The notes below the pieces were generated by a model that saw nothing but the letters and a program-made list of their open reading frames with translations, was not told where the DNA came from and did not search any database. A program made the translations under genes and the position numbers. From Halodesulfovibrio sp. MK-HDV (lineage in GTDB: Bacteria > Desulfobacterota > Desulfovibrionia > Desulfovibrionales > Desulfovibrionaceae): DNA of 64,000 nucleotides. Within the stretch, counting starts at the first letter, position 1; every line of letters begins with the position of its first letter. Below, piece after piece: positions 1 to 64,000 of the stretch. The stretch spans positions 1 through 64,000 of the forward strand of contig NZ_WYDS01000007.1 in NCBI RefSeq assembly GCF_009914765.1, read 5' to 3'.

Positions 1-1662
1 GCGATTGCTACAACGATACCGCCTTTTTGCGGTGCCATCAAGCTTAGTAAGAATAATTTCATCAAGCTTTGCAACTTCGTTAAACAGCTTTGTCTGTGAC
101 AATGCGTTCTGACCGGTTGTTGCGTCGATGGTGAGAATTGTGCGATGTGGCGCACCGTCATGTTTTTTACCGAGTACGTTGCGAATTTTCTGCAACTCAT
201 CCATCAAACCGACTTTGGTCTGGAGACGCCCTGCGGTATCAATAAACAGCAAGTCATAACCGCCTTCAACAGCTCTTTCTACGGCTTCGTAGGCAACTGC
301 TGCCGGATCTGAGTTTGCAGCTTTTGCATGAATATCAGCACCGACGCGATCAGCCCATACTTGCATCTGTTCGATTGCAGCCGCACGGAAGGTATCGCCT
401 GCGGCGATAAGTACCTTTTTACCCTGAAGCTGTGCACGGTATGCAAGTTTGGCAATTGTTGTGGTTTTACCCACACCGTTAACACCAACCATGAGGACAA
501 CCTCCGGCATGTTAACAGCAGTAATGCGAGGACCTGTTTTGAAGATTTCTTCCAGTTCTTCGCGCATAAATTCTTTAAATTTGGCAGGATCTTTTGTGTC
601 TGCTTTACGCACACGCTCACGAAGACGCCCAACAAGCTTCATTGTCGGTTCAAAACCAACATCAGACATGATGAGAATTTCTTCAAACTCTTCCCAGAAA
701 GATTCATCAATTTCTGAGTGCGTTGCAAGCAACCCATCAATCTGTTTTGTAATCTGCTCTCTGGTCTTGGAAAGACTTTCGGAAAGCTTCAGGAACAGTC
801 GGGAGCGTTCATCGTCTTCATCTTCGAGATCAAGAGCGAGTGCTAATCTATACTGAAGTTCAGATCGGAAATCGCTGACATAGTCATATTCCATGTCATC
901 AAGCCAATCTGCAAACTTGTTAATGAATTCTTCAGTTTCATTTTTCGGAGCATCGAGTGCGTCAAAGAAGAATCGCAATCGGTCCCAAAGCGGGTCGCCA
1001 ACTTCTTCAATACCGTCGAGAACAAGCTCAAGCCAGATGGAAAGCTTTGGCTCTGCACCACGAAGGGAAACAGTAAGATCTTTCTGCCACTGAGGCTGAT
1101 CGTCTGTAATTACTTTTGCGGTTTCAGTCTGTGTTGGCTCGATAGGCGCAGTAGCTGGTGCTGAAACAGGAGCGGCGCCATGTGCGACAGGTGCGACAGG
1201 CGCAACAGGTTCAGGAGTTGGCTCAGGAATAACTTCCGGTTCAAGAGTTGACTCCGGTGTTACTTCTGGAGCAGGCGCGGCTGTCACTTCAGGTTCAACC
1301 CGAGGTTCCACAGCTTCGACTACTTCTACAACCGGTTCAGCTTCTTTATAGATAAACTCAGGCTCAAGAACAATTTCAGCCTCTACGCTTGTTGGAACTT
1401 CAACAGGCGCTTCCTGAACAGGTTCTTCTGACTCTGAAACCACTTCTTCCACAGCAGGTTCTGGCACTTCGGCAACAGGTGCTGCTTCAGGCTGCACTTC
1501 TTCTACGTGCAGGTCTTGTGGCGCAGGCTCCGCAGCTATCGGTTCAGTACTCTCTAATTCTTCCGCACCAGCTTCGATAGCACTTTCCGGTGCTTCCTGT
1601 TCTGCTGGCTTAGTAGAATCGTCAGTTGTCCAAAGTCGTTTCAGTTTAGAAAAGAACCCCAT
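1..1662 (-). CDS. ftsY: Signal recognition particle receptor FtsY (3' end outside window)
   Basis: FtsY is the membrane-associated GTPase that receives SRP-ribosome complexes at the inner membrane. The protein starts MGFFSKLKRLW, followed by a long acidic stretch rich in Glu, Pro and Val (about residues 20-190), the usual FtsY A-domain. The NG domain follows with the P-loop GVNGVGKTTT, then AAGDTFRAAA, DTAGR and TKLDGTAK. The start at 1662 has a GGATG upstream, about 5 bases away. The gene runs off the left edge. In the last 24 bases the reading frame breaks: the family sequence TKLDGTAKGG is interrupted because the A run at 24-28 has five bases where four would keep frame. The identification is firm; whether the break is real is not. 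Confidence 0.93.
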   Translation of the reverse strand, partial: MGFFSKLKRLWTTDDSTKPAEQEAPESAIEAGAEELESTEPIAAEPAPQDLHVEEVQPEAAPVAEVPEPAVEEVVSESEEPVQEAPVEVPTSVEAEIVLEPEFIYKEAEPVVEVVEAVEPRVEPEVTAAPAPEVTPESTLEPEVIPEPTPEPVAPVAPVAHGAAPVSAPATAPIEPTQTETAKVITDDQPQWQKDLTVSLRGAEPKLSIWLELVLDGIEEVGDPLWDRLRFFFDALDAPKNETEEFINKFADWLDDMEYDYVSDFRSELQYRLALALDLEDEDDERSRLFLKLSESLSKTREQITKQIDGLLATHSEIDESFWEEFEEILIMSDVGFEPTMKLVGRLRERVRKADTKDPAKFKEFMREELEEIFKTGPRITAVNMPEVVLMVGVNGVGKTTTIAKLAYRAQLQGKKVLIAAGDTFRAAAIEQMQVWADRVGADIHAKAANSDPAAVAYEAVERAVEGGYDLLFIDTAGRLQTKVGLMDELQKIRNVLGKKHDGAPHRTILTIDATTGQNALSQTKLFNEVAKLDEIILTKLDGTAKRRYRCSNR

Positions 1663-1865
1663 AGTCCATCCTTTACATACCAGAGATAAAATTCTCTGTT
1701 GTTTTTTATCTTATATACGAATCGGAATACTTTGCTCATTACTGCGTTAGAGTCAAGTCGCCAAGGGTCTCGGGGATTTTTTTATACCTGTTTTAAACAT
1801 TTTCCCACTATTCTCATCCCCAATTATACGCACTACGATCCTTAAAGCATATCCGCGTATGTTTA

Positions 1866-1893
1866 TTGACTATCTGTACTAAGTCTATAGTAT
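1866..1893 (+). promoter_or_regulatory. Candidate sigma-70-type promoter for the histidine kinase gene
   Basis: TTGACT (1866-1871) and TAGTAT (1888-1893) are separated by 16 bases and lie about 55 bases before the kinase start at 1949. This is the only good match I see in the divergent ftsY/kinase gap. Confidence 0.5.
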
Positions 1894-1948
1894 TGTGGCT
1901 CGTTTTAACAGTGACCATATTTTTTGATTCGGGATTACAGGAGTGTAC

Positions 1949-4240
1949 ATGCAAGGCCCCAACTCTCGCACTTTAGTACGATTCTTCTGCGGCAATTCGC
2001 TCTCTCACAGTTTATTACTTGGCATTACTGTCACAGTATGTGGGATGATCATGCTACTTGGAGTCTTTCATTACTCACAACTATACAGCAGTGCACTCGA
2101 TCAAGTTGAAAAAAATGCTACAAGTCGCATCCAGCGCATTTCTGAAATCCTCTCTATACCTATCTGGAATATTGAATATGACACTGTAGACAGGGTCATT
2201 GCTGTTTTCTCTGAATCTATCAGCGTACTTAGGATTCAAGTTGAAGAACCGAATGGGAAAATTATTGCTGATAAGATAAGTGATTCATCCGTTCCTGCAG
2301 ATAGAATTATCTCCAGAGATATTTATTATAATGATCAACATATCGGTCGGCTGACCACACATCTTTCTTTTGCTGCGTTTAAAAAGAGTCAACATGAAGA
2401 GTTAATAAACTATCTCATGACGATTGGCTTTCTACTTATTGCTCTGCTCATTATTACTCATAGGATTCTGGAAATATATCTAAAAAAGCCTCTTGTACAA
2501 CTGAGCAAGATGATCGATCAGTTGCGCACAGGGACATATCCAGAGCACTACCCCACGCTCCGCACACGGGAGTTACAACACATCGCCATCAATTTTAAAG
2601 AAATGGCGAAGCAAGTTGCGTTGCGTGAAACAGAGCTGACAAAAATAAACACACAGCTTCATGAAAATATTGAAGAAAGAAAGAATATTGAATACCAGCT
2701 GCGAACAAGTCAGGAGCAATTCAGTCTCATTGCCACGACCACTATGGACGGCATTGTTGACCGTAATTTTGATCAGGACTTTCTTTTGTACACGCCGCGT
2801 TGGAAAGATCTTTTGGGATATACAGATGCTGAACTGACAAATTCAGTTTCAATCTGGCTTGAACGAGTTCACCCTGACGACCGTGCACTTGTAGATTCTC
2901 TTACAAACGGAAAGTTGTATGATCCGGCAGGTCGAGCGGAGATGGAATACCGCATTAAACACAAAGACGGGGATTATCGCTGGTTCCTTGGTCGTGAACA
3001 AGTCCTGAAAAATCAAAACGGAACTCCGTACAGGCTTATCGGGACTCATTCAGATATCACGCCTAAAAAACGAGCCGAACAACGTCTCCTTTCTACAAAA
3101 GAAATGCTTCAAAATATTATTAACTGCATGCCGTCATTAATTGTAGGCGTCACAGAGCAAATGACTGTGACGTTATGGAATGACATGGTGGAAGGCAGCA
3201 CAGGAATTTTAGCAAAAGATGCTGAAGGACAACGCTTTAGAGAACTGTTACCTGAGCTTTCGTTTATTGAGCGGCATATTCAAAAATCATTCAAAGCTGT
3301 CACACCGATAACTGTTCCCAAAGTTACTTCCATTCGAAATGGCGTGCCCGTTACGTACGACATCGTCATCTTCCCTGTTACTATCAGCACAAAACACGTT
3401 GCAGTATTGCGTATTGATGACATTTCAGAACGACTGCGTATGGAAGAGCGGATTATTCAGACAGAAAAAATGGCATCCATCAGCGGTTTGGCAGCAGGCA
3501 TGGCGCACGAAATCAACAACCCGCTGGGTGGGATTCTTCAAGGAATACAGAACGTCCAACGCAGATTCAGCACCGACCTTGCGCCAAATATTCGAGTTGC
3601 CGATGAGCTTGATGTTTCGCTAAAAAAAATGAAAAATTACATGGAAGCACGGGAAATTTTCGGTCTACTGGATGGCGTTGCAGAAAGTGGAAAGCGCGCA
3701 GCTTCCATTGTTGCCAACATGCTTGAATTTAGCAGAAGTTCGAATATAAAACGAATCCCTAGCAGTGTGCATAGCATCATTGATAAATCCATTGAGCTTG
3801 CAGCTAATGACTACTTATTGAAGACACAGCAGAATTTTGATCAAATTGAAATCATCAGAGAATATGACGAGGCAGTTTCCCAGATATCCTGTGCGCCGCA
3901 GGAAATAGAACAGGTACTTCTTAATCTGTTAAAGAACGCGGCACAGGCTTTTTCAATGACGGTTCCTGCCATTGAAAATCCTACGATAGCCATTACGACT
4001 CAGCAATCAGCATCGGGCGTTATGATTACCGTGGCAGACAACGGCCCCGGCATGAATGAAGACGTACGCAAACGTGTGTTTGAACCGTTTTATACAACAA
4101 AACCCGTAGGCGATGGTACCGGCCTTGGGCTTTCTGTTTCCTACTTTATTATTACCAACAACCACAGTGGAACAATTTCGGTTACAGCAGCACAGGATCA
4201 AGGTTCTACATTTAATGTATACCTACCTCATGCAATGTAA
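1949..4240 (+). CDS. PAS-domain membrane sensor histidine kinase
   Basis: A hybrid-free sensor kinase of about 763 residues. It has a transmembrane helix near residues 21-41, a periplasmic sensor segment, a second helix near 155-172, a HAMP-like linker, a PAS/PAC unit (about 255-375, with WKDLLGYTDAE and HPDD), a second weaker PAS region, a HisKA helix with the phospho-acceptor His520 in MAHEINNPLGG, and a HATPase domain with N box (LNLLKNA), DNGPGMN and GTGLGLS. A GTG at 1943 is possible but directly abuts the AGGAG at 1938-1942. The ATG at 1949 has correct spacing and is preferred. No response regulator is adjacent, so it is an orphan kinase. The ligand is unknown. Confidence 0.88.
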   Translation: MQGPNSRTLVRFFCGNSLSHSLLLGITVTVCGMIMLLGVFHYSQLYSSALDQVEKNATSRIQRISEILSIPIWNIEYDTVDRVIAVFSESISVLRIQVEEPNGKIIADKISDSSVPADRIISRDIYYNDQHIGRLTTHLSFAAFKKSQHEELINYLMTIGFLLIALLIITHRILEIYLKKPLVQLSKMIDQLRTGTYPEHYPTLRTRELQHIAINFKEMAKQVALRETELTKINTQLHENIEERKNIEYQLRTSQEQFSLIATTTMDGIVDRNFDQDFLLYTPRWKDLLGYTDAELTNSVSIWLERVHPDDRALVDSLTNGKLYDPAGRAEMEYRIKHKDGDYRWFLGREQVLKNQNGTPYRLIGTHSDITPKKRAEQRLLSTKEMLQNIINCMPSLIVGVTEQMTVTLWNDMVEGSTGILAKDAEGQRFRELLPELSFIERHIQKSFKAVTPITVPKVTSIRNGVPVTYDIVIFPVTISTKHVAVLRIDDISERLRMEERIIQTEKMASISGLAAGMAHEINNPLGGILQGIQNVQRRFSTDLAPNIRVADELDVSLKKMKNYMEAREIFGLLDGVAESGKRAASIVANMLEFSRSSNIKRIPSSVHSIIDKSIELAANDYLLKTQQNFDQIEIIREYDEAVSQISCAPQEIEQVLLNLLKNAAQAFSMTVPAIENPTIAITTQQSASGVMITVADNGPGMNEDVRKRVFEPFYTTKPVGDGTGLGLSVSYFIITNNHSGTISVTAAQDQGSTFNVYLPHAM

Positions 4241-5475
4241 GCAGGATAAGCTTTTGTAGGTTGGATAAGCTTTGGTAGCGGGAATTAGATAAAGACAATG
4301 GCAGAGCATAAAAACTGCTCTGTTCAAAATATTGAATTGAAAACTGACACCCGCCTGCAATAGACAATAAAAAAGTGCACATTTTCCGGTGACCGGCAAG
4401 TTCATGAATAAATTCAAGAACCTTTTTTGTGCACGAACTCAGGGCGACAATCCAACCCCACGTTGTGGGCAACTCTATTTGCCATTATGGTGATACCGAT
4501 TTTCCGTAAGTCTGAACCTCCCGTTGGGGTTGTTCTTGTAAGCCGCCTATAACGCTCTTCTCTCAACTCGTCTCAACTCTTCTCAACTCGTCTTCTTCTC
4601 TCAACTCAACTCAACTCTACTCTCTTCTCTCAACTCGCGCAGACTATTGGTCAGTCTAATCGCCTGTGCTTCTAACCCACCACAGTGCGATGCGCCTTAC
4701 AGGTTAACAGGATGCATGCATCAATCTTCACTTCACCGAGACTCCTGCGATAGCCCCTATCCAAACTCATCTAGGGACGCCTCACAGTTCTCTTTACCTA
4801 ATTAGAGAATAACACACGATTTGAAACTGTCCAGTAGTAGCAGAATCACTCATTGCATCTATAACAATAAGCCCATTCATCGCATCATTTCCATGCAATA
4901 CAACCGTAGAATCAGACTAACGACCATTCTTCAAAACAACCACATTACAATAACAATCTGTAATTATTATATTTTATAAAAACAAATTTATATTTAAAAA
5001 TGTCGAATATAAGTCTGTTCGAAAAGTAAAAAATTTTTGACTACTTTCTCATCACACTAATTACCGCAGCCAGTTACCCACAAACCATTGGTAACAGCCA
5101 ATCGCATTCTTCATTCGACTCTTTTTTACCGGAATGTCTTCTTCACCTGGTTAAAAATCCTATCCCAACGCTATTAGATTGCAGATTGAATCTGATTTTT
5201 AACCTGCACAAATTACGTCCAATATTTCTTGCCGCATTAGAACGTGATTAGAAAGCAGTTCTGGCATTATTTTTTGTATAGGTATCTCCTTCGTACACCG
5301 TAAAATTTGACACACAAAATCTAACAACAGCCAAATCGTGCAAAAATTTATACTGCTTTTATTGGACTTCACCCCCCTTAGTACAATTTTTTCTACAGTT
5401 ATATTTCACAAGCAAATCATCAAAAAACTGCAACCACCTGCTTTTAAAGGATATGATCTAAAATTTGTCACTGTT
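4241..5475. other. Long intergenic region without a convincing gene
   Basis: About 1.2 kb between the kinase and the hflX terminator. The reading frames here lack ribosome binding sites, domain motifs and coding-like composition. AT-rich stretches (4930-5040, 5270-5420) and a pyrimidine-rich direct repeat (4550-4635) are the main features. A small hairpin with AGACT/AGTCT arms lies near 4640-4672. I can assign no function. Confidence 0.5.
4550..4635 (+). repeat. Pyrimidine-rich tandem CAACT repeat
   Basis: The plus strand here is almost purine-free apart from CAACT units. CAACT occurs seven times, mostly as TCTCAACTCG or TCTCAACTCT, with two units sharing a CAACTCAACTCAACT run. It lies in non-coding DNA downstream of the kinase gene. 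Function unknown; it could be slippage-prone. Confidence 0.75.
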
Positions 5476-5482
5476 CAATTTT

Positions 5483-5499
5483 TGGCACACATCCTGCTA
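5483..5499 (+). promoter_or_regulatory. Candidate sigma-54 promoter (-24/-12)
   Basis: TGGCAC at 5483-5488 and CTGCT at 5494-5498 place GG and GC exactly 10 bases apart, as in the sigma-54 consensus TGGCAC-N5-TTGCW. The only departures are an A after TGGCAC and C for the first T of TTGC. Transcription would start near 5509, just before a short segment that ends in a strong terminator. Confidence 0.45.
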
Positions 5500-5508
5500 T
5501 ATAAAAAG

Positions 5509-5572
5509 TACTTCTTAAATTCACTAAAGACATATTTTCGGCTTGAGGTGGCTCCTCAAGCCTTTGTCTTTT
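5509..5572 (+). ncRNA. Candidate short RNA ending in an intrinsic terminator
   Basis: Downstream of the sigma-54-like site is about 30 bases of unstructured sequence. It is followed by a 9-bp perfect stem, GGCTTGAGG (5540-5548) with CCTCAAGCC (5554-5562), loop TGGCT, then a T-rich tail. No reading frame with a ribosome site ends before the terminator, and the convergent hflX has its own terminator at 5641. A transcript of roughly 60 nt is the simplest reading; the start point is inferred. Confidence 0.4.
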
Positions 5573-5640
5573 CTGAGGGTAAATTTTCGGGCCAGCGCGG
5601 TCGAATACAACCTCAGAGTATCTTCTTTTGAAAAAACGAA

Positions 5641-5677
5641 AAGGCCCTTACGGAATATCCGTAAGGGCCTTTTTTTA
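5641..5677. terminator. Bidirectional terminator after hflX
   Basis: A 14-bp perfect stem (5641-5654 with 5658-5671) around a 3-base loop is flanked by A and T runs. It lies 19 bases past the hflX stop on the minus strand. Confidence 0.9.
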
Positions 5678-5695
5678 TGTCTCAAGTAAAGAGGA

Positions 5696-7345
5696 CTAAT
5701 TTACCATGCCGCGTTCCCAGTCAATGCGGTCAATAATCTCCTGCGAGATCTCATCAAGCCCCATTCTGTTCTTTGCAGCAGCATGAATTGCATGCGGATA
5801 CAAATGCATCAAAGCTTCCTTCTGTTCATTATCAAGTGCATCCCACTTGTTTAAGATCAGCGTTGTCGGAATCTCATGCAAATCCATATCTTCCAAAATT
5901 TTGTCAACGGCGGCAATTTGCTTTTCAAGCTCAGGATGCCCAGCGTCTGCCACATGCAAAAGTAAATCGGCAGCTTCAAGCTCTTCAAGCGTTGCACGGA
6001 ATGCTTCGCGCAGCTCTTTCGGCAGATTTCGGATAAATCCTACGGTATCTGTCAAAATAAGTTCGCGGTCTTCTGGGAAACGCAATCTACGAGTTGTGGG
6101 ATCAAGCGTTGCGAACAACTTGTTTTCAGCAAGCACTGTCGAGTTGGTTAACGCGTTCAGAGTGGTAGACTTACCCGCGTTGGTATAGCCAACAAGCGCT
6201 GCAACAGGCACGCGTGCCTTGTTACGACGGTCTCGCGCAAAAGAACGTTGCTTGCGCAGTGAATCCAGCTCTTTTTTAAAGCGGGAAATACGGTCACGTA
6301 CTTTACGTCGGTCAGTCTCAAGCTTGGTTTCACCCGGACCACGTCCGCCGATTCCACCCATCAATCTGTCCATTGCGCGGTTTTTACCAACCAGACGCGG
6401 CAAAGAATACTGCAACTGCGCCATCTCGACCTGCAATTTACCAGCGCGTGTTGTCGCGTGCTGAGCAAAAATATCAAGAATAAGCTGCGTTCTATCGATA
6501 ACCTTTCGTTCTGTTACTTCCGTAAGGTTACGTAGCTGCGCAGGGGAAAGCTCACCATCAAAAATGATCATGGAAGCATTGCCCTGCAGGCAAAGGATTT
6601 CCAGCTCTGAAAGCTTACCTCTGCCCATAATAAATTTGTGATTTACCTGACGCACCCGCTGCACAAGTCTACCTGCAACCGAAACACCGGCAGTGTCAGC
6701 AAGTTCTGCCAACTCGTTCAAGTGTGATTCCTGAACATCCTTTGGCAACGTGCTTACACTTACCAAAACCGCATGTTCAGTGCCGCCTTGTTTTCGAGCG
6801 CTGTCGGCTGTTCGTGCAAGTTCTTCTTCAAGGGCGTCTGTCTGCGCTTCAAAATCAATATCAACATTTTCCCATGAGGTGACGCCGTGCACATTGTACG
6901 CAGTGCCGTCTTCTGAAGGAACAGGAAGAATATGAGCAGACTGAAAAAGTCCAGGAGTACCCATGCCATCAACGGTGAGCACAGATATAGAATCCAAACG
7001 CAAGAAGAGCATATCCATTAAGTCTTCCTGCGAAAGAAGAGACTCGTTCAAATGAGTATGAACAAGACGCAGACCGCGTAAACGGTCGCTACTGGAACGA
7101 GCGCGAGGAAGTTCCGGAATGTAGATAGCACCAGTATCGCCCACCAGCACCATCTGAGGCTTGCCTTGGCGGTCGATAAGTAATGCGATCTGTCTGCCAA
7201 CGATGCGGGAAAGAGCCGCAAGCTCGTGCGCCTGATCTGTAGTGTATCCCTCTTTTACTGGATAACGGCGGGCAAATAGCCGCTGGAGAGATTTTAACTG
7301 ACTCGGTTTGAGTCCCTGTGTGTTGCCGAGAACCTTAGAGGCTAT
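5696..7345 (-). CDS. hflX: Ribosome-associated GTPase HflX
   Basis: HflX is a ribosome-splitting GTPase. The central region has the glycine-rich GGIGGRGPGE that precedes the coiled coil, then the G1 motif GYTNAGKST, DPTTRRL, DTVGFI and NKWD. The first ATG in frame is at 7153 (485 residues), but the frame stays open upstream for 64 more codons of plausible protein (KPSQLKSLQRLFARRYPV, then RQIALLIDRQGKPQ), with no ATG, GTG or TTG. An AGGAG at 7352-7356 lies 6 bases before an ATA codon at 7343-7345, so I extend the gene to that position. The conservative gene is 5696-7153. It is followed by a strong terminator. Confidence 0.88.
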   Translation of the reverse strand: MASKVLGNTQGLKPSQLKSLQRLFARRYPVKEGYTTDQAHELAALSRIVGRQIALLIDRQGKPQMVLVGDTGAIYIPELPRARSSSDRLRGLRLVHTHLNESLLSQEDLMDMLFLRLDSISVLTVDGMGTPGLFQSAHILPVPSEDGTAYNVHGVTSWENVDIDFEAQTDALEEELARTADSARKQGGTEHAVLVSVSTLPKDVQESHLNELAELADTAGVSVAGRLVQRVRQVNHKFIMGRGKLSELEILCLQGNASMIIFDGELSPAQLRNLTEVTERKVIDRTQLILDIFAQHATTRAGKLQVEMAQLQYSLPRLVGKNRAMDRLMGGIGGRGPGETKLETDRRKVRDRISRFKKELDSLRKQRSFARDRRNKARVPVAALVGYTNAGKSTTLNALTNSTVLAENKLFATLDPTTRRLRFPEDRELILTDTVGFIRNLPKELREAFRATLEELEAADLLLHVADAGHPELEKQIAAVDKILEDMDLHEIPTTLILNKWDALDNEQKEALMHLYPHAIHAAAKNRMGLDEISQEIIDRIDWERGMVN

Positions 7346-7365
7346 GACGAACTCCTGTTTTTTCT

Positions 7366-7520
7366 ATTGCCTCCGGCAGCGCTTATCAGCGGGATTTGCC
7401 TCCGGCGGCGCTTGTCAGCGGGATGCCTTTGGCTACCTTGCAGAAATTGCCTCCGGCGGCCAGAGAACCTTTTTGAAAAAAGGCTTCTCTGGACTCTCCA
7501 AAAACTTTTATCCGCGAGGT
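7366..7520. repeat. Tandem TTGCCTCCGGC-type intergenic repeat
   Basis: TGCCTCCGGC(A/G)GC occurs three times between 7368 and 7462; two of these are followed by GCTT(A/G)TCAGCGGGAT. A hairpin follows: AGAGAAcCTTTTT against AAAAAGGCTTCTCT. The same CCTCCGGCGGC start and a CGAGGTCT end recur at 46.1-46.4 kb, so this is a dispersed family and not a local oddity. Confidence 0.65.
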
Positions 7521-7624
7521 CTAACCATTGTTTAAAACGTTGGTCAGCTTATACCTGCTCTCTTCAACTCCCATAAAGTAAATGTACTTCATCCAAACCC
7601 TAACGGTTTTTCAGGAGGGGGAGT

Positions 7625-7802
7625 CTGAGGGGGGAACCTCGTTTAAATCGAGGATGATTAGATTGAGACAAAGCTGTGCAGTGCAAGGTGCGAGGAAAAA
7701 CCAAGATCGATGCATACATAAACGTATGTGAGGATTTGGTTTTTCCGAAGCAACGCAGCAAAGTGCGGGTTTGTCATCAATCTAAACGGGGTTCCCCCTC
7801 AG
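7625..7802. repeat. Palindromic MITE-like element, copy 1
   Basis: The 178-bp element has near-perfect terminal inverted repeats of about 20 bp (CTGAGGGGGGAACC... against GGTTCCCCCTCAG). The inner part folds back again: AGATTGAGACAAA against TTTGTCATCAATCT, then GGAAAAACCAA against TTGGTTTTTCC, then CATAC against GTATG at the tip. It sits between purH and hflX and encodes nothing. The inner part is shared with 8532-8667. Confidence 0.75.
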
Positions 7803-7829
7803 CCGCCGGAGGCATTTCAATCTATGTTT

Positions 7830-8429
7830 TTAAATATCTTTGCTAGCAAGATACTCCGTAATCATTCCATCGTACTGAGAAGTACGTGCGAATGTTTTTA
7901 CCGCCATATCACGACGAAGCGCAAGCCCTACTCGCATTTCATTTTCGAGCAGTTCCTTCTGTACAGCGTTGTACTCGGAAGGATCAGGAAGAACGAGGAT
8001 AGAATGGAAGTTTTTAGCTGCGGCACGAAGCATACAAGGGCCGCCGATGTCGATTTCTTCAACCGCACCACGTAAATCAAGACCGCGTGCTGCTGCATTT
8101 TCGAAATTGTAGAGGTTTACTACAATCAAATCGAACGCTGCAATCTCGTGTTCTTTAAGGGTAGCAAGATGTTCAGGGTTGTCCTTGTCTGCAAGGATAC
8201 CACCATGAATGAACGGATTAAGAGTCTTTACTCTGCCGCCAAGGATTTCAGGGAATCCTGTAACATCACTTACAGGTGTAACCTTCAGCCCGGCTTCTTT
8301 AAGCATACGTGCTGTACCGCCGGTAGAAACCAACTCTACACCATTCTCGCTCAAAAACGTCGCAAATTCGACCAAACCAGTCTTATCTGTGGCACTCAAC
8401 AGTGCTCGTTTAATAGGCAAAAGGTCCAT
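7830..8429 (-). CDS. purH: IMP cyclohydrolase (PurH N-terminal, MGS-like domain only)
   Basis: Closes FAICAR to IMP, the last step of purine synthesis. The 199 residues match the N-terminal cyclohydrolase half of bifunctional PurH: ALLSATDKTGLVEFA, ELVSTGGTARML, TGFPEILGGRVKTLNP, VVNLYNFE and EEIDIGGPCMLRAAAKN. The C-terminal AICAR formyltransferase domain is absent and the stop is clean, so this is a single-domain protein, not a truncation. A separate formyltransferase must be encoded elsewhere. Palindromic repeat copies lie on both sides. The start at 8429 is supported by conserved sequence from residue 3 on. Confidence 0.9.
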   Translation of the reverse strand: MDLLPIKRALLSATDKTGLVEFATFLSENGVELVSTGGTARMLKEAGLKVTPVSDVTGFPEILGGRVKTLNPFIHGGILADKDNPEHLATLKEHEIAAFDLIVVNLYNFENAAARGLDLRGAVEEIDIGGPCMLRAAAKNFHSILVLPDPSEYNAVQKELLENEMRVGLALRRDMAVKTFARTSQYDGMITEYLASKDI

Positions 8430-8531
8430 TACTTCTCCAAAGTTTGTGAATTCCAGTCTATTAACAAAAATCCTTTTCGTACATTAAGACAGTTTGCTGC
8501 AAATACAAATAAAAATGCAAACAAAGCCTTA
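8430..8531. other. purH upstream region
   Basis: This short stretch leads into repeat copy 2 at 8532. Together with 8668-8794 it separates the minus-strand purH from the plus-strand flagellar genes. I see no gene and no clear promoter motif. Confidence 0.5.
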
Positions 8532-8667
8532 CCATGCAGATTGAGACAAAGCTGTGCAGTGCAAGGCACAAGAAAAAGACAAGGTCAAAGCATACTTATC
8601 CGTATGCGAGAGTTTGGCTTTTTTGCAGTAACGCCGCAATGTGCGGGTTTGTCATCAATCTGCGTGG
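8532..8667. repeat. Palindromic MITE-like element, copy 2
   Basis: The 136-bp fold-back element has ends CATGCAGATTGAGACAAAG and TTTGTCATCAATCTGCGTGG. It shares AGATTGAGACAAAGCTGTGC and TGCGGGTTTGTCATCAATCT with copy 1. The apical stem GCATAC/GTATGC and the A-rich/T-rich arm are kept while individual bases differ, so the fold is conserved more than the sequence. Confidence 0.75.
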
Positions 8668-8794
8668 AGTGCCAGAATCATACCCACTTTGCAAGGGCGT
8701 CATCAGTCTGACAGGTTGAGACAGGTTGAGATGTCCCACGACGCGAAAAGCCTTATTTTTCAAGGACTGGCGCAACTCTTGCTATTCTTTATAT

Positions 8795-9589
8795 ATGGAC
8801 ATCTTTAATTTTGATATGGCAGAATTTCTAAGCTTTCTGCTCACACTTATGCGACTCAGCCTTGTAGTCTTTCTGCTGCCATTCTTCGAGGGAAAAACCA
8901 TCCCCCGTGTGGTTAAAGCATCTGTGTGCCTCATGCTCACCCTTGCCATATTCCCGTCGATATCATTCGAAGCAACAGATTTTCCAGCACATCCATTTGA
9001 AATTGCACTAATAATGCTCAGTGAAATTCTACTCGGAGTTCTGCTAGGGCTTGCTGTTAAATTTATTTTTGCAGGAATTAGAACCGGCGGTATGGTTATC
9101 GGCTTCCAGATGGGTTTTTCCATGCTTACCCTTGCTAACCCATCATCAGGTGAGCAAGAAGGCATCACGTCTATCCTACTATACCAATTGAGCTTTACCG
9201 TTTTCATTGTTGCAAACGGTCACTTATATCTCATTAAAGCGCTAACAGATTCCTTTGACCTTATTCCGCCGGGAGGACTCGTCCTCTCTGCCATGCTAGG
9301 TCAACAAATTCTTACTCTGTCGATGACCATGTTCGTTTTGGCAATTAAGGTTGCCGCTCCAGTTATGATCTCACTTATGCTGGTTGAATTGACCCTTGGT
9401 CTTATGGGTCGAGCAGCGCCACAGATGAACCTTCTTATGCTTGGTTTTCCAGTAAAAATCGCTGTAGGTCTTGTCTTTATCGGCATGTTGTTCACCCTCA
9501 TGGGACAACGAATGGAAGGACTTATTTTAAGCCTTGGCCCGATGTTCTCCCATCTCATGAAAGCCGGCTCTCCGCTGCTACAGCAATAA
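8795..9589 (+). CDS. fliR: Flagellar type III export protein FliR
   Basis: An inner-membrane component of the flagellar export gate (FliPQR core). About 264 hydrophobic residues with five to six membrane segments; FFEGKTIPRVVK, GFQMGFSM, LLYQLSFTVF and PVKIAVGL fit FliR. I place the start at ATG 8795 (MDIFNFDMAEF), because the frame upstream of it is polar and unlike the family. No strong ribosome site is visible, so ATG 8816 remains possible. flhB follows after 15 bases, so this begins the flhB-flhA-flhF-flhG run. Confidence 0.9.
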   Translation: MDIFNFDMAEFLSFLLTLMRLSLVVFLLPFFEGKTIPRVVKASVCLMLTLAIFPSISFEATDFPAHPFEIALIMLSEILLGVLLGLAVKFIFAGIRTGGMVIGFQMGFSMLTLANPSSGEQEGITSILLYQLSFTVFIVANGHLYLIKALTDSFDLIPPGGLVLSAMLGQQILTLSMTMFVLAIKVAAPVMISLMLVELTLGLMGRAAPQMNLLMLGFPVKIAVGLVFIGMLFTLMGQRMEGLILSLGPMFSHLMKAGSPLLQQ

Positions 9590-9604
9590 ACAGGATACAC
9601 AGAC

Positions 9605-10669
9605 ATGCCACAAAGTGATCCGAGTAAGACAGAACAAGCGACGCCCAAAAAGCGGGAAAAGACCCGCGAAGATGGTGACGTCGCCAAGTCGCAAGAAGTT
9701 CCTAAAGCCGCAACAACCCTTGCAGGCATCATTATTGTTTATGCGTGGATTGGTACCATTAACGAGCAGATACAGCACATTATGCGTACCTGTTATACAT
9801 TTGACGCTACGCTCGACATGACAACCAAGTCTGCCATCAACTTTATTAATGAAATGGCATACGATCTTGCGGTAATGCTCCTTCCAGTCTTCCTCTTCCT
9901 GTTTCTTTTTGCGGGATTATCCATGCGTGTTCAGGTTGGGCACCTGTGGACAATGAAGGTCTTTAAGCCGAAATGGAGTAAGTTCAACCCGATTAAAGGG
10001 ATGAAAAACATGTTTTTGTCCATGCAGACACTGGTGCGACTCATTAAAAGCATCGCGTTTGCAGCCGTTATCGGTATTGCACCGTACATTGTTATTACGG
10101 ATGAGATGGACAACTTCATTCAGCTCTATAACGCCACACCGGAAGGCATCGCAGAATACATGCTCAGCCTTATCTATAAGGTATCTCTGTACGCCACCAT
10201 TGCCATGCTCGCTATTGCTCTTGCCGACTACTTTTACACTCGCTGGGACTATGATGAGAACATCAAGATGTCCAAAGACGAAGTAAAAGACGAACACAAG
10301 CAGTCAGAGGGTGATCCTAAGATTCGTCAACAGCAGCGTCAAAAAATGGCCGAGATGTCCCAGCAGCGCATGATGCAGGATGTTCCAAAGGCAGACGTTG
10401 TTGTTACAAACCCGACTCATATTTCCGTAGCCTTGCGCTACAACGCCATGGAAGCACCAGCACCAATTGTTGTTGCGATGGGTGCAGATCTTATGGCGAA
10501 GCGAATTAGAGAAATTGCAAAAGAAAACGACATTCCTCTACGAGAAAACGTCCCTCTGGCACGCGCTTTGTATAAGTCAGTACAGGTGGGTGATCAAATT
10601 CCGGAAGACCTCTACAAAGCAGTAGCTTCCATCCTTGCATCACTCAACAAGTTTAAGCAAAAACAGTAA
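9605..10669 (+). CDS. flhB: Flagellar export specificity switch FlhB
   Basis: Membrane protein of the flagellar export apparatus that switches from rod/hook to filament substrates after self-cleavage. It starts with the polar SDPSKTEQATPKKREKTREDG, typical of FlhB. Four membrane segments and a cytoplasmic domain follow. The self-cleavage motif is present as N269-P270-T271-H272 (VVVTNPTHISVALRY). The C-terminal part, ENVPLARALYKSV...GDQIPEDLY, is also standard. Length (354) is normal. Confidence 0.97.
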   Translation: MPQSDPSKTEQATPKKREKTREDGDVAKSQEVPKAATTLAGIIIVYAWIGTINEQIQHIMRTCYTFDATLDMTTKSAINFINEMAYDLAVMLLPVFLFLFLFAGLSMRVQVGHLWTMKVFKPKWSKFNPIKGMKNMFLSMQTLVRLIKSIAFAAVIGIAPYIVITDEMDNFIQLYNATPEGIAEYMLSLIYKVSLYATIAMLAIALADYFYTRWDYDENIKMSKDEVKDEHKQSEGDPKIRQQQRQKMAEMSQQRMMQDVPKADVVVTNPTHISVALRYNAMEAPAPIVVAMGADLMAKRIREIAKENDIPLRENVPLARALYKSVQVGDQIPEDLYKAVASILASLNKFKQKQ

Positions 10670-10732
10670 GTTACAAATACAATTTGCTTTTACTCAGGCA
10701 TTATTAAACTCTTCGAAAAAGGTGTCGGAAAT

Positions 10733-12844
10733 ATGGCTGCCAGCGCAAATACCTCTACAATGAATTACGAACGCTTCTCACAGCACGGAGATTTACTCCT
10801 CGCTGGCGGTGTAGTGCTCATTCTTTTTGTAATGCTCATTCCTATCCCGACCCTGCTTATGGACGTCATGCTCAGCATGTCCATTTCCTTGTCGCTGCTG
10901 GTGCTTGTTACATCTATGTTTATCAAGTCGCCGCTTGAATTTTCCATTTTCCCGACCCTGTTGCTGGTAACCACTCTTTTTCGCCTTGCTCTTAACGTGG
11001 CGACAACCCGCCTTATCCTGCTGCACGGCAGTGAAGGCCCAGACGCTGCCGGTGACGTAATTCAGTCCTTCGGGCAATTCGTTGTCGGTGGTAACTACGT
11101 TATCGGTATCGTAATTTTCGCAATTCTTTTTATTCTGAACAAAATGGTTATTACCTCCGGTACAACACGTATCGCCGAGGTTGCAGCCCGATTCACGCTT
11201 GATGCTATGCCGGGTAAGCAGATGGCAATTGAGGCAGACTTAAACGCAGGTCTCCTTGATGAAAAAACTGCTACACTGCGCCGCGAAACCATCCGCCGAG
11301 AAGCTGACTTCTACGGTGCAATGGACGGTGCCGGTAAGTTTGTTCAGGGTGACGTAATGGCGGGTTTGCTCATTACTATAGTTAACATCACCGCGGGCAT
11401 CATGATTGCTGTTTTCCAGAACGACATGTCATGGAATGACGCACTTTCTACATATACTCTGCTCACCGTTGGTGACGGTCTTGTATCTACAATCCCTTCC
11501 ATCATTATCTCTACCGCTGCCGGTATCATCGTATCCCGTGCTGCAGCTGAAGCGAAAATGGGCGAAGAGTTCATCGGCCAGCTTACATCTAATTCAAAAG
11601 CACTCAACCTTGTCGGTTGCGTACTCCTCGTATTCGCTTTGGTTCCGGGTATGCCTTTCATCTCATTCTCATTCTTCGCAATCTGCATGTTTGTTATCGC
11701 AAGACTGACATCCAACGCCAGCGACGAAGTTGCACAGCGTACCGGTGCCAGTGGAACGAGCGAACAAGGAAGCGGAGACAATTCTCAGGAAGCGCTGGAT
11801 ACTCCGGAAGCAGTACAATCACTTCTTCCTCTGGATGCTCTGGAACTGGAAGTTGGTTATGGCCTTATCCCGCTTGTTGATGAAGCACAGGACGGCAACC
11901 TGCTCTCACGTATCAGAACAATTCGCCGACAGTTTGCATTGGACATGGGTGTCATTATTCCGTCCCTGCATCTGCGTGACAACCTGCAGCTCAAACCGGG
12001 GCAGTACACAGTACTTATTAAAGGCAACGAAATGGCAGGGGCAGAAATCCTCATCGACCATTTCCTTGCAATGGACCCGGGCGATGCGCGCCATTCCATT
12101 AAAGGTATTGAAACCCGCGAACCGGCATTTAACTTGCCAGCTCTCTGGGTACCGGAAGCACAAAAAGAAGAAGCCATACTCGCAGGGTATACCGTTGTTG
12201 ACCCATCCACGGTTATTGCAACGCACCTTACCGAAGTATTCAAACGCAGCCTCGCAGACTTCCTTGGCCGTCAGGAAATTCAGTCTCTTCTGGATAACCT
12301 TGCCAAGCATGCTCCAAAAGCTGTGGAAGAACTGGTACCAAACGTACTTACATTGGGCGCAGTACAGAAAGTTCTGCAGAACCTCGTACGAGAAAATATT
12401 TCGATCCGCGACCTGCTCACTATTGTTGAAACTCTCGCGGACTACGGAACAAGCGTTAAAAACCCAGATGTACTCACAGAGTATGTCCGCGAACGCTTAG
12501 CACGTACAATTGTTAGACCGTATATGGATCAGGAGAACACACTCCCGATCATTATGCTGGACCCGAATGTGGAAAAAACTGTTCAGGAAGCCATCCGGCA
12601 GACAGAAGGCGGAGCATATCTTGCACTTGACCCTGCAACAGCACAGCAAGTTATTCAGGCCGTAAATTCATCTGTAGAAAACGCAGTCGTTACCGATGGT
12701 CAGCCAGTGATTCTGACTTCCCCGATGGTACGACCACATCTTTCCCAGCTGATTATGCGATTCATTCCAAACATTCCGGTTATATCTCAAGCAGAAATAC
12801 CTGCAGACATTCGTTTGAACACTGTTGGTAATGTAGGAATTTAA
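10733..12844 (+). CDS. flhA: Flagellar export gate protein FlhA
   Basis: The large export-gate subunit that docks chaperone-substrate complexes. An N-terminal half of about eight membrane segments contains TLFRLALNVATTRLIL, the FHIPEP-family loop (TRIAEVAARFTLDAMPGKQMAIEADLN is split here by family convention), and ADFYGAMDGAGKFV. A soluble C-terminal domain follows a variable linker around residues 330-360. Length 703. flhF begins one base after the stop, consistent with translational coupling. Confidence 0.96.
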   Translation: MAASANTSTMNYERFSQHGDLLLAGGVVLILFVMLIPIPTLLMDVMLSMSISLSLLVLVTSMFIKSPLEFSIFPTLLLVTTLFRLALNVATTRLILLHGSEGPDAAGDVIQSFGQFVVGGNYVIGIVIFAILFILNKMVITSGTTRIAEVAARFTLDAMPGKQMAIEADLNAGLLDEKTATLRRETIRREADFYGAMDGAGKFVQGDVMAGLLITIVNITAGIMIAVFQNDMSWNDALSTYTLLTVGDGLVSTIPSIIISTAAGIIVSRAAAEAKMGEEFIGQLTSNSKALNLVGCVLLVFALVPGMPFISFSFFAICMFVIARLTSNASDEVAQRTGASGTSEQGSGDNSQEALDTPEAVQSLLPLDALELEVGYGLIPLVDEAQDGNLLSRIRTIRRQFALDMGVIIPSLHLRDNLQLKPGQYTVLIKGNEMAGAEILIDHFLAMDPGDARHSIKGIETREPAFNLPALWVPEAQKEEAILAGYTVVDPSTVIATHLTEVFKRSLADFLGRQEIQSLLDNLAKHAPKAVEELVPNVLTLGAVQKVLQNLVRENISIRDLLTIVETLADYGTSVKNPDVLTEYVRERLARTIVRPYMDQENTLPIIMLDPNVEKTVQEAIRQTEGGAYLALDPATAQQVIQAVNSSVENAVVTDGQPVILTSPMVRPHLSQLIMRFIPNIPVISQAEIPADIRLNTVGNVGI

Positions 12845-12845
12845 T

Positions 12846-13919
12846 ATGCAGGTAAAAACTTTTTCAGGACAGACAACACGTTCCGTACTCGCTCAGATCA
12901 AACAGGAAATGGGCGAAGAGGCAGTTATCCTTTCTAAACAGGAAGGCAAAGATGCGGAAAACCGCTGGTGCCAGATTACTGCCGGTGTTGAACGTGCGGT
13001 AGATGAAATTCAGGAAGCTGAGACTCAGGAATACGCAGCGCCTGCAGGCTGGAGCCGCTGGCATGAAGAATGGTCAGAAATTAAAGAGTACATTGCGGAA
13101 CTCGTTAAGCCACGTCTTCAACTGCATAAGCTTTCTCCGCGTCAGCGTCTCGCGCTTGAACATCTTCAGCGCCATGATGTTGACGACACTGTAATCCTTC
13201 GTCTGCTGCGTCCGCTTAAAAGCGACGCGAGCATGTCTATCCTTGCTCCGCTTGGTGATCTGATCAAATTCAAGCCTTGGGGTAACGAATGGAAAAGTCG
13301 TGTACATACTTTTGTAGGTCCGTTCGGTGTAGGTAAAACCAGTGCTGCTGTACGCATGGCATTGGAGCTACGCAGACAAAATCCATCTATGCGTATCTGT
13401 TTTGTCAATGCAGACTGCGCTCGAGGCAACGGTAGATTACTGTTACGCCACTATGCACAGCTTTGTGACATGGGGTACTACGAAATTCGTGATAGTATTA
13501 CCTTCGCAAATACAATACGCGACGCTGCAAAAAGTTATGACCGCATCATTATTGACATGCCGGGACTGGGTCTGCGTGACTCTTTCAAGGAACAAGTTGA
13601 GCATTTTGGACTGCACGCTATCCGCGAAAACTCTTTCCACAGGGTGCTTTCACCTACAGCGAGTAGTAAACAACTCACTGCAACGCTGGAAAAGTATCGT
13701 GCAGTAAAGGGTGGTAGCATTGTCTGGACTAAGATCGACGAAGCTTGTACATTCGGTACCATAATCAATACAGCTGTTTCCACGGGACTTCCTATTTCAG
13801 CCTTTTCATACGGCTCCGGACTTAAGAGCACACTTGCTCCGGCAAAAGACGTAATGCTGTGGAGACTCATTTTTAAAAACCAGCTTCCCGGCGAATATAC
13901 AATTCACCAGAATGCCTAA
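12846..13919 (+). CDS. flhF: SRP-like GTPase FlhF (flagellar placement)
   Basis: FlhF is a third SRP-type GTPase beside Ffh and FtsY and sets flagellar position and number with FlhG. The N-terminus QVKTFSGQTTRSVLAQIKQEMGEEAVILSK is diagnostic. After a basic middle part comes the NG domain with P-loop GPFGVGKTSAAVRMA, FVNADCARG and DMPGLG. The usual DTAGR is replaced by DMPGLG and the TKxD guanine motif reads WTKIDE. It sits directly between flhA and flhG. Confidence 0.93.
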   Translation: MQVKTFSGQTTRSVLAQIKQEMGEEAVILSKQEGKDAENRWCQITAGVERAVDEIQEAETQEYAAPAGWSRWHEEWSEIKEYIAELVKPRLQLHKLSPRQRLALEHLQRHDVDDTVILRLLRPLKSDASMSILAPLGDLIKFKPWGNEWKSRVHTFVGPFGVGKTSAAVRMALELRRQNPSMRICFVNADCARGNGRLLLRHYAQLCDMGYYEIRDSITFANTIRDAAKSYDRIIIDMPGLGLRDSFKEQVEHFGLHAIRENSFHRVLSPTASSKQLTATLEKYRAVKGGSIVWTKIDEACTFGTIINTAVSTGLPISAFSYGSGLKSTLAPAKDVMLWRLIFKNQLPGEYTIHQNA

Positions 13920-13943
13920 GGGCATATTGGAGATAATAGAACC

Positions 13944-14759
13944 ATGAGTGGCAACCTTCCTCTTGTCCTGTCTGTAACCTCCGGTAAAGGAGGCGTAGGC
14001 AAAACAAACCTATCCGTTAACCTTGCGTATTCATTAGCGCAAAAAGGGAAACGTGTTGTTTTGCTGGATGCAGATCTAGGACTTGCAAACGTAGATGTTT
14101 TGTTAGGCCTTACGCCTGAGCAAAACCTCTTTCACCTGTTCAGCGAAGGGGTTGCCCTTTCCGATATTCTGTATTCCACCCCTTACGGGTTTGATATTCT
14201 CCCCGCCTCTTCCGGCATAGGTGAAATGCTTACGCTTTCCACCGGCCAAAAACTTGACCTGCTCGAGTCAATGGACAGTCTGGAAGACAAGGTAGATTTT
14301 CTTATTGTGGATACCGGTGCAGGTATTAACGATAACGTTCTGTACTTCAACCTTGCAGTCCAAGAGCGCATCGTAGTGCTTACAGCAGAACCAACCTCAC
14401 TGACCGATGCGTACTCCCTCATTAAAGTAATGAAGTTGAACCACGGCGTTGAGCACTTTAAAGTAGTTGTGAACATGGCTGAATCTGAAAAGATGGCTAA
14501 AGAAATGTTCGTCCGCCTTTACTCTGCCTGTGATCATTTCCTGTCCGGAGTTTCTTTGGATTACGCTGGCTGCCTGCCGCGCGATCCTGCTGTACGTAAA
14601 GCTATTGTGGCTCAACGTCCTGTCTGTCAACAGAATCCGGTCGCGCCGGTTTGCCAATCTATTGGTAAACTCGCAGACAAGATTCAAAATTGGGAAATAG
14701 CTGCGAATCTTGATGGAAATATCAAGTTTTTCTGGAAAAAACTCCTCTTCCAGCAGTAA
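13944..14759 (+). CDS. flhG: MinD-like ATPase FlhG (flagellar number control)
   Basis: ParA/MinD-family ATPase that antagonises FlhF and limits flagellar number. The deviant Walker A motif SGKGGVGKTNLSVNLA is at residues 8-23, followed by LLDADLGLANVDVLLG and the Walker B-like FLIVDTGAGIND. Length 271 fits. The C-terminal 47 bases overlap the favoured start of fliA. Confidence 0.94.
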   Translation: MSGNLPLVLSVTSGKGGVGKTNLSVNLAYSLAQKGKRVVLLDADLGLANVDVLLGLTPEQNLFHLFSEGVALSDILYSTPYGFDILPASSGIGEMLTLSTGQKLDLLESMDSLEDKVDFLIVDTGAGINDNVLYFNLAVQERIVVLTAEPTSLTDAYSLIKVMKLNHGVEHFKVVVNMAESEKMAKEMFVRLYSACDHFLSGVSLDYAGCLPRDPAVRKAIVAQRPVCQQNPVAPVCQSIGKLADKIQNWEIAANLDGNIKFFWKKLLFQQ

Positions 14760-15510
14760 TGCTTGGGAGCTATTGGAGTCCGGCGAGAAGGCCTGGGTAG
14801 TCATGTCTGACCACGAACAAGAAAACGTGGTTCGTCACTATGCGCCTAAGGTTCGGTATCTTGCATCCCGTTTGAAAGTTAAGCTTCCTAAAAATGTGGA
14901 GCTTGGAGAACTTATCAGCGCGGGTACGCTTGGGCTTATGGAATCGCTGGGCAAGTTTAAGCCGGAAATGGGCATCAAATTCGATACCTACGCAGAAAAC
15001 CGCATCCGCGGCGCAATGCTTGACGAATTACGACGCCTTGACTGGTTCCCTAGAAGCTTACGCCAACGCGTAAGACAAATCGAAGAAGCCATGCAGCAGG
15101 TGGAAAACGACAAAGGACGTTCCGCCACAGAAGAAGAACTGCAACATGCAACTGGTCTTGATAGAGCTGGAGTCCGCGAAGGGCTTGTTGCACTGCAAAG
15201 CCAGTTATGTCTCAATTTAGATCTAATACAAGACACCGTATCTGCCGATGAGTTAAGTGATGCAGATAGTCAGCCCTTTAAAAAAACTGCTTCAAAAGAA
15301 ACATTATACCAGATTTCACAGCTAGTTGAACAATTGACACCTAGAGAAAAGTTGGTATTGTCCCTCTATTATAGTGATGATTTGAATATGCGTGAAGCAG
15401 CAGAGGTTATGGGGGTGACTGAGGGTCGCATTTCACAGTTGCACTCTCAGGCGTTACTTAAGCTGCGTAATAACTTTTATGCAGTGCATGGAAAAGACAG
15501 CGGATTATAA
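14713..15510 (+). CDS. fliA: Flagellar sigma factor FliA (sigma-28)
   Basis: Alternative sigma factor for late flagellar and chemotaxis genes. It shows region 2 (VELGELISAGTLGLMESLGKF then GIKFDTYAENRIRGAMLDELR), DWFPRSLRQRVR, region 3, and region 4 with LTPREKLVLSLYY and VMGVTEGRISQLHSQA. The start is uncertain. ATG 14713 overlaps flhG and keeps a WELLESGEKAW segment; ATG 14803 (MSDHEQENVVRHYAP) gives a protein of about 235 residues. Neither has a strong ribosome site, so coupling to flhG translation is likely. Confidence 0.93.
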   Translation: MEISSFSGKNSSSSSNAWELLESGEKAWVVMSDHEQENVVRHYAPKVRYLASRLKVKLPKNVELGELISAGTLGLMESLGKFKPEMGIKFDTYAENRIRGAMLDELRRLDWFPRSLRQRVRQIEEAMQQVENDKGRSATEEELQHATGLDRAGVREGLVALQSQLCLNLDLIQDTVSADELSDADSQPFKKTASKETLYQISQLVEQLTPREKLVLSLYYSDDLNMREAAEVMGVTEGRISQLHSQALLKLRNNFYAVHGKDSGL

Positions 15511-15528
15511 AGACTTAAGGAGTCTATG

Positions 15529-15909
15529 ATGGGCTTTGATCCTAATATGCGTGTTCTTGTTGTGGACGACTTCTCTACTATGAGACGAATTGTTAAAAAC
15601 ATTCTTCGTCAAATTGGCTTCACTAACATTGTGGAAGCAGATGATGGAACTACCGCATGGGAAGTTCTTAATAAAGACCGCATCGAATTTGTTATTTCTG
15701 ACTGGAATATGCCACAGATGACTGGTATCGAACTTCTTAGAAAAGTTCGCAGTAGCGAAGAATTTGCTGACATGCCTTTCTTGATGGTTACTGCTGAAGC
15801 ACAGCAGGAAAACATCATTGAAGCTGTTCAGGCAAAAGTTTCCAACTATGTGGTAAAGCCATTTACAGCAGAAATTATGAAGCAGAAAATCGATAAGATT
15901 TTCCCTTAA
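15529..15909 (+). CDS. cheY: Chemotaxis response regulator CheY
   Basis: A single receiver domain of about 126 residues with VVDDFSTMRRIVKNIL, the phosphorylation site in FVISDWNMPQMTG, MVTAEA and VVKPFTAE. It binds the flagellar switch when phosphorylated. AAGGAG at 15517-15522 is 6 bases from ATG 15529, which makes this start better than the ATG at 15526. It is embedded in the flagellar operon after fliA. Confidence 0.95.
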   Translation: MGFDPNMRVLVVDDFSTMRRIVKNILRQIGFTNIVEADDGTTAWEVLNKDRIEFVISDWNMPQMTGIELLRKVRSSEEFADMPFLMVTAEAQQENIIEAVQAKVSNYVVKPFTAEIMKQKIDKIFP

Positions 15910-16045
15910 CTGCTCTTATTGCTTATAGAAATAATGCATTCCGGTTTAGGAAACCACTACATGTCGTATAAACGCTTGTCGTCTTCCTCTGCCGGATTGC
16001 CTTGTTTTAGTGATATTGAAAAGTAAACCGCAAGCTAGGTAACAG

Positions 16046-16765
16046 ATGGCAAAAGCTCCAACCAACAGACCCGGCAGCGCCGGTACGAAAAAGGCTCAAC
16101 TAGACGTGGATACCCTTTCTACACCAGACTCCATACCGCAGACAAAAGACGACAAGGTAGAACTTGATCTTGATGACGCGCCGTTTCTAATGGAAGACGA
16201 GGAAGAGGAAGAAGAACAGGTTTTTGACAACTCCACGTCTGCTAATGCTGACTCTTTCTCCGCTGCTGAACTGGAAATGGACCCTGAAGCTGCACGCAAA
16301 CGTAAACGCAAGATTATGTTTGGCGGCATCGGTCTGCTTGTTATCGCCCTTGTCGCTTTAGGATGGAAAATGCTTCCATCGAAAGATGCACCGATACCTG
16401 TTAAGCGCGTTATTAAGAAAGAAAAAGGCAAGTACGACACTCCGCCTATCGTTCAAAAAGATAAGTTCGACGTCACATGGGAACCGTTCTGGGTGGAACA
16501 GCGCGACGGCAAAAAGGAAATTCGATTCCTTGTTTGCAAGTTTGCAGTGTTCACTGATAACGAAAAACTCTCATGGGAAGCGAAGAACAAAAAAGTGACG
16601 CTCCGCGACGCAATTTTCTATTATCTGCGGAACAAGGATCTCAAGTTTCTTTCTGATAAAGACAATGTGCAGCTGCTCAAATCTGACTTGCTGACTGTTG
16701 TTAACCAGTACATGGGTAATGGCCAGTTCAAGGATGTTTTTATTGAAAACTACTTGGTGAAATAG
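16046..16765 (+). CDS. fliL: FliL-like flagellar basal body-associated protein
   Basis: About 239 residues. A long acidic, low-complexity cytoplasmic N-terminus (EDEEEEEEQVFD) is followed by a single membrane helix after KRKRK (about residues 93-110) and a periplasmic C-terminal domain. That domain ends LRDAIFYYLRNKDLKFL...LKSDLLTVVNQYM...VFIENYLVK, the FliL pattern. FliL supports the stator around the motor. The N-terminal extension is longer than in enteric FliL. The assignment rests on topology, C-terminal pattern and location. Confidence 0.75.
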   Translation: MAKAPTNRPGSAGTKKAQLDVDTLSTPDSIPQTKDDKVELDLDDAPFLMEDEEEEEEQVFDNSTSANADSFSAAELEMDPEAARKRKRKIMFGGIGLLVIALVALGWKMLPSKDAPIPVKRVIKKEKGKYDTPPIVQKDKFDVTWEPFWVEQRDGKKEIRFLVCKFAVFTDNEKLSWEAKNKKVTLRDAIFYYLRNKDLKFLSDKDNVQLLKSDLLTVVNQYMGNGQFKDVFIENYLVK

Positions 16766-16767
16766 AT

Positions 16768-17094
16768 ATGTCCAATGAAATGGATATCCCATTAGTCATC
16801 CAGCAGATGGGGCGTGTGCAAAAGATTGCAGAGCAAGAAAAGTCACGCCCTGAACGGCAGCAGGCAGCAGCCCGCGATGCCGCACGCAAGGGTGGCGAAC
16901 TCGCCCGTGACCACGTGGCTGAAACACAATCCGCTGAACAGACTCATTTTGATATCGATGAGGATGGTCACGGAGGACAAAACCAGCACCTTCCTTCCGA
17001 TTCCAGACAAGGAGCAACACCCGAACAGGATGTTGAAACCAACCCTACGTCTGAAAGCGCCTGGCAAGGCAAAATTATAGATACCAAAGTATAA
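16768..17094 (+). CDS. Small polar protein of the flagellar cluster, function unknown
   Basis: I do not recognise this protein. It has 108 residues, starts two bases after the fliL stop and ends two bases before the next gene, so it is certainly part of the operon. The N-terminal half is helical and charged (PLVIQQMGRVQKIAEQEKSRPERQQAAARD); the C-terminal half is Gln/Asp/Gly-rich and likely disordered, ending GKIIDTKV. No signal peptide or membrane segment. A flagellar accessory role is inferred from position only. Confidence 0.7.
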   Translation: MSNEMDIPLVIQQMGRVQKIAEQEKSRPERQQAAARDAARKGGELARDHVAETQSAEQTHFDIDEDGHGGQNQHLPSDSRQGATPEQDVETNPTSESAWQGKIIDTKV

Positions 17095-17096
17095 TA

Positions 17097-17513
17097 ATGA
17101 CATTTTCCCAGCTTATCTTGCTTTTTATCAGCGGCTCCGAGCTACTGTTACTTGTTCTTCTTATCGTATTTTACTTGCGCTTACGCAAAAGCGAAGCGCT
17201 TCTTACAGCCATGCAAGCAGGGCAGGAATCATTAGTTGCCAAAATGCATTTCAATGCTGAACTCGAGCAGGAAATCGTCGAATCTTTCGCACGACGCCAG
17301 CAGGAGCTTCAGGGACTGGAAGTGCAGTTGGAAGCGCGCTCAAGTGAATTGCGTTCACTTCTTGAGCAGGCAGAAGCTATCAGCCGTTCCCCTCAGTTCT
17401 TACGAGAACTGATTTTTACTGGTCGTAAGAAAGGACAAACAATTCCTCAACTGGCAAAGGCAACCAACCTTTCCATTGATGAAGTTGAACTCATTCTTAT
17501 GAAAGCTGAGTAA
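17097..17513 (+). CDS. Membrane-anchored coiled-coil protein with HTH-like tail
   Basis: 138 residues: one N-terminal membrane helix (about 5-27), a charged coiled coil (about 30-95, rich in Glu, Gln and Leu), and a C-terminal segment KKGQTIPQLAKATNLSIDEVELIL that looks like a small helix-turn-helix. This layout resembles uncharacterised proteins (DUF2802/DUF6115-like) often found near fliA/cheY clusters, but I cannot confirm the family. Packed two bases behind the preceding gene. Confidence 0.72.
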   Translation: MTFSQLILLFISGSELLLLVLLIVFYLRLRKSEALLTAMQAGQESLVAKMHFNAELEQEIVESFARRQQELQGLEVQLEARSSELRSLLEQAEAISRSPQFLRELIFTGRKKGQTIPQLAKATNLSIDEVELILMKAE

Positions 17514-17692
17514 GCCCAGCGACAGCTCGGCACATTGCCAAGATCAATGTTCGTCCATGCTGGTCGTAATACCAGCGTACTGCCGGTTCTTATGCCGATT
17601 ATAATGTTACGTGTGTTGGCGGATGCAATGTCTGCACGATTCTTGTTCGCGCTGCCAACCACGATACAGACCTTATCCACCACAGGTGTTCC

Positions 17693-18565
17693 ATGCGTAT
17701 TTCCAACAACAGTAATCCATATGGCGGCGGCCAGCCCTCCTCTACAACCAACCGCGGTGCTATTTTCAAGCGCAAGGTTAAGGTAGGCCAGCTCCTTAAA
17801 GGCAGAATGCTCCGCGTTGAGCAGGAAGGCTTTGCTTGGGTGCTTATTGGGGATATGGAACTACTGGCACAGGTTGAAAACATGCCGGAAACGGGTCAGT
17901 GGCTGGAATTTCTCGTGCTCTCACTAGAGCCGTCTATTCTGCTGCGCCAGCTTCAACAAGGAGCTGACCCGCGAAGTTCAATTTTTCTTCGAGATTACAT
18001 CCGCTCCTATCTGACGGAGAGAGATAAGCTTGATACTATGCTGGCCTATTCCCTGTGGGATTCGCTCAACATCACGGATGACAAGCCTTTCACAGCATAC
18101 CGCACAGTACTTATCAATTTTTTGACACAAGCCCCCACCGCCCTTGATCAATTCACACGGGTCATGCGGCTCCACTCCAGCGTACAAAAAATGGTTACGT
18201 CGTCAAAACACGGAACATTCCACTACATGCCATGGCTTATGCCTTCTGCAAAAGGTGTAGAGCTGCTCATTTCCACACCGGAAAACAATATTTGCACCGT
18301 TACGGCAGGTGTAATATTACATGGGGCACAGCATGTACTCACAGTGGGTCAAATGAACCTATCTGCCAATCCTGTCTCTTTCGCCTATCGACTCCTGCTT
18401 GATAAAAACTGTAAAGCAGGTAACAACACCTCTCGAGCAAACTCCGCATCTACCAACTGTATCTGCCTCGGCACCACTGAGTTGCCCGCAGGAGCGCACG
18501 ATATTCTGTCCTTAATCTTCAAAGAGATGCCTACACAACGTAGTGGACTAGATCTGCGCGCATAA
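17693..18565 (+). CDS. Conserved-looking hypothetical protein ending the flagellar cluster
   Basis: 290 residues, no membrane segment or signal peptide. After a disordered N-terminus (about 1-22) comes a beta-rich segment, VKVGQLLKGRMLRVEQEGFAWVLIG...LLAQVENMPETGQWLEFLVL, which resembles domains in FliK-type hook-length proteins. This is inference from pattern and location only. A CAGGTG lies ahead of the ATG at 17693. The 179-base gap before it shows no gene. Confidence 0.65.
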   Translation: MRISNNSNPYGGGQPSSTTNRGAIFKRKVKVGQLLKGRMLRVEQEGFAWVLIGDMELLAQVENMPETGQWLEFLVLSLEPSILLRQLQQGADPRSSIFLRDYIRSYLTERDKLDTMLAYSLWDSLNITDDKPFTAYRTVLINFLTQAPTALDQFTRVMRLHSSVQKMVTSSKHGTFHYMPWLMPSAKGVELLISTPENNICTVTAGVILHGAQHVLTVGQMNLSANPVSFAYRLLLDKNCKAGNNTSRANSASTNCICLGTTELPAGAHDILSLIFKEMPTQRSGLDLRA

Positions 18566-18639
18566 TCCGGACCACGCTGCACCTTGCCGTGCAGCTGTAC
18601 AATGCTCAAAATAAAAAATTTCAAAACGGTACTACATAC

Positions 18640-19671
18640 ATGCAGTATACTGACAATACAGGCTTAAACATAAGCCCTGATCGCCCTTGGCTGGCTCCGC
18701 TTGCCGGATACTCTGACCTTTGCTTCAGACTCTTGTGTAAAGAGTTCGGTGCAGCTGTTGTTTGCTCTGAAATGGTTAGCTCTAAGGGGCTCTATTACAA
18801 TGGTAACAGCACGCGTAAGCTGCTTGAAACAACAGAAAAGGAAGCCCCTGCTATCTTCCAGCTTTTCGGCAACGACGTGGACATCATGTCGTACGCCATG
18901 GATTATCTGGTAAAAGGCGGCTACACATGGTTTGATTTGAATATGGGCTGCTCTGTGCGCAAAGTATTCAAACAGGGCTGCGGCTCTTCCATGATGGGTG
19001 ATCTAAATAATTCACTTGAAGTTGCGAAAGCTATGATCCGCATTGGCGGCAAAGGCAAAGTGGGCTTCAAGTTCCGCCTTGGTGTTGATTCTGAGCAGGA
19101 AGTTTACAAAGAACTGGCTCTGCGACTTGAAGATGCCGGTGCAGGCTGGATTACTCTGCATCCGCGTACTGCTGCGCAAGGCTTTTCCGGCACTGCACGC
19201 TGGGCTGCCATCAAGGAAGTTGTAGACGCTGTCTCTATCCCAGTTATCGCCAGTGGCGACCTGCTGGAACCTGAAGATGGTGTGAGGTGCATCAAAGAAA
19301 CTGGTGCAGCTTCTGTTATGTTTGCACGAGGTGCTATCGGCAACCCTGCTATTTTTGGCGAGTACACCACGCTCTATAAAGGCGAAACGCTCAAGCGCCC
19401 TGATCCACTCAAAACCATGCACCTTATTCAGCGCCACAAAGAAATTGCACTTGAATACGCCGATGAGCGCACCGCTCTCTTTAAGATGCGAACCTTTGTT
19501 CCCCGCTACGTGCGGTTGTTCAAAGGATCTAAGTTACTTCGTCAACAGCTTGCTACCTGTGCGGGGTTGGAACAGATTGATGCAGTCATAGAAAAATTTT
19601 TTGCTCGCTGCGAAGCGATTGATTTGGACGACACTTCAGAAACAATCAGCATGCAGAATACATCGGAGTAA
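18640..19671 (+). CDS. tRNA-dihydrouridine synthase
   Basis: FMN-dependent enzyme reducing uridine to dihydrouridine in tRNA D-loops. Visible: WLAPLAGYSDLCFR, FQLFGNDVD, FDLNMGCSVRKVFKQGCGSSMM with the catalytic Cys in NMGC, KFRLGVDS, ITLHPRTAAQGFSG and VIASGDL...FARGAIGNP. About 343 residues. I prefer ATG 18640; the GTG at 18589 would add 17 non-conserved residues. ispH follows after two bases. The exact Dus subtype is not settled. Confidence 0.9.
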   Translation: MQYTDNTGLNISPDRPWLAPLAGYSDLCFRLLCKEFGAAVVCSEMVSSKGLYYNGNSTRKLLETTEKEAPAIFQLFGNDVDIMSYAMDYLVKGGYTWFDLNMGCSVRKVFKQGCGSSMMGDLNNSLEVAKAMIRIGGKGKVGFKFRLGVDSEQEVYKELALRLEDAGAGWITLHPRTAAQGFSGTARWAAIKEVVDAVSIPVIASGDLLEPEDGVRCIKETGAASVMFARGAIGNPAIFGEYTTLYKGETLKRPDPLKTMHLIQRHKEIALEYADERTALFKMRTFVPRYVRLFKGSKLLRQQLATCAGLEQIDAVIEKFFARCEAIDLDDTSETISMQNTSE

Positions 19672-19673
19672 GT

Positions 19674-20519
19674 ATGGAAGTACGTAGAGCTACAACATCC
19701 GGCTTTTGTTTCGGAGTTTCTCTGGCACTGCAAAAGCTTGATGCAGAAGTTGAAAAACATGATGCAAAGATTGCGACTCTTGGACCCATCATCCATAACC
19801 CGCAAGTTCTTGAGCGGTATGAGAATCTCGACGTACGTTGCCTTAAACGTGCAGAAGAGGCCGATGTAAATGAACGGGTTGTTATCCGGGCACATGGCGT
19901 GCCAAGAGAAACGGAAGCAACATTGAACGATGCATGCAAAGAAGTTGTTGATGCAACCTGTCCAAAAGTTAAACGAGCTCAGATTGGCATCCGTAACATG
20001 ATCCGCAAGGATCGTTTTCTTCTTTTGTACGGAGAAAAAGACCATCCGGAAGTGCGTGGCCTTATGAGTTACGCCGGTGACAGAGCATTTTTGTTTAATT
20101 CACTTGAAGAGCTCAAGAATTTTCCACTTTCTGCCGATATAGAATATTGCCTCGCTGCGCAGACTACACAGGACAGAGAGGAATTTGACCGGATAGATGA
20201 GTACCTTCAGGGACAGTTGTTTGAACGACTACAGGTACTTAATACTATTTGCAATGCAACAAGAGAACGACAACAAGAAGCCATTGCGCTTGCTAAAGAA
20301 GTAGATGCAATGGTTGTTGTGGGGGGCTATAGCAGCGGAAACACTCGCAGACTTGCGGATGTATCCCGTGCTCAAGGGTGCCTCACCTTCCATGTTGAAC
20401 AACCGGAAGAGCTTTCAGCCTCTGATTTTAAAGGCATGAAGGTAGTTGGCCTCACCGCCGGTGCTTCAACCCCACGTTCGATTATTGATTCTACGGAAGA
20501 ATTCCTTAACAAGTTGTAG
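19674..20519 (+). CDS. ispH: 4-hydroxy-3-methylbut-2-enyl diphosphate reductase IspH
   Basis: Iron-sulfur enzyme of the last step of the non-mevalonate isoprenoid pathway (HMBPP to IPP/DMAPP). The three cluster cysteines are visible as C12 (SGFCFGV), C96 (DATCPKV) and C193 (ICNATRERQ). HNPQVLE, VIRAHGV and GGYSSGNTRRL are also standard. Length 281 is normal. Confidence 0.96.
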   Translation: MEVRRATTSGFCFGVSLALQKLDAEVEKHDAKIATLGPIIHNPQVLERYENLDVRCLKRAEEADVNERVVIRAHGVPRETEATLNDACKEVVDATCPKVKRAQIGIRNMIRKDRFLLLYGEKDHPEVRGLMSYAGDRAFLFNSLEELKNFPLSADIEYCLAAQTTQDREEFDRIDEYLQGQLFERLQVLNTICNATRERQQEAIALAKEVDAMVVVGGYSSGNTRRLADVSRAQGCLTFHVEQPEELSASDFKGMKVVGLTAGASTPRSIIDSTEEFLNKL

Positions 20520-20574
20520 AAGTACAATCTTTTGATTAGTCTGCGTGAACTAGAACTACGCACCGGAGAACGCC

Positions 20575-21528
20575 ATGCAGACGAACATACTTTTAGAATC
20601 CGGCACTAACGAGCTGGAAATTGTTGAATTTTTCCTAGATGAACTCGAGATAGACGGACAAGTCTATCGCGGTTACTACGGAGTAAACGTAGCTAAGGTA
20701 CTCGAAATTATCAGAATGCCTACCGTGACAGCACTTCCTGAAAGTGGTCACACCTGTATTTTGGGTGCTTTTAACCTGCGGTCACAGGTTATCCCACTTG
20801 TCGACCTGTCCATGTGGCTTGGTAAAACCCGTGAAGAAACGGAACCACCAAAAGTCATTGTGACAGAATTCAACAACGTATGTACCGCATTCCAGGTATC
20901 CGGCGTCAACCGTATTCACCGCATCAGCTGGGAAGAGGTTGAACCGCCAAGCGGCTACGTAGCAAATTTAAGCAGCCAGTCCATCACCGGTGTCGTTAAA
21001 ATTAGCGACCGTATCATCTTCTTACTCGATCTCGAGAGAATTGTTGCGAATCTAAATCCAGATCTTGCGCTCAAACTTGATGACGCAATCGACTGGGACA
21101 GTGGCGAAAGCCGCCGTGCACTGATTACTGATGATTCCGGTCTGATCCGAGAAATGCTCACTGATCTGCTGGAAAAAGCAAACTTCCAGGTTGAAGCACA
21201 CAACAACGGCAAAGAGGCGTGGGATAGGCTGAATCAGCTCAAAGCCATAGCAGAAGAAAACAACAGACCACTCACGGACTACGTTCAGGTTGTTGTGTCT
21301 GATATTGAAATGCCTGCAATGGATGGTCACTCCCTCTGTAAAGCAATCAAGGAAGATTCCGTTCTTGGGCAGCTGCCGGTTATCCTGTTCTCTTCACTTA
21401 TTACGGATAAGCTGCGCCACAAAGGCGACTCCGTAGGGGCAGATATGCAGGTATCTAAGCCGGAAGTAACCTTGCTTGCACAGCGCGCTGTCGAATTAAT
21501 CGATGAACGCCGCCAAAAAACAGCATAA
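20575..21528 (+). CDS. cheV: Chemotaxis coupling protein CheV (CheW-receiver fusion)
   Basis: A CheW-like coupling domain (about residues 15-165: VAKVLEIIRMP, LGAFNLRSQVIPLVDLSMWLG, VSGVNRIHRISWEEVEPP) is fused to a receiver domain (about 178-310: ALITDDSGLIREML, phospho-site VVSDIEMPAMDGHSL, SKPEV). It couples chemoreceptors to CheA and allows phosphorylation-dependent adaptation. GGAG lies upstream of ATG 20575. A terminator follows. Confidence 0.95.
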   Translation: MQTNILLESGTNELEIVEFFLDELEIDGQVYRGYYGVNVAKVLEIIRMPTVTALPESGHTCILGAFNLRSQVIPLVDLSMWLGKTREETEPPKVIVTEFNNVCTAFQVSGVNRIHRISWEEVEPPSGYVANLSSQSITGVVKISDRIIFLLDLERIVANLNPDLALKLDDAIDWDSGESRRALITDDSGLIREMLTDLLEKANFQVEAHNNGKEAWDRLNQLKAIAEENNRPLTDYVQVVVSDIEMPAMDGHSLCKAIKEDSVLGQLPVILFSSLITDKLRHKGDSVGADMQVSKPEVTLLAQRAVELIDERRQKTA

Positions 21529-21548
21529 TTTTATTTTTCTTTGTTATC

Positions 21549-21582
21549 AAAAGGGTAGAGCTCCGGCTCTACCCTTTTCTTA
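21549..21582 (+). terminator. Terminator after cheV
   Basis: A perfect 13-bp stem (21549-21561 with 21566-21578), loop TCCG, with A and T runs on both flanks; 20 bases after the cheV stop. Confidence 0.9.
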
Positions 21583-21690
21583 TTTTGCCATTGCTTATTT
21601 TTATGGACAGAGCACACCAACGCTATCATAATCGGCAACTCAAAGAACATTAAGGCTGGCAACCGCCAGTTTGCAGCAGGATATATTTCA

Positions 21691-22518
21691 ATGGCTAAAA
21701 AGAAAAATTCAAAACCGGCACCATTACCGCAAAGCCTTGCGTTACCATATACCGGTGTAGAGTCACACGCGCATCTCGACTTACCACCATTCTCTTCAGA
21801 CATTGAAGAGGTGCTGGAGCGCGCAAAAGAGTCCGGCGTACGCTACATCTGCAACGTATTTCTCGGACATGAAGCATGGAAAAACAACCGTCAGCTTTTT
21901 GAAAAGCACGACGAAGTCTTCTTCATTCTCGGCACACATCCAAGTCACATCGACCAGTGCACTGAGGAAGAGCTTGATGCCATGCGTACAGCTTTTGCCG
22001 AAGACAGCAGACTTCGCGGGATCGGTGAGATTGGTCTGGACTACTATTGGGATCATTTCCCGCGCGAAGCGCAGAAAGAAATTTTCATCAAACAACTCCA
22101 TCTTGCAAAAGAGCTGGACACCCGCGTCATCATTCATTCAAGAGACGCAGCAGAAGATACTATTGACGTATTAGAAGCAGAAGGTTTTGTAGATTACCCT
22201 GTGCTCTGGCATTGTTTTGGTGGCAATACAGAGTTAGCGGAACGCATCGTAAAGAACGGCTGGCATCTTTCAATTCCGGGTACCGTAACATATCCGAAAA
22301 ACGAAGAAGCACGCGAAGCGCTCAAGGTAATTCCATTGGATCGTATGCTAGTGGAAACAGACTGCCCGTATCTTACGCCTGTGCCGTATCGCGGTAAGCG
22401 CAACGAACCAGCGTACACCGTATTCACAGCAAAATGTATTGCCAAAGCACTCGGTATCGAAATCGAAGAACTTTGGACAACCTGCGGCGACAACGCAATT
22501 CGCTTTTTTGAGTTGTAA
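21691..22518 (+). CDS. TatD-family metal-dependent hydrolase
   Basis: A TIM-barrel DNase/hydrolase of the TatD family. The metal ligands appear in ESHAHLDLPPF, GEIGLDYYW, VIIHSRDA, WHCFGG and VETDCPYLTP. About 275 residues with a short basic N-terminal extension (KKKNSKPAPLP). It is a stand-alone gene between two terminators. Whether it acts as a 3'-5' DNase or in another repair role cannot be told from sequence. Confidence 0.92.
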   Translation: MAKKKNSKPAPLPQSLALPYTGVESHAHLDLPPFSSDIEEVLERAKESGVRYICNVFLGHEAWKNNRQLFEKHDEVFFILGTHPSHIDQCTEEELDAMRTAFAEDSRLRGIGEIGLDYYWDHFPREAQKEIFIKQLHLAKELDTRVIIHSRDAAEDTIDVLEAEGFVDYPVLWHCFGGNTELAERIVKNGWHLSIPGTVTYPKNEEAREALKVIPLDRMLVETDCPYLTPVPYRGKRNEPAYTVFTAKCIAKALGIEIEELWTTCGDNAIRFFEL

Positions 22519-22543
22519 TATTTTTTTGCCTATTGATTTTTTT

Positions 22544-22577
22544 GCCTCAGGTGCTCACAACACTTGGGGCTTTTTTT
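22544..22577 (+). terminator. Terminator after tatD-family gene
   Basis: The stem GCCTCAGGTG (22544-22553) pairs with CACTTGGGGC (22561-22570), including two G-T pairs, and is followed by seven T. Confidence 0.88.
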
Positions 22578-22623
22578 GCGCCTACGATATTTTCATTCAC
22601 ATGTATGAGTTGCCTTCGGCGAG

Positions 22624-22684
22624 TCTCCGACGGGGAGGAGACCTCCTCCACCCGCAAGGGGGACGCCCCCTTGACCCATTTTGC
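22624..22684 (-). repeat. CCGACGG / CCCGCAAGGGG composite repeat, copy 1
   Basis: Starts with GTCTCCGACGGGG and ends with CACCCGCAAGGGGGACGCCC and CCTTGACCC. It shares both ends with 37888-37952, and in reverse orientation with 38143-38199 and 46608-46672. Non-coding. Confidence 0.75.
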
Positions 22685-22841
22685 GACAACATTTTACGAT
22701 TGAAGCTGTTTTCGGCTTCAACTCATGTGAAGGGGAGCTTTCTTATATTTCATCTGAGAAGTTGATTATCTACACTATACTCTTCTACCTATTGCTAAAA
22801 ACGCCATATACTTGTCCTCTCTATTTTTGAAGGAAAAGCAT

Positions 22842-23243
22842 ATGACGAAAAATTTACTTGTCATCACCAGCTCTCTTGCAGAACAGGTTCGACTGTTACT
22901 GCTCCTCACTGCCGCAGGATACATTCCCACCTGCTGTGAAAGTCTGCCGTCTGCACTTACAGCGCTAGAATCCTCACCGTTTGATGCAATTATCACCGAT
23001 CCAGTAATATTGGATGCTCCGCCACAAAAAATGACGGCCGTAGAGCTTGTGTCACTCATAAAAGAAACAGCGCTCAATTCGTCAACACCGGTTCTTGTAA
23101 TGGGAGATGTGATCTCGCTTCAATACATCATGAACACACTTTGCAGTGGAATCGCCCGTTTTATTCCCAAGCCATTTTCGCCAACAGAGTTTATTGAAAC
23201 TATTTCAGCAGAACTCAACTTGGCAGAACATAAGCAGGCGTAA
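22842..23243 (+). CDS. Atypical receiver-like protein
   Basis: About 133 residues with the length and order of a response-regulator receiver domain. The phospho-acceptor position is kept (FDAIITDPVIL), as is the C-terminal Lys-Pro (RFIPKPFSP). The N-terminal acidic pair is replaced by LVITSSLAE, and the usual Thr/Ser after beta-4 is Gly (VLVMGD). Normal phosphorylation is therefore doubtful. Start ATG 22842 is set by AAGGA at 22830-22834. It stands alone, with no kinase beside it. Confidence 0.7.
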   Translation: MTKNLLVITSSLAEQVRLLLLLTAAGYIPTCCESLPSALTALESSPFDAIITDPVILDAPPQKMTAVELVSLIKETALNSSTPVLVMGDVISLQYIMNTLCSGIARFIPKPFSPTEFIETISAELNLAEHKQA

Positions 23244-23472
23244 GCATGATGGATAAAAAAGGTGAGCTATGCCAAAAAAAGGCCAAAATATCGTTAGCGC
23301 CTATTATTCTCATTATAACTTTTACTAGAACCACCCAAATCCACCAATATTGCTTGGGTGAAGTATGTGATCGTGGTATGAAGAACGCGGTCTCACAAAC
23401 CAACACACAACTAAATCGCCTAACAGAACTTTATTGATCCTTCCCACAACTTGGATCTTTGAAGGGACAACA
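23244..23472. other. Intergenic region, no convincing gene
   Basis: A 63-codon frame (23246-23437) and a 19-codon frame beginning at the ATG after AAGGTGAGCT (near 23258-23268) are present, but neither has recognisable protein character. A small hairpin, CACCCAA/TTGGGTG, lies near 23333-23361. Confidence 0.4.
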
Positions 23473-23518
23473 CAAGCATGGATATTCTGCAACGCAGATA
23501 TCCATGCTTGTTCCTTTT
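23473..23518. terminator. Long hairpin, probable terminator
   Basis: CAAGCATGGATAT (23473-23485) pairs with ATATCCATGCTTG (23498-23510), and the stem continues inward as CTGC/GCAG with one bulged T. The tail TTCCTTTT follows on the plus strand. The stem of about 17 bp is longer than most terminators. Confidence 0.7.
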
Positions 23519-23545
23519 GGAAGGTAAAAAAGTACTCAATACAAA

Positions 23546-23583
23546 AAAAGACTCCCTTTCTAAATTTAGAAAGGGAGTCTTTT
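23546..23583. terminator. Perfect 38-base palindromic terminator
   Basis: Both halves (23546-23564 and 23565-23583) are exact reverse complements, with four A on one end and four T on the other. It can stop transcription from either side and is the second terminator-like hairpin within 110 bases. Confidence 0.8.
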
Positions 23584-23600
23584 CTGAACAATATATGAAT

Positions 23601-23813
23601 CAACGTGGAGGTTGCTGCAAAGTTGTTTTTAGAGAAACTAAGAAACACTTGTGAAGTGCAAGAAAAAGTTTGGAGCAAAGCATTGGTAGATCTATGTGAG
23701 CATTTGTTTTTTTCGAAATAACGCGGTCAACCGTTGCCGAGTCATAGAGCCTTACAGGAACAAGTGCCCCAGAGATGCGCAGCAATGTACGGATTTGTAA
23801 GCAATCTGGTGGG
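23601..23813. repeat. Degenerate palindromic MITE-like element, copy 3
   Basis: The segment CTTGTGAAGTGCAAGAAAAAG, then ATGTGAGCATTTG and TTTTTTTCGAAATAACGC, ending GGATTTGTAAGCAATCTGG, follows the order of copies 1 and 2 with many changes and about 60 extra bases near 23725-23785. The ends remain roughly inverted (GTGGAGGTTGCTGCAAAG against TTTGTAAGCAATCTGGTGG). Confidence 0.55.
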
Positions 23814-23820
23814 GTGATAA

Positions 23821-24258
23821 TTACAATTCGAGCTCCATATCAAGAGCTGGGAGATCAAGCAGATCAAGAATCTTCTCTTCCCCAACCACGACAAAACCAA
23901 ACTTCTCAAAAAACGGTACGGCTTCAGGCGTTGATTCTAGATGAATTCTTTTTGCACCCACCCGTTTTGAAATTTCAACACATTTTTGTATGAGCGAGGA
24001 ACCGACACCTGTAAAACGGTGCTCTTCCCCCACAACTATATGTGAAAGCTCGGCTGTTTCGCCCTGCAATGTCAGCCTTCCACATCCTAAAAGTTTTCTA
24101 TTTTTTAAGGCAACCAGCAGTGTACTTTTATCTTCCAGATCATCTTGAATGTAAGAACGGGTTACCCGTCCAACTGGAAACAAATCCACTCGCCGCATTG
24201 CCACGGTCGGTTCATACAAGTCAGACTCTTTATCAATTTCTTCAACAGAATAAAGCAT
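23821..24258 (-). CDS. GNAT-family N-acetyltransferase
   Basis: 145 residues with the GNAT acetyl-CoA fold: TLLVALKNRKLLGCGRL (beta strands 2-3), ELSHIVVGEEHRFTGVGSSLIQKC (motif A; the family R/Q-x-x-G-x-G/A appears as HRFTGVG) and PFFEKFGFVVVG near the end. The pattern is like ArgA-type or single-domain regulatory acetyltransferases, but the substrate cannot be named. It is monocistronic, minus strand, with a repeat copy just past its 3' end. Confidence 0.82.
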   Translation of the reverse strand: MLYSVEEIDKESDLYEPTVAMRRVDLFPVGRVTRSYIQDDLEDKSTLLVALKNRKLLGCGRLTLQGETAELSHIVVGEEHRFTGVGSSLIQKCVEISKRVGAKRIHLESTPEAVPFFEKFGFVVVGEEKILDLLDLPALDMELEL

Positions 24259-24672
24259 ATACTACTTCCCCCCGAAAGAGCTTTATGTGTTGTATTCTGA
24301 CCATAAAATTATCATAAACAAACGTATGATACACACCGGAATCTACAAATTATCACGTCTGAATTCTAATATGCCTATATTGCAACTAAAAGAATCTTCC
24401 AGTTACGATTGATCCGTAGAAAAGCCCATGAACAAAGGCTCATCACCAAATAGTAATGTGCAGCAGGGGAAACATGGTAAGGAGGAAAATAATGTATAGG
24501 GAAAGATTGCACCAGAACCTGATTAAACAATAAACCGTTCACAGTGCCTACTATTCCACTCATGGAAAAGGAGTATAAACATAATGAAAATATGCTGTAA
24601 CCATGAACTCGGTTCAAAATGCTTTTGGCTTATGCCACTGGCTACGGTGTCTGTTGTCCCCGCAACAGATAA
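24259..24672. other. Intergenic region, nothing recognised
   Basis: AT-rich, about 410 bases. A hydrophobic 80-codon minus-strand frame (24375-24617) lacks a ribosome site and homology-like motifs, and I do not call it. Confidence 0.4.
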
Positions 24673-24715
24673 ATAGCCGCGCATCAGAGGGGTCTGATGC
24701 GCGGCTATAGTAATT
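24673..24715. terminator. Terminator past the DksA-like gene
   Basis: A perfect 16-bp stem (24673-24688 with 24693-24708), loop GGGG. It lies just past the 3' end of the minus-strand gene at 24728; the T-rich side (TAATTTTT) is on the plus strand. Confidence 0.8.
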
Positions 24716-24727
24716 TTTGTGCCTTTT

Positions 24728-25060
24728 CTATTCTGCGCACTTAACGCACAACGTCGCCCCCGGCATTGCCATTAAGCGAGCATGCGGGATGGGGGCACCA
24801 CATTCCATGCAGTACCCAAAATCTGGATCATCAATATTGCGCAGTACAAACTCAAGCCCTGCAAGGCGCGATTCCGCTTTTGTCAGAGCTGCTGTATTCA
24901 CACTGTTATTTACTATATTATCCATACGTGAAAGCCTGCCGATAGAGTCATCCGGCGCAACTGGCTTTGTGACTTCTTTCAACCGGCCAACTTCCATTTT
25001 CAAACGGCCAACTTCCTCGTACATTTTCTGCACGAGTGCTTCTTTTTGAATATCTTGCAT
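24728..25060 (-). CDS. DksA/TraR-family zinc-finger protein
   Basis: 110 residues: a charged coiled-coil N-terminus (VGRLKMEVGRLKEV repeats) and a C4 zinc finger, YCMECGAPIPHARLMAMPGATLC...C, at the C-terminus, with two CxxC pairs as in DksA/TraR. Such proteins enter the RNA polymerase secondary channel and tune promoters. Shorter than E. coli DksA (about 150). The coiled-coil tip cannot be checked by eye for the acidic pair. Confidence 0.85.
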   Translation of the reverse strand: MQDIQKEALVQKMYEEVGRLKMEVGRLKEVTKPVAPDDSIGRLSRMDNIVNNSVNTAALTKAESRLAGLEFVLRNIDDPDFGYCMECGAPIPHARLMAMPGATLCVKCAE

Positions 25061-25253
25061 ATCTTTGCTCTAATGTTGGAAATAAATTGCAGAAAGGATG
25101 GAATATATAAGCCTAAGTCATAGGGAAAAATTCCGACTTAAGTACACAATGTAACCAACTACTTTTCCATGATAAATGTATTTTTCACGCATGGCCACTT
25201 TTTCTGCTATACTTTTACATATCATAACACGTTACAATACAAGAACAATACAT

Positions 25254-26270
25254 ATGGATAAAAAGAATACAATTACACGTTACCTGCACGCTTCCGGTTG
25301 GCTCGAAGAACTGCAATGCCGAAGCCTATCCGATGTCTCATTCCTTGCAGCGGGTGAGTACAATGAAAACTGGATAGTCAGTGCCGCCTCGCAAGATCAG
25401 ATATTCAACCAGAAGCATTTTGTCTTCCGCATTAACCATGGAAGTCAGCTTGGGTTGGATAAAGAACAAATCCGATATGAATTTGAAGTACTTTCTGCCC
25501 TCAAAAATTCAGCAGTCACCCCAATTCCATATTTTGAAGATGCACAAGCCGGAAACTTTGATCCTGCCTTTGATCATGGTGTGTTGCTCATGGAATATAT
25601 TTCGGGAACACCGTTGGATTACACGCAGGATTTAGATCATGCGGCTAAAGTCTTTGCAGCTGTGCATACACAACCTGTTCCTGAGCAGAATAATTTTATC
25701 CATCAGAAAAACCCTGTTGCGGACATTGTGACAGAATCTCTCGGGCTGCTCGCACGTTTTGAAGATCATCCCAAAATTGATGCACGACGAAAGCTGGAAA
25801 CATACAGCGAAAGAATTACCAGCCTTGGGGAGGAATACGCATCAGCCTTTGCAGCTGAGCCGCAGCTCATTGTAAATACCGAAGTAAATTCCGGTAACTT
25901 CATCATCAATAGAGAACGTAACAGCGCACACCTTGTGGACTGGGAAAAAGCGGTTGTCTCAAGCCGTTATCAAGATCTCGGACATTTTATCGTTCCCACA
26001 ACCACATTATGGAAAACGGACTTTATAGCAACGCCGGAGCACAGACACCACTTCCTTTCACGGTACAAAGAGTATGCAGGATTACATCAATCGATAGAAG
26101 AGCTTGCCATTCTTACCGGAATACTAGAAAAAACAATCATCCTTAGAGGGTTATCGTGGTGCTATATGGCATGGTACGAGTACACTCAACAAGACCGTAC
26201 TCTTAAAAACAACGATACATTTTCAACAATTGAACGCTATCTGGACAATCTTGAATGGTTTTTACAATAG
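25254..26270 (+). CDS. Aminoglycoside/choline kinase-like (APH-fold) protein
   Basis: About 338 residues of the APH phosphotransferase family. An N-lobe (VFRINHGSQLG, EFEVLSAL) and a hinge (GVLLMEYISGTPLD) precede the catalytic loop, NTEVNSGNFIIN. There the usual H-x-D-x-x-x-x-N has become N-x-E-x-x-x-x-N. The metal-binding LVDWEKA is kept. The start at ATG 25254 drops an N-terminal extension of 26 residues; no strong ribosome site is seen for either. The last 16 bases overlap the ABC ATPase gene, so the two are co-translated. The substrate is unknown. Confidence 0.75.
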   Translation: MDKKNTITRYLHASGWLEELQCRSLSDVSFLAAGEYNENWIVSAASQDQIFNQKHFVFRINHGSQLGLDKEQIRYEFEVLSALKNSAVTPIPYFEDAQAGNFDPAFDHGVLLMEYISGTPLDYTQDLDHAAKVFAAVHTQPVPEQNNFIHQKNPVADIVTESLGLLARFEDHPKIDARRKLETYSERITSLGEEYASAFAAEPQLIVNTEVNSGNFIINRERNSAHLVDWEKAVVSSRYQDLGHFIVPTTTLWKTDFIATPEHRHHFLSRYKEYAGLHQSIEELAILTGILEKTIILRGLSWCYMAWYEYTQQDRTLKNNDTFSTIERYLDNLEWFLQ

Positions 26271-27205
26271 ATTCCCTGTGTAAGAAATATAGCGGAAAAG
26301 CAGTGCTTTCCGATGTCTCATTCTCTGTAGATAAAGGAGACATCGTTTCCCTGATTGGCCCTTCAGGCGTGGGGAAAACAACACTGCTGCGCATTCTTGC
26401 CGGACTGGAAGAGCAAGACAGCGGTTCAATTTCATTTGAAACACCACCATCCAAGAACAATCCTGTCATCATGGTGTTTCAAGATTATCTGCTGTTCCCA
26501 AGCCTCACCGTTTTCGAAAATACGGCGTTTGCTTTAAAAGCACGAAAACTCCCTGCGTCAGAAATCGCAAAACGCGTGAACACCATTCTTGAATTCTTTC
26601 ATCTTTCAGACAAACGAAAACAGTATCCTGCGCAGCTATCGGCTGGACAAAAGCAACGAGTCGCCATTGCCCGCGCTATGGTGGTAAATCCAGCAGTGCT
26701 GCTACTCGACGAACCTTTCGCAAATCTGGATCGAAATCTGAAGCTGGAAACCGCTGAATTTATCCGCGACACGCAAAAAGAGTTCGGCATCACAACAGTT
26801 AGTGTGACGCACGACCTTGAAGAAGCCTTTGCCATGTCCGACAAAATCGGCATCATGCTTAACGGAAGACTGGAACAATTCGACACGCCATCTGCACTAT
26901 ACAATTCACCAGAATCCATTGACGTTGCACGTTTTCTAGGACCTGTGAATATTTTGACACCTGAATTGTGTACTCATCTGAACATTCCCGCAGCAACCAT
27001 CCCCAAAGGACGCGACTACGCCATCATCAGGCCGGAGCAGCTGACCCTGACACAAGGAACAGAGGCACGCATCAACCGTGTGCAATTTGGCGGACACTAC
27101 ATCAAATATTCACTGCAAGTGCAAAATACAGAACTGACAGCCTATGGCTTCACAGCACAATTTGCAGAAGGCGATACCGTTGGGATTCAAGTAAGTCAGC
27201 AATAG
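26255..27205 (+). CDS. ABC transporter ATPase, PotA/FbpC-like
   Basis: 316 residues: Walker A GPSGVGKTT, Q-loop MVFQDYLLFPSLT, signature LSAGQKQR (second Gly of LSGGQ is Ala), Walker B VLLLDEPFANLD, H-loop VTHDLEEAFAMSD, then a C-terminal TOBE-like beta domain (about 240-316). The layout is that of importers for polyamines, iron or sulfate. No permease or binding-protein gene is nearby. The gene overlaps the APH-like kinase gene by 16 bases. Confidence 0.88.
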   Translation: MVFTIDSLCKKYSGKAVLSDVSFSVDKGDIVSLIGPSGVGKTTLLRILAGLEEQDSGSISFETPPSKNNPVIMVFQDYLLFPSLTVFENTAFALKARKLPASEIAKRVNTILEFFHLSDKRKQYPAQLSAGQKQRVAIARAMVVNPAVLLLDEPFANLDRNLKLETAEFIRDTQKEFGITTVSVTHDLEEAFAMSDKIGIMLNGRLEQFDTPSALYNSPESIDVARFLGPVNILTPELCTHLNIPAATIPKGRDYAIIRPEQLTLTQGTEARINRVQFGGHYIKYSLQVQNTELTAYGFTAQFAEGDTVGIQVSQQ

Positions 27206-27286
27206 CAAAGTAGCTAGCTGGCCTTACAGGGATCTCGACAATAAATTTGGTACGTACCGAGCAAACGGTAATGTACCCGAAACTTA

Positions 27287-28027
27287 TTAAAATGCTTTGG
27301 GATTAACCGGAAGCAACTCTCCAAGCTCAATCCCAGCTTCCGTAACAGTCGCTCTGTACGGGTATACCTCAACGCCAAGTTCCAACGCCTCATAAAAAAG
27401 ATCTGCATACGCCGGATCAATCACATCTGCCGGAGCAAAACAATGCCCATCCGGACGTTGAATAAGATAGAAAAATGCTGCGCGCTGCCCTTGCTTCACA
27501 AGGTTGATCATATTGTTAAGATGTTTTCGTCCACGCTCTGTGACGGCGTCTGGAAAACAAGCAACTTCGTCTTCAACCATGGTTACGTTTTTACATTCAA
27601 TCCATAGCGGCGGTAATGAGTCATCCGCTGTCCGCAACACACCGTCCGCACGGCTATCGCCAACCTTTGCTTCACTTTTAAAGAGAGTGTAGCCCTCTGC
27701 CCAATGCAATCTACCCGCCTCAAAAGCAGCTTTGAGCATTTTATTCGGCGTCTGAGTATTCACGCCGACCCATTTAACTCCGGATGCCATATTCAAACCA
27801 ACTGCTTCCTGCGTCCATTTCAATTTTCTATTAGGATTCGCAGCAGGCGAAGCTAAAATTGGGGAACCCTGACGTAACAGCCCCATCATTGAGCCGGTAT
27901 TATTGGAATGTATCCAGACGGACTCACCATCCACAAGAATTTCTACGCTAAAACGTTTCACGCGGCGAACAAAGGAACCGGCAATGCATCCCTCTGGATA
28001 TGAAATAAGTGGCTCGTGTGTAGACAT
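27287..28027 (-). CDS. sfsA: SfsA-family nuclease (sugar fermentation stimulation protein)
   Basis: 246 residues matching SfsA: an N-terminal OB-like part ([31 protein letters not shown]) followed by a nuclease-like core ([34 protein letters not shown]...[13 protein letters not shown]). The D...ExK arrangement of a PD-(D/E)xK fold fits the second half. It was named for E. coli maltose phenotypes; nuclease activity is the better-supported role. Single gene. Confidence 0.9.
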
Positions 28028-28313
28028 AAAATTTCCTAACTATTTATGTTTGATTACCAAAAAAGTTGGTAAGGAAACCGGTTCTAAAAGTTTACATGTG
28101 TGTTGTTAACTGGTACTCGGCAGAAAGCTAGAAGGCATCATAATTATTGTTTAAACGCACTGCATTTTAGCGCACGACGTTAACAGCAATTATTGCGGAG
28201 GGCTGCACAACAGTAAAATTCTGACTGTGCCCATTATCTGCTTTCGGTATACTTCTGGTTTTTTGATACGCCCACCATGTACGCATAAATTTTATTTTAG
28301 AGAGAGGCAACGA

Positions 28314-29486
28314 ATGAAGACTTCAAGCCGTATCGCACAACTAAAACCGTCTGCTACCTTGGCCGTTAACGCAAAAGCTCTTGAGCTCAAAGCACAGGGT
28401 AAAGAAATTATTAGCCTAGCTGTTGGGGAACCTGATTTTCCAACGCCAGACTATGTACGTGACGCGTGTAAACGCGCGCTGGACGAAGGTTTTACCAGAT
28501 ATGGTGCTGTACCGGGGCTTCCTGAACTTCGTACTGCTGTAGCTAACTACTTCAACGTTATGTATGGCACGTCCGCACGTGCTGAACACACCATGATCAC
28601 AAACGGTGGCAAGCAGGCGCTCTTCAACCTGTTCCAGAGTCTCATCAACCCTGGCGATGAAGTCATCATCCCAGCACCATACTGGGTAAGCTATCCGCCA
28701 ATGGTACAACTCGCTGAAGGCGTACCTGTAGCGGTTGCAGCCTCTGCTGAAGCAGGATTTAAAGTTACCGTTGAACAGCTCGAAGCTGCACGTACTGAAA
28801 AAACAGCTGTGCTACTGCTTAACTCTCCATCCAACCCGACTGGCGCTGCGTACTCCCGAGATGAAATTAACGCCGTCGCGGAATGGGCTATCAGTCATAA
28901 CATCTTTATTATTTCCGACGAAATTTACGATCAACTCGTATATGCACCAGCAGAGCACGCTTCACTTGCTCCATGGTGGGAAAAATTCCCAGAACAGGTC
29001 TGTATCGTAAACGGTCTGGCAAAAAGCTTTGCCATGACAGGTTGGCGCATCGGCTACGTTCTTGCGCATGTTGATCTCATCAAAGCAATGAGCAAGATTC
29101 AAGGTCAGTCCACATCAAACGTCTGCTCTTTCGCACAAAAAGGTGCTGTTGCAGCGCTTACTGGCGGCTTTGAAATCGTTGAATCCATGCGAGCCTCTTT
29201 CCGCAACCGCCGTGACCTTGCCATGAGCATTATCGGAAAATGGCCTAATGTTGTATGTCCTGTGCCACAGGGTGCGTTCTACCTTTTCCCAGATGTCCAT
29301 CGTTTATACAACGAAACATACCCAGACTCTGCTGCAATGTGCACATACCTGCTTGAAGAGGCAGGCGTTGCGTTGGTTCCGGGTGCTGCATTCGGTGATG
29401 ACAACTGCATTCGCATTTCATACGCAGTGGACGAAAAAACACTCGAAGAATCTTTGCATAAAATTGCTCGTATCCTTTTTAGATAA
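28314..29486 (+). CDS. Class I PLP aminotransferase, aspartate aminotransferase type
   Basis: About 390 residues. SLAVGEPDFPTPDYV, FTRYGAVPGLPELRTAVANYF, NGGKQALFNL, LNSPSNPTGAAYS, SDEIYDQLVY and the PLP lysine in NGLAKSFAMTGWRIGY place it in the AspC/AAT-I group. It transfers amino groups between aspartate or similar amino acids and 2-oxoglutarate; specificity is not certain. ATG 28314 follows GAGAGG. The 28028-28313 gap has no gene. Confidence 0.92.
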   Translation: MKTSSRIAQLKPSATLAVNAKALELKAQGKEIISLAVGEPDFPTPDYVRDACKRALDEGFTRYGAVPGLPELRTAVANYFNVMYGTSARAEHTMITNGGKQALFNLFQSLINPGDEVIIPAPYWVSYPPMVQLAEGVPVAVAASAEAGFKVTVEQLEAARTEKTAVLLLNSPSNPTGAAYSRDEINAVAEWAISHNIFIISDEIYDQLVYAPAEHASLAPWWEKFPEQVCIVNGLAKSFAMTGWRIGYVLAHVDLIKAMSKIQGQSTSNVCSFAQKGAVAALTGGFEIVESMRASFRNRRDLAMSIIGKWPNVVCPVPQGAFYLFPDVHRLYNETYPDSAAMCTYLLEEAGVALVPGAAFGDDNCIRISYAVDEKTLEESLHKIARILFR

Positions 29487-29600
29487 GAGAAATATAATAT
29501 TGGGCTTTACACTTTTTCCCTACGCTTCATCAGACGAACCTCTGCCCTTTTTTATACTCGGGCGGCTCTACTTTTATACAAAGAAGCGGGGTAATACTTT

Positions 29601-30953
29601 ATGACAATAAATACACTTGATTGGACAGGAGCATGGAACGGACGCCTTTCCGAAAAAGACGAGCAGCGTCATGCTGCCCGCTGTGAAAAGCTCGCCACGC
29701 ACCTATATGAAGAAATTGACGGTGACAGACTGCCGTTTATCAACTTGCCCTATCGAGAAGAACTTGAGAAAAATCTCATAGAACACTCTCCGTGGCTGCA
29801 ATCTTTTGACCATATGCTGCTTTTGGGCATTGGTGGCAGCGCATTAGGAACAAGAGCACTCCAGCGTGCATTTTTTCCTGAACAGGATATGCCGAATCAT
29901 ACCGGCAAACGCCTGTGGATTTCAGATAACGTTGATGCCGGAACAACAGAAGAATGGCTGACACGTTTACCTGCAGAAAAAACAGTCGTTATTGTTATTT
30001 CTAAATCCGGTGGAACCATTGAGACCATTGCACAGTACTTTGTTGTGCGTGAATGGCTTAAGGAGCACCTTGGCGACGCATGGACTGATCACATTATGCT
30101 CATTACAGATGCCCACAACGGTTATCTGCGAGATGAAGTGAACAGACTTGGCGTGCGTTCTATGCCTGTGCCAGAGAACCTTGGCGGTCGCTACTCCGTG
30201 CTCAGCGCGGTTGGACTTGTTCCGGCAGCGTTCCTTGGTATTGACTGGAAAGCTTTGCTTGATGGTGCTATGTCAGTTGGTGACAGCCTATGTAAACATG
30301 GATGCGGTGAGCGCACTATGTTGACCCACCCTGCATGGAAAATTGCATCGTGGGCAAAAACACTTATGGAAGAAGATTACAACATTCTGTTGTTCTTTAC
30401 CTATATTCCTAAGTGGGCTTCCTTTGGTGACTGGTTTGCACAACTCTGGGCTGAAAGTCTTGGCAAAGATGGAAAAGGTTCTACACCGCTTCCTGCCAAA
30501 GGCGTTACAGACCAACATTCAACGCAGCAGCTCTACCTTGGTGGACCACGCGACAAAGGTTGTTTGTACCTCACTTGTCCAAATCAGCCGGAAGGCATTA
30601 CCTTTGCCAAAGATCTGCCTGAACGATGGGACTACCTTCGCGGTGAAAAGTTTGGCACCTTACTGCAGGCAGAAACTCTTGGTTCCCGCGTGGCTCTCGG
30701 TCAAACCGAGACACCACTTGTAGAAATTAGAGTGGGTGAAGCAACAGAAACTGAAGCCGGACGCCTTATTGCACTGTTGGAAATTGCCACAGTACTTACA
30801 GGCTGGCTGCTTGAAATAAATCCGCTTAACCAGCCGCATGTCGAACTCGGCAAGCGATTGGCTAATGCACGGCTCGGTGCCACTGGCTACGATGAAGAAA
30901 GCAAACAGCTTGAACACTTCTTAGGCAGGGAGCCCGACATTCAGGAGTTCTAG
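29601..30953 (+). CDS. pgi: Glucose-6-phosphate isomerase
   Basis: Interconverts glucose-6-P and fructose-6-P in gluconeogenesis/glycolysis. Motifs: LLGIGGSALGTRAL, VIVISKSGGTIETIAQY, NLGGRYSVLSAVGLVPAAFLGID and TDQHSTQQLYLGGPRDK. 450 residues, the shorter type also found in Bacillus and many anaerobes. The kinase gene starts two bases after the stop, which suggests joint transcription with the regulatory pair. Confidence 0.95.
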   Translation: MTINTLDWTGAWNGRLSEKDEQRHAARCEKLATHLYEEIDGDRLPFINLPYREELEKNLIEHSPWLQSFDHMLLLGIGGSALGTRALQRAFFPEQDMPNHTGKRLWISDNVDAGTTEEWLTRLPAEKTVVIVISKSGGTIETIAQYFVVREWLKEHLGDAWTDHIMLITDAHNGYLRDEVNRLGVRSMPVPENLGGRYSVLSAVGLVPAAFLGIDWKALLDGAMSVGDSLCKHGCGERTMLTHPAWKIASWAKTLMEEDYNILLFFTYIPKWASFGDWFAQLWAESLGKDGKGSTPLPAKGVTDQHSTQQLYLGGPRDKGCLYLTCPNQPEGITFAKDLPERWDYLRGEKFGTLLQAETLGSRVALGQTETPLVEIRVGEATETEAGRLIALLEIATVLTGWLLEINPLNQPHVELGKRLANARLGATGYDEESKQLEHFLGREPDIQEF

Positions 30954-30954
30954 T

Positions 30955-32388
30955 TTGATTTTAAGGTTCTTCAAGGACGAAAAGCCATTCGGTTTTGTAC
31001 GAGTCCTCTCATGGGCAATGCTCATAGTTATCATTATCTCAAGCCTGCTCATGTCCACATTTATTGCGGATCAAGCTCGGAAGACCTTAATTGAAAAACA
31101 GAAAAACTTTGCACTATTACTGGCGGAAAATCTGAACCATCAGATTTTCCGTCGTTTTACGCTTCCTACCATCATCGGTTACGGGCGCATTGCGCTGCGT
31201 AACCCGACCCAATATCAACGCCTTGAGCAGGTAGTTCAAAACACCATTCACGGCCTGCATGTTAAGGGTCTGCGCATTTACGACAACAAGCAGATCACTT
31301 CATACTCCACCAACAAAGATGATCTCGGTAAAACAAGTATTGCCGGAATTGCTGCGCAAAAAGCTGTAGAACAGAACACCTACACTTTTGAAATCGAATC
31401 AAAAATTTCTCCGATAAAAGCACTATTCTTGCCCAACCTTCCAGATGACACCTTTACGTTGCGTACAACCTATCCGTTACGCCTTGAAGGAAAACTCGGG
31501 GAGGAGCCTAAAGAATTGCCTATCATGGGCGTACTGGAAATTACGCAGGATATTACGCAGGACTACATGAGTGTACTCAGCTTCCAGCGTCTTATCTTTA
31601 TATCTATTTTCTGCTCGTCCATGTTCATGTTCATGATTCTTGTGTTCATCATCAAGCGGGCAGAACGTGTCCTGACAAACCGCCTTGAAGAAAAAGAAAA
31701 GCTTGAACACGACCTGCATCAGAACGAAAAACTGGCAGGCATGGGACGAATGGTTTCATCGATTGCACATGAAATCCGCAACCCGCTTGGCATTATCTCT
31801 TCCAGCGCGGAAATGATGATCAAACGTGACAGTACAGACGACTTCACCAAAAAAATGCTTACGGTCATTTTTGAAGAATCAAAACGGCTTGCCCAGACCG
31901 TTACAGACTTCCTCGACTACGCAAAGCCTAAGCCGACTCGCCATGACAAGGTAGATCTTGCGCTTATCATCAATCAGGCGCTTGGCTTCCTTGAAAATGA
32001 GCTCGAATCCAAAGGCATCACCGTCGCACGGGATTATAATTTAAAATTCTTTATAGAGGGTGATAGCGACTTGCTCTATCGTGCTGTATACAATGTTGTT
32101 TCTAACGGCATTCAAGCGATCGAAGGCGATGGGGAAATTCGAATCTGTGGTACTCATGGAAAAACTGCAATATTACAATTCCATGATTCCGGCAGCGGAT
32201 TTGATGAAGCGCATTTAAGCAAGATGCTCGACCCGTTCTTTACTACACGAGACAACGGAACCGGACTTGGTCTGCCTATCGTAAACAGCATTGTTAAAAG
32301 CCATCACGGCACACTGACACTAGGCAAATCTCCCCTTGGCGGCGCACTCGTTACTATGGAATTTCCACTGAAAACACCGGGCAGGTAA
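30955..32388 (+). CDS. Membrane sensor histidine kinase (NtrB/ZraS-like)
   Basis: 477 residues: TM1 (about 18-40), a periplasmic sensor region (about 41-205) and TM2 (about 213-236), then MGRMVSSIAHEIRNPLG with the phosphorylated His, and HATPase boxes (NVVSNGIQAI, FHDSGSGFD, GTGLGLPIV). No PAS domain. TTG start at 30955, with AGGAG 7 bases upstream, inside the pgi stop region. It sits 6 bases ahead of the sigma-54 activator and almost certainly phosphorylates it. Confidence 0.93.
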   Translation: MILRFFKDEKPFGFVRVLSWAMLIVIIISSLLMSTFIADQARKTLIEKQKNFALLLAENLNHQIFRRFTLPTIIGYGRIALRNPTQYQRLEQVVQNTIHGLHVKGLRIYDNKQITSYSTNKDDLGKTSIAGIAAQKAVEQNTYTFEIESKISPIKALFLPNLPDDTFTLRTTYPLRLEGKLGEEPKELPIMGVLEITQDITQDYMSVLSFQRLIFISIFCSSMFMFMILVFIIKRAERVLTNRLEEKEKLEHDLHQNEKLAGMGRMVSSIAHEIRNPLGIISSSAEMMIKRDSTDDFTKKMLTVIFEESKRLAQTVTDFLDYAKPKPTRHDKVDLALIINQALGFLENELESKGITVARDYNLKFFIEGDSDLLYRAVYNVVSNGIQAIEGDGEIRICGTHGKTAILQFHDSGSGFDEAHLSKMLDPFFTTRDNGTGLGLPIVNSIVKSHHGTLTLGKSPLGGALVTMEFPLKTPGR

Positions 32389-32394
32389 TCAGAT

Positions 32395-33774
32395 ATGAAA
32401 AAGAAAAAGCACTTACTCGTTATTGATGACGAAAAAAACTATCTGCTTGTTCTCGAAGCACTTCTCACGGACACTGGATACAAAGTTACAGCACTGAATG
32501 ATCCAGAAACAGCACTCACATTCCTTGAAGAATCTGATGTTGATGTTGTTCTCACCGATATGAAGATGCCAAAAATTTCCGGCGCAGAAGTTCTTGAACA
32601 CGTACGCAAAAACTATCCCGGCCTTCCGGTTCTTATTATGACCGCCTTTGGCACCATCCAAAGCGCTGTTGAAGTTATGCGTACCGGTGCGTTCGATTAT
32701 ATCGCCAAGCCGTTTTCAAATGATGAACTACTGCTTTCTGTGCAGAATGCCGTTGAGCTTTCTCAGGCACGCCAGAATTACCAGTTGCTCACAGAAAATT
32801 TTCAGACCCGATACGGTCGCAACAACATCATCGGTAAGAGCAGCGCCATTCGCTCTGTTCTTTCCCTCGTTGACCGCGCAGCCCCAAGCAAATCCACAGT
32901 TCTCATCTCTGGTGAGTCCGGTACAGGTAAAGAGCTTGTCGCTCGCGCTATTCACTTTTCGTCACCACGTAAGAGCGCACCGTTTATCAGCGTAAACTGC
33001 ATGGCGCTCAACCCCAGCCTGCTGGAAAGCGAACTTTTCGGGCACGAAAAAGGCTCCTTCACTGGTGCAATCGCTTTAAAACGAGGCCGCTTTGAGCTTG
33101 CTGACACAGGAACCCTGTTCCTTGATGAAATAGGTGAACTCTCTCACGACATGCAGGTTAAGCTCTTGCGTGTTTTGCAGGAACGCCGTGTTGAACGCGT
33201 GGGTGGTACAGAAGAAATTGAAGTGGATATCCGTATCGTTGCCGCGACAAACAAAGATCTTCTGGAAGAAGTAAAAAAAGGCAACTTCCGCGAAGATCTT
33301 TACTACCGCCTCAATGTTGTTCACATGCAGATCCCGCCTTTACGTGAACGTCGCGAGGACATCCCGCTTCTGGTAGCTCACTTTATTGAAAAAATTTCAG
33401 AGCAGCAGGAAGTAACAGAGCGAACCTTCACCGTTGAGGCTCTCGACTATCTTTCCGGCTACGAATGGCCGGGAAACATTCGTCAGTTAGAGAACGTCAT
33501 TGAACGTTGCCTCGTTCTTGGTACCGGCACTGATATCAGTGTTGATGACCTGCCTCCAGAAGTACGCGATGAAGAAAGCCAATTAAAAAGTGCGGTAGAC
33601 TTGTTACCTGTCCAGCTCGATCTCAGTGACACACTGGAAAAAATTGAAGCTGCTCTTATCCGCAGAGCGTTAGCTCGCGGAAACTTCGTACAGGTAAAGG
33701 CTGCTGAATCTCTTGGTATTTCAAAAAGCCTGCTGCAATACAAACTTAAAAAATACAATATCACTGGGCACTAG
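32395..33774 (+). CDS. Sigma-54-dependent response regulator (NtrC/AtoC family)
   Basis: 459 residues: receiver (about 6-118; [16 protein letters not shown], phospho-site [22 protein letters not shown]), AAA+ domain (about 140-380) with Walker [17 protein letters not shown], the sigma-54 loop as [15 protein letters not shown], and [20 protein letters not shown]; a C-terminal Fis-type HTH ends in [17 protein letters not shown]. It activates sigma-54 promoters; its targets are unknown. Confidence 0.96.
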
Positions 33775-34014
33775 TACTTTTTAGACTATACTGTGTTGTG
33801 CTTTACGAACGTTGTACGTGTTGTGTTTACCAAGTATTTTTGCTGGTGATCATCGCACGGGGCAACATGTTACGACGACTAAGCCGAGCCTAGCTCCGCT
33901 TTCATCATTACGCTCAAAAGTAGCTTAGTTTCACTTCCTGTTCGTGATGTATGCACAACAACATAACCTAATCGTATAATTTGATCTGCATGGTTTGAAA
34001 AACTTGGAGCCCCT

Positions 34015-34485
34015 ATGCTGAAAGTTGCAATCCCCGGTTTTGCACCGATGGAATTTGATCATCTTGTTTTAGATTTTAACGGCACCATTGCCTTTGACGG
34101 CAATATTATTGACGGTGTCGAACCTGCAATCGCAATGCTTTCTCAGCTTCTTACAGTACATATCGTTTCCGCTGATACGAACCAGAATGTCGTACGCGAA
34201 GTAGCGCACCTCCCCGTAACAACACGCGTTGTAAACAGTGCCTACCAGCAACAGGAAAAATTGGAATATATTGAAAAACTCGGTCCAGAAACCGTATGTG
34301 CCATTGGCAATGGTAATGTCGACACCGACATGCTGAAAAGGGCTGAACTCGGCATAGCCATTTTAGGACCTGAAGGGCTCAGCCCCAAAGCATTAGCTGT
34401 AGCAGATGTACTCATGCCTGATATCGTCAACGCTCTTGAGTCTCTTGTAAACTCATCGCGACTCAAAGCTACACTACGCAACTAA
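34015..34485 (+). CDS. HAD-superfamily hydrolase, soluble P-type ATPase-like
   Basis: 156 residues. The nucleophile motif reads LDFNGTIAFDG (D then N where most HAD phosphatases have D-x-D), with VSADT as the motif II region and GNGNVDTDMLKRAELGIAILGPEG as motif IV. There is no cap domain to speak of. It resembles the small soluble relatives of the P-type ATPase catalytic domain. The Asn at the second acid position may lower phosphatase activity. A terminator follows; the neighbours give no pathway. Confidence 0.75.
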   Translation: MLKVAIPGFAPMEFDHLVLDFNGTIAFDGNIIDGVEPAIAMLSQLLTVHIVSADTNQNVVREVAHLPVTTRVVNSAYQQQEKLEYIEKLGPETVCAIGNGNVDTDMLKRAELGIAILGPEGLSPKALAVADVLMPDIVNALESLVNSSRLKATLRN

Positions 34486-34511
34486 GCCTGTAGCCAAATA
34501 GTACCATTTCT

Positions 34512-34548
34512 AACCCCCGTGTGTTTCTAAAACACACGGGGGTTTTTT
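34512..34548 (+). terminator. Terminator after the HAD gene
   Basis: A 15-bp perfect stem (34512-34526 with 34530-34544), 3-base loop, followed by a T run to 34548. Confidence 0.92.
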
Positions 34549-34787
34549 GTTAGAAAAAGAGCAGAGAACAACGAACGATCAACAACGAATCATGGAAAAA
34601 ACAGTTTCTTATCAGTACCCATTGTTCTTTATACCCATTGATCTGGGTAACAACAAATTCGACCTATTTTCCAATTACAATTGTTCCAATGTGCAACCTT
34701 GAGTTACGTGTCCCCCTGCAAACTGTTAACAGCAGTTTGCAGCAAAAAATACTCACAACATCACAGAATCATGATAATTCAGTGCCT

Positions 34788-34804
34788 TGTGAAATTTATC
34801 TCAA
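34788..34804 (+). promoter_or_regulatory. CRP/FNR-family-like operator upstream of the split-Soret gene
   Basis: TGTGA-N6-TCTCA, an imperfect match to the CRP-type TGTGA-N6-TCACA, lies 75 bases before the cytochrome start. In Desulfovibrio, HcpR-type regulators of nitrosative and redox stress use CRP-like sites; the link here is inference. No other site in the 34549-34878 gap stood out. Confidence 0.35.
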
Positions 34805-34878
34805 TAGGCATGCATTTTGTATTATTTGTAGTGCTCTAGAAAATAGGTTCTGAGTTATCTTGAGGAGGATACAAAAGT

Positions 34879-35676
34879 ATGTCTACAATTTCACGTCGTC
34901 AGATGATAGCAGGTGTTGGGGGAGTAATCGTGGGTGGCGCAGTTGCCACAGCTCTTCCTGCAATGGCAGCTCCGTCTAACTTTGCAGCTACAGCAGAGTG
35001 GATTCCACATAAAGTCGATCCTGCAATCGGCGAACGCTTCGGTTACGACGGGTACTACAATAAAGGCTACGGCTGCTGTTACGGCGCATTCTACGCTATC
35101 GTAGGCCAGATGGCTGAACAGCACGGCGCTCCATATAAAGATTTCCCATTCCATATGATGGAAGTTGGTAAATCCGGTATTTCAAACTGGGCAACCATCT
35201 GTGGCGCCCTACTCGGCGCAGCTTCCGCATTTGCGCTGTTCTACGGTCGTAAAGAACGTAAAGCCATGGTTGATGAATTGTTCCGTTGGTACGAACAAAC
35301 TGCTTTCCCTATCTACAAGCCTACGAGCGATATTTATGTAGATAAAGAAATCCCGACAAGTGTAAGTAACTCTGTTCTCTGTCACGTGTCTGTTTCACGT
35401 TGGTCTTACACTACCGGCATTCCAGCTAAGTCAAAAGTTCGCTCCGAACGTTGCGGTCGCCTTACTGGTGACGTTGCTAAAAAAGCTATTGAAATTCTGA
35501 ACGCAAAAATCGACGGAAAATTTGAAGGTCTTTACGGCAAACAAGAATCCGTTGAATACTGTGAAACCTGTCACGGTAAAGGCAAAGAATCCCCAATTGC
35601 CAAAGGCAAGCAGGACTGTACTCCTTGTCACTCCGGTTCAGAAGCCACCGAAAATAAATTTAAAGATCACCCATAG
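34879..35676 (+). CDS. Split-Soret cytochrome c (diheme, C_GCAxxG-type)
   Basis: 265 residues, exported. It starts with a Tat-like signal (SRRQMIAGVGG, then a hydrophobic stretch ending ALPAMA). The middle carries GYGCCYGAF and ATICGALLGAASAF, the pattern of the C-GCAxxG-C-C family, plus further Cys (VLCHVS, SERCGR) that could hold an iron-sulfur centre. The C-terminus has two heme c motifs, CETCH and CTPCH. This agrees with the split-Soret cytochrome of Desulfovibrio desulfuricans. Periplasmic electron transfer is likely; its partner is unknown. Confidence 0.88.
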   Translation: MSTISRRQMIAGVGGVIVGGAVATALPAMAAPSNFAATAEWIPHKVDPAIGERFGYDGYYNKGYGCCYGAFYAIVGQMAEQHGAPYKDFPFHMMEVGKSGISNWATICGALLGAASAFALFYGRKERKAMVDELFRWYEQTAFPIYKPTSDIYVDKEIPTSVSNSVLCHVSVSRWSYTTGIPAKSKVRSERCGRLTGDVAKKAIEILNAKIDGKFEGLYGKQESVEYCETCHGKGKESPIAKGKQDCTPCHSGSEATENKFKDHP

Positions 35677-35879
35677 CGCTTTCTTCCAGTGGCAGCTGGA
35701 AAACGCATACTCGCACCTCATAAATCAGGGCAGTTTTGTAGCAACTCTACAAGGCTGCCCTTTCTTTGTGTGTATATAAACTTCATCCTTTCCGCAGGTT
35801 ATACTGTGGCTCTCTTTTCTATGTAGTGTATTTTTAGATATTGCACAGAACATTCGAAGATGAGTAAGGAAGGAGCCAT

Positions 35880-37850
35880 ATGTCTCGTACACTTTTTTAT
35901 TTCAGCCTACTCGCCGCGCTGTTAACGCTTCAGCTCACGACTACAGCGGTTGCAGAATCGACCGCATTCCAAAAGTCACGTAATAACATTACTGCCAAGA
36001 CCTCTGGTCCTCTGTCGCCACCGGACACAACCAGTCCGCAGGCGACGCTTCGCAGTTTCATGGTTAATACAACCCGTGCGTACCAGCTTATGAAGCAGGC
36101 TTATGCGCTGGATATGGAATCTGACAATTTATTCACACACACTCCGCAGGTAACTGCACTGTCAGATCGCGCAATGCTCTATTTCGAAAAAGCAATCAAA
36201 TGCGTTAACTTCAGCGAAATACCCGCCAGCTATCGAGCCGAATTTTCTTACGAAGCCGTAATCCAGCTTAAAGAAGTCATAGATAGAATAAAACTACCGC
36301 GCATGGGGGCAGTACCAGATAGTGACGACATGATGGAGCTCGATTACTGGCGCGTTCCGGGCACATCATTCGAAATCCAATACGTAAAAGAAGGTGACCG
36401 TTCTGGAGAATACCTTTTCAATCCGGAAAGCGTTCGCAATATAGAAGCACTCTACAATCGCGCCAAGTACCTCCCGTACATTAAAAAAACTACGGAAGGT
36501 TTTTACCGATTCTATAGTTCCACCCCTGGCAGGCTCGTGCCGCCTAAGTGGTTTTCTTACATTCCAAAACCACTTTCGGCCGAACTCTATCACGAGCAAA
36601 CAATCTTTCAATGGGTCACTTTCTTCCTCAGCATTCTATTTTTCATATTCCTGAGCATCATCTCTTTCAAACTGACACGCAGAAGAAATCTAAAAAAATA
36701 TCCCATCACCAACGAACTCCTACACCTCGTTCTCCCTCTGCAGCTCGTTATTTCATGCCTGTTACTCGCATACATTTTTGACGACATCATAAACCTTACA
36801 GGTCGTTTCCTCGTGCTCTCTGTGGGAGTCTTGCAAATCGTACAATGGCTCTCAGCCGCATGGGGTATACTCATTCTCGGGCGTGTCGTTGCAGAATCTA
36901 TTCTAGCAACACCTAGTATAGATCCACGCGGAATTGATGCCAGTCTTGTAAATACCGTCACCAACCTTACTTGCATATTCCTCGCTGTGTGCGTTCTCTT
37001 CTACGGTGGCACAAAACTTGGCATCCCACTTATTCCTGTGGTCACAGGTTTTGGTGTCATCGGTCTTGCCATCTCTCTCGCTGCGCGTCCGACAATCGAA
37101 AACGTTATCGGCGGGCTCACCCTTTTTGCAGACAAACCCGTACGCATCGGAGATTTCTGCATGTTCGGTAAAACACGCGGCAAAGTCCTGCACATCGGGC
37201 TGCGATCAACCAGAATCCGCGCCAGTGACCGGACAATCATGTCTATCCCAAACGCTGAGTTCTCACATCTTCAGCTCATCAACCTCACACACCGCGACAA
37301 ATTCAAGCTCGATCTCGACATCGGTCTTAGCTACGTAACGACTTCGACTCAGTTACGGTGGATCATAACGAAATTATACGAGATGCTTTACGCACACCCA
37401 GAAATCAGTAGAAAGCCACTCCTCTGGGTACGTTTTGTCAACTTCAATTCTTACTCGAAAGACATAAATATTCGCGCCTACATCAACACAACAAGGCTCA
37501 GTCATTTCTACAGAATTCAAGAAGATGTCCTATTTCGTATTGGTGAAATTATCGAAGAAGGTGGCGCAGCCTTTGCCTATCCAACAAGTTCAACCTATCT
37601 CCACACCGTTGATGAGGACCTCACAGAGCCATCCAATCTAGCAAACGAGTTAGAAGAGTTCTCGAACGAAACTCAGTTCCCATTCCCTGATTTCCCAGCT
37701 GACCGGATCGACCAAATAAACAACAAACTCAAATATCCGCCGGAAGCCGAAAAAGACTATTCAGGGCTTCCGCTACGAACCAATGATAAGGATACCAAGG
37801 AAGACAAAACCGCCAAGGAAGACAAGCATGGCAAGCCTTACACTGAGTAA
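35880..37850 (+). CDS. Large MscS-family mechanosensitive channel
   Basis: 656 residues. A signal peptide (about 1-25), a periplasmic domain (about 26-235), several membrane helices (about 240-410) and the MscS pore/beta-domain core follow: VTGFGVIGLAISLAARPTIENVIGG, then ADKPVRIGDFCMFG, GKVLHIGLRSTRIR and SIPNAEFSHLQL. A charged, Lys/Asp-rich tail ends the protein. It opens under membrane tension during osmotic downshock. Much larger than E. coli MscS (286), so closer to the extended members. Stand-alone gene. Confidence 0.9.
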   Translation: MSRTLFYFSLLAALLTLQLTTTAVAESTAFQKSRNNITAKTSGPLSPPDTTSPQATLRSFMVNTTRAYQLMKQAYALDMESDNLFTHTPQVTALSDRAMLYFEKAIKCVNFSEIPASYRAEFSYEAVIQLKEVIDRIKLPRMGAVPDSDDMMELDYWRVPGTSFEIQYVKEGDRSGEYLFNPESVRNIEALYNRAKYLPYIKKTTEGFYRFYSSTPGRLVPPKWFSYIPKPLSAELYHEQTIFQWVTFFLSILFFIFLSIISFKLTRRRNLKKYPITNELLHLVLPLQLVISCLLLAYIFDDIINLTGRFLVLSVGVLQIVQWLSAAWGILILGRVVAESILATPSIDPRGIDASLVNTVTNLTCIFLAVCVLFYGGTKLGIPLIPVVTGFGVIGLAISLAARPTIENVIGGLTLFADKPVRIGDFCMFGKTRGKVLHIGLRSTRIRASDRTIMSIPNAEFSHLQLINLTHRDKFKLDLDIGLSYVTTSTQLRWIITKLYEMLYAHPEISRKPLLWVRFVNFNSYSKDINIRAYINTTRLSHFYRIQEDVLFRIGEIIEEGGAAFAYPTSSTYLHTVDEDLTEPSNLANELEEFSNETQFPFPDFPADRIDQINNKLKYPPEAEKDYSGLPLRTNDKDTKEDKTAKEDKHGKPYTE

Positions 37851-37887
37851 TGTTTTGGTGACTATCTCCAGTAGTAACCTTTTGTGT

Positions 37888-37952
37888 CTCCGACGGCTCT
37901 CCGAGGGGGAAGGGCGCTGCCCTCCACCCGCAAGGGGAACGCCCCCTTAACC
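37888..37952 (-). repeat. CCGACGG / CCCGCAAGGGG composite repeat, copy 2
   Basis: TGTCTCCGACGGCTCTCCGA, then CTCCACCCGCAAGGGGAACG and CCCCCTTAACC, matching copy 1 at 22624. It forms an inverted pair with copy 3 at 38143-38199. Confidence 0.72.
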
Positions 37953-38035
37953 GCGGTTTATTGCGACATCATCCTACTGTTTATGCCTTCACGCGGCTTA
38001 ACCACCACGACCTTTCGTTGAAGCTAATAAAAAAC

Positions 38036-38081
38036 GAAGTAGGCTGCCCATCATTCAATGGACAGCCTACTTCGTTATGGA
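38036..38081. terminator. Hairpin between inverted repeat copies
   Basis: GAAGTAGGCTGCCCAT and ATGGACAGCCTACTTC form a stem of about 15 bp with one G-A mismatch. The hairpin is of the same type as those at 46033 and 46496 (AGGCTG...CAGCC(T)), and lies between the two inverted repeat copies. Confidence 0.6.
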
Positions 38082-38142
38082 AAGTTAGTTGTTATCGCGG
38101 CTTCCAACGTAATAGCTTTCTAAAAGTACTCGCGTATAATTG

Positions 38143-38199
38143 GGTCAAGGGGCAAGCCCCTTGCGGGTGCAGGGCAGAGCCCTTGCCCGTCGGAGACCT
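38143..38199 (+). repeat. CCGACGG / CCCGCAAGGGG composite repeat, copy 3
   Basis: GGGTCAAGGGGCAAGCCCCT, TGCGGGTGCAGGGCAGAGCC and GCCCGTCGGAGAC. It is preceded by GGAAAGTTAGTTGTTATCGC and GCGTATAAT, which are also found before copy 4 near 46546-46600. The intergenic region 37851-38247 is made almost entirely of these modules. Confidence 0.72.
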
Positions 38200-38247
38200 G
38201 CCGGAGGCTCGTCGAAAACAACCTAAAAGCAATACATTTACACAGTT

Positions 38248-39108
38248 CTACTTCTGACAAGTTTCGCAGAAGACAGTTGTGCGCCCAGCAACTTTTTCGG
38301 TCTTGAGCGGCTCACCGCAAACGCGGCAATCCTGCCCTGTGCGCCCGTAGACGAGGAAATTATTCTGGAACGATCCAGCATCACCGTGCGCATCGCGGTA
38401 ATCACGGATGGATGAACCACACTCACGGATGGCTTGTTTGAGCACTTCCTTGAGCTTTACATGCAACAGCCCGAGCTTTTTCTTTGGAATCTCATTCGAA
38501 GGCGTATCGGGGCGAATGCCTGCTCGAAAAAGTGACTCATCTGCGTATATGTTGCCAATTCCAGCGATTACTTTTTGGTCGAGTAAGGCTGCTTTTATGC
38601 GGGTTCTGCGTGACTGAAACAGAGCTACGAAGGCGTCAGTCTTAATGACGAGCGGCTCTGGACCTAGCTGCTGCCAGAACTGCCAATTCAGGTAATCACA
38701 TGGAGCTAGAGCACGGCAAAAACCGAATTTGCGCATGTCGTCGAAGAACAAACGGTTGCCGTTGCTCAAATCAAAAATTATTCGAGTATGCCGTGCTGGC
38801 GGAGTATTTGGCGGATAGACAAACAACCTGCCGGACATTTTTAGATGAAAAGCAAGTTGTAGAGGATATTCCGAGCGCGGGACGGGAAGTTCGTCTTCAT
38901 AAATTTGCGGAATTGAAAGATCCATAAGCAACAGCTTGCCCCGCCTGTGCACGTGCGTGATCTCACGCCCAGTGATAAGACCTTCCAGCGCATCGCGCCT
39001 TCCTTCTACACTGCTGTCGTTAAGGATGGTGACTTCTTCTATGGTCTGCTCTGCCAGCATCGGCCATAGACCTGCAGCAATGGTTTCAACTTCTGGTAAT
39101 TCTGGCAT
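38248..39108 (-). CDS. mutM: Formamidopyrimidine-DNA glycosylase
   Basis: Bifunctional base-excision repair enzyme for 8-oxoguanine and formamidopyrimidines. The start at 39108 gives the obligatory PELPEVET N-terminus, with Pro2 as the catalytic nucleophile. Also visible: QVAGIGNIYADESLFRAGI-type helix (here KVIAGIGNIYADESLFRAGI) and the C-terminal zinc finger CRVCGEPLKTEKVAGRTTVF ending CETCQK. The ATG shares one base with the stop of the upstream ChaN-like gene (TAATG), so translation is coupled. Confidence 0.95.
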   Translation of the reverse strand: MPELPEVETIAAGLWPMLAEQTIEEVTILNDSSVEGRRDALEGLITGREITHVHRRGKLLLMDLSIPQIYEDELPVPRSEYPLQLAFHLKMSGRLFVYPPNTPPARHTRIIFDLSNGNRLFFDDMRKFGFCRALAPCDYLNWQFWQQLGPEPLVIKTDAFVALFQSRRTRIKAALLDQKVIAGIGNIYADESLFRAGIRPDTPSNEIPKKKLGLLHVKLKEVLKQAIRECGSSIRDYRDAHGDAGSFQNNFLVYGRTGQDCRVCGEPLKTEKVAGRTTVFCETCQK

Positions 39109-40361
39109 TATTTTCTGTGTGGGTGTTCCGGTACGGGCATTGAGATTGTGCACTCTTTGCCGTCCCTGATTACTGTAAAGACCATGTCTTTTCCCTCTTT
39201 GGCGGCTTTTACGCCTGCTCTGTGAAGGGTCATCATGGAGTCGACGTCCATTCCACTTACTTTGACGATATTGTCGCCAGCAAGAAACCCTGCTGTGTGC
39301 GCAGCAGATTTATCTTTTACATCTAAGATTGTTGCACCATCGCCTTCCATACGCAAGGTAAAGCCAAATCTGCTCTGTTTTGTAAGCGGGCAATAAAACT
39401 GTATGTGCCCTCTCTCTGCAACAATCGGCTCTCTGTTTCGCCATGGAACGATAAGCAACACTTTGGCATCTGGATCAAGCTTGGATAGGCGGTATGAAAT
39501 GCCCCAACCGTGTTCTACGTGCCCTGTGCCAGTAAGAATGACTATTGGTAAATTTGTTTTCTTGCGAATGGCCATCGCCTGCTCTGCCATTCCGGTATCC
39601 CACATGGACTGAATCAGGAAAAAGCGCTTACGGTAATGAGCGAGTGATTTTTTTGCGACCTCTGCCGCTTTGGGATCATCTTTCCCCTCTGTCATCAGTT
39701 CCACATGCTTATCGTGGATTCGAGTTAAATCCTCTTCTTGCGCTTCCATGCTTGGAATATGATTTTTAGGCAGATACTTGCGCTCTTCAGGCGTAAGACT
39801 CTCCATTCCATCATCACCAATTTTTTTAGCTATCTCAAAGGGAAAATTGAGCGCATAGAGCTCTATTTTGTGTGCATAGATTTCTTCGATAATGGGTTCA
39901 TAAAGCGAATACGAAAAACCCCAGGCATCTTTCCAATCAACTTTGGTTGGGAATTCAGCAAGGGAGACTTTGCCGTTATTTACGGCATCAAGCTGCGGTT
40001 GTTTTTCCTGTGCAAACATTTCCATGCCCACAGTAAAGCGCATTCCGGATTCTGCTAATGCAGCAATAATTTTTGCTTGAACAATATGATCGCAGGCGAC
40101 GTTATGAGTTTCGCCAATGAGGATGTAGTCGTATGATTTTGCGGTAGCGAGGAGGTCTGAAAGAGAGGCTTTGGTTCCGTTGGCGTTAAAGAATTCGCCT
40201 TCAGCCAATTGGGGACTGGCTTGTGGGGTAACGACAAGCTTGGTGTTAGTCGCTTTAGATACGATTGGCGCAGGGGCGGCGCGGGAAAGAGGCGGTTGCG
40301 CCAAAGCGCAACCACCCATTATTACTACTACAGAAAAAAGAATTCTGTGGGCTAATCCCAT
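39108..40361 (-). CDS. ChaN-like (haem-binding uptake, Tiki superfamily) protein with C-terminal PDZ domain
   Basis: 417 residues, exported. The N-terminus is hydrophobic (ILFSVVVIMGGC); a Cys after MGG suggests a lipoprotein, though the lipobox lacks the usual Leu. The ChaN core spans about 55-300: DYILIGETHNVACDHIVQAK, GMEMFAQEKQPQLD, KVDWKDAWGFSYSLYEPI, ALNFPFE, IQSMWDTGMAEQ and VILTGTGHVEHGWGI. A PDZ domain follows (about 330-410: GATILDVKDKSAAHTAGFLAG). The family binds haem in Campylobacter and Pseudomonas; the role here is unproven. It overlaps its neighbours by 10 bases upstream and 1 base downstream. Confidence 0.83.
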   Translation of the reverse strand: MGLAHRILFSVVVIMGGCALAQPPLSRAAPAPIVSKATNTKLVVTPQASPQLAEGEFFNANGTKASLSDLLATAKSYDYILIGETHNVACDHIVQAKIIAALAESGMRFTVGMEMFAQEKQPQLDAVNNGKVSLAEFPTKVDWKDAWGFSYSLYEPIIEEIYAHKIELYALNFPFEIAKKIGDDGMESLTPEERKYLPKNHIPSMEAQEEDLTRIHDKHVELMTEGKDDPKAAEVAKKSLAHYRKRFFLIQSMWDTGMAEQAMAIRKKTNLPIVILTGTGHVEHGWGISYRLSKLDPDAKVLLIVPWRNREPIVAERGHIQFYCPLTKQSRFGFTLRMEGDGATILDVKDKSAAHTAGFLAGDNIVKVSGMDVDSMMTLHRAGVKAAKEGKDMVFTVIRDGKECTISMPVPEHPHRK

Positions 40362-41617
40362 ATCCTTTTGTCCTCGATAGGACGAATCTGCGGAGGCAGT
40401 GAGCCAGGAGTAAGCACCTTGAGCTCCGGACGAAGTTTAATTTTTTCACGGAACTGGTGCAGCAGTTCATCCCCACGTTTGAAGTTACTTGCTTCAACGT
40501 ACAGGGTCATTTCGTCAATGCCACCCGGGTTGGTAACTTCGATCTGCCAGCGCTTGATTTCCTCAAAGCGTGACATAACCTGTTCAACCTGATGTGGATA
40601 AACGAACATACCTTTAATACGAGCGGTGGTATCTACGCGGCCAACAATGGAGCCGAGACGCGGAGAGGTACGACCACATGGGCAAGGAGATCTGTCGATG
40701 TAACCGAGATCACCGGTAGCAAGACGAATAAGCGGGTAGGTTTTGTTGAATGCGGTAACAACAATTTCACCAACTTCGCCGTCTTTAAGAGGAATACCAG
40801 TGTCAGGATGACAGATTTCAACAAAAGTTCTGTTGGCAATGTGCAGGCCGGTTTTGTGGTAACATTCGTAACCAATACAACCAACGTCTGCGGTGCCGTA
40901 GCCCTGACGCATGATGAGGTCGAACTTCTTCTCAAGGGAAGCACGCATTTTCTCAGAGATACGCTCGCCAGTTACAAAAGCAACTTCGAGGTAGAGATCT
41001 TTACGCAGGTTCAAACCTTTTTCTTCTGCTTTCTGGGCAAGGTGCATCAGGTAGCTTGGAGTTCCAACATACCCGCTTACACGTAATTTTTGCATGATTT
41101 CCAACTGAGTCGCAGCATTGCCGGGACCAGCAGGAACTGTTGCACAACCAAGATTACGCAGTGGCTCTTCAAACATGAGACCAGCAGGCGCAAGATGGTA
41201 GTTGAAAGTAATCTGCGCTACGTCGCCTGGACGGAAACCAGCAGAGTAGAAACCTTCGGTGTAACCCCAGTAATCGTCTGTGCGATCTTCAGGGTCAAAA
41301 ATTGGTCCAGGAGAAAGGAATACACGCTTCAATTCACCAAGGTCTTTAGTAAGAAGACCACCAAGACGCGGGCCCATGGACTGTAAGAAGATAAGTTCTT
41401 TCTTCTTAAGGATAGGAATGTGTTTAAGGTCAGAAAGAGTTTTAAACTTTTCTACCTGAAACTGGGCACGGTCAAAACGCTTTTTGACATCTTCTGAGTA
41501 GCGGTATGCGTAAGTAAGAAGGTCTTTAAGCTGGATAAGGTAAAACTGACGACGTTCGCTTTCGTCGAGCACTTCACGTCGGCTATATATGCCTTCTGTA
41601 CGGTCTTTACGGGTCAT
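40352..41617 (-). CDS. Phenylacetate-CoA ligase-like adenylate-forming enzyme (PaaK family)
   Basis: 421 residues of the ANL superfamily, PaaK type: a short N-terminal lobe, YVGTPSYLMHLAQKAEE, AFVTGERISEKMR, QGYGTADVG, GEIVVTAF and PLIRLATGDLGYID, then CPCGRTSPRLGSIVGRVDTTARIKGMFVYPHQVE before the C-terminal lobe. It activates an aryl or other acid with ATP and CoA; phenylacetate is only the family name. First gene of a three-gene overlapping run with the ChaN-PDZ gene and mutM. Confidence 0.9.
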   Translation of the reverse strand: MTRKDRTEGIYSRREVLDESERRQFYLIQLKDLLTYAYRYSEDVKKRFDRAQFQVEKFKTLSDLKHIPILKKKELIFLQSMGPRLGGLLTKDLGELKRVFLSPGPIFDPEDRTDDYWGYTEGFYSAGFRPGDVAQITFNYHLAPAGLMFEEPLRNLGCATVPAGPGNAATQLEIMQKLRVSGYVGTPSYLMHLAQKAEEKGLNLRKDLYLEVAFVTGERISEKMRASLEKKFDLIMRQGYGTADVGCIGYECYHKTGLHIANRTFVEICHPDTGIPLKDGEVGEIVVTAFNKTYPLIRLATGDLGYIDRSPCPCGRTSPRLGSIVGRVDTTARIKGMFVYPHQVEQVMSRFEEIKRWQIEVTNPGGIDEMTLYVEASNFKRGDELLHQFREKIKLRPELKVLTPGSLPPQIRPIEDKRIWD

Positions 41618-41776
41618 GTGGGTACTCCATACAAGAAATTTTTATGCGGAACTAAACCCCGACCTTACAGTATATTTAATCGAAAATCAAGTTTTTTCTA
41701 TTTTTCACTGATATTTCAGATATATACCACAGAATCTAAGAGGCGCAAGTTTTTTTCGTTTTTGCAAGATCCAAAA

Positions 41777-41806
41777 AAATCCCGACTCGTAACAAGTCGG
41801 GATTTT
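41777..41806 (-). terminator. Terminator after trmI
   Basis: AATCCCGACT (41778-41787) pairs with AGTCGGGATT (41795-41804). On the minus strand the stem is followed by seven T. It is about 40 bases past the trmI stop. Confidence 0.9.
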
Positions 41807-41843
41807 GAATCTATTTGATATGGCGCATTGCACCGGAAGAAAG

Positions 41844-42710
41844 CTATTCTGCTGATTCTTCCTGAGCAGCAGCAAGACGTTCTTTACGTGCTGCTTCCTG
41901 TTTACGTTCGCGTGTGCCAACGTATTTGTGACCTTCGAGTGCATCAAGGCCTTCCTGATGACGAGCAAAGATAAGGAAGCCTGTGTGAGCTACCATACGG
42001 TCACTTGGACGCAGACGGTCCGGTACTGCTTTCCAGTTACGAACGAGAAGTTCGGAAACTTCAACTTCGTCAAATGGACCTTTTTCCAGTTCTGTAAGAA
42101 GGCTGGAAACCTGATCTACTGTAGGAACGAGGAAGCCGATCATTGCGCCGGGCTTAACCGCACCTGGAATAAATCTTACGTAATCCCAAGGGTCACGAAC
42201 ATCGAGGAAAAGTGCATCGGCATCATCAACGAGGAAGCCGTTTTCGATGTTGTGGTTGTATAAGGTTACGTTTTTACCAACGCCTGCCCAGTCAAGGTTA
42301 CGACGAGCAAGGTTCATAAATTCTTCACGGGCTTCGTGGGTGTGAATTTCACCCTTTTCGCCTGCAAACCAACTCATAGCGAGAGTAAGGCTACCGGAGC
42401 CGGAACCAGCTTCGATGATTTTAGAACCGTTACCCACACCAAGCTTCATGCAGATGTAGCCGATATCTTTTGGATAGATAACCTGTGTCTGACGCTTGAC
42501 GCCTTTCACAAGATCATGCAACGAAGGGCGTTGCACACGGAATGGCTTTCCTTTATGAGAAAGAACAACGCTACCGTAACCGGCAGCCATGATGTCTTCC
42601 ATTTTAAGAATGCCGTCATTGCCATGTATATCATTACCAAGTTCTACACGACGCATAACGCGTTTTCCGCGCGCGCCGACAAGCAGAACCAATTCGCCTT
42701 GCTTAATCAT
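41844..42710 (-). CDS. trmI: tRNA (adenine-58-N1) methyltransferase TrmI
   Basis: SAM-dependent tRNA m1A methyltransferase. After a small N-terminal beta domain (GELVLLVGARGKRVMRRVELG) come QVIYPKDIGYICMKL, KIIEAGSGSGSLTLAMSW (SAM loop), EIHTHEAREEF and DALFLDVRDPWDY. About 289 residues, with a Lys/Glu/Gln-rich tail. ATG 42710 is chosen over the longer frame because GGAGG at 42721-42725 precedes it and the family begins there. Confidence 0.92.
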   Translation of the reverse strand: MIKQGELVLLVGARGKRVMRRVELGNDIHGNDGILKMEDIMAAGYGSVVLSHKGKPFRVQRPSLHDLVKGVKRQTQVIYPKDIGYICMKLGVGNGSKIIEAGSGSGSLTLAMSWFAGEKGEIHTHEAREEFMNLARRNLDWAGVGKNVTLYNHNIENGFLVDDADALFLDVRDPWDYVRFIPGAVKPGAMIGFLVPTVDQVSSLLTELEKGPFDEVEVSELLVRNWKAVPDRLRPSDRMVAHTGFLIFARHQEGLDALEGHKYVGTRERKQEAARKERLAAAQEESAE

Positions 42711-42910
42711 ATTTTTTTTCCTCCGTGGTTGGAGCAACGCCCTACTTTTATATATGGAGCCTGTCAAGAGACAGCCTGTTCTTGAAAATTCAAGATTTAT
42801 ATACAATTCAGGCCGAGAATCGGCTCTTTTTTGATTGAAATAATAGCTGTCTTTTTGTGCCACCTGTACGTATAGTAACTAATCCTACCAGAGTGCGGAA
42901 CATAATTGCC

Positions 42911-43942
42911 ATGAAGTTTACATATATTTTTGGTCCGGTTTATTCAGGAAGACTCGGTCATTCCCTCGGTCTAGATCTCCTCGGAGAGAGGATCTGCTCT
43001 ATGGACTGTCTTTACTGCGAAGTAGGCAGAACAAATGAATTGACCCTGACACGAAAGCCGTATGTTCCAGCCGAAAAATTGCTGGATGAATTACGCCACT
43101 GGCGTGATGAGCATAGCGATAATCTACCCGATTACGTAACTCTGGGAGGCTCAGGGGAACCGTGTCTCAATAGTGATTTAGACACTATAATAAAAGGCTG
43201 TAAACAGATTCTTCCTTCTGTCCCTGTAGCTGTTCTCACTAATAGTACACTCTTATGTGATCCCGAGGTGCAAGAGGCACTCATGGAAGTAGATGCCGTA
43301 CTTCCTTCTTTGGACTCACTTGTAGATAAAGAATTTGCAAAATTGAATCGCCCCTGCGGGGGGGTCAAAGCCGCACACGTTGCTGAATGCCTCGTAAAAT
43401 TCAGTGACACATACAACGGCAAAATTTTTCTAGAAATATTACTGTCGCAGGGCGTTAACGATTCACAAGAGAATCTTACCCTGCTCAAGGAGTATGTAAC
43501 TTCGTTACAGCCTCATCGTGTTGACGTAACAACCTTATCCAGACCCGGTGCCTTTTCTTTGGCAAAAGCTGTTGACCCTGCCGTACGTAAAGTATGGCAA
43601 ACCGCACTCTCTGAATGCATTACTAGATTTGATGCCAATGGCTCAGCTAACCAACAACACGCTACACAAGAAAACGCACCCCCAGCAGCTGCAACGCAGT
43701 CTGCCACTGGAAACTTTGCGGACTTGCCGGAACAAGACCGGTCAGCTGCAAAACAACGTGTCCTAGAGTCGCTCACACGCAGACCGCAGACACCTTCGCA
43801 GCTTGCAATCGCTCTCACCCTTCCTCTATCCAACGTTCAAGAATCATTGAACATACTGGAGAATGAAGGTGCTATTTACAAATCAGAGCAAGACCGCACT
43901 GCAACACTCAACACAGATGAGCCTTTCTACTCCTGCCAGTAG
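42911..43942 (+). CDS. Radical SAM protein with C-terminal winged-helix-like segment
   Basis: About 343 residues. The cluster motif is CSMDCLYCEVG (C-x4-C-x2-C). The first residues KFTYIFGPVYSGRLGHSLGLDLL and TLGGSGEPCLNSDLD are typical of COG0731-like radical SAM proteins. After a Gln/Ala-rich linker (about 245-280) there is a helical segment, AKQRVLESLTRRPQTPSQLAIALTLPLSNVQESL, like a winged helix. The reaction is unknown. Start ATG 42911 is chosen from the family N-terminus; the frame is open up to 42857. Confidence 0.82.
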   Translation: MKFTYIFGPVYSGRLGHSLGLDLLGERICSMDCLYCEVGRTNELTLTRKPYVPAEKLLDELRHWRDEHSDNLPDYVTLGGSGEPCLNSDLDTIIKGCKQILPSVPVAVLTNSTLLCDPEVQEALMEVDAVLPSLDSLVDKEFAKLNRPCGGVKAAHVAECLVKFSDTYNGKIFLEILLSQGVNDSQENLTLLKEYVTSLQPHRVDVTTLSRPGAFSLAKAVDPAVRKVWQTALSECITRFDANGSANQQHATQENAPPAAATQSATGNFADLPEQDRSAAKQRVLESLTRRPQTPSQLAIALTLPLSNVQESLNILENEGAIYKSEQDRTATLNTDEPFYSCQ

Positions 43943-43990
43943 TCCGATTGCCCCGACAGCACTCGGAAATGATTTTTTAAAGGACTCACA

Positions 43991-45460
43991 ATGGTCAGAC
44001 CACGCAAAGGCAAGCGTAAGATGTTTATCAGCACCTTGCCGGGCGAACAGGTTGAAGTATTACTAGCCGAAGAAGGCGTAGTACAAGAGTATTATGTTGA
44101 AATGGTTCATCAACAGAAAACCAAAGGTAACATCTACAAAGGTATTATCAACAACATAGACACTAACCTTCAAGCCGCATTTATCTCATACGGCGCAGAA
44201 AAGAACGGATTTCTTCAGATTGATGAAGTGCATCCGGAATATTTCCTTTCGCCGCATGATCCAAATCGGGGTAAAAAATACCCTCCAATTCAGAAAGTTC
44301 TGAAAGCCGGACAAGAAATTCTGGTACAGGTTGTTAAAGAACCTACCGGAACCAAGGGTGCGTTTCTTACTTCGTACCTCTCCATTCCCGGCCGTTTTCT
44401 CGTTCTTACACCGGGTCGCGAACAAATTGGCGTTTCCCGTAAAGTGGACGACGAAAAAGAACGCGCACGCTTAAAAGCAATCTTTGATGAGCAGAAACCG
44501 GGTGATGATCTCGGCGTAATCGTTCGTACCGTCAGCATGGCTCAGCCTAAAACTTCCCTGCTGCGCGACTTACGATTCCTCAAAAGAATGTGGAAAGATG
44601 TACGCAAAAAAGCCACCACAGAAGAGTCTCCTTCCCTTCTTTATCGTGAACGCGATCTCGCTACCCGCGCAGTACGCGATTATCTCACAGACGAAGTAGG
44701 CGAAGTTTGGATTGATGACGAAGGCACCGCAGAGGCAGTGGAAGAGTTCGCAGGACTCGTATTCCCACGCCGCGGACTTCAGGTTCGAATCCACAACCAG
44801 CCGGAACTCTCCATGTGGGAACGCTTCAATCTGCAAAAGCAGCTTGAACAAATTTACTCCCGCGAAGTTGTATTGCCTTCCGGCGGACGTCTTGTTTTTG
44901 ACCAGACAGAAGCACTCATGGCAATCGACATCAACTCCGGTAAAATTGCCGGTAAAACAAACTTCGAATCCATGGCGCTTAAAACCAACATGGAAGCAGC
45001 CGAAGACATCGCACAGCAGCTTAAACTGCGTGACATCGGTGGTCAGGTTGTTATCGACTTTATTGAAATGCGCGATCGCAACCACTGGCGCGAAGTAGAA
45101 AAAACTCTTCGTAATGCTATGAAATTCGACCGTGCTCGACACGATGTTGGCAAAATGAGCCGCTTCGGCCTGCTCCAGATCGTCCGTCAGCGCCTCGGTT
45201 CTTCTGCACTGTCCATCAGTACAGAAGTCTGTCCATGCTGTAACGGCTCCGGCTCACGTCGAAACATGGAATGGCAGGCATTACAGTCCCTCAAGGACTT
45301 ACTGCGCCGCCTGCGTCACAATAAAGATGCTTTCGCTAAATTTGAAATTGAAGAAGAACGTGAACTTGCCATGTACCTGCTTAACCAAAAACGCGAACGT
45401 CTTCTCGAGCTGGAAACCACATACAAAGTTTCCATCGAGATTAAGATCGCTAAGGCATAA
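43991..45460 (+). CDS. rng: Ribonuclease G/E family endoribonuclease
   Basis: 489 residues: an S1 RNA-binding domain (about 40-130: KGNIYKGIINNIDTNLQAAFISYG), then the catalytic region with EALMAIDINSGK and VVIDFIEMRD carrying the two metal-binding Asp, and the zinc-link Cys in VCPCCNGSG. It lacks the long C-terminal scaffold of RNase E, so RNase G type. It processes rRNA ends and mRNA. queH follows after two bases. Confidence 0.94.
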   Translation: MVRPRKGKRKMFISTLPGEQVEVLLAEEGVVQEYYVEMVHQQKTKGNIYKGIINNIDTNLQAAFISYGAEKNGFLQIDEVHPEYFLSPHDPNRGKKYPPIQKVLKAGQEILVQVVKEPTGTKGAFLTSYLSIPGRFLVLTPGREQIGVSRKVDDEKERARLKAIFDEQKPGDDLGVIVRTVSMAQPKTSLLRDLRFLKRMWKDVRKKATTEESPSLLYRERDLATRAVRDYLTDEVGEVWIDDEGTAEAVEEFAGLVFPRRGLQVRIHNQPELSMWERFNLQKQLEQIYSREVVLPSGGRLVFDQTEALMAIDINSGKIAGKTNFESMALKTNMEAAEDIAQQLKLRDIGGQVVIDFIEMRDRNHWREVEKTLRNAMKFDRARHDVGKMSRFGLLQIVRQRLGSSALSISTEVCPCCNGSGSRRNMEWQALQSLKDLLRRLRHNKDAFAKFEIEEERELAMYLLNQKRERLLELETTYKVSIEIKIAKA

Positions 45461-45462
45461 CA

Positions 45463-46026
45463 ATGGCTCGTGTACTTTTGCACATGTGCTGCGGCCCTTG
45501 CTCCATAACAACGATCAAGGAACTGCAAAGCGAAGGACTCGAAGTTACCGGATTCTTCTACAACCCCAACATTCACCCGACAAAAGAATATCTGCGTCGT
45601 CGTGAAGGGGCTCTCGAAGTAGCCAAGCGGTTCAACATCAAAGTCATTATGCGTGACCAAGATTATGATCCGCAAACATGGTTCCGTACCATGTGCTACC
45701 GAGAAGAAAACCGCTGCTTCCACTGCTACGCCATGCGCATGGAACGCGCGTTCTCAATAGGACGCAACGGCAACTTCGACTATGTGACCACAACCCTGCT
45801 CTATTCCAAAATGCAAAAGCATGAGGATATTAAAAAGCTCGGGGAAGATATGGCACAAGGTGGCAGCGCCAAGTTCCTCTATCGCGATTTCCGCACCGGC
45901 TGGAAGGAAGGTATTGAAACCTCCAAAGACTGGGGCGTATATCGCCAGCAGTACTGCGGCTGCCTCTACTCCGAAGGCGAACGATACGCCAAAGAGTTTA
46001 AAGACACCTGCGGACTGAAAAAGTAA
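45463..46026 (+). CDS. queH: Epoxyqueuosine reductase QueH
   Basis: Last step of queuosine modification in organisms lacking QueG. The 187 residues contain LHMCCGPCS near the N-terminus, CYREENRCFHCYAMRM, LLYSKMQKHEDI and QQYCGCLYSE. These Cys groups match the iron-sulfur/metal-binding pattern of the QueH (DUF208) family. It forms an operon with the RNase G gene. Confidence 0.93.
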   Translation: MARVLLHMCCGPCSITTIKELQSEGLEVTGFFYNPNIHPTKEYLRRREGALEVAKRFNIKVIMRDQDYDPQTWFRTMCYREENRCFHCYAMRMERAFSIGRNGNFDYVTTTLLYSKMQKHEDIKKLGEDMAQGGSAKFLYRDFRTGWKEGIETSKDWGVYRQQYCGCLYSEGERYAKEFKDTCGLKK

Positions 46027-46032
46027 ATAATT

Positions 46033-46075
46033 AAAGAAGGCTGTTCTACAAATGTAGGACAGCCTTCTTTTGTTT
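46033..46075 (+). terminator. Terminator after queH
   Basis: A stem of about 17 bp, AAAGAAGGCTGTTCTACA (46033-46050) with TGTAGGACAGCCTTCTTT (46053-46070), with one T-G pair, then TGTTTTA. It also forms the first unit of the tandem repeat that follows. Confidence 0.88.
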
Positions 46076-46535
46076 TATTCAAGGAAGGCGTTTGAGATGT
46101 CTTCGACGAGCCTCCGGCAGCTGGGCTGAAACTGTTTCACTGTCTTAATCCGTAATCTCTCATTCTTCGAGCACGGCTAAAGCTTTGCAAAGTTTCCCCC
46201 AGACCCCCATCAAAACTTTTTAGTTGCGAGGTCTTTCTTTTCTTAAGTTCACCACGCGGCTTATGCTCCACTACCTTTCGTTGAACATGAAAGGGCTGTC
46301 CTACATAAGTAATCAGCCTTTTTTCTTTTTATTCGAAGAAAGTCTTTGGAATGTCTTCGACGAGCCTCCGGCGGCTGGGCTGAAAACTTTGGAAAGTTTT
46401 CCCCCAGACCCCCTTTCAAACTTTTTAGTTACGAGGTCTTTCTTTTCTTAAGGTTACCTCGCCGCTTATGCTCCATTACCTTCCGTTGAATAGAAAAGGG
46501 CTGTCCTGCATATGTAGGACAGCCCTTTTTTGGTT
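46038..46535. repeat. Tandem duplicated intergenic unit (about 230 bp)
   Basis: The order AGGCTGTYCTACA hairpin, TGTCTTCGACGAGCCTCCGG, GGGCTGAAA, CCCCCAGACCCCC, AAACTTTTTAGTT, CGAGGTCTTTCTTTTCTTAA, GGCTTATGCTCCA, CGTTGAA occurs twice in succession (about 46038-46285 and 46286-46494). A third hairpin (46496-46531) closes the array. The whole 46027-46678 gap is repeat sequence. Confidence 0.75.
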
Positions 46536-46607
46536 GTGGAAAGTTAGCGACCATCGCGACTGCCAACAAAATATGAGACTAGATGACCATCGCGTATAAT
46601 CGGGGTC

Positions 46608-46672
46608 AAGGGGCGAGCCCCTTGCGGGAGGTGAAGGAGGGTGGAACCCTTCCTGCCCGTCGGAGACAAACT
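46608..46672 (+). repeat. CCGACGG / CCCGCAAGGGG composite repeat, copy 4
   Basis: GGGGTCAAGGGGCGAGCCCC, TTGCGGGAGGTGAAGGAGGG and GCCCGTCGGAGAC, as in copy 3. It ends 7 bases before the cstA stop. Confidence 0.75.
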
Positions 46673-46678
46673 CCTACC

Positions 46679-48139
46679 CTATTCAATATAGCCAGGATCG
46701 TCTTCATCATTCATGCTTAGCGGCAGTGAACCTTTTTTAACCATAAACCAGACGAAACAACCAACACTGGCGGCGATACCGAACCAGCAGGAAACGTCGT
46801 ACGGCAAATTGAAACCGATTTTTGCGTTTGCGAGATATGTGCTGACTACGCCTGTCATGAACACGGCAGGAATAACGGCGATCCAGTAGTTTTTGACATG
46901 CCTGACGAGATAAACTGCTGCTGTCCAGAGAACGACGGTTGCGAGTGTTGAGTTTGCAAAACCGAAGTAGCGCCAGATAACGGAGAATTCAGTTCTTGTG
47001 ATGAGGAAACCTATGGCAAACAAAGGCACAGCAATAATGAGACGTTTGATGCTTTGTTTTTGAGGCATCTTAAAGAAATCTGCGATGATAAGCCGTGCAG
47101 AACGGAAGGCGGTATCACCGGAAGTAATCGGCAATACGATTACGCCAATAATGGCAAGGAACCCACCGATTGGCCCCATGAGAGTCATGGATATTTGATC
47201 AACAACGGCTGCTGGACCACCATTTGAAATAACGGCTTGGAGTGCTTCCGGAGTTTTGTAGAATGTCATACCCAAGGTTGCCCATACGAGTGCGATAAGT
47301 CCTTCACCGATCATTGCGCCGTAGAATACAGGACGTCCGCATTTTTCGTCTGGAATACAACGTGACATAAGCGGCGACTGTGTGGCGTGGAAGCCGGAGA
47401 TAGCACCACAGGCAATGGTAATGAAAATAAGCGGCCAAAGCGGTAATCCTTGCGGGTTAGTGTTGGCAAGGGAAAGACCGTTTGGATAGAAATCGTAACC
47501 ATCCCAGATGAGCATGAAGGTTAAACCAACTGCCATGATGATGAGAGTTACGGCAAAAAGTGGATAGAGGCGGCCAATAATTTTATCCACAGGAAGAATT
47601 GTTGCGATGAAGTAGTAAACAAAAATGAGTGCTGTCCAAGTGTATTTTGCATATGTCAGATCTTCAAAACCAAAGCCTACTTTTTTGGCTAAGAGCTCTG
47701 CAGGTCCGAGAACGAAAACAACACCGACGAGAAGCAGAAGAATGATGGAAAAAACATTCATGAACTGCTTGGCGAATGCACCAAGGTTATAGCCTACGGC
47801 ATCCGGAATTGATTTACCGTCATATCGAACGGACATCATACCGGAAAAATAGTCGTGTACCCCGCCAGCAAAAATACTGCCTATGACAATCCATACAAGA
47901 GCTGTCGGGCCGTAGAGTGCGCCAAGGATAGGACCAAAAATGGGTCCAAGACCTGCGATGTTCAAAAGCTGGATAAGATATGCCTGCTTCTTGTTCATCT
48001 TAACAAAGTCTACACCGTCTTCCAGTCTACATGCTGGAGTGGCCTTACATGTATCGATACCAAAGTTGGCTTCAACCACCTTACTGTAAAAAAGATAACC
48101 CGCAATGAGCGCAGCTACTGCCAAAAAGAAATATACCAT
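46679..48139 (-). CDS. CstA-family carbon starvation transporter
   Basis: 486 residues with about 13-14 membrane helices: AYLIQLLNIAGLGPIFGPILGALYGPTALVWIV, GGVHDYFSGMMSVRYDGKS and FHATQSPLMSRCI are family patterns. CstA proteins import peptides or pyruvate during starvation. Shorter than E. coli CstA (about 700), as in many anaerobes. The LysR-type gene lies upstream in the same direction and may control it. Confidence 0.92.
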   Translation of the reverse strand: MVYFFLAVAALIAGYLFYSKVVEANFGIDTCKATPACRLEDGVDFVKMNKKQAYLIQLLNIAGLGPIFGPILGALYGPTALVWIVIGSIFAGGVHDYFSGMMSVRYDGKSIPDAVGYNLGAFAKQFMNVFSIILLLLVGVVFVLGPAELLAKKVGFGFEDLTYAKYTWTALIFVYYFIATILPVDKIIGRLYPLFAVTLIIMAVGLTFMLIWDGYDFYPNGLSLANTNPQGLPLWPLIFITIACGAISGFHATQSPLMSRCIPDEKCGRPVFYGAMIGEGLIALVWATLGMTFYKTPEALQAVISNGGPAAVVDQISMTLMGPIGGFLAIIGVIVLPITSGDTAFRSARLIIADFFKMPQKQSIKRLIIAVPLFAIGFLITRTEFSVIWRYFGFANSTLATVVLWTAAVYLVRHVKNYWIAVIPAVFMTGVVSTYLANAKIGFNLPYDVSCWFGIAASVGCFVWFMVKKGSLPLSMNDEDDPGYIE

Positions 48140-48290
48140 ACCCTTCTCCTTAATTTGCTTTTTCTCATTAACGTATAGGAATGGGTGTACGGTGAATAAG
48201 ATCGGGCATTATAGATAGTATATTATCTCTATCTATGTGTAATTGAGGATGTTTTTTCACAATCAAACTGTGGATTTTGGATACAAAAAT

Positions 48291-48326
48291 GGGGAAAACT
48301 TGAATCTTCAAGTCTTCCCCACCTAT
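48291..48326 (-). terminator. Terminator after the LysR gene
   Basis: GGGGAAAACTTGA (48291-48303) pairs with TTCAAGTCTTCCCC (48307-48320) with one G-T/A-C irregularity. On the minus strand the stem is followed by ATTTTTG. It separates the regulator from cstA. Confidence 0.8.
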
Positions 48327-48380
48327 GGAAAAATGTTCGTTCTTAAACACAAGGCAGCAATACCGCCACCTGCTGCGTTA

Positions 48381-49292
48381 CTATTCTTCTGTTACAATCT
48401 GCGGAAGCATTTGCATAAGGTGATCCCTTACATCAAATACAAACTGGTTCAGAAGATTGGAACGATATTTCTGCCGGTTCATAACGGCATAAAGGCTGCG
48501 TTTAAGGCGTATCCCTTCGAGCTGCACAGGAAATAATTCCCCTTTTGCTAACTCGCGCTGGAAGCAGAACGGAGACATACAACTAAGCGTTCCCGGGTTT
48601 TTCAACACGGACTTAATTGCTTCCATATGTTCAAGTTCCATAAATATGTTCAAATCTTTTTTGGACTGCCCCAAGTGGTTCCACATTGTCTGGCGAGTAC
48701 CGGAGCCCTGCTCACGCAGAATCCAGTCTAGATCTAACAGCTCAGACAATCTGTACTCTTGTAAGCCAGCCATATATTTGTCAGCTGTTACAACAACGAG
48801 CTCTTCTTTAAAAATTTCCTCAAACTCTGCGGAATGTGATTCATAATCACCTTCGATAAAGCCTAAGTTAATTTCACCACTCTCAACGTGCTCAACAACC
48901 TGCTCTGAGTTGTAGTTAATAACTTCAATCTGGCTCTGAGGATATTTGGTTTTGAACGTATAGAGAACTTGCGGCAGGATGTAATCCGCAAAGGTAGAGC
49001 TCGCGCCAACGCGAAGTACGCCGGCCATTCGGTCACGTTTGAACAACGTTTCTACATCACGTATCTGCTCAAACGCAGGCTCGAGACACTCCATAAGAAT
49101 TTTACCATTCTCGTTGGGTACGAGTCTATTGCTGATTCGGTCGAACAATCGTTCACCCACAGTCTGCTCTAGTGCTTTAATCGCCATTGAGACAGCAGAA
49201 TGAGTCAAAAAATGCTCCTGCGCTACTGCCCCGATATGTGGATTACGCATAAGCGAAAGGAATAATTCGATTTGCCTGATGGTAATATTCAT
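48381..49292 (-). CDS. LysR-family transcriptional regulator
   Basis: About 303 residues. The N-terminal winged HTH reads ITIRQIELFLSLMRNPHIGAVAQEHFLTHSAVSMAIKALEQTVGERLFDR (given here in family order). It is followed by the two-lobe effector domain (VLRVGASSTFADYILPQVL, GFIEGDYESHS and WILREQGSGTRQ). ATG 49292 has AGGA upstream. The effector is unknown; the neighbouring cstA is a plausible target. Confidence 0.92.
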   Translation of the reverse strand: MNITIRQIELFLSLMRNPHIGAVAQEHFLTHSAVSMAIKALEQTVGERLFDRISNRLVPNENGKILMECLEPAFEQIRDVETLFKRDRMAGVLRVGASSTFADYILPQVLYTFKTKYPQSQIEVINYNSEQVVEHVESGEINLGFIEGDYESHSAEFEEIFKEELVVVTADKYMAGLQEYRLSELLDLDWILREQGSGTRQTMWNHLGQSKKDLNIFMELEHMEAIKSVLKNPGTLSCMSPFCFQRELAKGELFPVQLEGIRLKRSLYAVMNRQKYRSNLLNQFVFDVRDHLMQMLPQIVTEE

Positions 49293-49570
49293 AGGATCCT
49301 CTTTCAAAAAAAATGAATGAATCTTTCAATATTATAAACTTGAAATTTAATCTACTACGGTTATTGTCTCCTCACAGACGAATTCTACTATCATACTAGT
49401 ACTGCCATATTTTGTACGATAGACGAATATATATGACCTACTTCCTCCTTTTTGTGAAAAATCTCCTGTACCACGAACGGGAGATTTTTTGTTTTTGCAG
49501 GCGTATCTCTAACTACAGAACTGTTTGGAATTACTAGCATATTTCAAAAGTTCATATGTCAGAGGTATTC

Positions 49571-50161
49571 AAAGGAGTGCGCTTTTCTGGTGCACACACT
49601 AGAAAAGCGTTGCTCCTTGGGTTTTCGTTCTTCTGGCTGAGACAAGCTAGTGCAGTGCCCGGTCACATAACTCTTATACAGAATACGTACTGTATTCTTT
49701 GTAACAAGTTATTTACGAACCGAAGCAGGTTGCACGCGTAATCAGCCGGTTACACTATGAGCTGCCCCTCATAGTGTTTGTTGGAATTTCCCGGGTCTTT
49801 TGAGTTTGACTAAACAACTTCTTTTTACCCTATGCGCACCAGCTTTTGAGTCTGGAGACAATGCACCCATGCGTGCCCGGACTTACAAGCAAGAAGATGT
49901 TTATGTACTCATACTAAGTATACCATACATCGCACATTGATAACTATAGGCTTGATAACGCCTGCACAGGAACTGTTGTTCCACGCAGTTGGCCATTGTT
50001 ATCTCTGAGTAAGGTTTGCTTTTGCACTTCAAAAGACCCGGGAATCCGATAGACCTATAATGCCGTCCGGCATTATCCTCATCCGAAGCTTTCCCATTTG
50101 CACGGTCAGGACAAATACGTACCTGCACCCGTAACCGCGTCACTTTCTATACATTGCGTGC
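49571..50161. ncRNA. Candidate large structured RNA region
   Basis: No protein is credible here, yet nested inverted repeats fill the region. Hairpin 49572-49617 has arms AAGGAG...CGCTTTTCT and AGAAAAGCG...CTCCTT. Hairpin 49680-49699 is AGAATAC/GTATTCT. Hairpin 49752-49777 has a perfect 10-bp stem. A 16-bp perfect long-range pair joins 49788-49803 to 50029-50044. Outside it CGGTTAC (49747-49753) faces GTAACCG (50131-50137) and GCACGC (49732) faces GCGTGC (50155). Inside are GATAAC/GTTATC and GGAAC/GTTCC stems. Hairpin 50057-50076 is a perfect palindrome. Strand and ends are unknown; I know no RNA family that fits. Confidence 0.45.
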
Positions 50162-50396
50162 CACATCATACTTTGATATAGCCGCCCTGTTTCCTTGCCC
50201 AATCTACTCTTACAAAATACAATACGCTTATTTTACGAGACTTTTTTTCATTTCATCTGTGCGCTCAACCATGCACTTTTTGTTTGTCCATATAATATAC
50301 CAATATAATTAGTATACTGTGTGGATTTGTTTGTTTTTTTTGCCTATTATCTCGCAACTAATAATTTATTTATGGAACTTGTATGGAGGATGAATA
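50162..50396. other. AT-rich upstream region of frdC
   Basis: It probably holds the frd promoter: several TATAAT-like hexamers lie between 50290 and 50325 (TATAATATACC, AATATAATTAG, TATACT) with TTGTCC at 50284. I cannot choose one. A GGAGG at 50385-50389 is the ribosome site of frdC. Confidence 0.45.
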
Positions 50397-51062
50397 ATGA
50401 ACTCTAGCACCATTACTCTGCACGCCCCCGCAAAAAGCAAGACACAGGGACGTTTGGATTTTTTCCAAATGATTTCCGGCGTCCTGCTTATCCTTTTTTT
50501 ATGGGCACACATGCTTCTTGTTTCCAGCGTGATCATCAGCCCTAGCCTCATGAACGCTATCGCGTGGTTCTTTGAAGCTACGTACATGGCACAAGTTGGC
50601 GGTCCGTTGATCGGTATCCTTATTTTTGCGCATTTTCTGCTTGCTGCACGCAAAATGCCTTGGAAAGTTTCAGAGTCAGACGCATTCATCAAACACAGTA
50701 TAATGATGAAGCACCGTGACACTTGGATGTGGCTTGCTCAGGTTGCCACCGCTCTTATCATCCTCATTATGGCCAGCATCCACATGTGGGTTGTGCTTAC
50801 AGACTTGCCAATTACTGCCGTTAAAAGTGCGGCGCGCATTCAGCACGGTGGCTGGCTGCTATTCTATCTAATCCTTCTTCCAATTGCAGAAACCCACGTA
50901 GGCATCGGTTTTTACCGCATCGGCGTAAAATACGGGGTCATCACTAAGGAAAATCGCGCTTGGTATAAAAGGAAAGAATACGCGCTCATGGGCGGCTTCA
51001 TCTTTATCGGTCTGATCACGCTTGTGCGCTTTATGTATCTGCCTCTACACAGTGGCATGTAA
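50397..51062 (+). CDS. frdC: Fumarate reductase/succinate dehydrogenase cytochrome b subunit
   Basis: Membrane anchor that carries heme b and exchanges electrons with menaquinol. 221 residues with five membrane helices and several conserved His (LWAHMLL, FAHFLL, IHMWVV, RIQHGGWLL, ETHVGIGFYR), as in the diheme Wolinella-type FrdC. Good ribosome site upstream. First gene of frdCAB-fumAB. Confidence 0.93.
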   Translation: MNSSTITLHAPAKSKTQGRLDFFQMISGVLLILFLWAHMLLVSSVIISPSLMNAIAWFFEATYMAQVGGPLIGILIFAHFLLAARKMPWKVSESDAFIKHSIMMKHRDTWMWLAQVATALIILIMASIHMWVVLTDLPITAVKSAARIQHGGWLLFYLILLPIAETHVGIGFYRIGVKYGVITKENRAWYKRKEYALMGGFIFIGLITLVRFMYLPLHSGM

Positions 51063-51080
51063 GCTAGAAGGAACATACGT

Positions 51081-52970
51081 ATGCAAATTTTCTACACTGA
51101 CTTATTATGCATTGGCGCAGGACTTGCCGGAGAGCGCGTAGCCGTTGAAGCTGCCAAAGCCGGATTTAACGCAACATGCCTTTCCATTGTTCCTCCACGC
51201 CGTTCTCATTCATCCGCGGCTCAGGGCGGAATGCAGGCTGCACTCGGTAACTGCGTTATGGGTGAAGGTGACTCACCGGACATTCATTTTGCAGATACCG
51301 TAAAAGGCTCAGACTGGGGCTGCGATCAGGAAGTTGCCCGAATTTTTGCGGACACAGCTCCCATTGTAATGCGTGAAGTAGCGCATTGGGGCGTGCCGTG
51401 GAACCGCGTTGAACAAGGTCCAGCCACCTACTACAAAGGCGGCAAACCCTTTGACGCCGTGGAAAGCAAAGAAAAGCACGGTCTCATTCACGCCCGTGCT
51501 TTTGGTGGCACCGCTAAATGGCGTACATGCTACACAGCAGACGGCACAGGCCGCTCTGTTCTTAATACTCTGGACTCCATGTGCCTACGCTACGATGTAA
51601 ATATTCATGACCGCACTCAGGCAGAAGCCCTTATTCATGACGGTGAAAATTGTATCGGTGCTATTGTCCGCTGTCTGCGTACAGGCGAGCTTATGGCGTA
51701 CTATGCAACAGCAACCCTCATTGCGACTGGCGGCTATGGACGAATCTACAAAGCCACAACCAACGCGGTTATCTGCGACGGTGGCGGTCAGATTGCAGCA
51801 CTCGATACAGGACTCGTTCCTTTGGGCAACATGGAGGCAATCCAGTTCCACCCGACAGGAACCGTGCCTACAGATATTCTGGTAACAGAAGGCTGTCGTG
51901 GTGATGGCGGTACACTCCTAGATGTTAACGAATACCGCTTTATGCCGGATTACGAACCGGAAAAAGCTGAACTTGCTTCCCGAGACGTTGTTTCCCGCCG
52001 GATGCAGGAGCACATGGCAAAAGGGTTTGGAGTAAAATCTCCATACGGCGACCATTTATGGCTCGACATCCGTCACCTTGGCGAAAAGCACATCACTACT
52101 AAACTTCGTGAAGTATATGACATCTGCACCAGTTTCCTTGGTGTGAATCCGATTACCGGACTCATTCCGGTTCGCCCTACTCAGCATTACTCAATGGGCG
52201 GTTTGCGCACGAACAAAGACGGCGCAGCATACGGCCTTAAAGGTCTGTTCTCCGCTGGTGAAGCAGCTTGTTGGGACATGCATGGATTCAACCGCCTTGG
52301 TGGTAACTCCCTTGCTGAAACCGTTGTTGCGGGTCGCTATGTCGGGCAGAAGGTTGTGGAATTTCTGCAAGGCAATTCTGTCGATTTTAAACAAAGTGCA
52401 CTGCGTGACGCCCACATGAAAATAGATGGGCGCATCAAGTTTCTTGCAGGCAACTCAGGAAAAGAAAGTGCCATTGTTCTGCGCGACGAAATGCAGGATA
52501 TAATGATGGACTACGTAGGAATCTTCCGTAATGGTAAGGACCTGCAGACAGCAGTAGACAAATTGGAAGAACTGCACGCACGCTCCATGAGCATCGGTCT
52601 GCAAGGTAACGCCATCGGGTTTAATCCGGAAATTTCGTTAGCCTTACGCATCCCGGGAATGATCAAACTTGCACAGTGCACCGCATTCGGCGCGCTGAAA
52701 CGCACAGAATCCCGCGGCGCACACACTCGCGAAGATCACCCTGAACGTAACGATAAAGAGTGGCTCAACCGCACGCTGGCGTACTGGAAAGAAGGCGATT
52801 CTTTGCCGACTCTCAAGTATGAAGATGCCTCACCTTACTTTGAAATTCCTCCGGGAGAACGCGGATACGGCGGCGGAAAAATCCTCTATGCGGATATTCC
52901 GGCTGACAAGCTGCGCGTTCCTGAGAAGAAATCATCCGAAACTGCCGCACCTGCGGAAGACAAAGAGTAA
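51081..52970 (+). CDS. frdA: Fumarate reductase flavoprotein subunit
   Basis: Catalytic subunit, 629 residues. FAD motif CIGAGLAGERVAVEAAKAG. RRSHSSAAQGGMQAALGN contains the His that carries covalent FAD. HPTGTVPTDILVTEGCRGDGG, RPTQHYSMGGLRTNKDG, and FNRLGGNSLAETVVAGRYVG near the dicarboxylate site. The tail is Glu/Lys-rich. It interconverts fumarate and succinate; direction is not given by sequence alone, although the diheme anchor allows either. Confidence 0.96.
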   Translation: MQIFYTDLLCIGAGLAGERVAVEAAKAGFNATCLSIVPPRRSHSSAAQGGMQAALGNCVMGEGDSPDIHFADTVKGSDWGCDQEVARIFADTAPIVMREVAHWGVPWNRVEQGPATYYKGGKPFDAVESKEKHGLIHARAFGGTAKWRTCYTADGTGRSVLNTLDSMCLRYDVNIHDRTQAEALIHDGENCIGAIVRCLRTGELMAYYATATLIATGGYGRIYKATTNAVICDGGGQIAALDTGLVPLGNMEAIQFHPTGTVPTDILVTEGCRGDGGTLLDVNEYRFMPDYEPEKAELASRDVVSRRMQEHMAKGFGVKSPYGDHLWLDIRHLGEKHITTKLREVYDICTSFLGVNPITGLIPVRPTQHYSMGGLRTNKDGAAYGLKGLFSAGEAACWDMHGFNRLGGNSLAETVVAGRYVGQKVVEFLQGNSVDFKQSALRDAHMKIDGRIKFLAGNSGKESAIVLRDEMQDIMMDYVGIFRNGKDLQTAVDKLEELHARSMSIGLQGNAIGFNPEISLALRIPGMIKLAQCTAFGALKRTESRGAHTREDHPERNDKEWLNRTLAYWKEGDSLPTLKYEDASPYFEIPPGERGYGGGKILYADIPADKLRVPEKKSSETAAPAEDKE

Positions 52971-52981
52971 GGGAGTAAATT

Positions 52982-53776
52982 ATGAGCCGTCGTCTCCATA
53001 TCGAAGTATTCCGTTATAATCCACTTGATCCAAATTCCGAACCGCAGATGCAGTCATTCTATATTGATGAATATGACTCCATGACCTTATTTATCGCGCT
53101 GAACATTATCCGCGATCAGCACGACGCGACATTACAGTTTGATTTCTGCTGTCGCGCAGGTATCTGTGGTTCCTGCGGAATGGTCATCAACGGACGCCCC
53201 GGCCTTGCCTGTCATACACAGACAAAAGATCTGCCGACTCATATTGTTCTGCACCCGTTGCCGGTATTCAAACTTATCGGCGACCTTTCTGTTGATACGG
53301 GAGTGTGGTTCCGTGATGCAGGAACACGCATTGAAGCGTGGGTACACAACGATCATGAAGCACTTGACCCTACGCAGGAAGAAGCTCGCATGGAAAATTC
53401 CCTTGCAAATGAAATCTTCGAGCTTGATCGATGCGTGGAATGCGGTTGTTGCATAGCAGCCTGCGGTACAGCCCGTATGCGTCCAGACTTCCTTGGTGCA
53501 GCCGCCATAGCCCGTGTTGCCCGCTTCTACCTTGACCCTCGTGACGAAAGAAACGTGGAAAACTACTACGAAGTAATCGGCAACGATCAAGGCGTATTCG
53601 GCTGCATGGGACTACTCGCCTGCGAAGATGTCTGTCCTAAACATATTCCTTTGCAGGATCAGCTCGGCATTATGCGTCGTATGCTGGCTCTGCATTCCGT
53701 AAAAGGAATTGTGCCTAAATCGCTGATTAACAAACTCTCGCATAAGGGATGTTGCCATGAGAACCATCAAAGCTGA
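52982..53776 (+). CDS. frdB: Fumarate reductase iron-sulfur subunit
   Basis: 264 residues: an N-terminal ferredoxin domain with CCRAGICGSCGMVINGRPGLAC ([2Fe-2S]; shown here as the family motif) and a C-terminal part with CVECGCCIAACG and CMGLLACEDVCPKHIP for the [4Fe-4S] and [3Fe-4S] centres. It links FrdA to the membrane anchor. The last 20 bases overlap the fumarase alpha gene. Confidence 0.96.
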   Translation: MSRRLHIEVFRYNPLDPNSEPQMQSFYIDEYDSMTLFIALNIIRDQHDATLQFDFCCRAGICGSCGMVINGRPGLACHTQTKDLPTHIVLHPLPVFKLIGDLSVDTGVWFRDAGTRIEAWVHNDHEALDPTQEEARMENSLANEIFELDRCVECGCCIAACGTARMRPDFLGAAAIARVARFYLDPRDERNVENYYEVIGNDQGVFGCMGLLACEDVCPKHIPLQDQLGIMRRMLALHSVKGIVPKSLINKLSHKGCCHENHQS

Positions 53777-54593
53777 AACAATTCATAATGCAGTGGTAGA
53801 CCTTGTTCTTACCGCTGCACGTTACCTGCCTGAAGACGTAAAACAGGCAATTGCAGACGCGAGAGAAAATGAAGACTCCGCATCTGCGCGGGAAATACTC
53901 GGTCAGTTGCTTGAAAACGCAGAACTCGCTGCAAGCTCCGGACTTCCGTTGTGTCAGGATACAGGCGTAGGCATTTTCTTTGTTGAACTTGGTGACCAAG
54001 TACATGTTGAAGGCAACCTTATTGAAGTCATCAACAAAGCAATGATCGAAGGGTACGAAAAAGGATTGCTCCGCAAATCCTTGTGCCATCCGCTTACACG
54101 CGCCAACACCGGTGATAACTCTCCGGCAGTTGTACATGTGGACATTGTTCCCGGCGATAAAATCAACATTAAGCATATGGCAAAAGGCGGCGGTTCAGAA
54201 AATATGTCCCGCTGCACCATGCTTACTCCGGCTCAGGGCTGGGAAGGCATTAAAGAATTTGTCGTACGCCGTATGGCAGAAGCAGGCCCGAACCCGTGCC
54301 CGCCTACCATTGTAGGTATCGGTATCGGCGGAACCTTCGATCTGGCTCCGGCATTAGCGAAGAAAGCACTATTCCGTCCGCTCAGCGAACCGAACCCCGA
54401 TCCGGAACTGGCGAAAATGGAAGAAGAGCTGCTTGCAGAAATCAACAAGCTCGGCATCGGTCCTATGGGGCTTGGCGGTAAAACCACAAGTCTCGGTGTA
54501 AAAATAGAAATGCGTCCGTGTCACATCGCAAGCTTACCGCTTGCTGTGAATGTGCAGTGTCACTCTTCACGCATCAAGGAGGTCGAAATCTAA
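53757..54593 (+). CDS. Fumarate hydratase class I, alpha subunit
   Basis: Two-subunit iron-sulfur fumarase: this is the N-terminal half (TtdA-like). 278 residues with LPLCQDTGVGIFFVELG, LCHPLTRANTGDNSPAVVHVD, AKGGGSENMSRCTML, PCPPTIVGIGIGGTFD and MGLGGKTTSLGVKIE. The Cys in LCQDTG, SRCTML and PCPPT fit the [4Fe-4S] ligands. Overlaps frdB upstream by 20 bases and the beta subunit by one base, so the five genes form one translation-coupled unit. Confidence 0.94.
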   Translation: MRTIKAETIHNAVVDLVLTAARYLPEDVKQAIADARENEDSASAREILGQLLENAELAASSGLPLCQDTGVGIFFVELGDQVHVEGNLIEVINKAMIEGYEKGLLRKSLCHPLTRANTGDNSPAVVHVDIVPGDKINIKHMAKGGGSENMSRCTMLTPAQGWEGIKEFVVRRMAEAGPNPCPPTIVGIGIGGTFDLAPALAKKALFRPLSEPNPDPELAKMEEELLAEINKLGIGPMGLGGKTTSLGVKIEMRPCHIASLPLAVNVQCHSSRIKEVEI

Positions 54594-55138
54594 TGGCTAC
54601 GTATGAACTGACCGCCCCGTTGTGTGATGAAGATGTGAAAAAACTCAAAGCCGGTGATGTGGTAAAGCTTACGGGCATTATCTACACAGCCCGCGATGCA
54701 GCACATAAACGGTTATGCGACATGCTCGATAAAGGTGAAGAACTGCCATTCGATCTGAAAGGCGCTGTCATCTATTATGTCGGCCCGAGCCCAGCACCGG
54801 AAGGCCGCCCTATCGGCTCCGCAGGCCCTACCACCAGTTACCGTATGGACTCCTATGCCCCGCGTCTGCATAGCCTTGGCGTAAAAGCCACCATAGGCAA
54901 AGGCAAACGCAGTGCAGAAGTACGCAAAGCGCTTGAAGACCATACAGGCGTATACTTTGGAGCAACAGGCGGCGCAGGTGCGCTACTGTCGCAGTGTATT
55001 GATAAAGCTGAAGTCATCGCTTTTGATGAATTAGGCCCTGAAGCAATCAGAAAACTCACTGTGACCAAATTCCCGCTGCTCGTGGTAAACGATTCATATG
55101 GCAACGAGCAATACGCCAAGCCGAATTATGATTTATAA
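54593..55138 (+). CDS. Fumarate hydratase class I, beta subunit
   Basis: About 181 residues; C-terminal half of class I fumarase (TtdB-like): LKAGDVVKLTGIIYTARDAAHKRL, AVIYYVGPSPAPEGRPIGSAGPTTSYRMD, KGKRSAEVRKALEDH, YFGATGGAGALL and DELGPEAIRKLTVTKFPLLVVND. ATG 54593 is chosen over the longer frame because AAGGAGG precedes it and TAATG joins it to the alpha stop. Confidence 0.94.
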   Translation: MATYELTAPLCDEDVKKLKAGDVVKLTGIIYTARDAAHKRLCDMLDKGEELPFDLKGAVIYYVGPSPAPEGRPIGSAGPTTSYRMDSYAPRLHSLGVKATIGKGKRSAEVRKALEDHTGVYFGATGGAGALLSQCIDKAEVIAFDELGPEAIRKLTVTKFPLLVVNDSYGNEQYAKPNYDL

Positions 55139-55549
55139 TTAAGATGGTTATTATATATTAAAGTGCAATTCAGCAAAAAAAAGACTGCTTTGTGCTGAAA
55201 CGCGCACAAGATCCCTTCAATTGTGAACTTCCCAGATATGTGTTGTGCCTTAGAGCATACATAACGCTGAATGGGAAAAGCATTCTTATGATGTTTATGT
55301 AAACCACAACAGTGCTGCTCTGGAGAAATCTGGGGCAGCACATTTCAAACCATAACTGGGAATAATGTGCGGTTCGTTGCAAAGCGAAACAGCCATACAG
55401 TACAATTTGTGCGGGCGAAACTGCATTCCCACATACACGACACTCCCTTCCAAATGGAGCAAAGTAACGCTGTTCAACTTTCTTGGCTGCATGTTAGTGC
55501 TTCACTAGTTACGGAGTGACGTGTTAGGAGAATAATTATCTTGCTGCAC
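55139..55549. other. fum-nfn intergenic region, 5' part
   Basis: No gene seen. It contains further hairpins, e.g. GTGCTGC/GCAGCAC near 55313-55342 and TGGGAAT/ATTCCCA near 55358-55430. A possible promoter, TTGCAA (55378-55383) with TACAAT 18 bases on, could drive the structured RNA that follows. Confidence 0.4.
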
Positions 55550-55754
55550 GTCGTCTCGTTAGTCCGGTGCGCTCGAGGGACTCCCTCGCTTTTCAGGCCG
55601 CACCTTGCCGCGACATCAGGAGACGTTAAAACTTGTCAGGGGTTTTACCGTGTCCTTGCTCACAGCCATCTTCACAGATGACATCTAACGAACGACTATT
55701 GTTCTAGGCCCCGATACGTACTGTACTCGGCTACAATCTGCTCGGCCTTTTTTT
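55550..55754 (+). ncRNA. Candidate four-way-junction RNA with intrinsic terminator
   Basis: GTCGT-CT-CGTTAG (55550-55562) pairs with CTAACG-A-ACGAC (55685-55696) as a closing stem. Within it are three hairpins: GGTGCG/CGCACC (55566-55604) holding CGAGGG/CCCTCG; a TAAAAC/GTTTTA hairpin (55623-55654); and CATCT/AGATG (55667-55680). A terminator follows: AGGCC (55706) with GGCCT (55748) and seven T, plus an inner hairpin. It lies upstream of nfnA and may be a cis-regulator or a free small RNA. I match it to no known family. Confidence 0.5.
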
Positions 55755-55825
55755 AAGGCTGACATGCGCTTCCAACGCACAAACATTTCCGCTGTCGCTG
55801 TATTTTCTCACACGGCGGAACAGGT

Positions 55826-56680
55826 ATGATTATGGCTAATAAAATTCTTAAAAAAGAACAGTTAATCCCAGGACAAACCAGCAAGCTGGTTATTGATGCG
55901 CCGCATATTGCGGCAAAAGCCAAGCCCGGCAACTTTGTTATCCTACGTGTAACGGAGCGAGGCGAGCGTATTCCGCTTACTATCGCTGACACTGATCCTG
56001 AAAGCGGTACCATCACTATCGTGTATCTGGTACTCGGCAAGTCAACAGCGTTACTTGAACAGCTTAACGAAGGCGACGACATTCTTGACCTTTGTGGCCC
56101 GCTCGGAAAAGCAACCGAACTACACTCCGGCGGCACAGTTATCTGTGTTGGCGGCGGTACCGGCATTGCTGCTATGCATCACATTGCTAAGGGTAATCAC
56201 GAAGCTGGCAACCACGTTGTTGCTATCATCGGTGCCCGTAACAAAGACCTCCTGCTGTTTGAAAAAGAACTCAAAGAGTTCTGCCCGGAAGTTCTCATCT
56301 CTACAGATGACGGATCTTACGGTCACCATGGCCTTGTAACTGAACTGCTGAAAGATCGTCTTGAAAAAGATGACTCTGTTATTGAAGTAGTAGCTGTCGG
56401 CCCTGTGCCGATGATGGCTGCTGTTTCAAAAACCACCGAACCATTCGGTACTCCAACCACTGTAAGTCTTAACTCCATTATGGTTGATGGCGTTGGCATG
56501 TGCGGCGCTTGCCGTGTAACAGTTGGCGGAGAAACCAAATTTGCTTGTGTAGACGGTCCTGAATTTGACGGTCACAAAGTAGATTTTGGTGAATTACGAC
56601 AGAGACTGGCTGCATTTTCCAGCCTTGAAAAAAAATCTTTCGACCATCACTGCAGGTGCAAGTGCAATGACAACAGCTAA
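55826..56680 (+). CDS. nfnA: NADH-dependent reduced ferredoxin:NADP+ oxidoreductase subunit A
   Basis: Small subunit of the electron-bifurcating NfnAB (also annotated sulfide dehydrogenase subunit). 284 residues: FAD domain (PGNFVILRVTERGERIPLTIADTD), NAD-binding domain (VICVGGGTGIAAMHHIA), and the C-terminal [2Fe-2S] motif SIMVDGVGMCGACRVTVGGETKFACVDGPEF. Start 55826 or 55832 (MANKIL). The end overlaps the natural start of nfnB by 14 bases. Confidence 0.93.
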   Translation: MIMANKILKKEQLIPGQTSKLVIDAPHIAAKAKPGNFVILRVTERGERIPLTIADTDPESGTITIVYLVLGKSTALLEQLNEGDDILDLCGPLGKATELHSGGTVICVGGGTGIAAMHHIAKGNHEAGNHVVAIIGARNKDLLLFEKELKEFCPEVLISTDDGSYGHHGLVTELLKDRLEKDDSVIEVVAVGPVPMMAAVSKTTEPFGTPTTVSLNSIMVDGVGMCGACRVTVGGETKFACVDGPEFDGHKVDFGELRQRLAAFSSLEKKSFDHHCRCKCNDNS

Positions 56681-56715
56681 AAAGACTAAAAAAACAGATT
56701 GCCCCTCGTGTTCCA

Positions 56716-58101
56716 ATGCCTAACCAACCGGCTGAAGAACGCGCCCGCAATTTTAAAGAAGTGGCACTGGGTTACACCAAAGAAATGGCAATGCAGGAAG
56801 CTGCACGTTGTCTGAACTGTAAAAAGCCTAAATGTGTTCAGGGCTGTCCAGTACAGGTACCAATTGCAGATTTCATTGCTGAAGTAGCCAAAGGCAATAT
56901 TGAAAAAGCCTACTCCGTAATCAAAAGCACCAACAGCCTCCCTGCTATTTGTGGACGTGTTTGTCCGCAGGAAATTCAGTGCGAAGGCGCATGTATTCTC
57001 AATGCGAAAGATCAGCCAATTGCTATCGGTCGTCTTGAACGCTACGTAGCAGACGAATACATGTATCTGGATGCGTGTGACCTCATCAGCGCTAAGCCTG
57101 AGTGTCCATTTATTGATGAAGAGAAAAAGGTTGCTTGTATCGGCTCCGGCCCATCCAGCCTTACCGTTGCAGGCTATCTTGCCAGCCGCGGTTGCAAAGT
57201 AACTATCTTTGAAGCACTGCACGAAGTAGGTGGCGTACTCGTTTACGGTATTCCTGAGTTCCGCCTGCCTAAAGAAGATGTTGTTGCTAAAGAAGTTGGT
57301 GCTCTTAAAGATCTTCAGGTTGATTTTGTAACCAACTACGTTGGCGGCAAAACATTCTCCATTGAAGACTTAAAAGAGCAGGGTTACAAAGCTGTATTCG
57401 TTGGTGTCGGCGCAGGCCTGCCACGCTTCTTGAATATTTCCGGCGAAAACCTTTGTGGTGTTTTCTCCGCAAACGAATATCTCACACGCGTCAACTTAGG
57501 ACGTGCATACGACTTCCCTAACTACGACACTCCTATCATCAAAGGCCGCAAGGTTACTGTATATGGTGGTGGTAACGTAGCAATGGATGCTGCCCGTACT
57601 GCACAGCGCCTTGGTGCTGAAACTGTACACATTGTGTACAGACGTACAGCAGACGCTATGCCTGCTCGACTTGAAGAACTTGAACATGCTGTAGAAGAAG
57701 GCATTATCCTTGAAGTGCTTGCGAACCCTATTGAGTTCAAAAGCGACGGAAGTGGTAACCTTGCTTCTGTAACATTGCAGAAAATGAAGATGGGTGAACC
57801 GGATGATTCCGGTCGTTGCCGTCCTCTCCCTATCGAAGGCGAAACATACGAGCTGGAAACAGACCTCGCTGTTATCGCTGTAGGTACCCGTCCTAACCCG
57901 GTTCTGCTCGAAAACGAGCCTGATCTGAAGTTAAACAAATGGGGCTACATCGAAGCTGACGAAGAGACTAACGAAACCTCCATTCCTGATGTATATGCAG
58001 GTGGTGACATCGTTACCGGTGCAGCAACAGTTATTCTTGCAATGGGTGCAGGCCGTAAGGCAGCACAGGAAATTGCTCGTCGCTTCGGCATAGAAGACTA
58101 A
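56716..58101 (+). CDS. nfnB: NADH-dependent reduced ferredoxin:NADP+ oxidoreductase subunit B (5' end disrupted)
   Basis: Large NfnAB subunit, glutamate-synthase small-subunit-like. 461 residues from this ATG: cluster motif AARCLNCKKPKCVQGCPV, RVCPQEIQCEGACIL, FAD site VACIGSGPSSLTVAGYLA, NADPH site VTVYGGGNVAMDAARTA, and a C-terminal DVYAGGDIVTGAATVILAMGAG. The family begins earlier: the frame upstream reads KKQIAPRVP but has no start codon. An ATG at 56667, overlapping the nfnA stop, gives MTTAKKTKK in another frame. Removing one A from the A7 run at 56688-56694 joins them. The coordinates given are those of the intact frame. Confidence 0.9.
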   Translation: MPNQPAEERARNFKEVALGYTKEMAMQEAARCLNCKKPKCVQGCPVQVPIADFIAEVAKGNIEKAYSVIKSTNSLPAICGRVCPQEIQCEGACILNAKDQPIAIGRLERYVADEYMYLDACDLISAKPECPFIDEEKKVACIGSGPSSLTVAGYLASRGCKVTIFEALHEVGGVLVYGIPEFRLPKEDVVAKEVGALKDLQVDFVTNYVGGKTFSIEDLKEQGYKAVFVGVGAGLPRFLNISGENLCGVFSANEYLTRVNLGRAYDFPNYDTPIIKGRKVTVYGGGNVAMDAARTAQRLGAETVHIVYRRTADAMPARLEELEHAVEEGIILEVLANPIEFKSDGSGNLASVTLQKMKMGEPDDSGRCRPLPIEGETYELETDLAVIAVGTRPNPVLLENEPDLKLNKWGYIEADEETNETSIPDVYAGGDIVTGAATVILAMGAGRKAAQEIARRFGIED

Positions 58102-58126
58102 CTACTCGTCATTTTACGATAAATAG

Positions 58127-58156
58127 AAGGGCAGCCTCTCAGGCTGCCCTTTTTTA
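58127..58156 (+). terminator. Terminator after nfnB
   Basis: AGGGCAGCCT and AGGCTGCCCT form a 10-bp stem with loop CTC, followed by six T. Confidence 0.92.
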
Positions 58157-58338
58157 TTATTAGACTATCAAATTAATAGTATCAAATTACCGATTTATCA
58201 GAATTTTCACTAAAAGAAACATAACTTTTTTCCGCATCCATCCGATACTAATAGAACGGGGACACAAAAATCATAGCTAGCATTTACTTATGATTTGCAA
58301 CTTGCTGCCACACAATACCATCACGCGGGAGGGATGCG

Positions 58339-60375
58339 ATGAAGTTCAACCTAAAAGCACAGTTACTAGTACCGACATTGTTGATCATCATTGTCGGAAT
58401 GGGCACAGCTTCTTTTTTATCATTCAGAGAAGCAGAGTCCGTCTTGAAAAAAACAATGATCGACCAATCAGAACAGGTCGCTCAAGGTCTGCAAACTCAG
58501 ATCTCAGCATGGGTAGAAGACATCCGGCAGGATTTGACTATTGCAGCGGGTAATGGCTCCATCAAGCGTGCCCTTCTTAGCGACGGGTTGAATCAGACAG
58601 CATACATTCGTGCCACCTCCTACCTTCAGAATATGGAAAAAGAGTATTCGTATTACGAAGGTGTGGGAATCATAAATAAAGAAGGCATCGCTTCAGCCTA
58701 CTCGAACATTGATATGGTTGGTAAGCTAGATATCAGTAGCCGAAAATACTTCAAAGAAGTAATGCAGGGTGCACCTGCAATTTCTGATGCCATAATGAGT
58801 AAAGTTTCAGGGCAACCAGTTTTAGTCGTTGCTACTCCGATTATAGAGAGAGGCAGCACTGTCGGTGCTGTCATCGGGGTTGTCAAATTAAGCGTGTTCT
58901 CTGAAAAATATATTAAGCCCATCAAAATGGGTAAATCCGGCTATGCCTTCCTTTTAGCAAAATCCGGTTATCTTTGTGCGCATCCAGACGATTCTACAAT
59001 TTTAAAAACAAAACTTACTGACTATGACTGGGGCAAAACGATAGCTTCCCAAGATTCCGGTACCATTACCTACGAATGGCGTGGTGTAGAGAAAGTCGTT
59101 ACCTACCGCAAAGAACCGGTCACAGGTTGGTCTATTGGTATTGCCACCAGCGTTGACGACATTTTTTCATCAATCGCCTCAATCCGTAGCTCCAATCTTA
59201 TTACAGCAACTATTGTTGTACTTCTCACCGGTATTGTAATCTTCCTGATTGTTCATAAAATTGTCGCAGCAATCACCAAAAGCGTTAACTTTGCAGAAAA
59301 TGTTGCTCAGGGCGTTTTAGATAAAGAACTCGACATCGACCGCACAGACGAAATTGGAACTCTAGCAACTGCGCTTAAAGAAATGACTCTCAACCTGCGC
59401 AAAATGATCAAAACTGCCGAACAGAAAACTGAAGAAGCAGAACAGGAATCACAGCGCGCGCATGTTGCAATGCAGGAAGCTGACGAAGCTCGAAGCGAAG
59501 CTGAAAAAGCAAAACGCCAAGGCATGCTTCAGGCTGCTGCACAGCTGGAAACGATTGTTGAACATATTACAACAACCGCAACCGAGCTTGCTGCGCAGAT
59601 TGATGAATCCAGTCGCGGTGCAGAGCTTCAGCTCGAACGCACCGGCGAAACAGCAACAGCCATTGAAGAAATGAATGCTACGGTGCTCGAAGTTGCCCGT
59701 AATGCAACATCCGCAGCGTCTCATGCTGAAGATACCAAGCAGAAAGCAGAAGAAGGACAGCATGTTGTTTCCTCCGTTGTTCAGTCCATCGATGAAGTAA
59801 GCGAACGTTCCACCAACCTGACAGAAAGCCTCGGTGCACTTGGAAGCCGTGCTGAAGACATTGGTAGTGTTATGACGGTTATTACTGACATCGCAGACCA
59901 GACAAACTTGCTGGCATTGAACGCCGCTATTGAAGCAGCACGCGCAGGTGAAGCAGGACGAGGATTCGCTGTTGTTGCGGATGAAGTTCGTAAACTTGCA
60001 GAAAAAACAATGCAGGCAACCCGCGAAGTTGATGAAGCTATTCAGGCTATTCAGGTAGCCTCAAAAGAAAATATTCAGGGAATGCAGGCAACATCCAACG
60101 TAGTTGTGCATTCAACAGGGCTTGCAAGCGAAGCTGGTGACTCTCTCAAATCCATTGTTGAAGTTGCCATTGCAAACGCCGATCAGGTTCGCTCTATTGC
60201 ATCCGCGAGTGAACAACAGTCAGCGACTTCAGAACAAATTGGGCGAAGCTCAGAAGAGATCAACCGAATTGCAATGGATACAGCTTCAGGCATGCGTGAG
60301 TCCGCAGTAGCTGTAAACGAACTTGCTGAAATGACTCAGAAGCTTCAGCACCTTGTTATTGAGTTGAAGTCCTAA
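58339..60375 (+). CDS. Methyl-accepting chemotaxis protein with dCache-type sensor
   Basis: 678 residues: TM1 (about 9-29), periplasmic sensor (about 30-275) with [12 protein letters not shown] and [22 protein letters not shown] typical of dCache domains, TM2 (about 282-306), HAMP, a long coiled coil, and the signalling tip [41 protein letters not shown] (quoted as the family hallmark). A ribosome site GGAGGG lies upstream. The ligand is unknown. No CheR-binding pentapeptide is visible at the C-terminus (ends VIELKS). Confidence 0.95.
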
Positions 60376-60437
60376 ACAATTCAGAATCGGTTGATTAAAG
60401 AGAATTCAAACGCTCTCACAACCACCCAAAAAATAGA

Positions 60438-60478
60438 AAAAAGGCTGCTCCGTTTTCACGGGGTAGCCTTTCTTTGTA
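60438..60478 (+). terminator. Terminator after the chemoreceptor gene
   Basis: AAAGGCTGCTCCG and CGGGGTAGCCTTT form a stem with one C-A mismatch and a G-T pair, loop TTTTCA, followed by CTTTG. Confidence 0.8.
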
Positions 60479-60494
60479 TTCGTATTTCTCCACA

Positions 60495-60519
60495 TTTGAA
60501 CGATTACATATCGTTCAAA
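60495..60519. promoter_or_regulatory. Perfect 10-bp inverted repeat of unknown role
   Basis: TTTGAACGAT-N5-ATCGTTCAAA. It lacks a T-run tail, so it looks more like a protein-binding dyad than a terminator. The rest of 60520-60675 shows nothing. Confidence 0.4.
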
Positions 60520-60675
60520 ATTATCCGATGTTAGCCGGTCGGTTACCTAAAAGCTGTAAGTCTACCTTATAGCTCGTTAGTAGGTTAAAATGAGACCTCA
60601 ACGTCACCACGGATCATCTAAAGATACTATCCGCTCTCGCTATCAGTTAGCCATCTGACTATCTATGCTTTGACT

Positions 60676-60867
60676 CTATTCATCGTCGTCATTGTGTTTT
60701 GCTTTATGTGCTCGGGCAAGGGTTATTCCGGCAACAAAGCCAGGAACCATGCCTAGAGCAATAGCGCGCGGAAGGTTTGGCAAAAAACCAACAAGGTACC
60801 CAAGGACACCGACCGACGCCCCGATCAAAATTCCGCGAACAACAAAGTTAGGTGCTTCTTTAGACAT
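60676..60867 (-). CDS. Small two-helix membrane protein, unknown function
   Basis: 63 residues: two hydrophobic helices (about 12-29 GILIGASVGVLGYLVGFL; 35-51 AIALGMVPGFVAGITLA) and an acidic C-terminus (HNDDDE). GGAG is visible upstream of the ATG on the minus strand (GGAGTAAAC). Length and glycine zippers resemble small stress-type membrane proteins, but I cannot name it. Confidence 0.65.
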   Translation of the reverse strand: MSKEAPNFVVRGILIGASVGVLGYLVGFLPNLPRAIALGMVPGFVAGITLARAHKAKHNDDDE

Positions 60868-60941
60868 GTTTACTCCTTACATTAGCGCCGCATGGTACGG
60901 TGTGCCATGTGTGAGTGTCAATTGACATTCTTCGTAGCGCA

Positions 60942-62537
60942 TTACGGCTTTTCAGGCGTATGATCGCTCCGTTTCACGGCTTCCGCCATAGTGATTTTCT
61001 GCATGGTATCAAGGGAGCACCGTTGCAGGGCAATATGTTTAATTTGCCACGGTCCTTTTACTATTTCGCCATCTGCCGCTTTAGCAATAGCTTTCAGCAT
61101 TCCGCCAAAAATAAACAGATGCATTGGGATTAACGAATACCAATACGCCATGCCCCACAGACCCTTAGGATGAAAATAAGCGATCATTCGTAATTCAGTA
61201 ACATGCTCTGTTCCAGTGGTTACTGGCAATAACGTAAATTCTAGCAAGGCTTCACCGGGTAATTTCATTTCTGCCAGTAATAAAAGCCTTCGATTTTTTT
61301 GAATATCTAACACACGCCAAAAATCCAGCGCATCGCCGATAAACAACTCTTCAGGGTCGCGCCGTCCACGCCGTAAGCCCGGCCCACCAACCATCTTGTC
61401 GATAAATCCGCGAATGCGCCACAGGTAGTCATCTTTATACCACCCGTTCGTGCCGCCAATGCGCTTAACTACGCCCCACACGTTCTCCATTGTGTCCCGT
61501 ATATGCACGGCATTTGCAGAATACAACGTCGTGCCGCCTGCATAGGTGCTGTCTCCGCAGGTTACCCATTCTGGAATTTCCGGCTCACCTGCGTCTGTCC
61601 AGCTTGTATCCACAGTATGTTGCCGCACCCTCGCCAACGCCCGTGTTACAGACTCTTTTACGGTAATTAGCTCTTGCGGAATTATCTCACGAATGGAGTT
61701 TTCTGCACACACCACATTGTTTCGCAGTCCTTCAACCAATGGACGTGCAAGGCTTGTTGGCACAGGCGTAACAAGATTAATCCACAATGAGCTCAAACGT
61801 GGAGTAAGAACAGGCACAGGGAAGATAAGCCGCTTCCGCAGCCCTGCCTCTTTTCGATAAATTTCAAACAACTCGCGATACGTAACAATATCCGGCCCGC
61901 CAATGTCGTATGTTTTACCCGCAGTTTCCGGAGCATCCAACACACCTGTCAGATACGTAAGCACGTTAGACACGGCAATTGGCTGGCACTTACTGTTTAC
62001 CCAGCGCGGCGTAACCATCACCGGCAAGCGATCCACCAGATATCGAAGCAATTCAAACGAAGCACTGCCTGCACCGATTATCTGCGCAGCACGCAGCACC
62101 GTAACTGGCACTTCTGATAACGACAAGATTTGTGCGACCTCAGCTCGGGATACAAGGTGCTTACTGAGCTTTGGATCATCGGGTACTACGCCTGAAAGAT
62201 ATATAATCCGGTTCACTTTGTTGATACGGCACGCCTGAACCATATTGTACGCAGCCTTACGGTCCGCATCACGGAAATCTTTTTGGGATGGATTCATGGA
62301 ATGAATAAGGTAATAGGCAATCCCGCAGCCACGCGCAGCATCCATGGTGCCCTTTCCTGAAACCATGTCCCCTTCAACGACTTCAAGATTTTCATCTGAA
62401 GCCCAAGGTCTGCTATCCAGCTTACGTTTGGAACGCACAAGCACACGAACCTTCTTCCCTTGCGCCAATAACAAAGGAACAAGCCTTCCGCCTATGTAGC
62501 CTGTGGCTCCGGTAACTAGAATGGGTTTATCATGCAT
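60942..62537 (-). CDS. SDR-fold NAD(P)-binding protein with C-terminal DUF2867-type domain
   Basis: 531 residues in two parts. The first (about 1-300) is an extended/atypical short-chain dehydrogenase: ILVTGATGYIGGRLVPLLLAQG (Rossmann motif), YYLIHSM, RIIYLSGVVPDD, DIGGPDIVTYRE. The second (about 320-500: VWGVVKRIGGTNGWYKDDYLWRIRGFIDKMVGG and KLPGEALLEFTL) matches DUF2867, a ligand-binding-type fold. Substrate unknown. Fusions of this type are common in bacteria. Confidence 0.88.
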   Translation of the reverse strand: MHDKPILVTGATGYIGGRLVPLLLAQGKKVRVLVRSKRKLDSRPWASDENLEVVEGDMVSGKGTMDAARGCGIAYYLIHSMNPSQKDFRDADRKAAYNMVQACRINKVNRIIYLSGVVPDDPKLSKHLVSRAEVAQILSLSEVPVTVLRAAQIIGAGSASFELLRYLVDRLPVMVTPRWVNSKCQPIAVSNVLTYLTGVLDAPETAGKTYDIGGPDIVTYRELFEIYRKEAGLRKRLIFPVPVLTPRLSSLWINLVTPVPTSLARPLVEGLRNNVVCAENSIREIIPQELITVKESVTRALARVRQHTVDTSWTDAGEPEIPEWVTCGDSTYAGGTTLYSANAVHIRDTMENVWGVVKRIGGTNGWYKDDYLWRIRGFIDKMVGGPGLRRGRRDPEELFIGDALDFWRVLDIQKNRRLLLLAEMKLPGEALLEFTLLPVTTGTEHVTELRMIAYFHPKGLWGMAYWYSLIPMHLFIFGGMLKAIAKAADGEIVKGPWQIKHIALQRCSLDTMQKITMAEAVKRSDHTPEKP

Positions 62538-62708
62538 ATATTTCTCCGGTACAGTATGCCTAAATTTTCTTAAAACAAAACATATCGCACTTTGCCTTCT
62601 CCCGCGTCTATTTTTTCACCTATCCCCATATTGCAGAACTTCCCAAGCGTGGTATTCTGAACCATTCCCTAATCCTGTCATATCGAAACGATTGTTCGTG
62701 GAGGACGT

Positions 62709-64000
62709 ATGGTACCGCCGACCAAACCCAAAGACTCTTCAACCACACACGAAACTTCAAACGCGTCATCACAAAATGATGAAGAACTCTGGATTCTGCC
62801 GGAAGAAGCGCGTGCAACACTCTCCGAAGTGTTTAAACAGCTCCAAAAAACCGTTGAGCTGCACATCGTAACGGACAATGACCCGCAGAACATGTTCAAC
62901 GGTGTTACTCTGCAATTTGCGTATGACATGTCTAGACTCTCCGAACATATCACTCTTGTGAAGCACACTCTCGGTGACAAATTTTCAAAAAAGCACGAAG
63001 TGGAGTTCTCCCCATCTCTACTGTTCAATCCTGATGAATACGACATCCGCTTCACTGGCGCTCCATTAGGAGAAGAAGGAAAAGCCTTTGTGGAAACCGT
63101 CCTCCACGTTTCTTTCGGCGCAAGCTCACTCTCTGAAACATCAAAAGCTATTCTTGCAGAGCTTATAGAACCACGCCATGTCCGAATATTTTCCTCCCCC
63201 GGATGTCCATATTGTCCGGGACAGTTCATGAACGCAGTTAAAAGTGCTATTGAAAGACCAAAACTGATTCGCGCTGACTGCGTTGATTCTGACGAATTTC
63301 CCGAACTGTCAAAACAGTTCAGAGTCGGCTCAGTACCGCACACAGCGTTCAGTGAAACATATCACCGCATCGGACTGCTGCCGGAAGAACGCTTTTGTCT
63401 TGAATTACTCATGCTGCGCGATGCAGAAGCCGTACTTCGGGAACAGATGCAGGAAGCGGAACCTGAGGAAGAAGGAAAAATATACGATTTGCTCATTCTC
63501 GGTGCCGGTCCAGCCGGACTTACCGCAGCAATTTATGCAAAACGCTCCGGTCTCGATTCCATAGTGCTCGATAATTCAGTCATTGGCGGGCAGGTGATTG
63601 CAACGCCTACTGTTGAAAACTACCCGGGGTTCCAAAGTGTAGGCGGCACAGCACTTGTGGAGATACTCACCGCGCACACTCGAGAATATTCAAATATCCG
63701 CGAGAACCAGCTTATAGATGATGTCACAATAGGAGATGTTATCGAGGTGCATACCGCAGGGCGCACGTATGCCTCAAAAGCACTCATTTTTGCCACTGGT
63801 ACAGAATGGCGGTCACTTGATGTGGAAGGCGAAAAGAAATATTTCGGCACTGGGGTTACCCATTGTGCTTCCTGCGATGGCTATATGTTCCGCGGTAAGC
63901 ATGTCCTCATGGTCGGCGGCGGCAACAGCGCCCTCACAGACGCACTACATCTTAAAAATTTAGGCATCGACGTCACTGTTGTTCACCGGCGTGAGACCCT
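62709..64000 (+). CDS. Thioredoxin-reductase-like flavoprotein with N-terminal glutaredoxin-like domain (3' end outside window)
   Basis: An N-terminal extension of about 245 residues contains C166-P-Y-C169 in SSPGCPYCPGQFM, the redox site of an AhpF-like thioredoxin-fold domain. The flavoprotein part then begins with DLLILGAGPAGLTAAIYAKRSG, GGQV, TVENYPGF and the disulfide C386-A-S-C389-D-G, followed by the NAD(P) motif MVGGGNSALTDAL. It moves electrons from NAD(P)H through FAD to a disulfide, most likely for peroxide defence (AhpF-like). ATG 62709 is preceded by GGAGG. It runs off the right edge. Confidence 0.88.
   Translation, partial: MVPPTKPKDSSTTHETSNASSQNDEELWILPEEARATLSEVFKQLQKTVELHIVTDNDPQNMFNGVTLQFAYDMSRLSEHITLVKHTLGDKFSKKHEVEFSPSLLFNPDEYDIRFTGAPLGEEGKAFVETVLHVSFGASSLSETSKAILAELIEPRHVRIFSSPGCPYCPGQFMNAVKSAIERPKLIRADCVDSDEFPELSKQFRVGSVPHTAFSETYHRIGLLPEERFCLELLMLRDAEAVLREQMQEAEPEEEGKIYDLLILGAGPAGLTAAIYAKRSGLDSIVLDNSVIGGQVIATPTVENYPGFQSVGGTALVEILTAHTREYSNIRENQLIDDVTIGDVIEVHTAGRTYASKALIFATGTEWRSLDVEGEKKYFGTGVTHCASCDGYMFRGKHVLMVGGGNSALTDALHLKNLGIDVTVVHRRET

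Follow-up and report, generated by a model that had tools for sequence, protein, structure and literature searches.

A lineage-specific structured RNA of about 300 nucleotides upstream of a fumarate reductase operon in Halodesulfovibrio, supported by six-genome covariation

6S RNA is by definition a single long hairpin carrying a central bubble. Structured RNAs that are specific to one lineage, as large as the one reported here and supported by covariation are uncommon. In attenuator and riboswitch leaders, a metabolic operon is preceded by structured RNA, and a hairpin plus U-run lies close to the start codon, an arrangement that recurs at the present locus. Orphan large structured RNAs such as OLE are large, complex and conserved, and their sequence does not reveal their function; the Halodesulfovibrio RNA resembles them in these respects, and differs in that the searches place it in a single genus and in that it has no Rfam match. 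Ms1 is described as an RNA of about 300 nt that binds the RNA polymerase core in a phylum, the Actinobacteria, without known 6S RNA (PMC9130861). The length of about 300 nt, the short hairpin before the closing helix and the occurrence where 6S is not known are common to Ms1 and to the Halodesulfovibrio RNA (PMC9130861). On the other hand, the latter has no central-bubble hairpin, its 3′ hairpin is unconserved, and it comes from another phylum.

The whole stretch of DNA that was analysed (64,000 nt) is referred to as the window. It comes from the marine sulfate reducer Halodesulfovibrio, in which the structured element lies between a LysR-type gene on the minus strand and frdCAB on the plus strand, the latter starting at 50397. 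The features of the locus, in window coordinates, are the following:

48381–49307, minus strand: divergent LysR-type regulator gene (Pfam LysR_substrate and HTH_1)
49457–49495, plus strand: T1, a hairpin followed by a T-run (inverted repeat 49457–49469/49477–49489)
49572–49618, plus strand: P0, a long 5′ hairpin that folds in 6/6 genomes (−19.6 to −31.9 kcal/mol)
49621–49748, plus strand: variable, dispensable 5′ domain (61% identity in four genomes)
49752–49777, plus strand: HP1, a hairpin whose loop (C/U)UGCCC is kept at 49762–49767
49783–49803, plus strand: 5′ strand of the closing helix P1, made of the 16-bp arm 49788–49803 and GGA at 49783–49785
49811–49903, plus strand: P2 arm (49811–49823 with 49891–49903; 49842–49855 with 49877–49890)
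49824–49841, plus strand: one-sided bulge of P2, 18 nt, UUUACCCUAUGCGCACCA in the window
49904–49922, plus strand: P3, a small hairpin with double changes in two of its five pairs
49939–50003, plus strand: P4 arm, with a GATAAC/GTTATC base, an internal loop holding a second GATAAC, and apical CUGC/GCAG and GGAAC/GUUCC pairings
50029–50047, plus strand: 3′ strand of P1, from the inverted repeat and covariation
50048–50145, plus strand: unconserved spacer, 98 nt (39% identity in four genomes, 32% in six)
50146–50285, plus strand: conserved block between core and T2 (72–74% identity in four genomes)
50286–50341, plus strand: T2, a hairpin (50286–50326; loop AUA, TATAAT at 50304–50309) followed by a U-run (50327–50341)
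50397–51062, plus strand: frdC (Pfam Sdh_cyt)
51081–52970, plus strand: frdA (Pfam FAD_binding_2/Succ_DH_flav_C)
52982–53776, plus strand: frdB (Pfam Fer2_3)

The genus label covers ten genomes including that of the window (G000). The same succession of LysR gene, conserved gap and frd operon is found in six of them (G000, G001, G002, G005, G008 and G009), in all of which the LysR-type gene is the upstream neighbour, with 89–94% identity in the five RNA-bearing genomes other than the window's. In G003, G004, G006 and G007 the gap gives no match, and frdC is merely a distant relative (51–54% identity to that of the window). These four genomes are labelled as the same genus, yet have such a divergent FrdC and no RNA; the genus grouping of the ten looks broad.

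The initial annotation had proposed a large structured RNA in this gap, and the 16-bp long-range pairing of 49788–49803 with 50029–50044 on which it drew is real. This perfect inverted repeat is present in the window, no longer one than 16 nt occurs in 49571–50161 (60 first-order Markov simulations averaged 9.5 and never exceeded 12), and 15–16 of its 16 positions are paired in each of the six genomes. Folding of the plus strand yields −208 kcal/mol (z −7.3), a value equalled by none of 100 shuffled sequences.

Comparison of the six genomes extends these observations to a common fold. The alignment of their cores (A4) forms the basis of a consensus in which HP1 and P1 are accompanied by three inner arms, P2, P3 and P4, and delimits a conserved core of 297 nt (49751–50047): HP1, a capped hairpin, is followed by the P1-closed domain that holds the three arms. 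In this consensus, 22 of 77 pairs have changed on both sides with the pair kept (mean of 7.9 in shuffles, 0/500 reaching 22), and standard pairs occupy 90.4% of 458 cells (shuffle mean 84.7%, 0/500 reaching the observed value), figures to be read with the consensus structure being derived from the same six sequences and with the capacity of related sequences to exceed shuffles. Sliding the partners by 1–3 columns leaves 2–8 double-change pairs and 36–45% of paired cells, versus 90% in register. The RNAalifold consensus energy of −61.8 kcal/mol lies below that of 60 column shuffles, which average −19.5 (z −11.8); the covariation term of this energy is near zero (+0.21). Double changes concern 3 of 20 pairs in P1; in G001, CCCGGGTC/GACCCGGG is replaced by CCCGAATC/GATTCGGG, turning GG/CC into AA/UU. 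What the slid control shows, and the double changes seen in P1, would be hard to get unless the fold is real. Covarying pairs and conservation in relatives, named beforehand as the features whose absence would speak against such an RNA, were both found in the six genomes, and the proposal of a large structured RNA is supported by this covariation. Its extent, on the other hand, had been misjudged: what is conserved is the core at 49751–50047, a separate 5′ hairpin at 49572–49618 and the hairpin with U-run at 50286–50341.

The individual parts of the core are kept to different degrees. Two flanking hairpins had been described, of which the first, HP1, stands, with 8–10 of 10 positions paired in 6/6 genomes, 5 of 9 pairs carrying double changes and 96% of cells paired; the second (50057–50076) falls within the spacer, and of the six genomes only that of the window has it, nine of its nine pairs forming there and 0–2 of nine in the other five. 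Within P2, the pairing of 49811–49823 with 49891–49903 has double changes in 7 of 12 pairs (83% of cells paired) and that of 49842–49855 with 49877–49890 in 2 of 12 (85%). The 18-nt bulge between these strands is the best-kept unpaired stretch that was measured, its identity amounting to 97–98% in four or five genomes and to 85% in six. At the base of P4, GTTATC is the partner of the first GATAAC copy in five genomes; the sixth (G001) has ATAGAT/ATCTAT, both sides having changed. The second copy, in the internal loop, is kept in the five genomes and does not follow the change in the sixth. It had been suggested that the two copies compete for the one GTTATC; the alternative pairing through the second copy is not conserved, and a switch between two folds is unsupported because this copy fails to follow the GTTATC change. 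The outer pairings fared no better: CGGTTAC/GTAACCG forms at all 7 positions in the window and at 1–5 of them in the remaining five genomes, and GCACGC/GCGTGC is complete in 3/6, its 5′ side lying in an alignment gap for two of the rest. As neither these pairings nor the 50057–50076 hairpin are conserved, the supported nesting spans about 300 bases instead of the 430 originally given.

On either side of the core the elements are more loosely attached. T1 (92% identity in four genomes, 91% in five, and read in the sixth genome too) probably acts as an intrinsic terminator ahead of the RNA, and would bound transcription coming from further upstream. P0 has 88% identity in four genomes, and in G001 it is located on a different contig from the core. 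An IS-like insertion separates the two in G001 (L057:450–596 and L058:1–137) and the contigs break inside it; by eye, its ends are 22-base inverted repeats with one difference, a transposase-like reading frame starts in the left piece, and it is apparently an IS element. G008 is without the 128 nt matching 49622–49749 between P0 and the core, and its core is still kept. Downstream, the block 50146–50285 possibly contains promoter or operator sequence for frd. In T2, 87% of cells are paired versus 30–43% when slid, with a covariation that does not exceed that of shuffles (100 to 225 of 500). The start of frdC follows T2 by 52–57 nt in 6/6 genomes. T2 is probably a terminator or attenuator, or else a promoter inside a palindrome; since its loop carries TATAAT in 6/6 genomes, it may be, or overlap, the promoter of frd. 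A simple consensus scan flagged neither T1 nor T2, no clear terminator was seen directly after the core, and the promoter scan gave no clear promoter (4 sites versus 3.5 expected).

An Rfam search of the window gave no match at the gathering score, in agreement with the claim that the element belongs to no known RNA family. Lowering the threshold to E up to 10 for 49300–50420 produced seven weak matches, all under the gathering score, and no riboswitch was matched in the region. The best of the seven, mir-290 in P0, was discarded (23.2 bits versus a gathering score of 51). RNase P RNA (RF00010) was likewise set aside, being found elsewhere in 6/6 genomes with no match in the region, as were tRNA and tmRNA, for which an ARAGORN match is absent from the window. 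Among 59 relatives searched at the DNA level, seven gave a match, namely the six genomes and G048, the latter over 33 nt. A covariance model of the core, R1, was trained on all six sequences; since all of them went into building it, the model is without an independent member. Run with the stricter filters of Infernal, under which weak matches are lost, R1 retrieved the six genomes and a 28-nt match in G270 from a sample of 247 family genomes (E up to 1; no further credible copy), and the window genome alone from a sample of 395 phylum genomes. A motif pattern recovered 14 stretches in contigs of 84,980 species, among which the window's own and near genomes may be absent, and one in viral contigs; when these 15 stretches and L008 were scored with R1, two Halodesulfovibrio records obtained 315 and 293 bits and the rest at most 15.2 bits. 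With the filters off, the best score of R1 was 9.6 bits on the frd and LysR loci of G003, G004, G006 and G007 and on three loci of the second frd operon. Phages (35 records) yielded one 27-nt stretch (E 0.3) and plasmids none. Searches of open-licence literature showed no earlier description of the RNA, the term counts being zero in PMC11109978 and PMC8632094. From these comparisons we conclude that, as far as searched, this is a new structured RNA restricted to Halodesulfovibrio.

Concerning its function, the reading that we prefer, and to which we give about an even chance, is that of a stand-alone structured RNA gene ending at T2 with read-through into frd. Transcription would start upstream of P0 (about 49500–49570) and proceed on the plus strand toward frd; the transcript would end at T2, shortly ahead of frdC, and some polymerases would presumably read through into the operon. 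The folded core would then form a body for a protein or other RNAs, with the HP1 loop (C/U)UGCCC and the 18-nt bulge of P2 as candidate contact sites. Its action would be in trans; both the spacer and frd are situated beyond the folded core. A stand-alone RNA is placed before a leader because 240 nt, including the 98-nt unconserved spacer, part the core from T2, and because no antiterminator pairing is shared. The preservation of the core in G008 despite the 128 nt missing after P0 was counted in favour of a stand-alone RNA, whereas the insertion that parts P0 from the core in G001, the lack of a clear promoter and the unflagged T1 and T2 were counted against it.

The same distance weighs on the main rival, which we consider possible but less likely, namely that the RNA is a long cis-acting leader of frd. 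Transcription would again start upstream of P0, the core would respond to a metabolite, to a protein or to the redox state, and T2 would stop or pass the polymerase. The RNA stands in front of frd in 6/6 genomes, and the 52–57 nt between T2 and frdC leave little room for a later promoter; however, among genomes this closely related synteny says little, and the invariant TATAAT in T2 could itself be frd's own promoter. An attenuator is expected to show mutually exclusive pairings, and here T2 has no shared partner and the GATAAC alternative is not conserved. Single genomes did give strong T2 duplexes, such as that with the 5′ arm in G009 (−20.4 versus a shuffled minimum of −15.3), but no antiterminator partner for the arms of T2 is found at a shared place across the six. 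The 240-nt gap between core and hairpin, the absence of any alternative pairing found and the lack of an Rfam riboswitch match in the region set the locus apart from described attenuator and riboswitch leaders. A leader would, on the other hand, have a counterpart in the same six genomes, where the second frd operon is preceded by a structured leader too:

G000:C3:234539–234703; L026:2141–2305 (minus strand); L021–L025: leader of the second frd operon, a structured element in the six genomes

This leader of 160 nt is strongly structured (z −6.9) and has its ribosome-binding site paired. Its model, R2, matches 6 of the 247 family genomes, all of them Halodesulfovibrio, and no others; three of the six loci searched against Rfam (E up to 1) gave no match over the gathering score. 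We regard it as a candidate riboswitch-like element. Both frd operons of one genus are therefore preceded by a structured RNA, and the two are mutually unrelated as far as the models show.

It seems improbable that the functional RNA is read from the minus strand, or that the conservation acts at the DNA level through operators or palindromes. The minus strand does fold well (z −5.6), and its RNAalifold consensus is about equal to that of the plus strand (−63.9, z −11.0). The plus strand is nevertheless favoured because G·U cells outnumber A·C cells (27 versus 8 over the core consensus, 8 versus 2 in HP1 and P1, 12 versus 7 in T2) and because the T-runs after T1 and T2 are both on this strand. 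These counts favour, and are not proof of, an RNA read from the plus strand. As for conserved DNA sites, compensatory changes in arms 225 nt apart would be unexpected of operators.

Very unlikely, in our estimate, is a sub-case of the stand-alone RNA gene in which the RNA acquired a global role once the clade had lost 6S RNA, as with Ms1. Its starting point is a distribution: a search for 6S RNA (RF00013, E up to 0.001) matched 0/6 whole RNA-bearing genomes, and a laxer search gave a match in 4/4 same-genus genomes without the RNA (G003, G004, G006 and G007). RF00013 is matched in 73 of 79 family genomes sampled, the six misses being G000, G001 and G066 together with G027, G030 and G062 (64–74% complete); G066 became positive under the laxer search. 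Among the Desulfovibrionaceae examined that are at least 90% complete, the six RNA-bearing genomes alone are without a 6S match. In five relatives inspected, 6S adjoins zapA and/or rny. The distance from the zapA stop to the rny match has shrunk to 176–188 nt in the six (L099–L104), versus 415 nt with a 183-nt 6S in G016; this gap is too short for 6S in 6/6 genomes, which indicates that the 6S gene was deleted from its old place. A diverged 6S may nonetheless persist elsewhere in the six genomes, past the reach of RF00013. Because the matching distributions of 6S and the RNA concern one evolutionary branch, they amount to a single coincidence of little statistical weight.

In itself, the Halodesulfovibrio RNA resembles 6S RNA in being intergenic and single-copy, in having a long closing helix and in its complementary distribution within the family examined. 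It differs in size (a core of about 300 nt versus 187 model positions in RF00013), in its locus between lysR and frdC instead of the zapA neighbourhood, and in its architecture, the consensus having P2, P3 and P4 inside P1 in place of a single hairpin with a central bubble; moreover, RF00013 does not match the region even at E up to 10. A precedent for a different RNA where 6S is not known is Ms1, a polymerase-bound RNA of about 300 nt in a phylum without known 6S (PMC9130861). With an equally small probability, the RNA might represent a new class of about 300 nt that was born beside frd in Halodesulfovibrio and became a global, RNA polymerase- or protein-bound regulator upon deletion of the 6S gene from between zapA and rny, much as Ms1 may substitute for 6S in Actinobacteria.

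A protein-coding reading is rejected, as the absence of a credible protein noted at the outset was confirmed by open reading frames that differ between genomes with none kept, by a core alignment in which 44 of 46 gap runs have lengths other than multiples of three, and by two window ORFs tried against Pfam without a match.

An action on frd would make the RNA an unrecognised layer of control over the fumarate respiration of sulfate reducers. Should it act in trans, the arrival of the RNA in a clade without detectable 6S would offer a directly testable case of bacterial life without 6S.

Two further observations concern the region next to the LysR-type gene. An inverted repeat, TTTCAA-N10-TTGAAA, is located before this gene (window 49324–49345) and is present in others of the six genomes too; we take it to resemble a LysR-type operator. 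Before T1, a pyrimidine-rich stretch, CTTCCTCCTTTTTG, is observed, and together with T1 (both within window 49420–49495) it could represent the end of a small, separate plus-strand RNA between lysR and the structured RNA.
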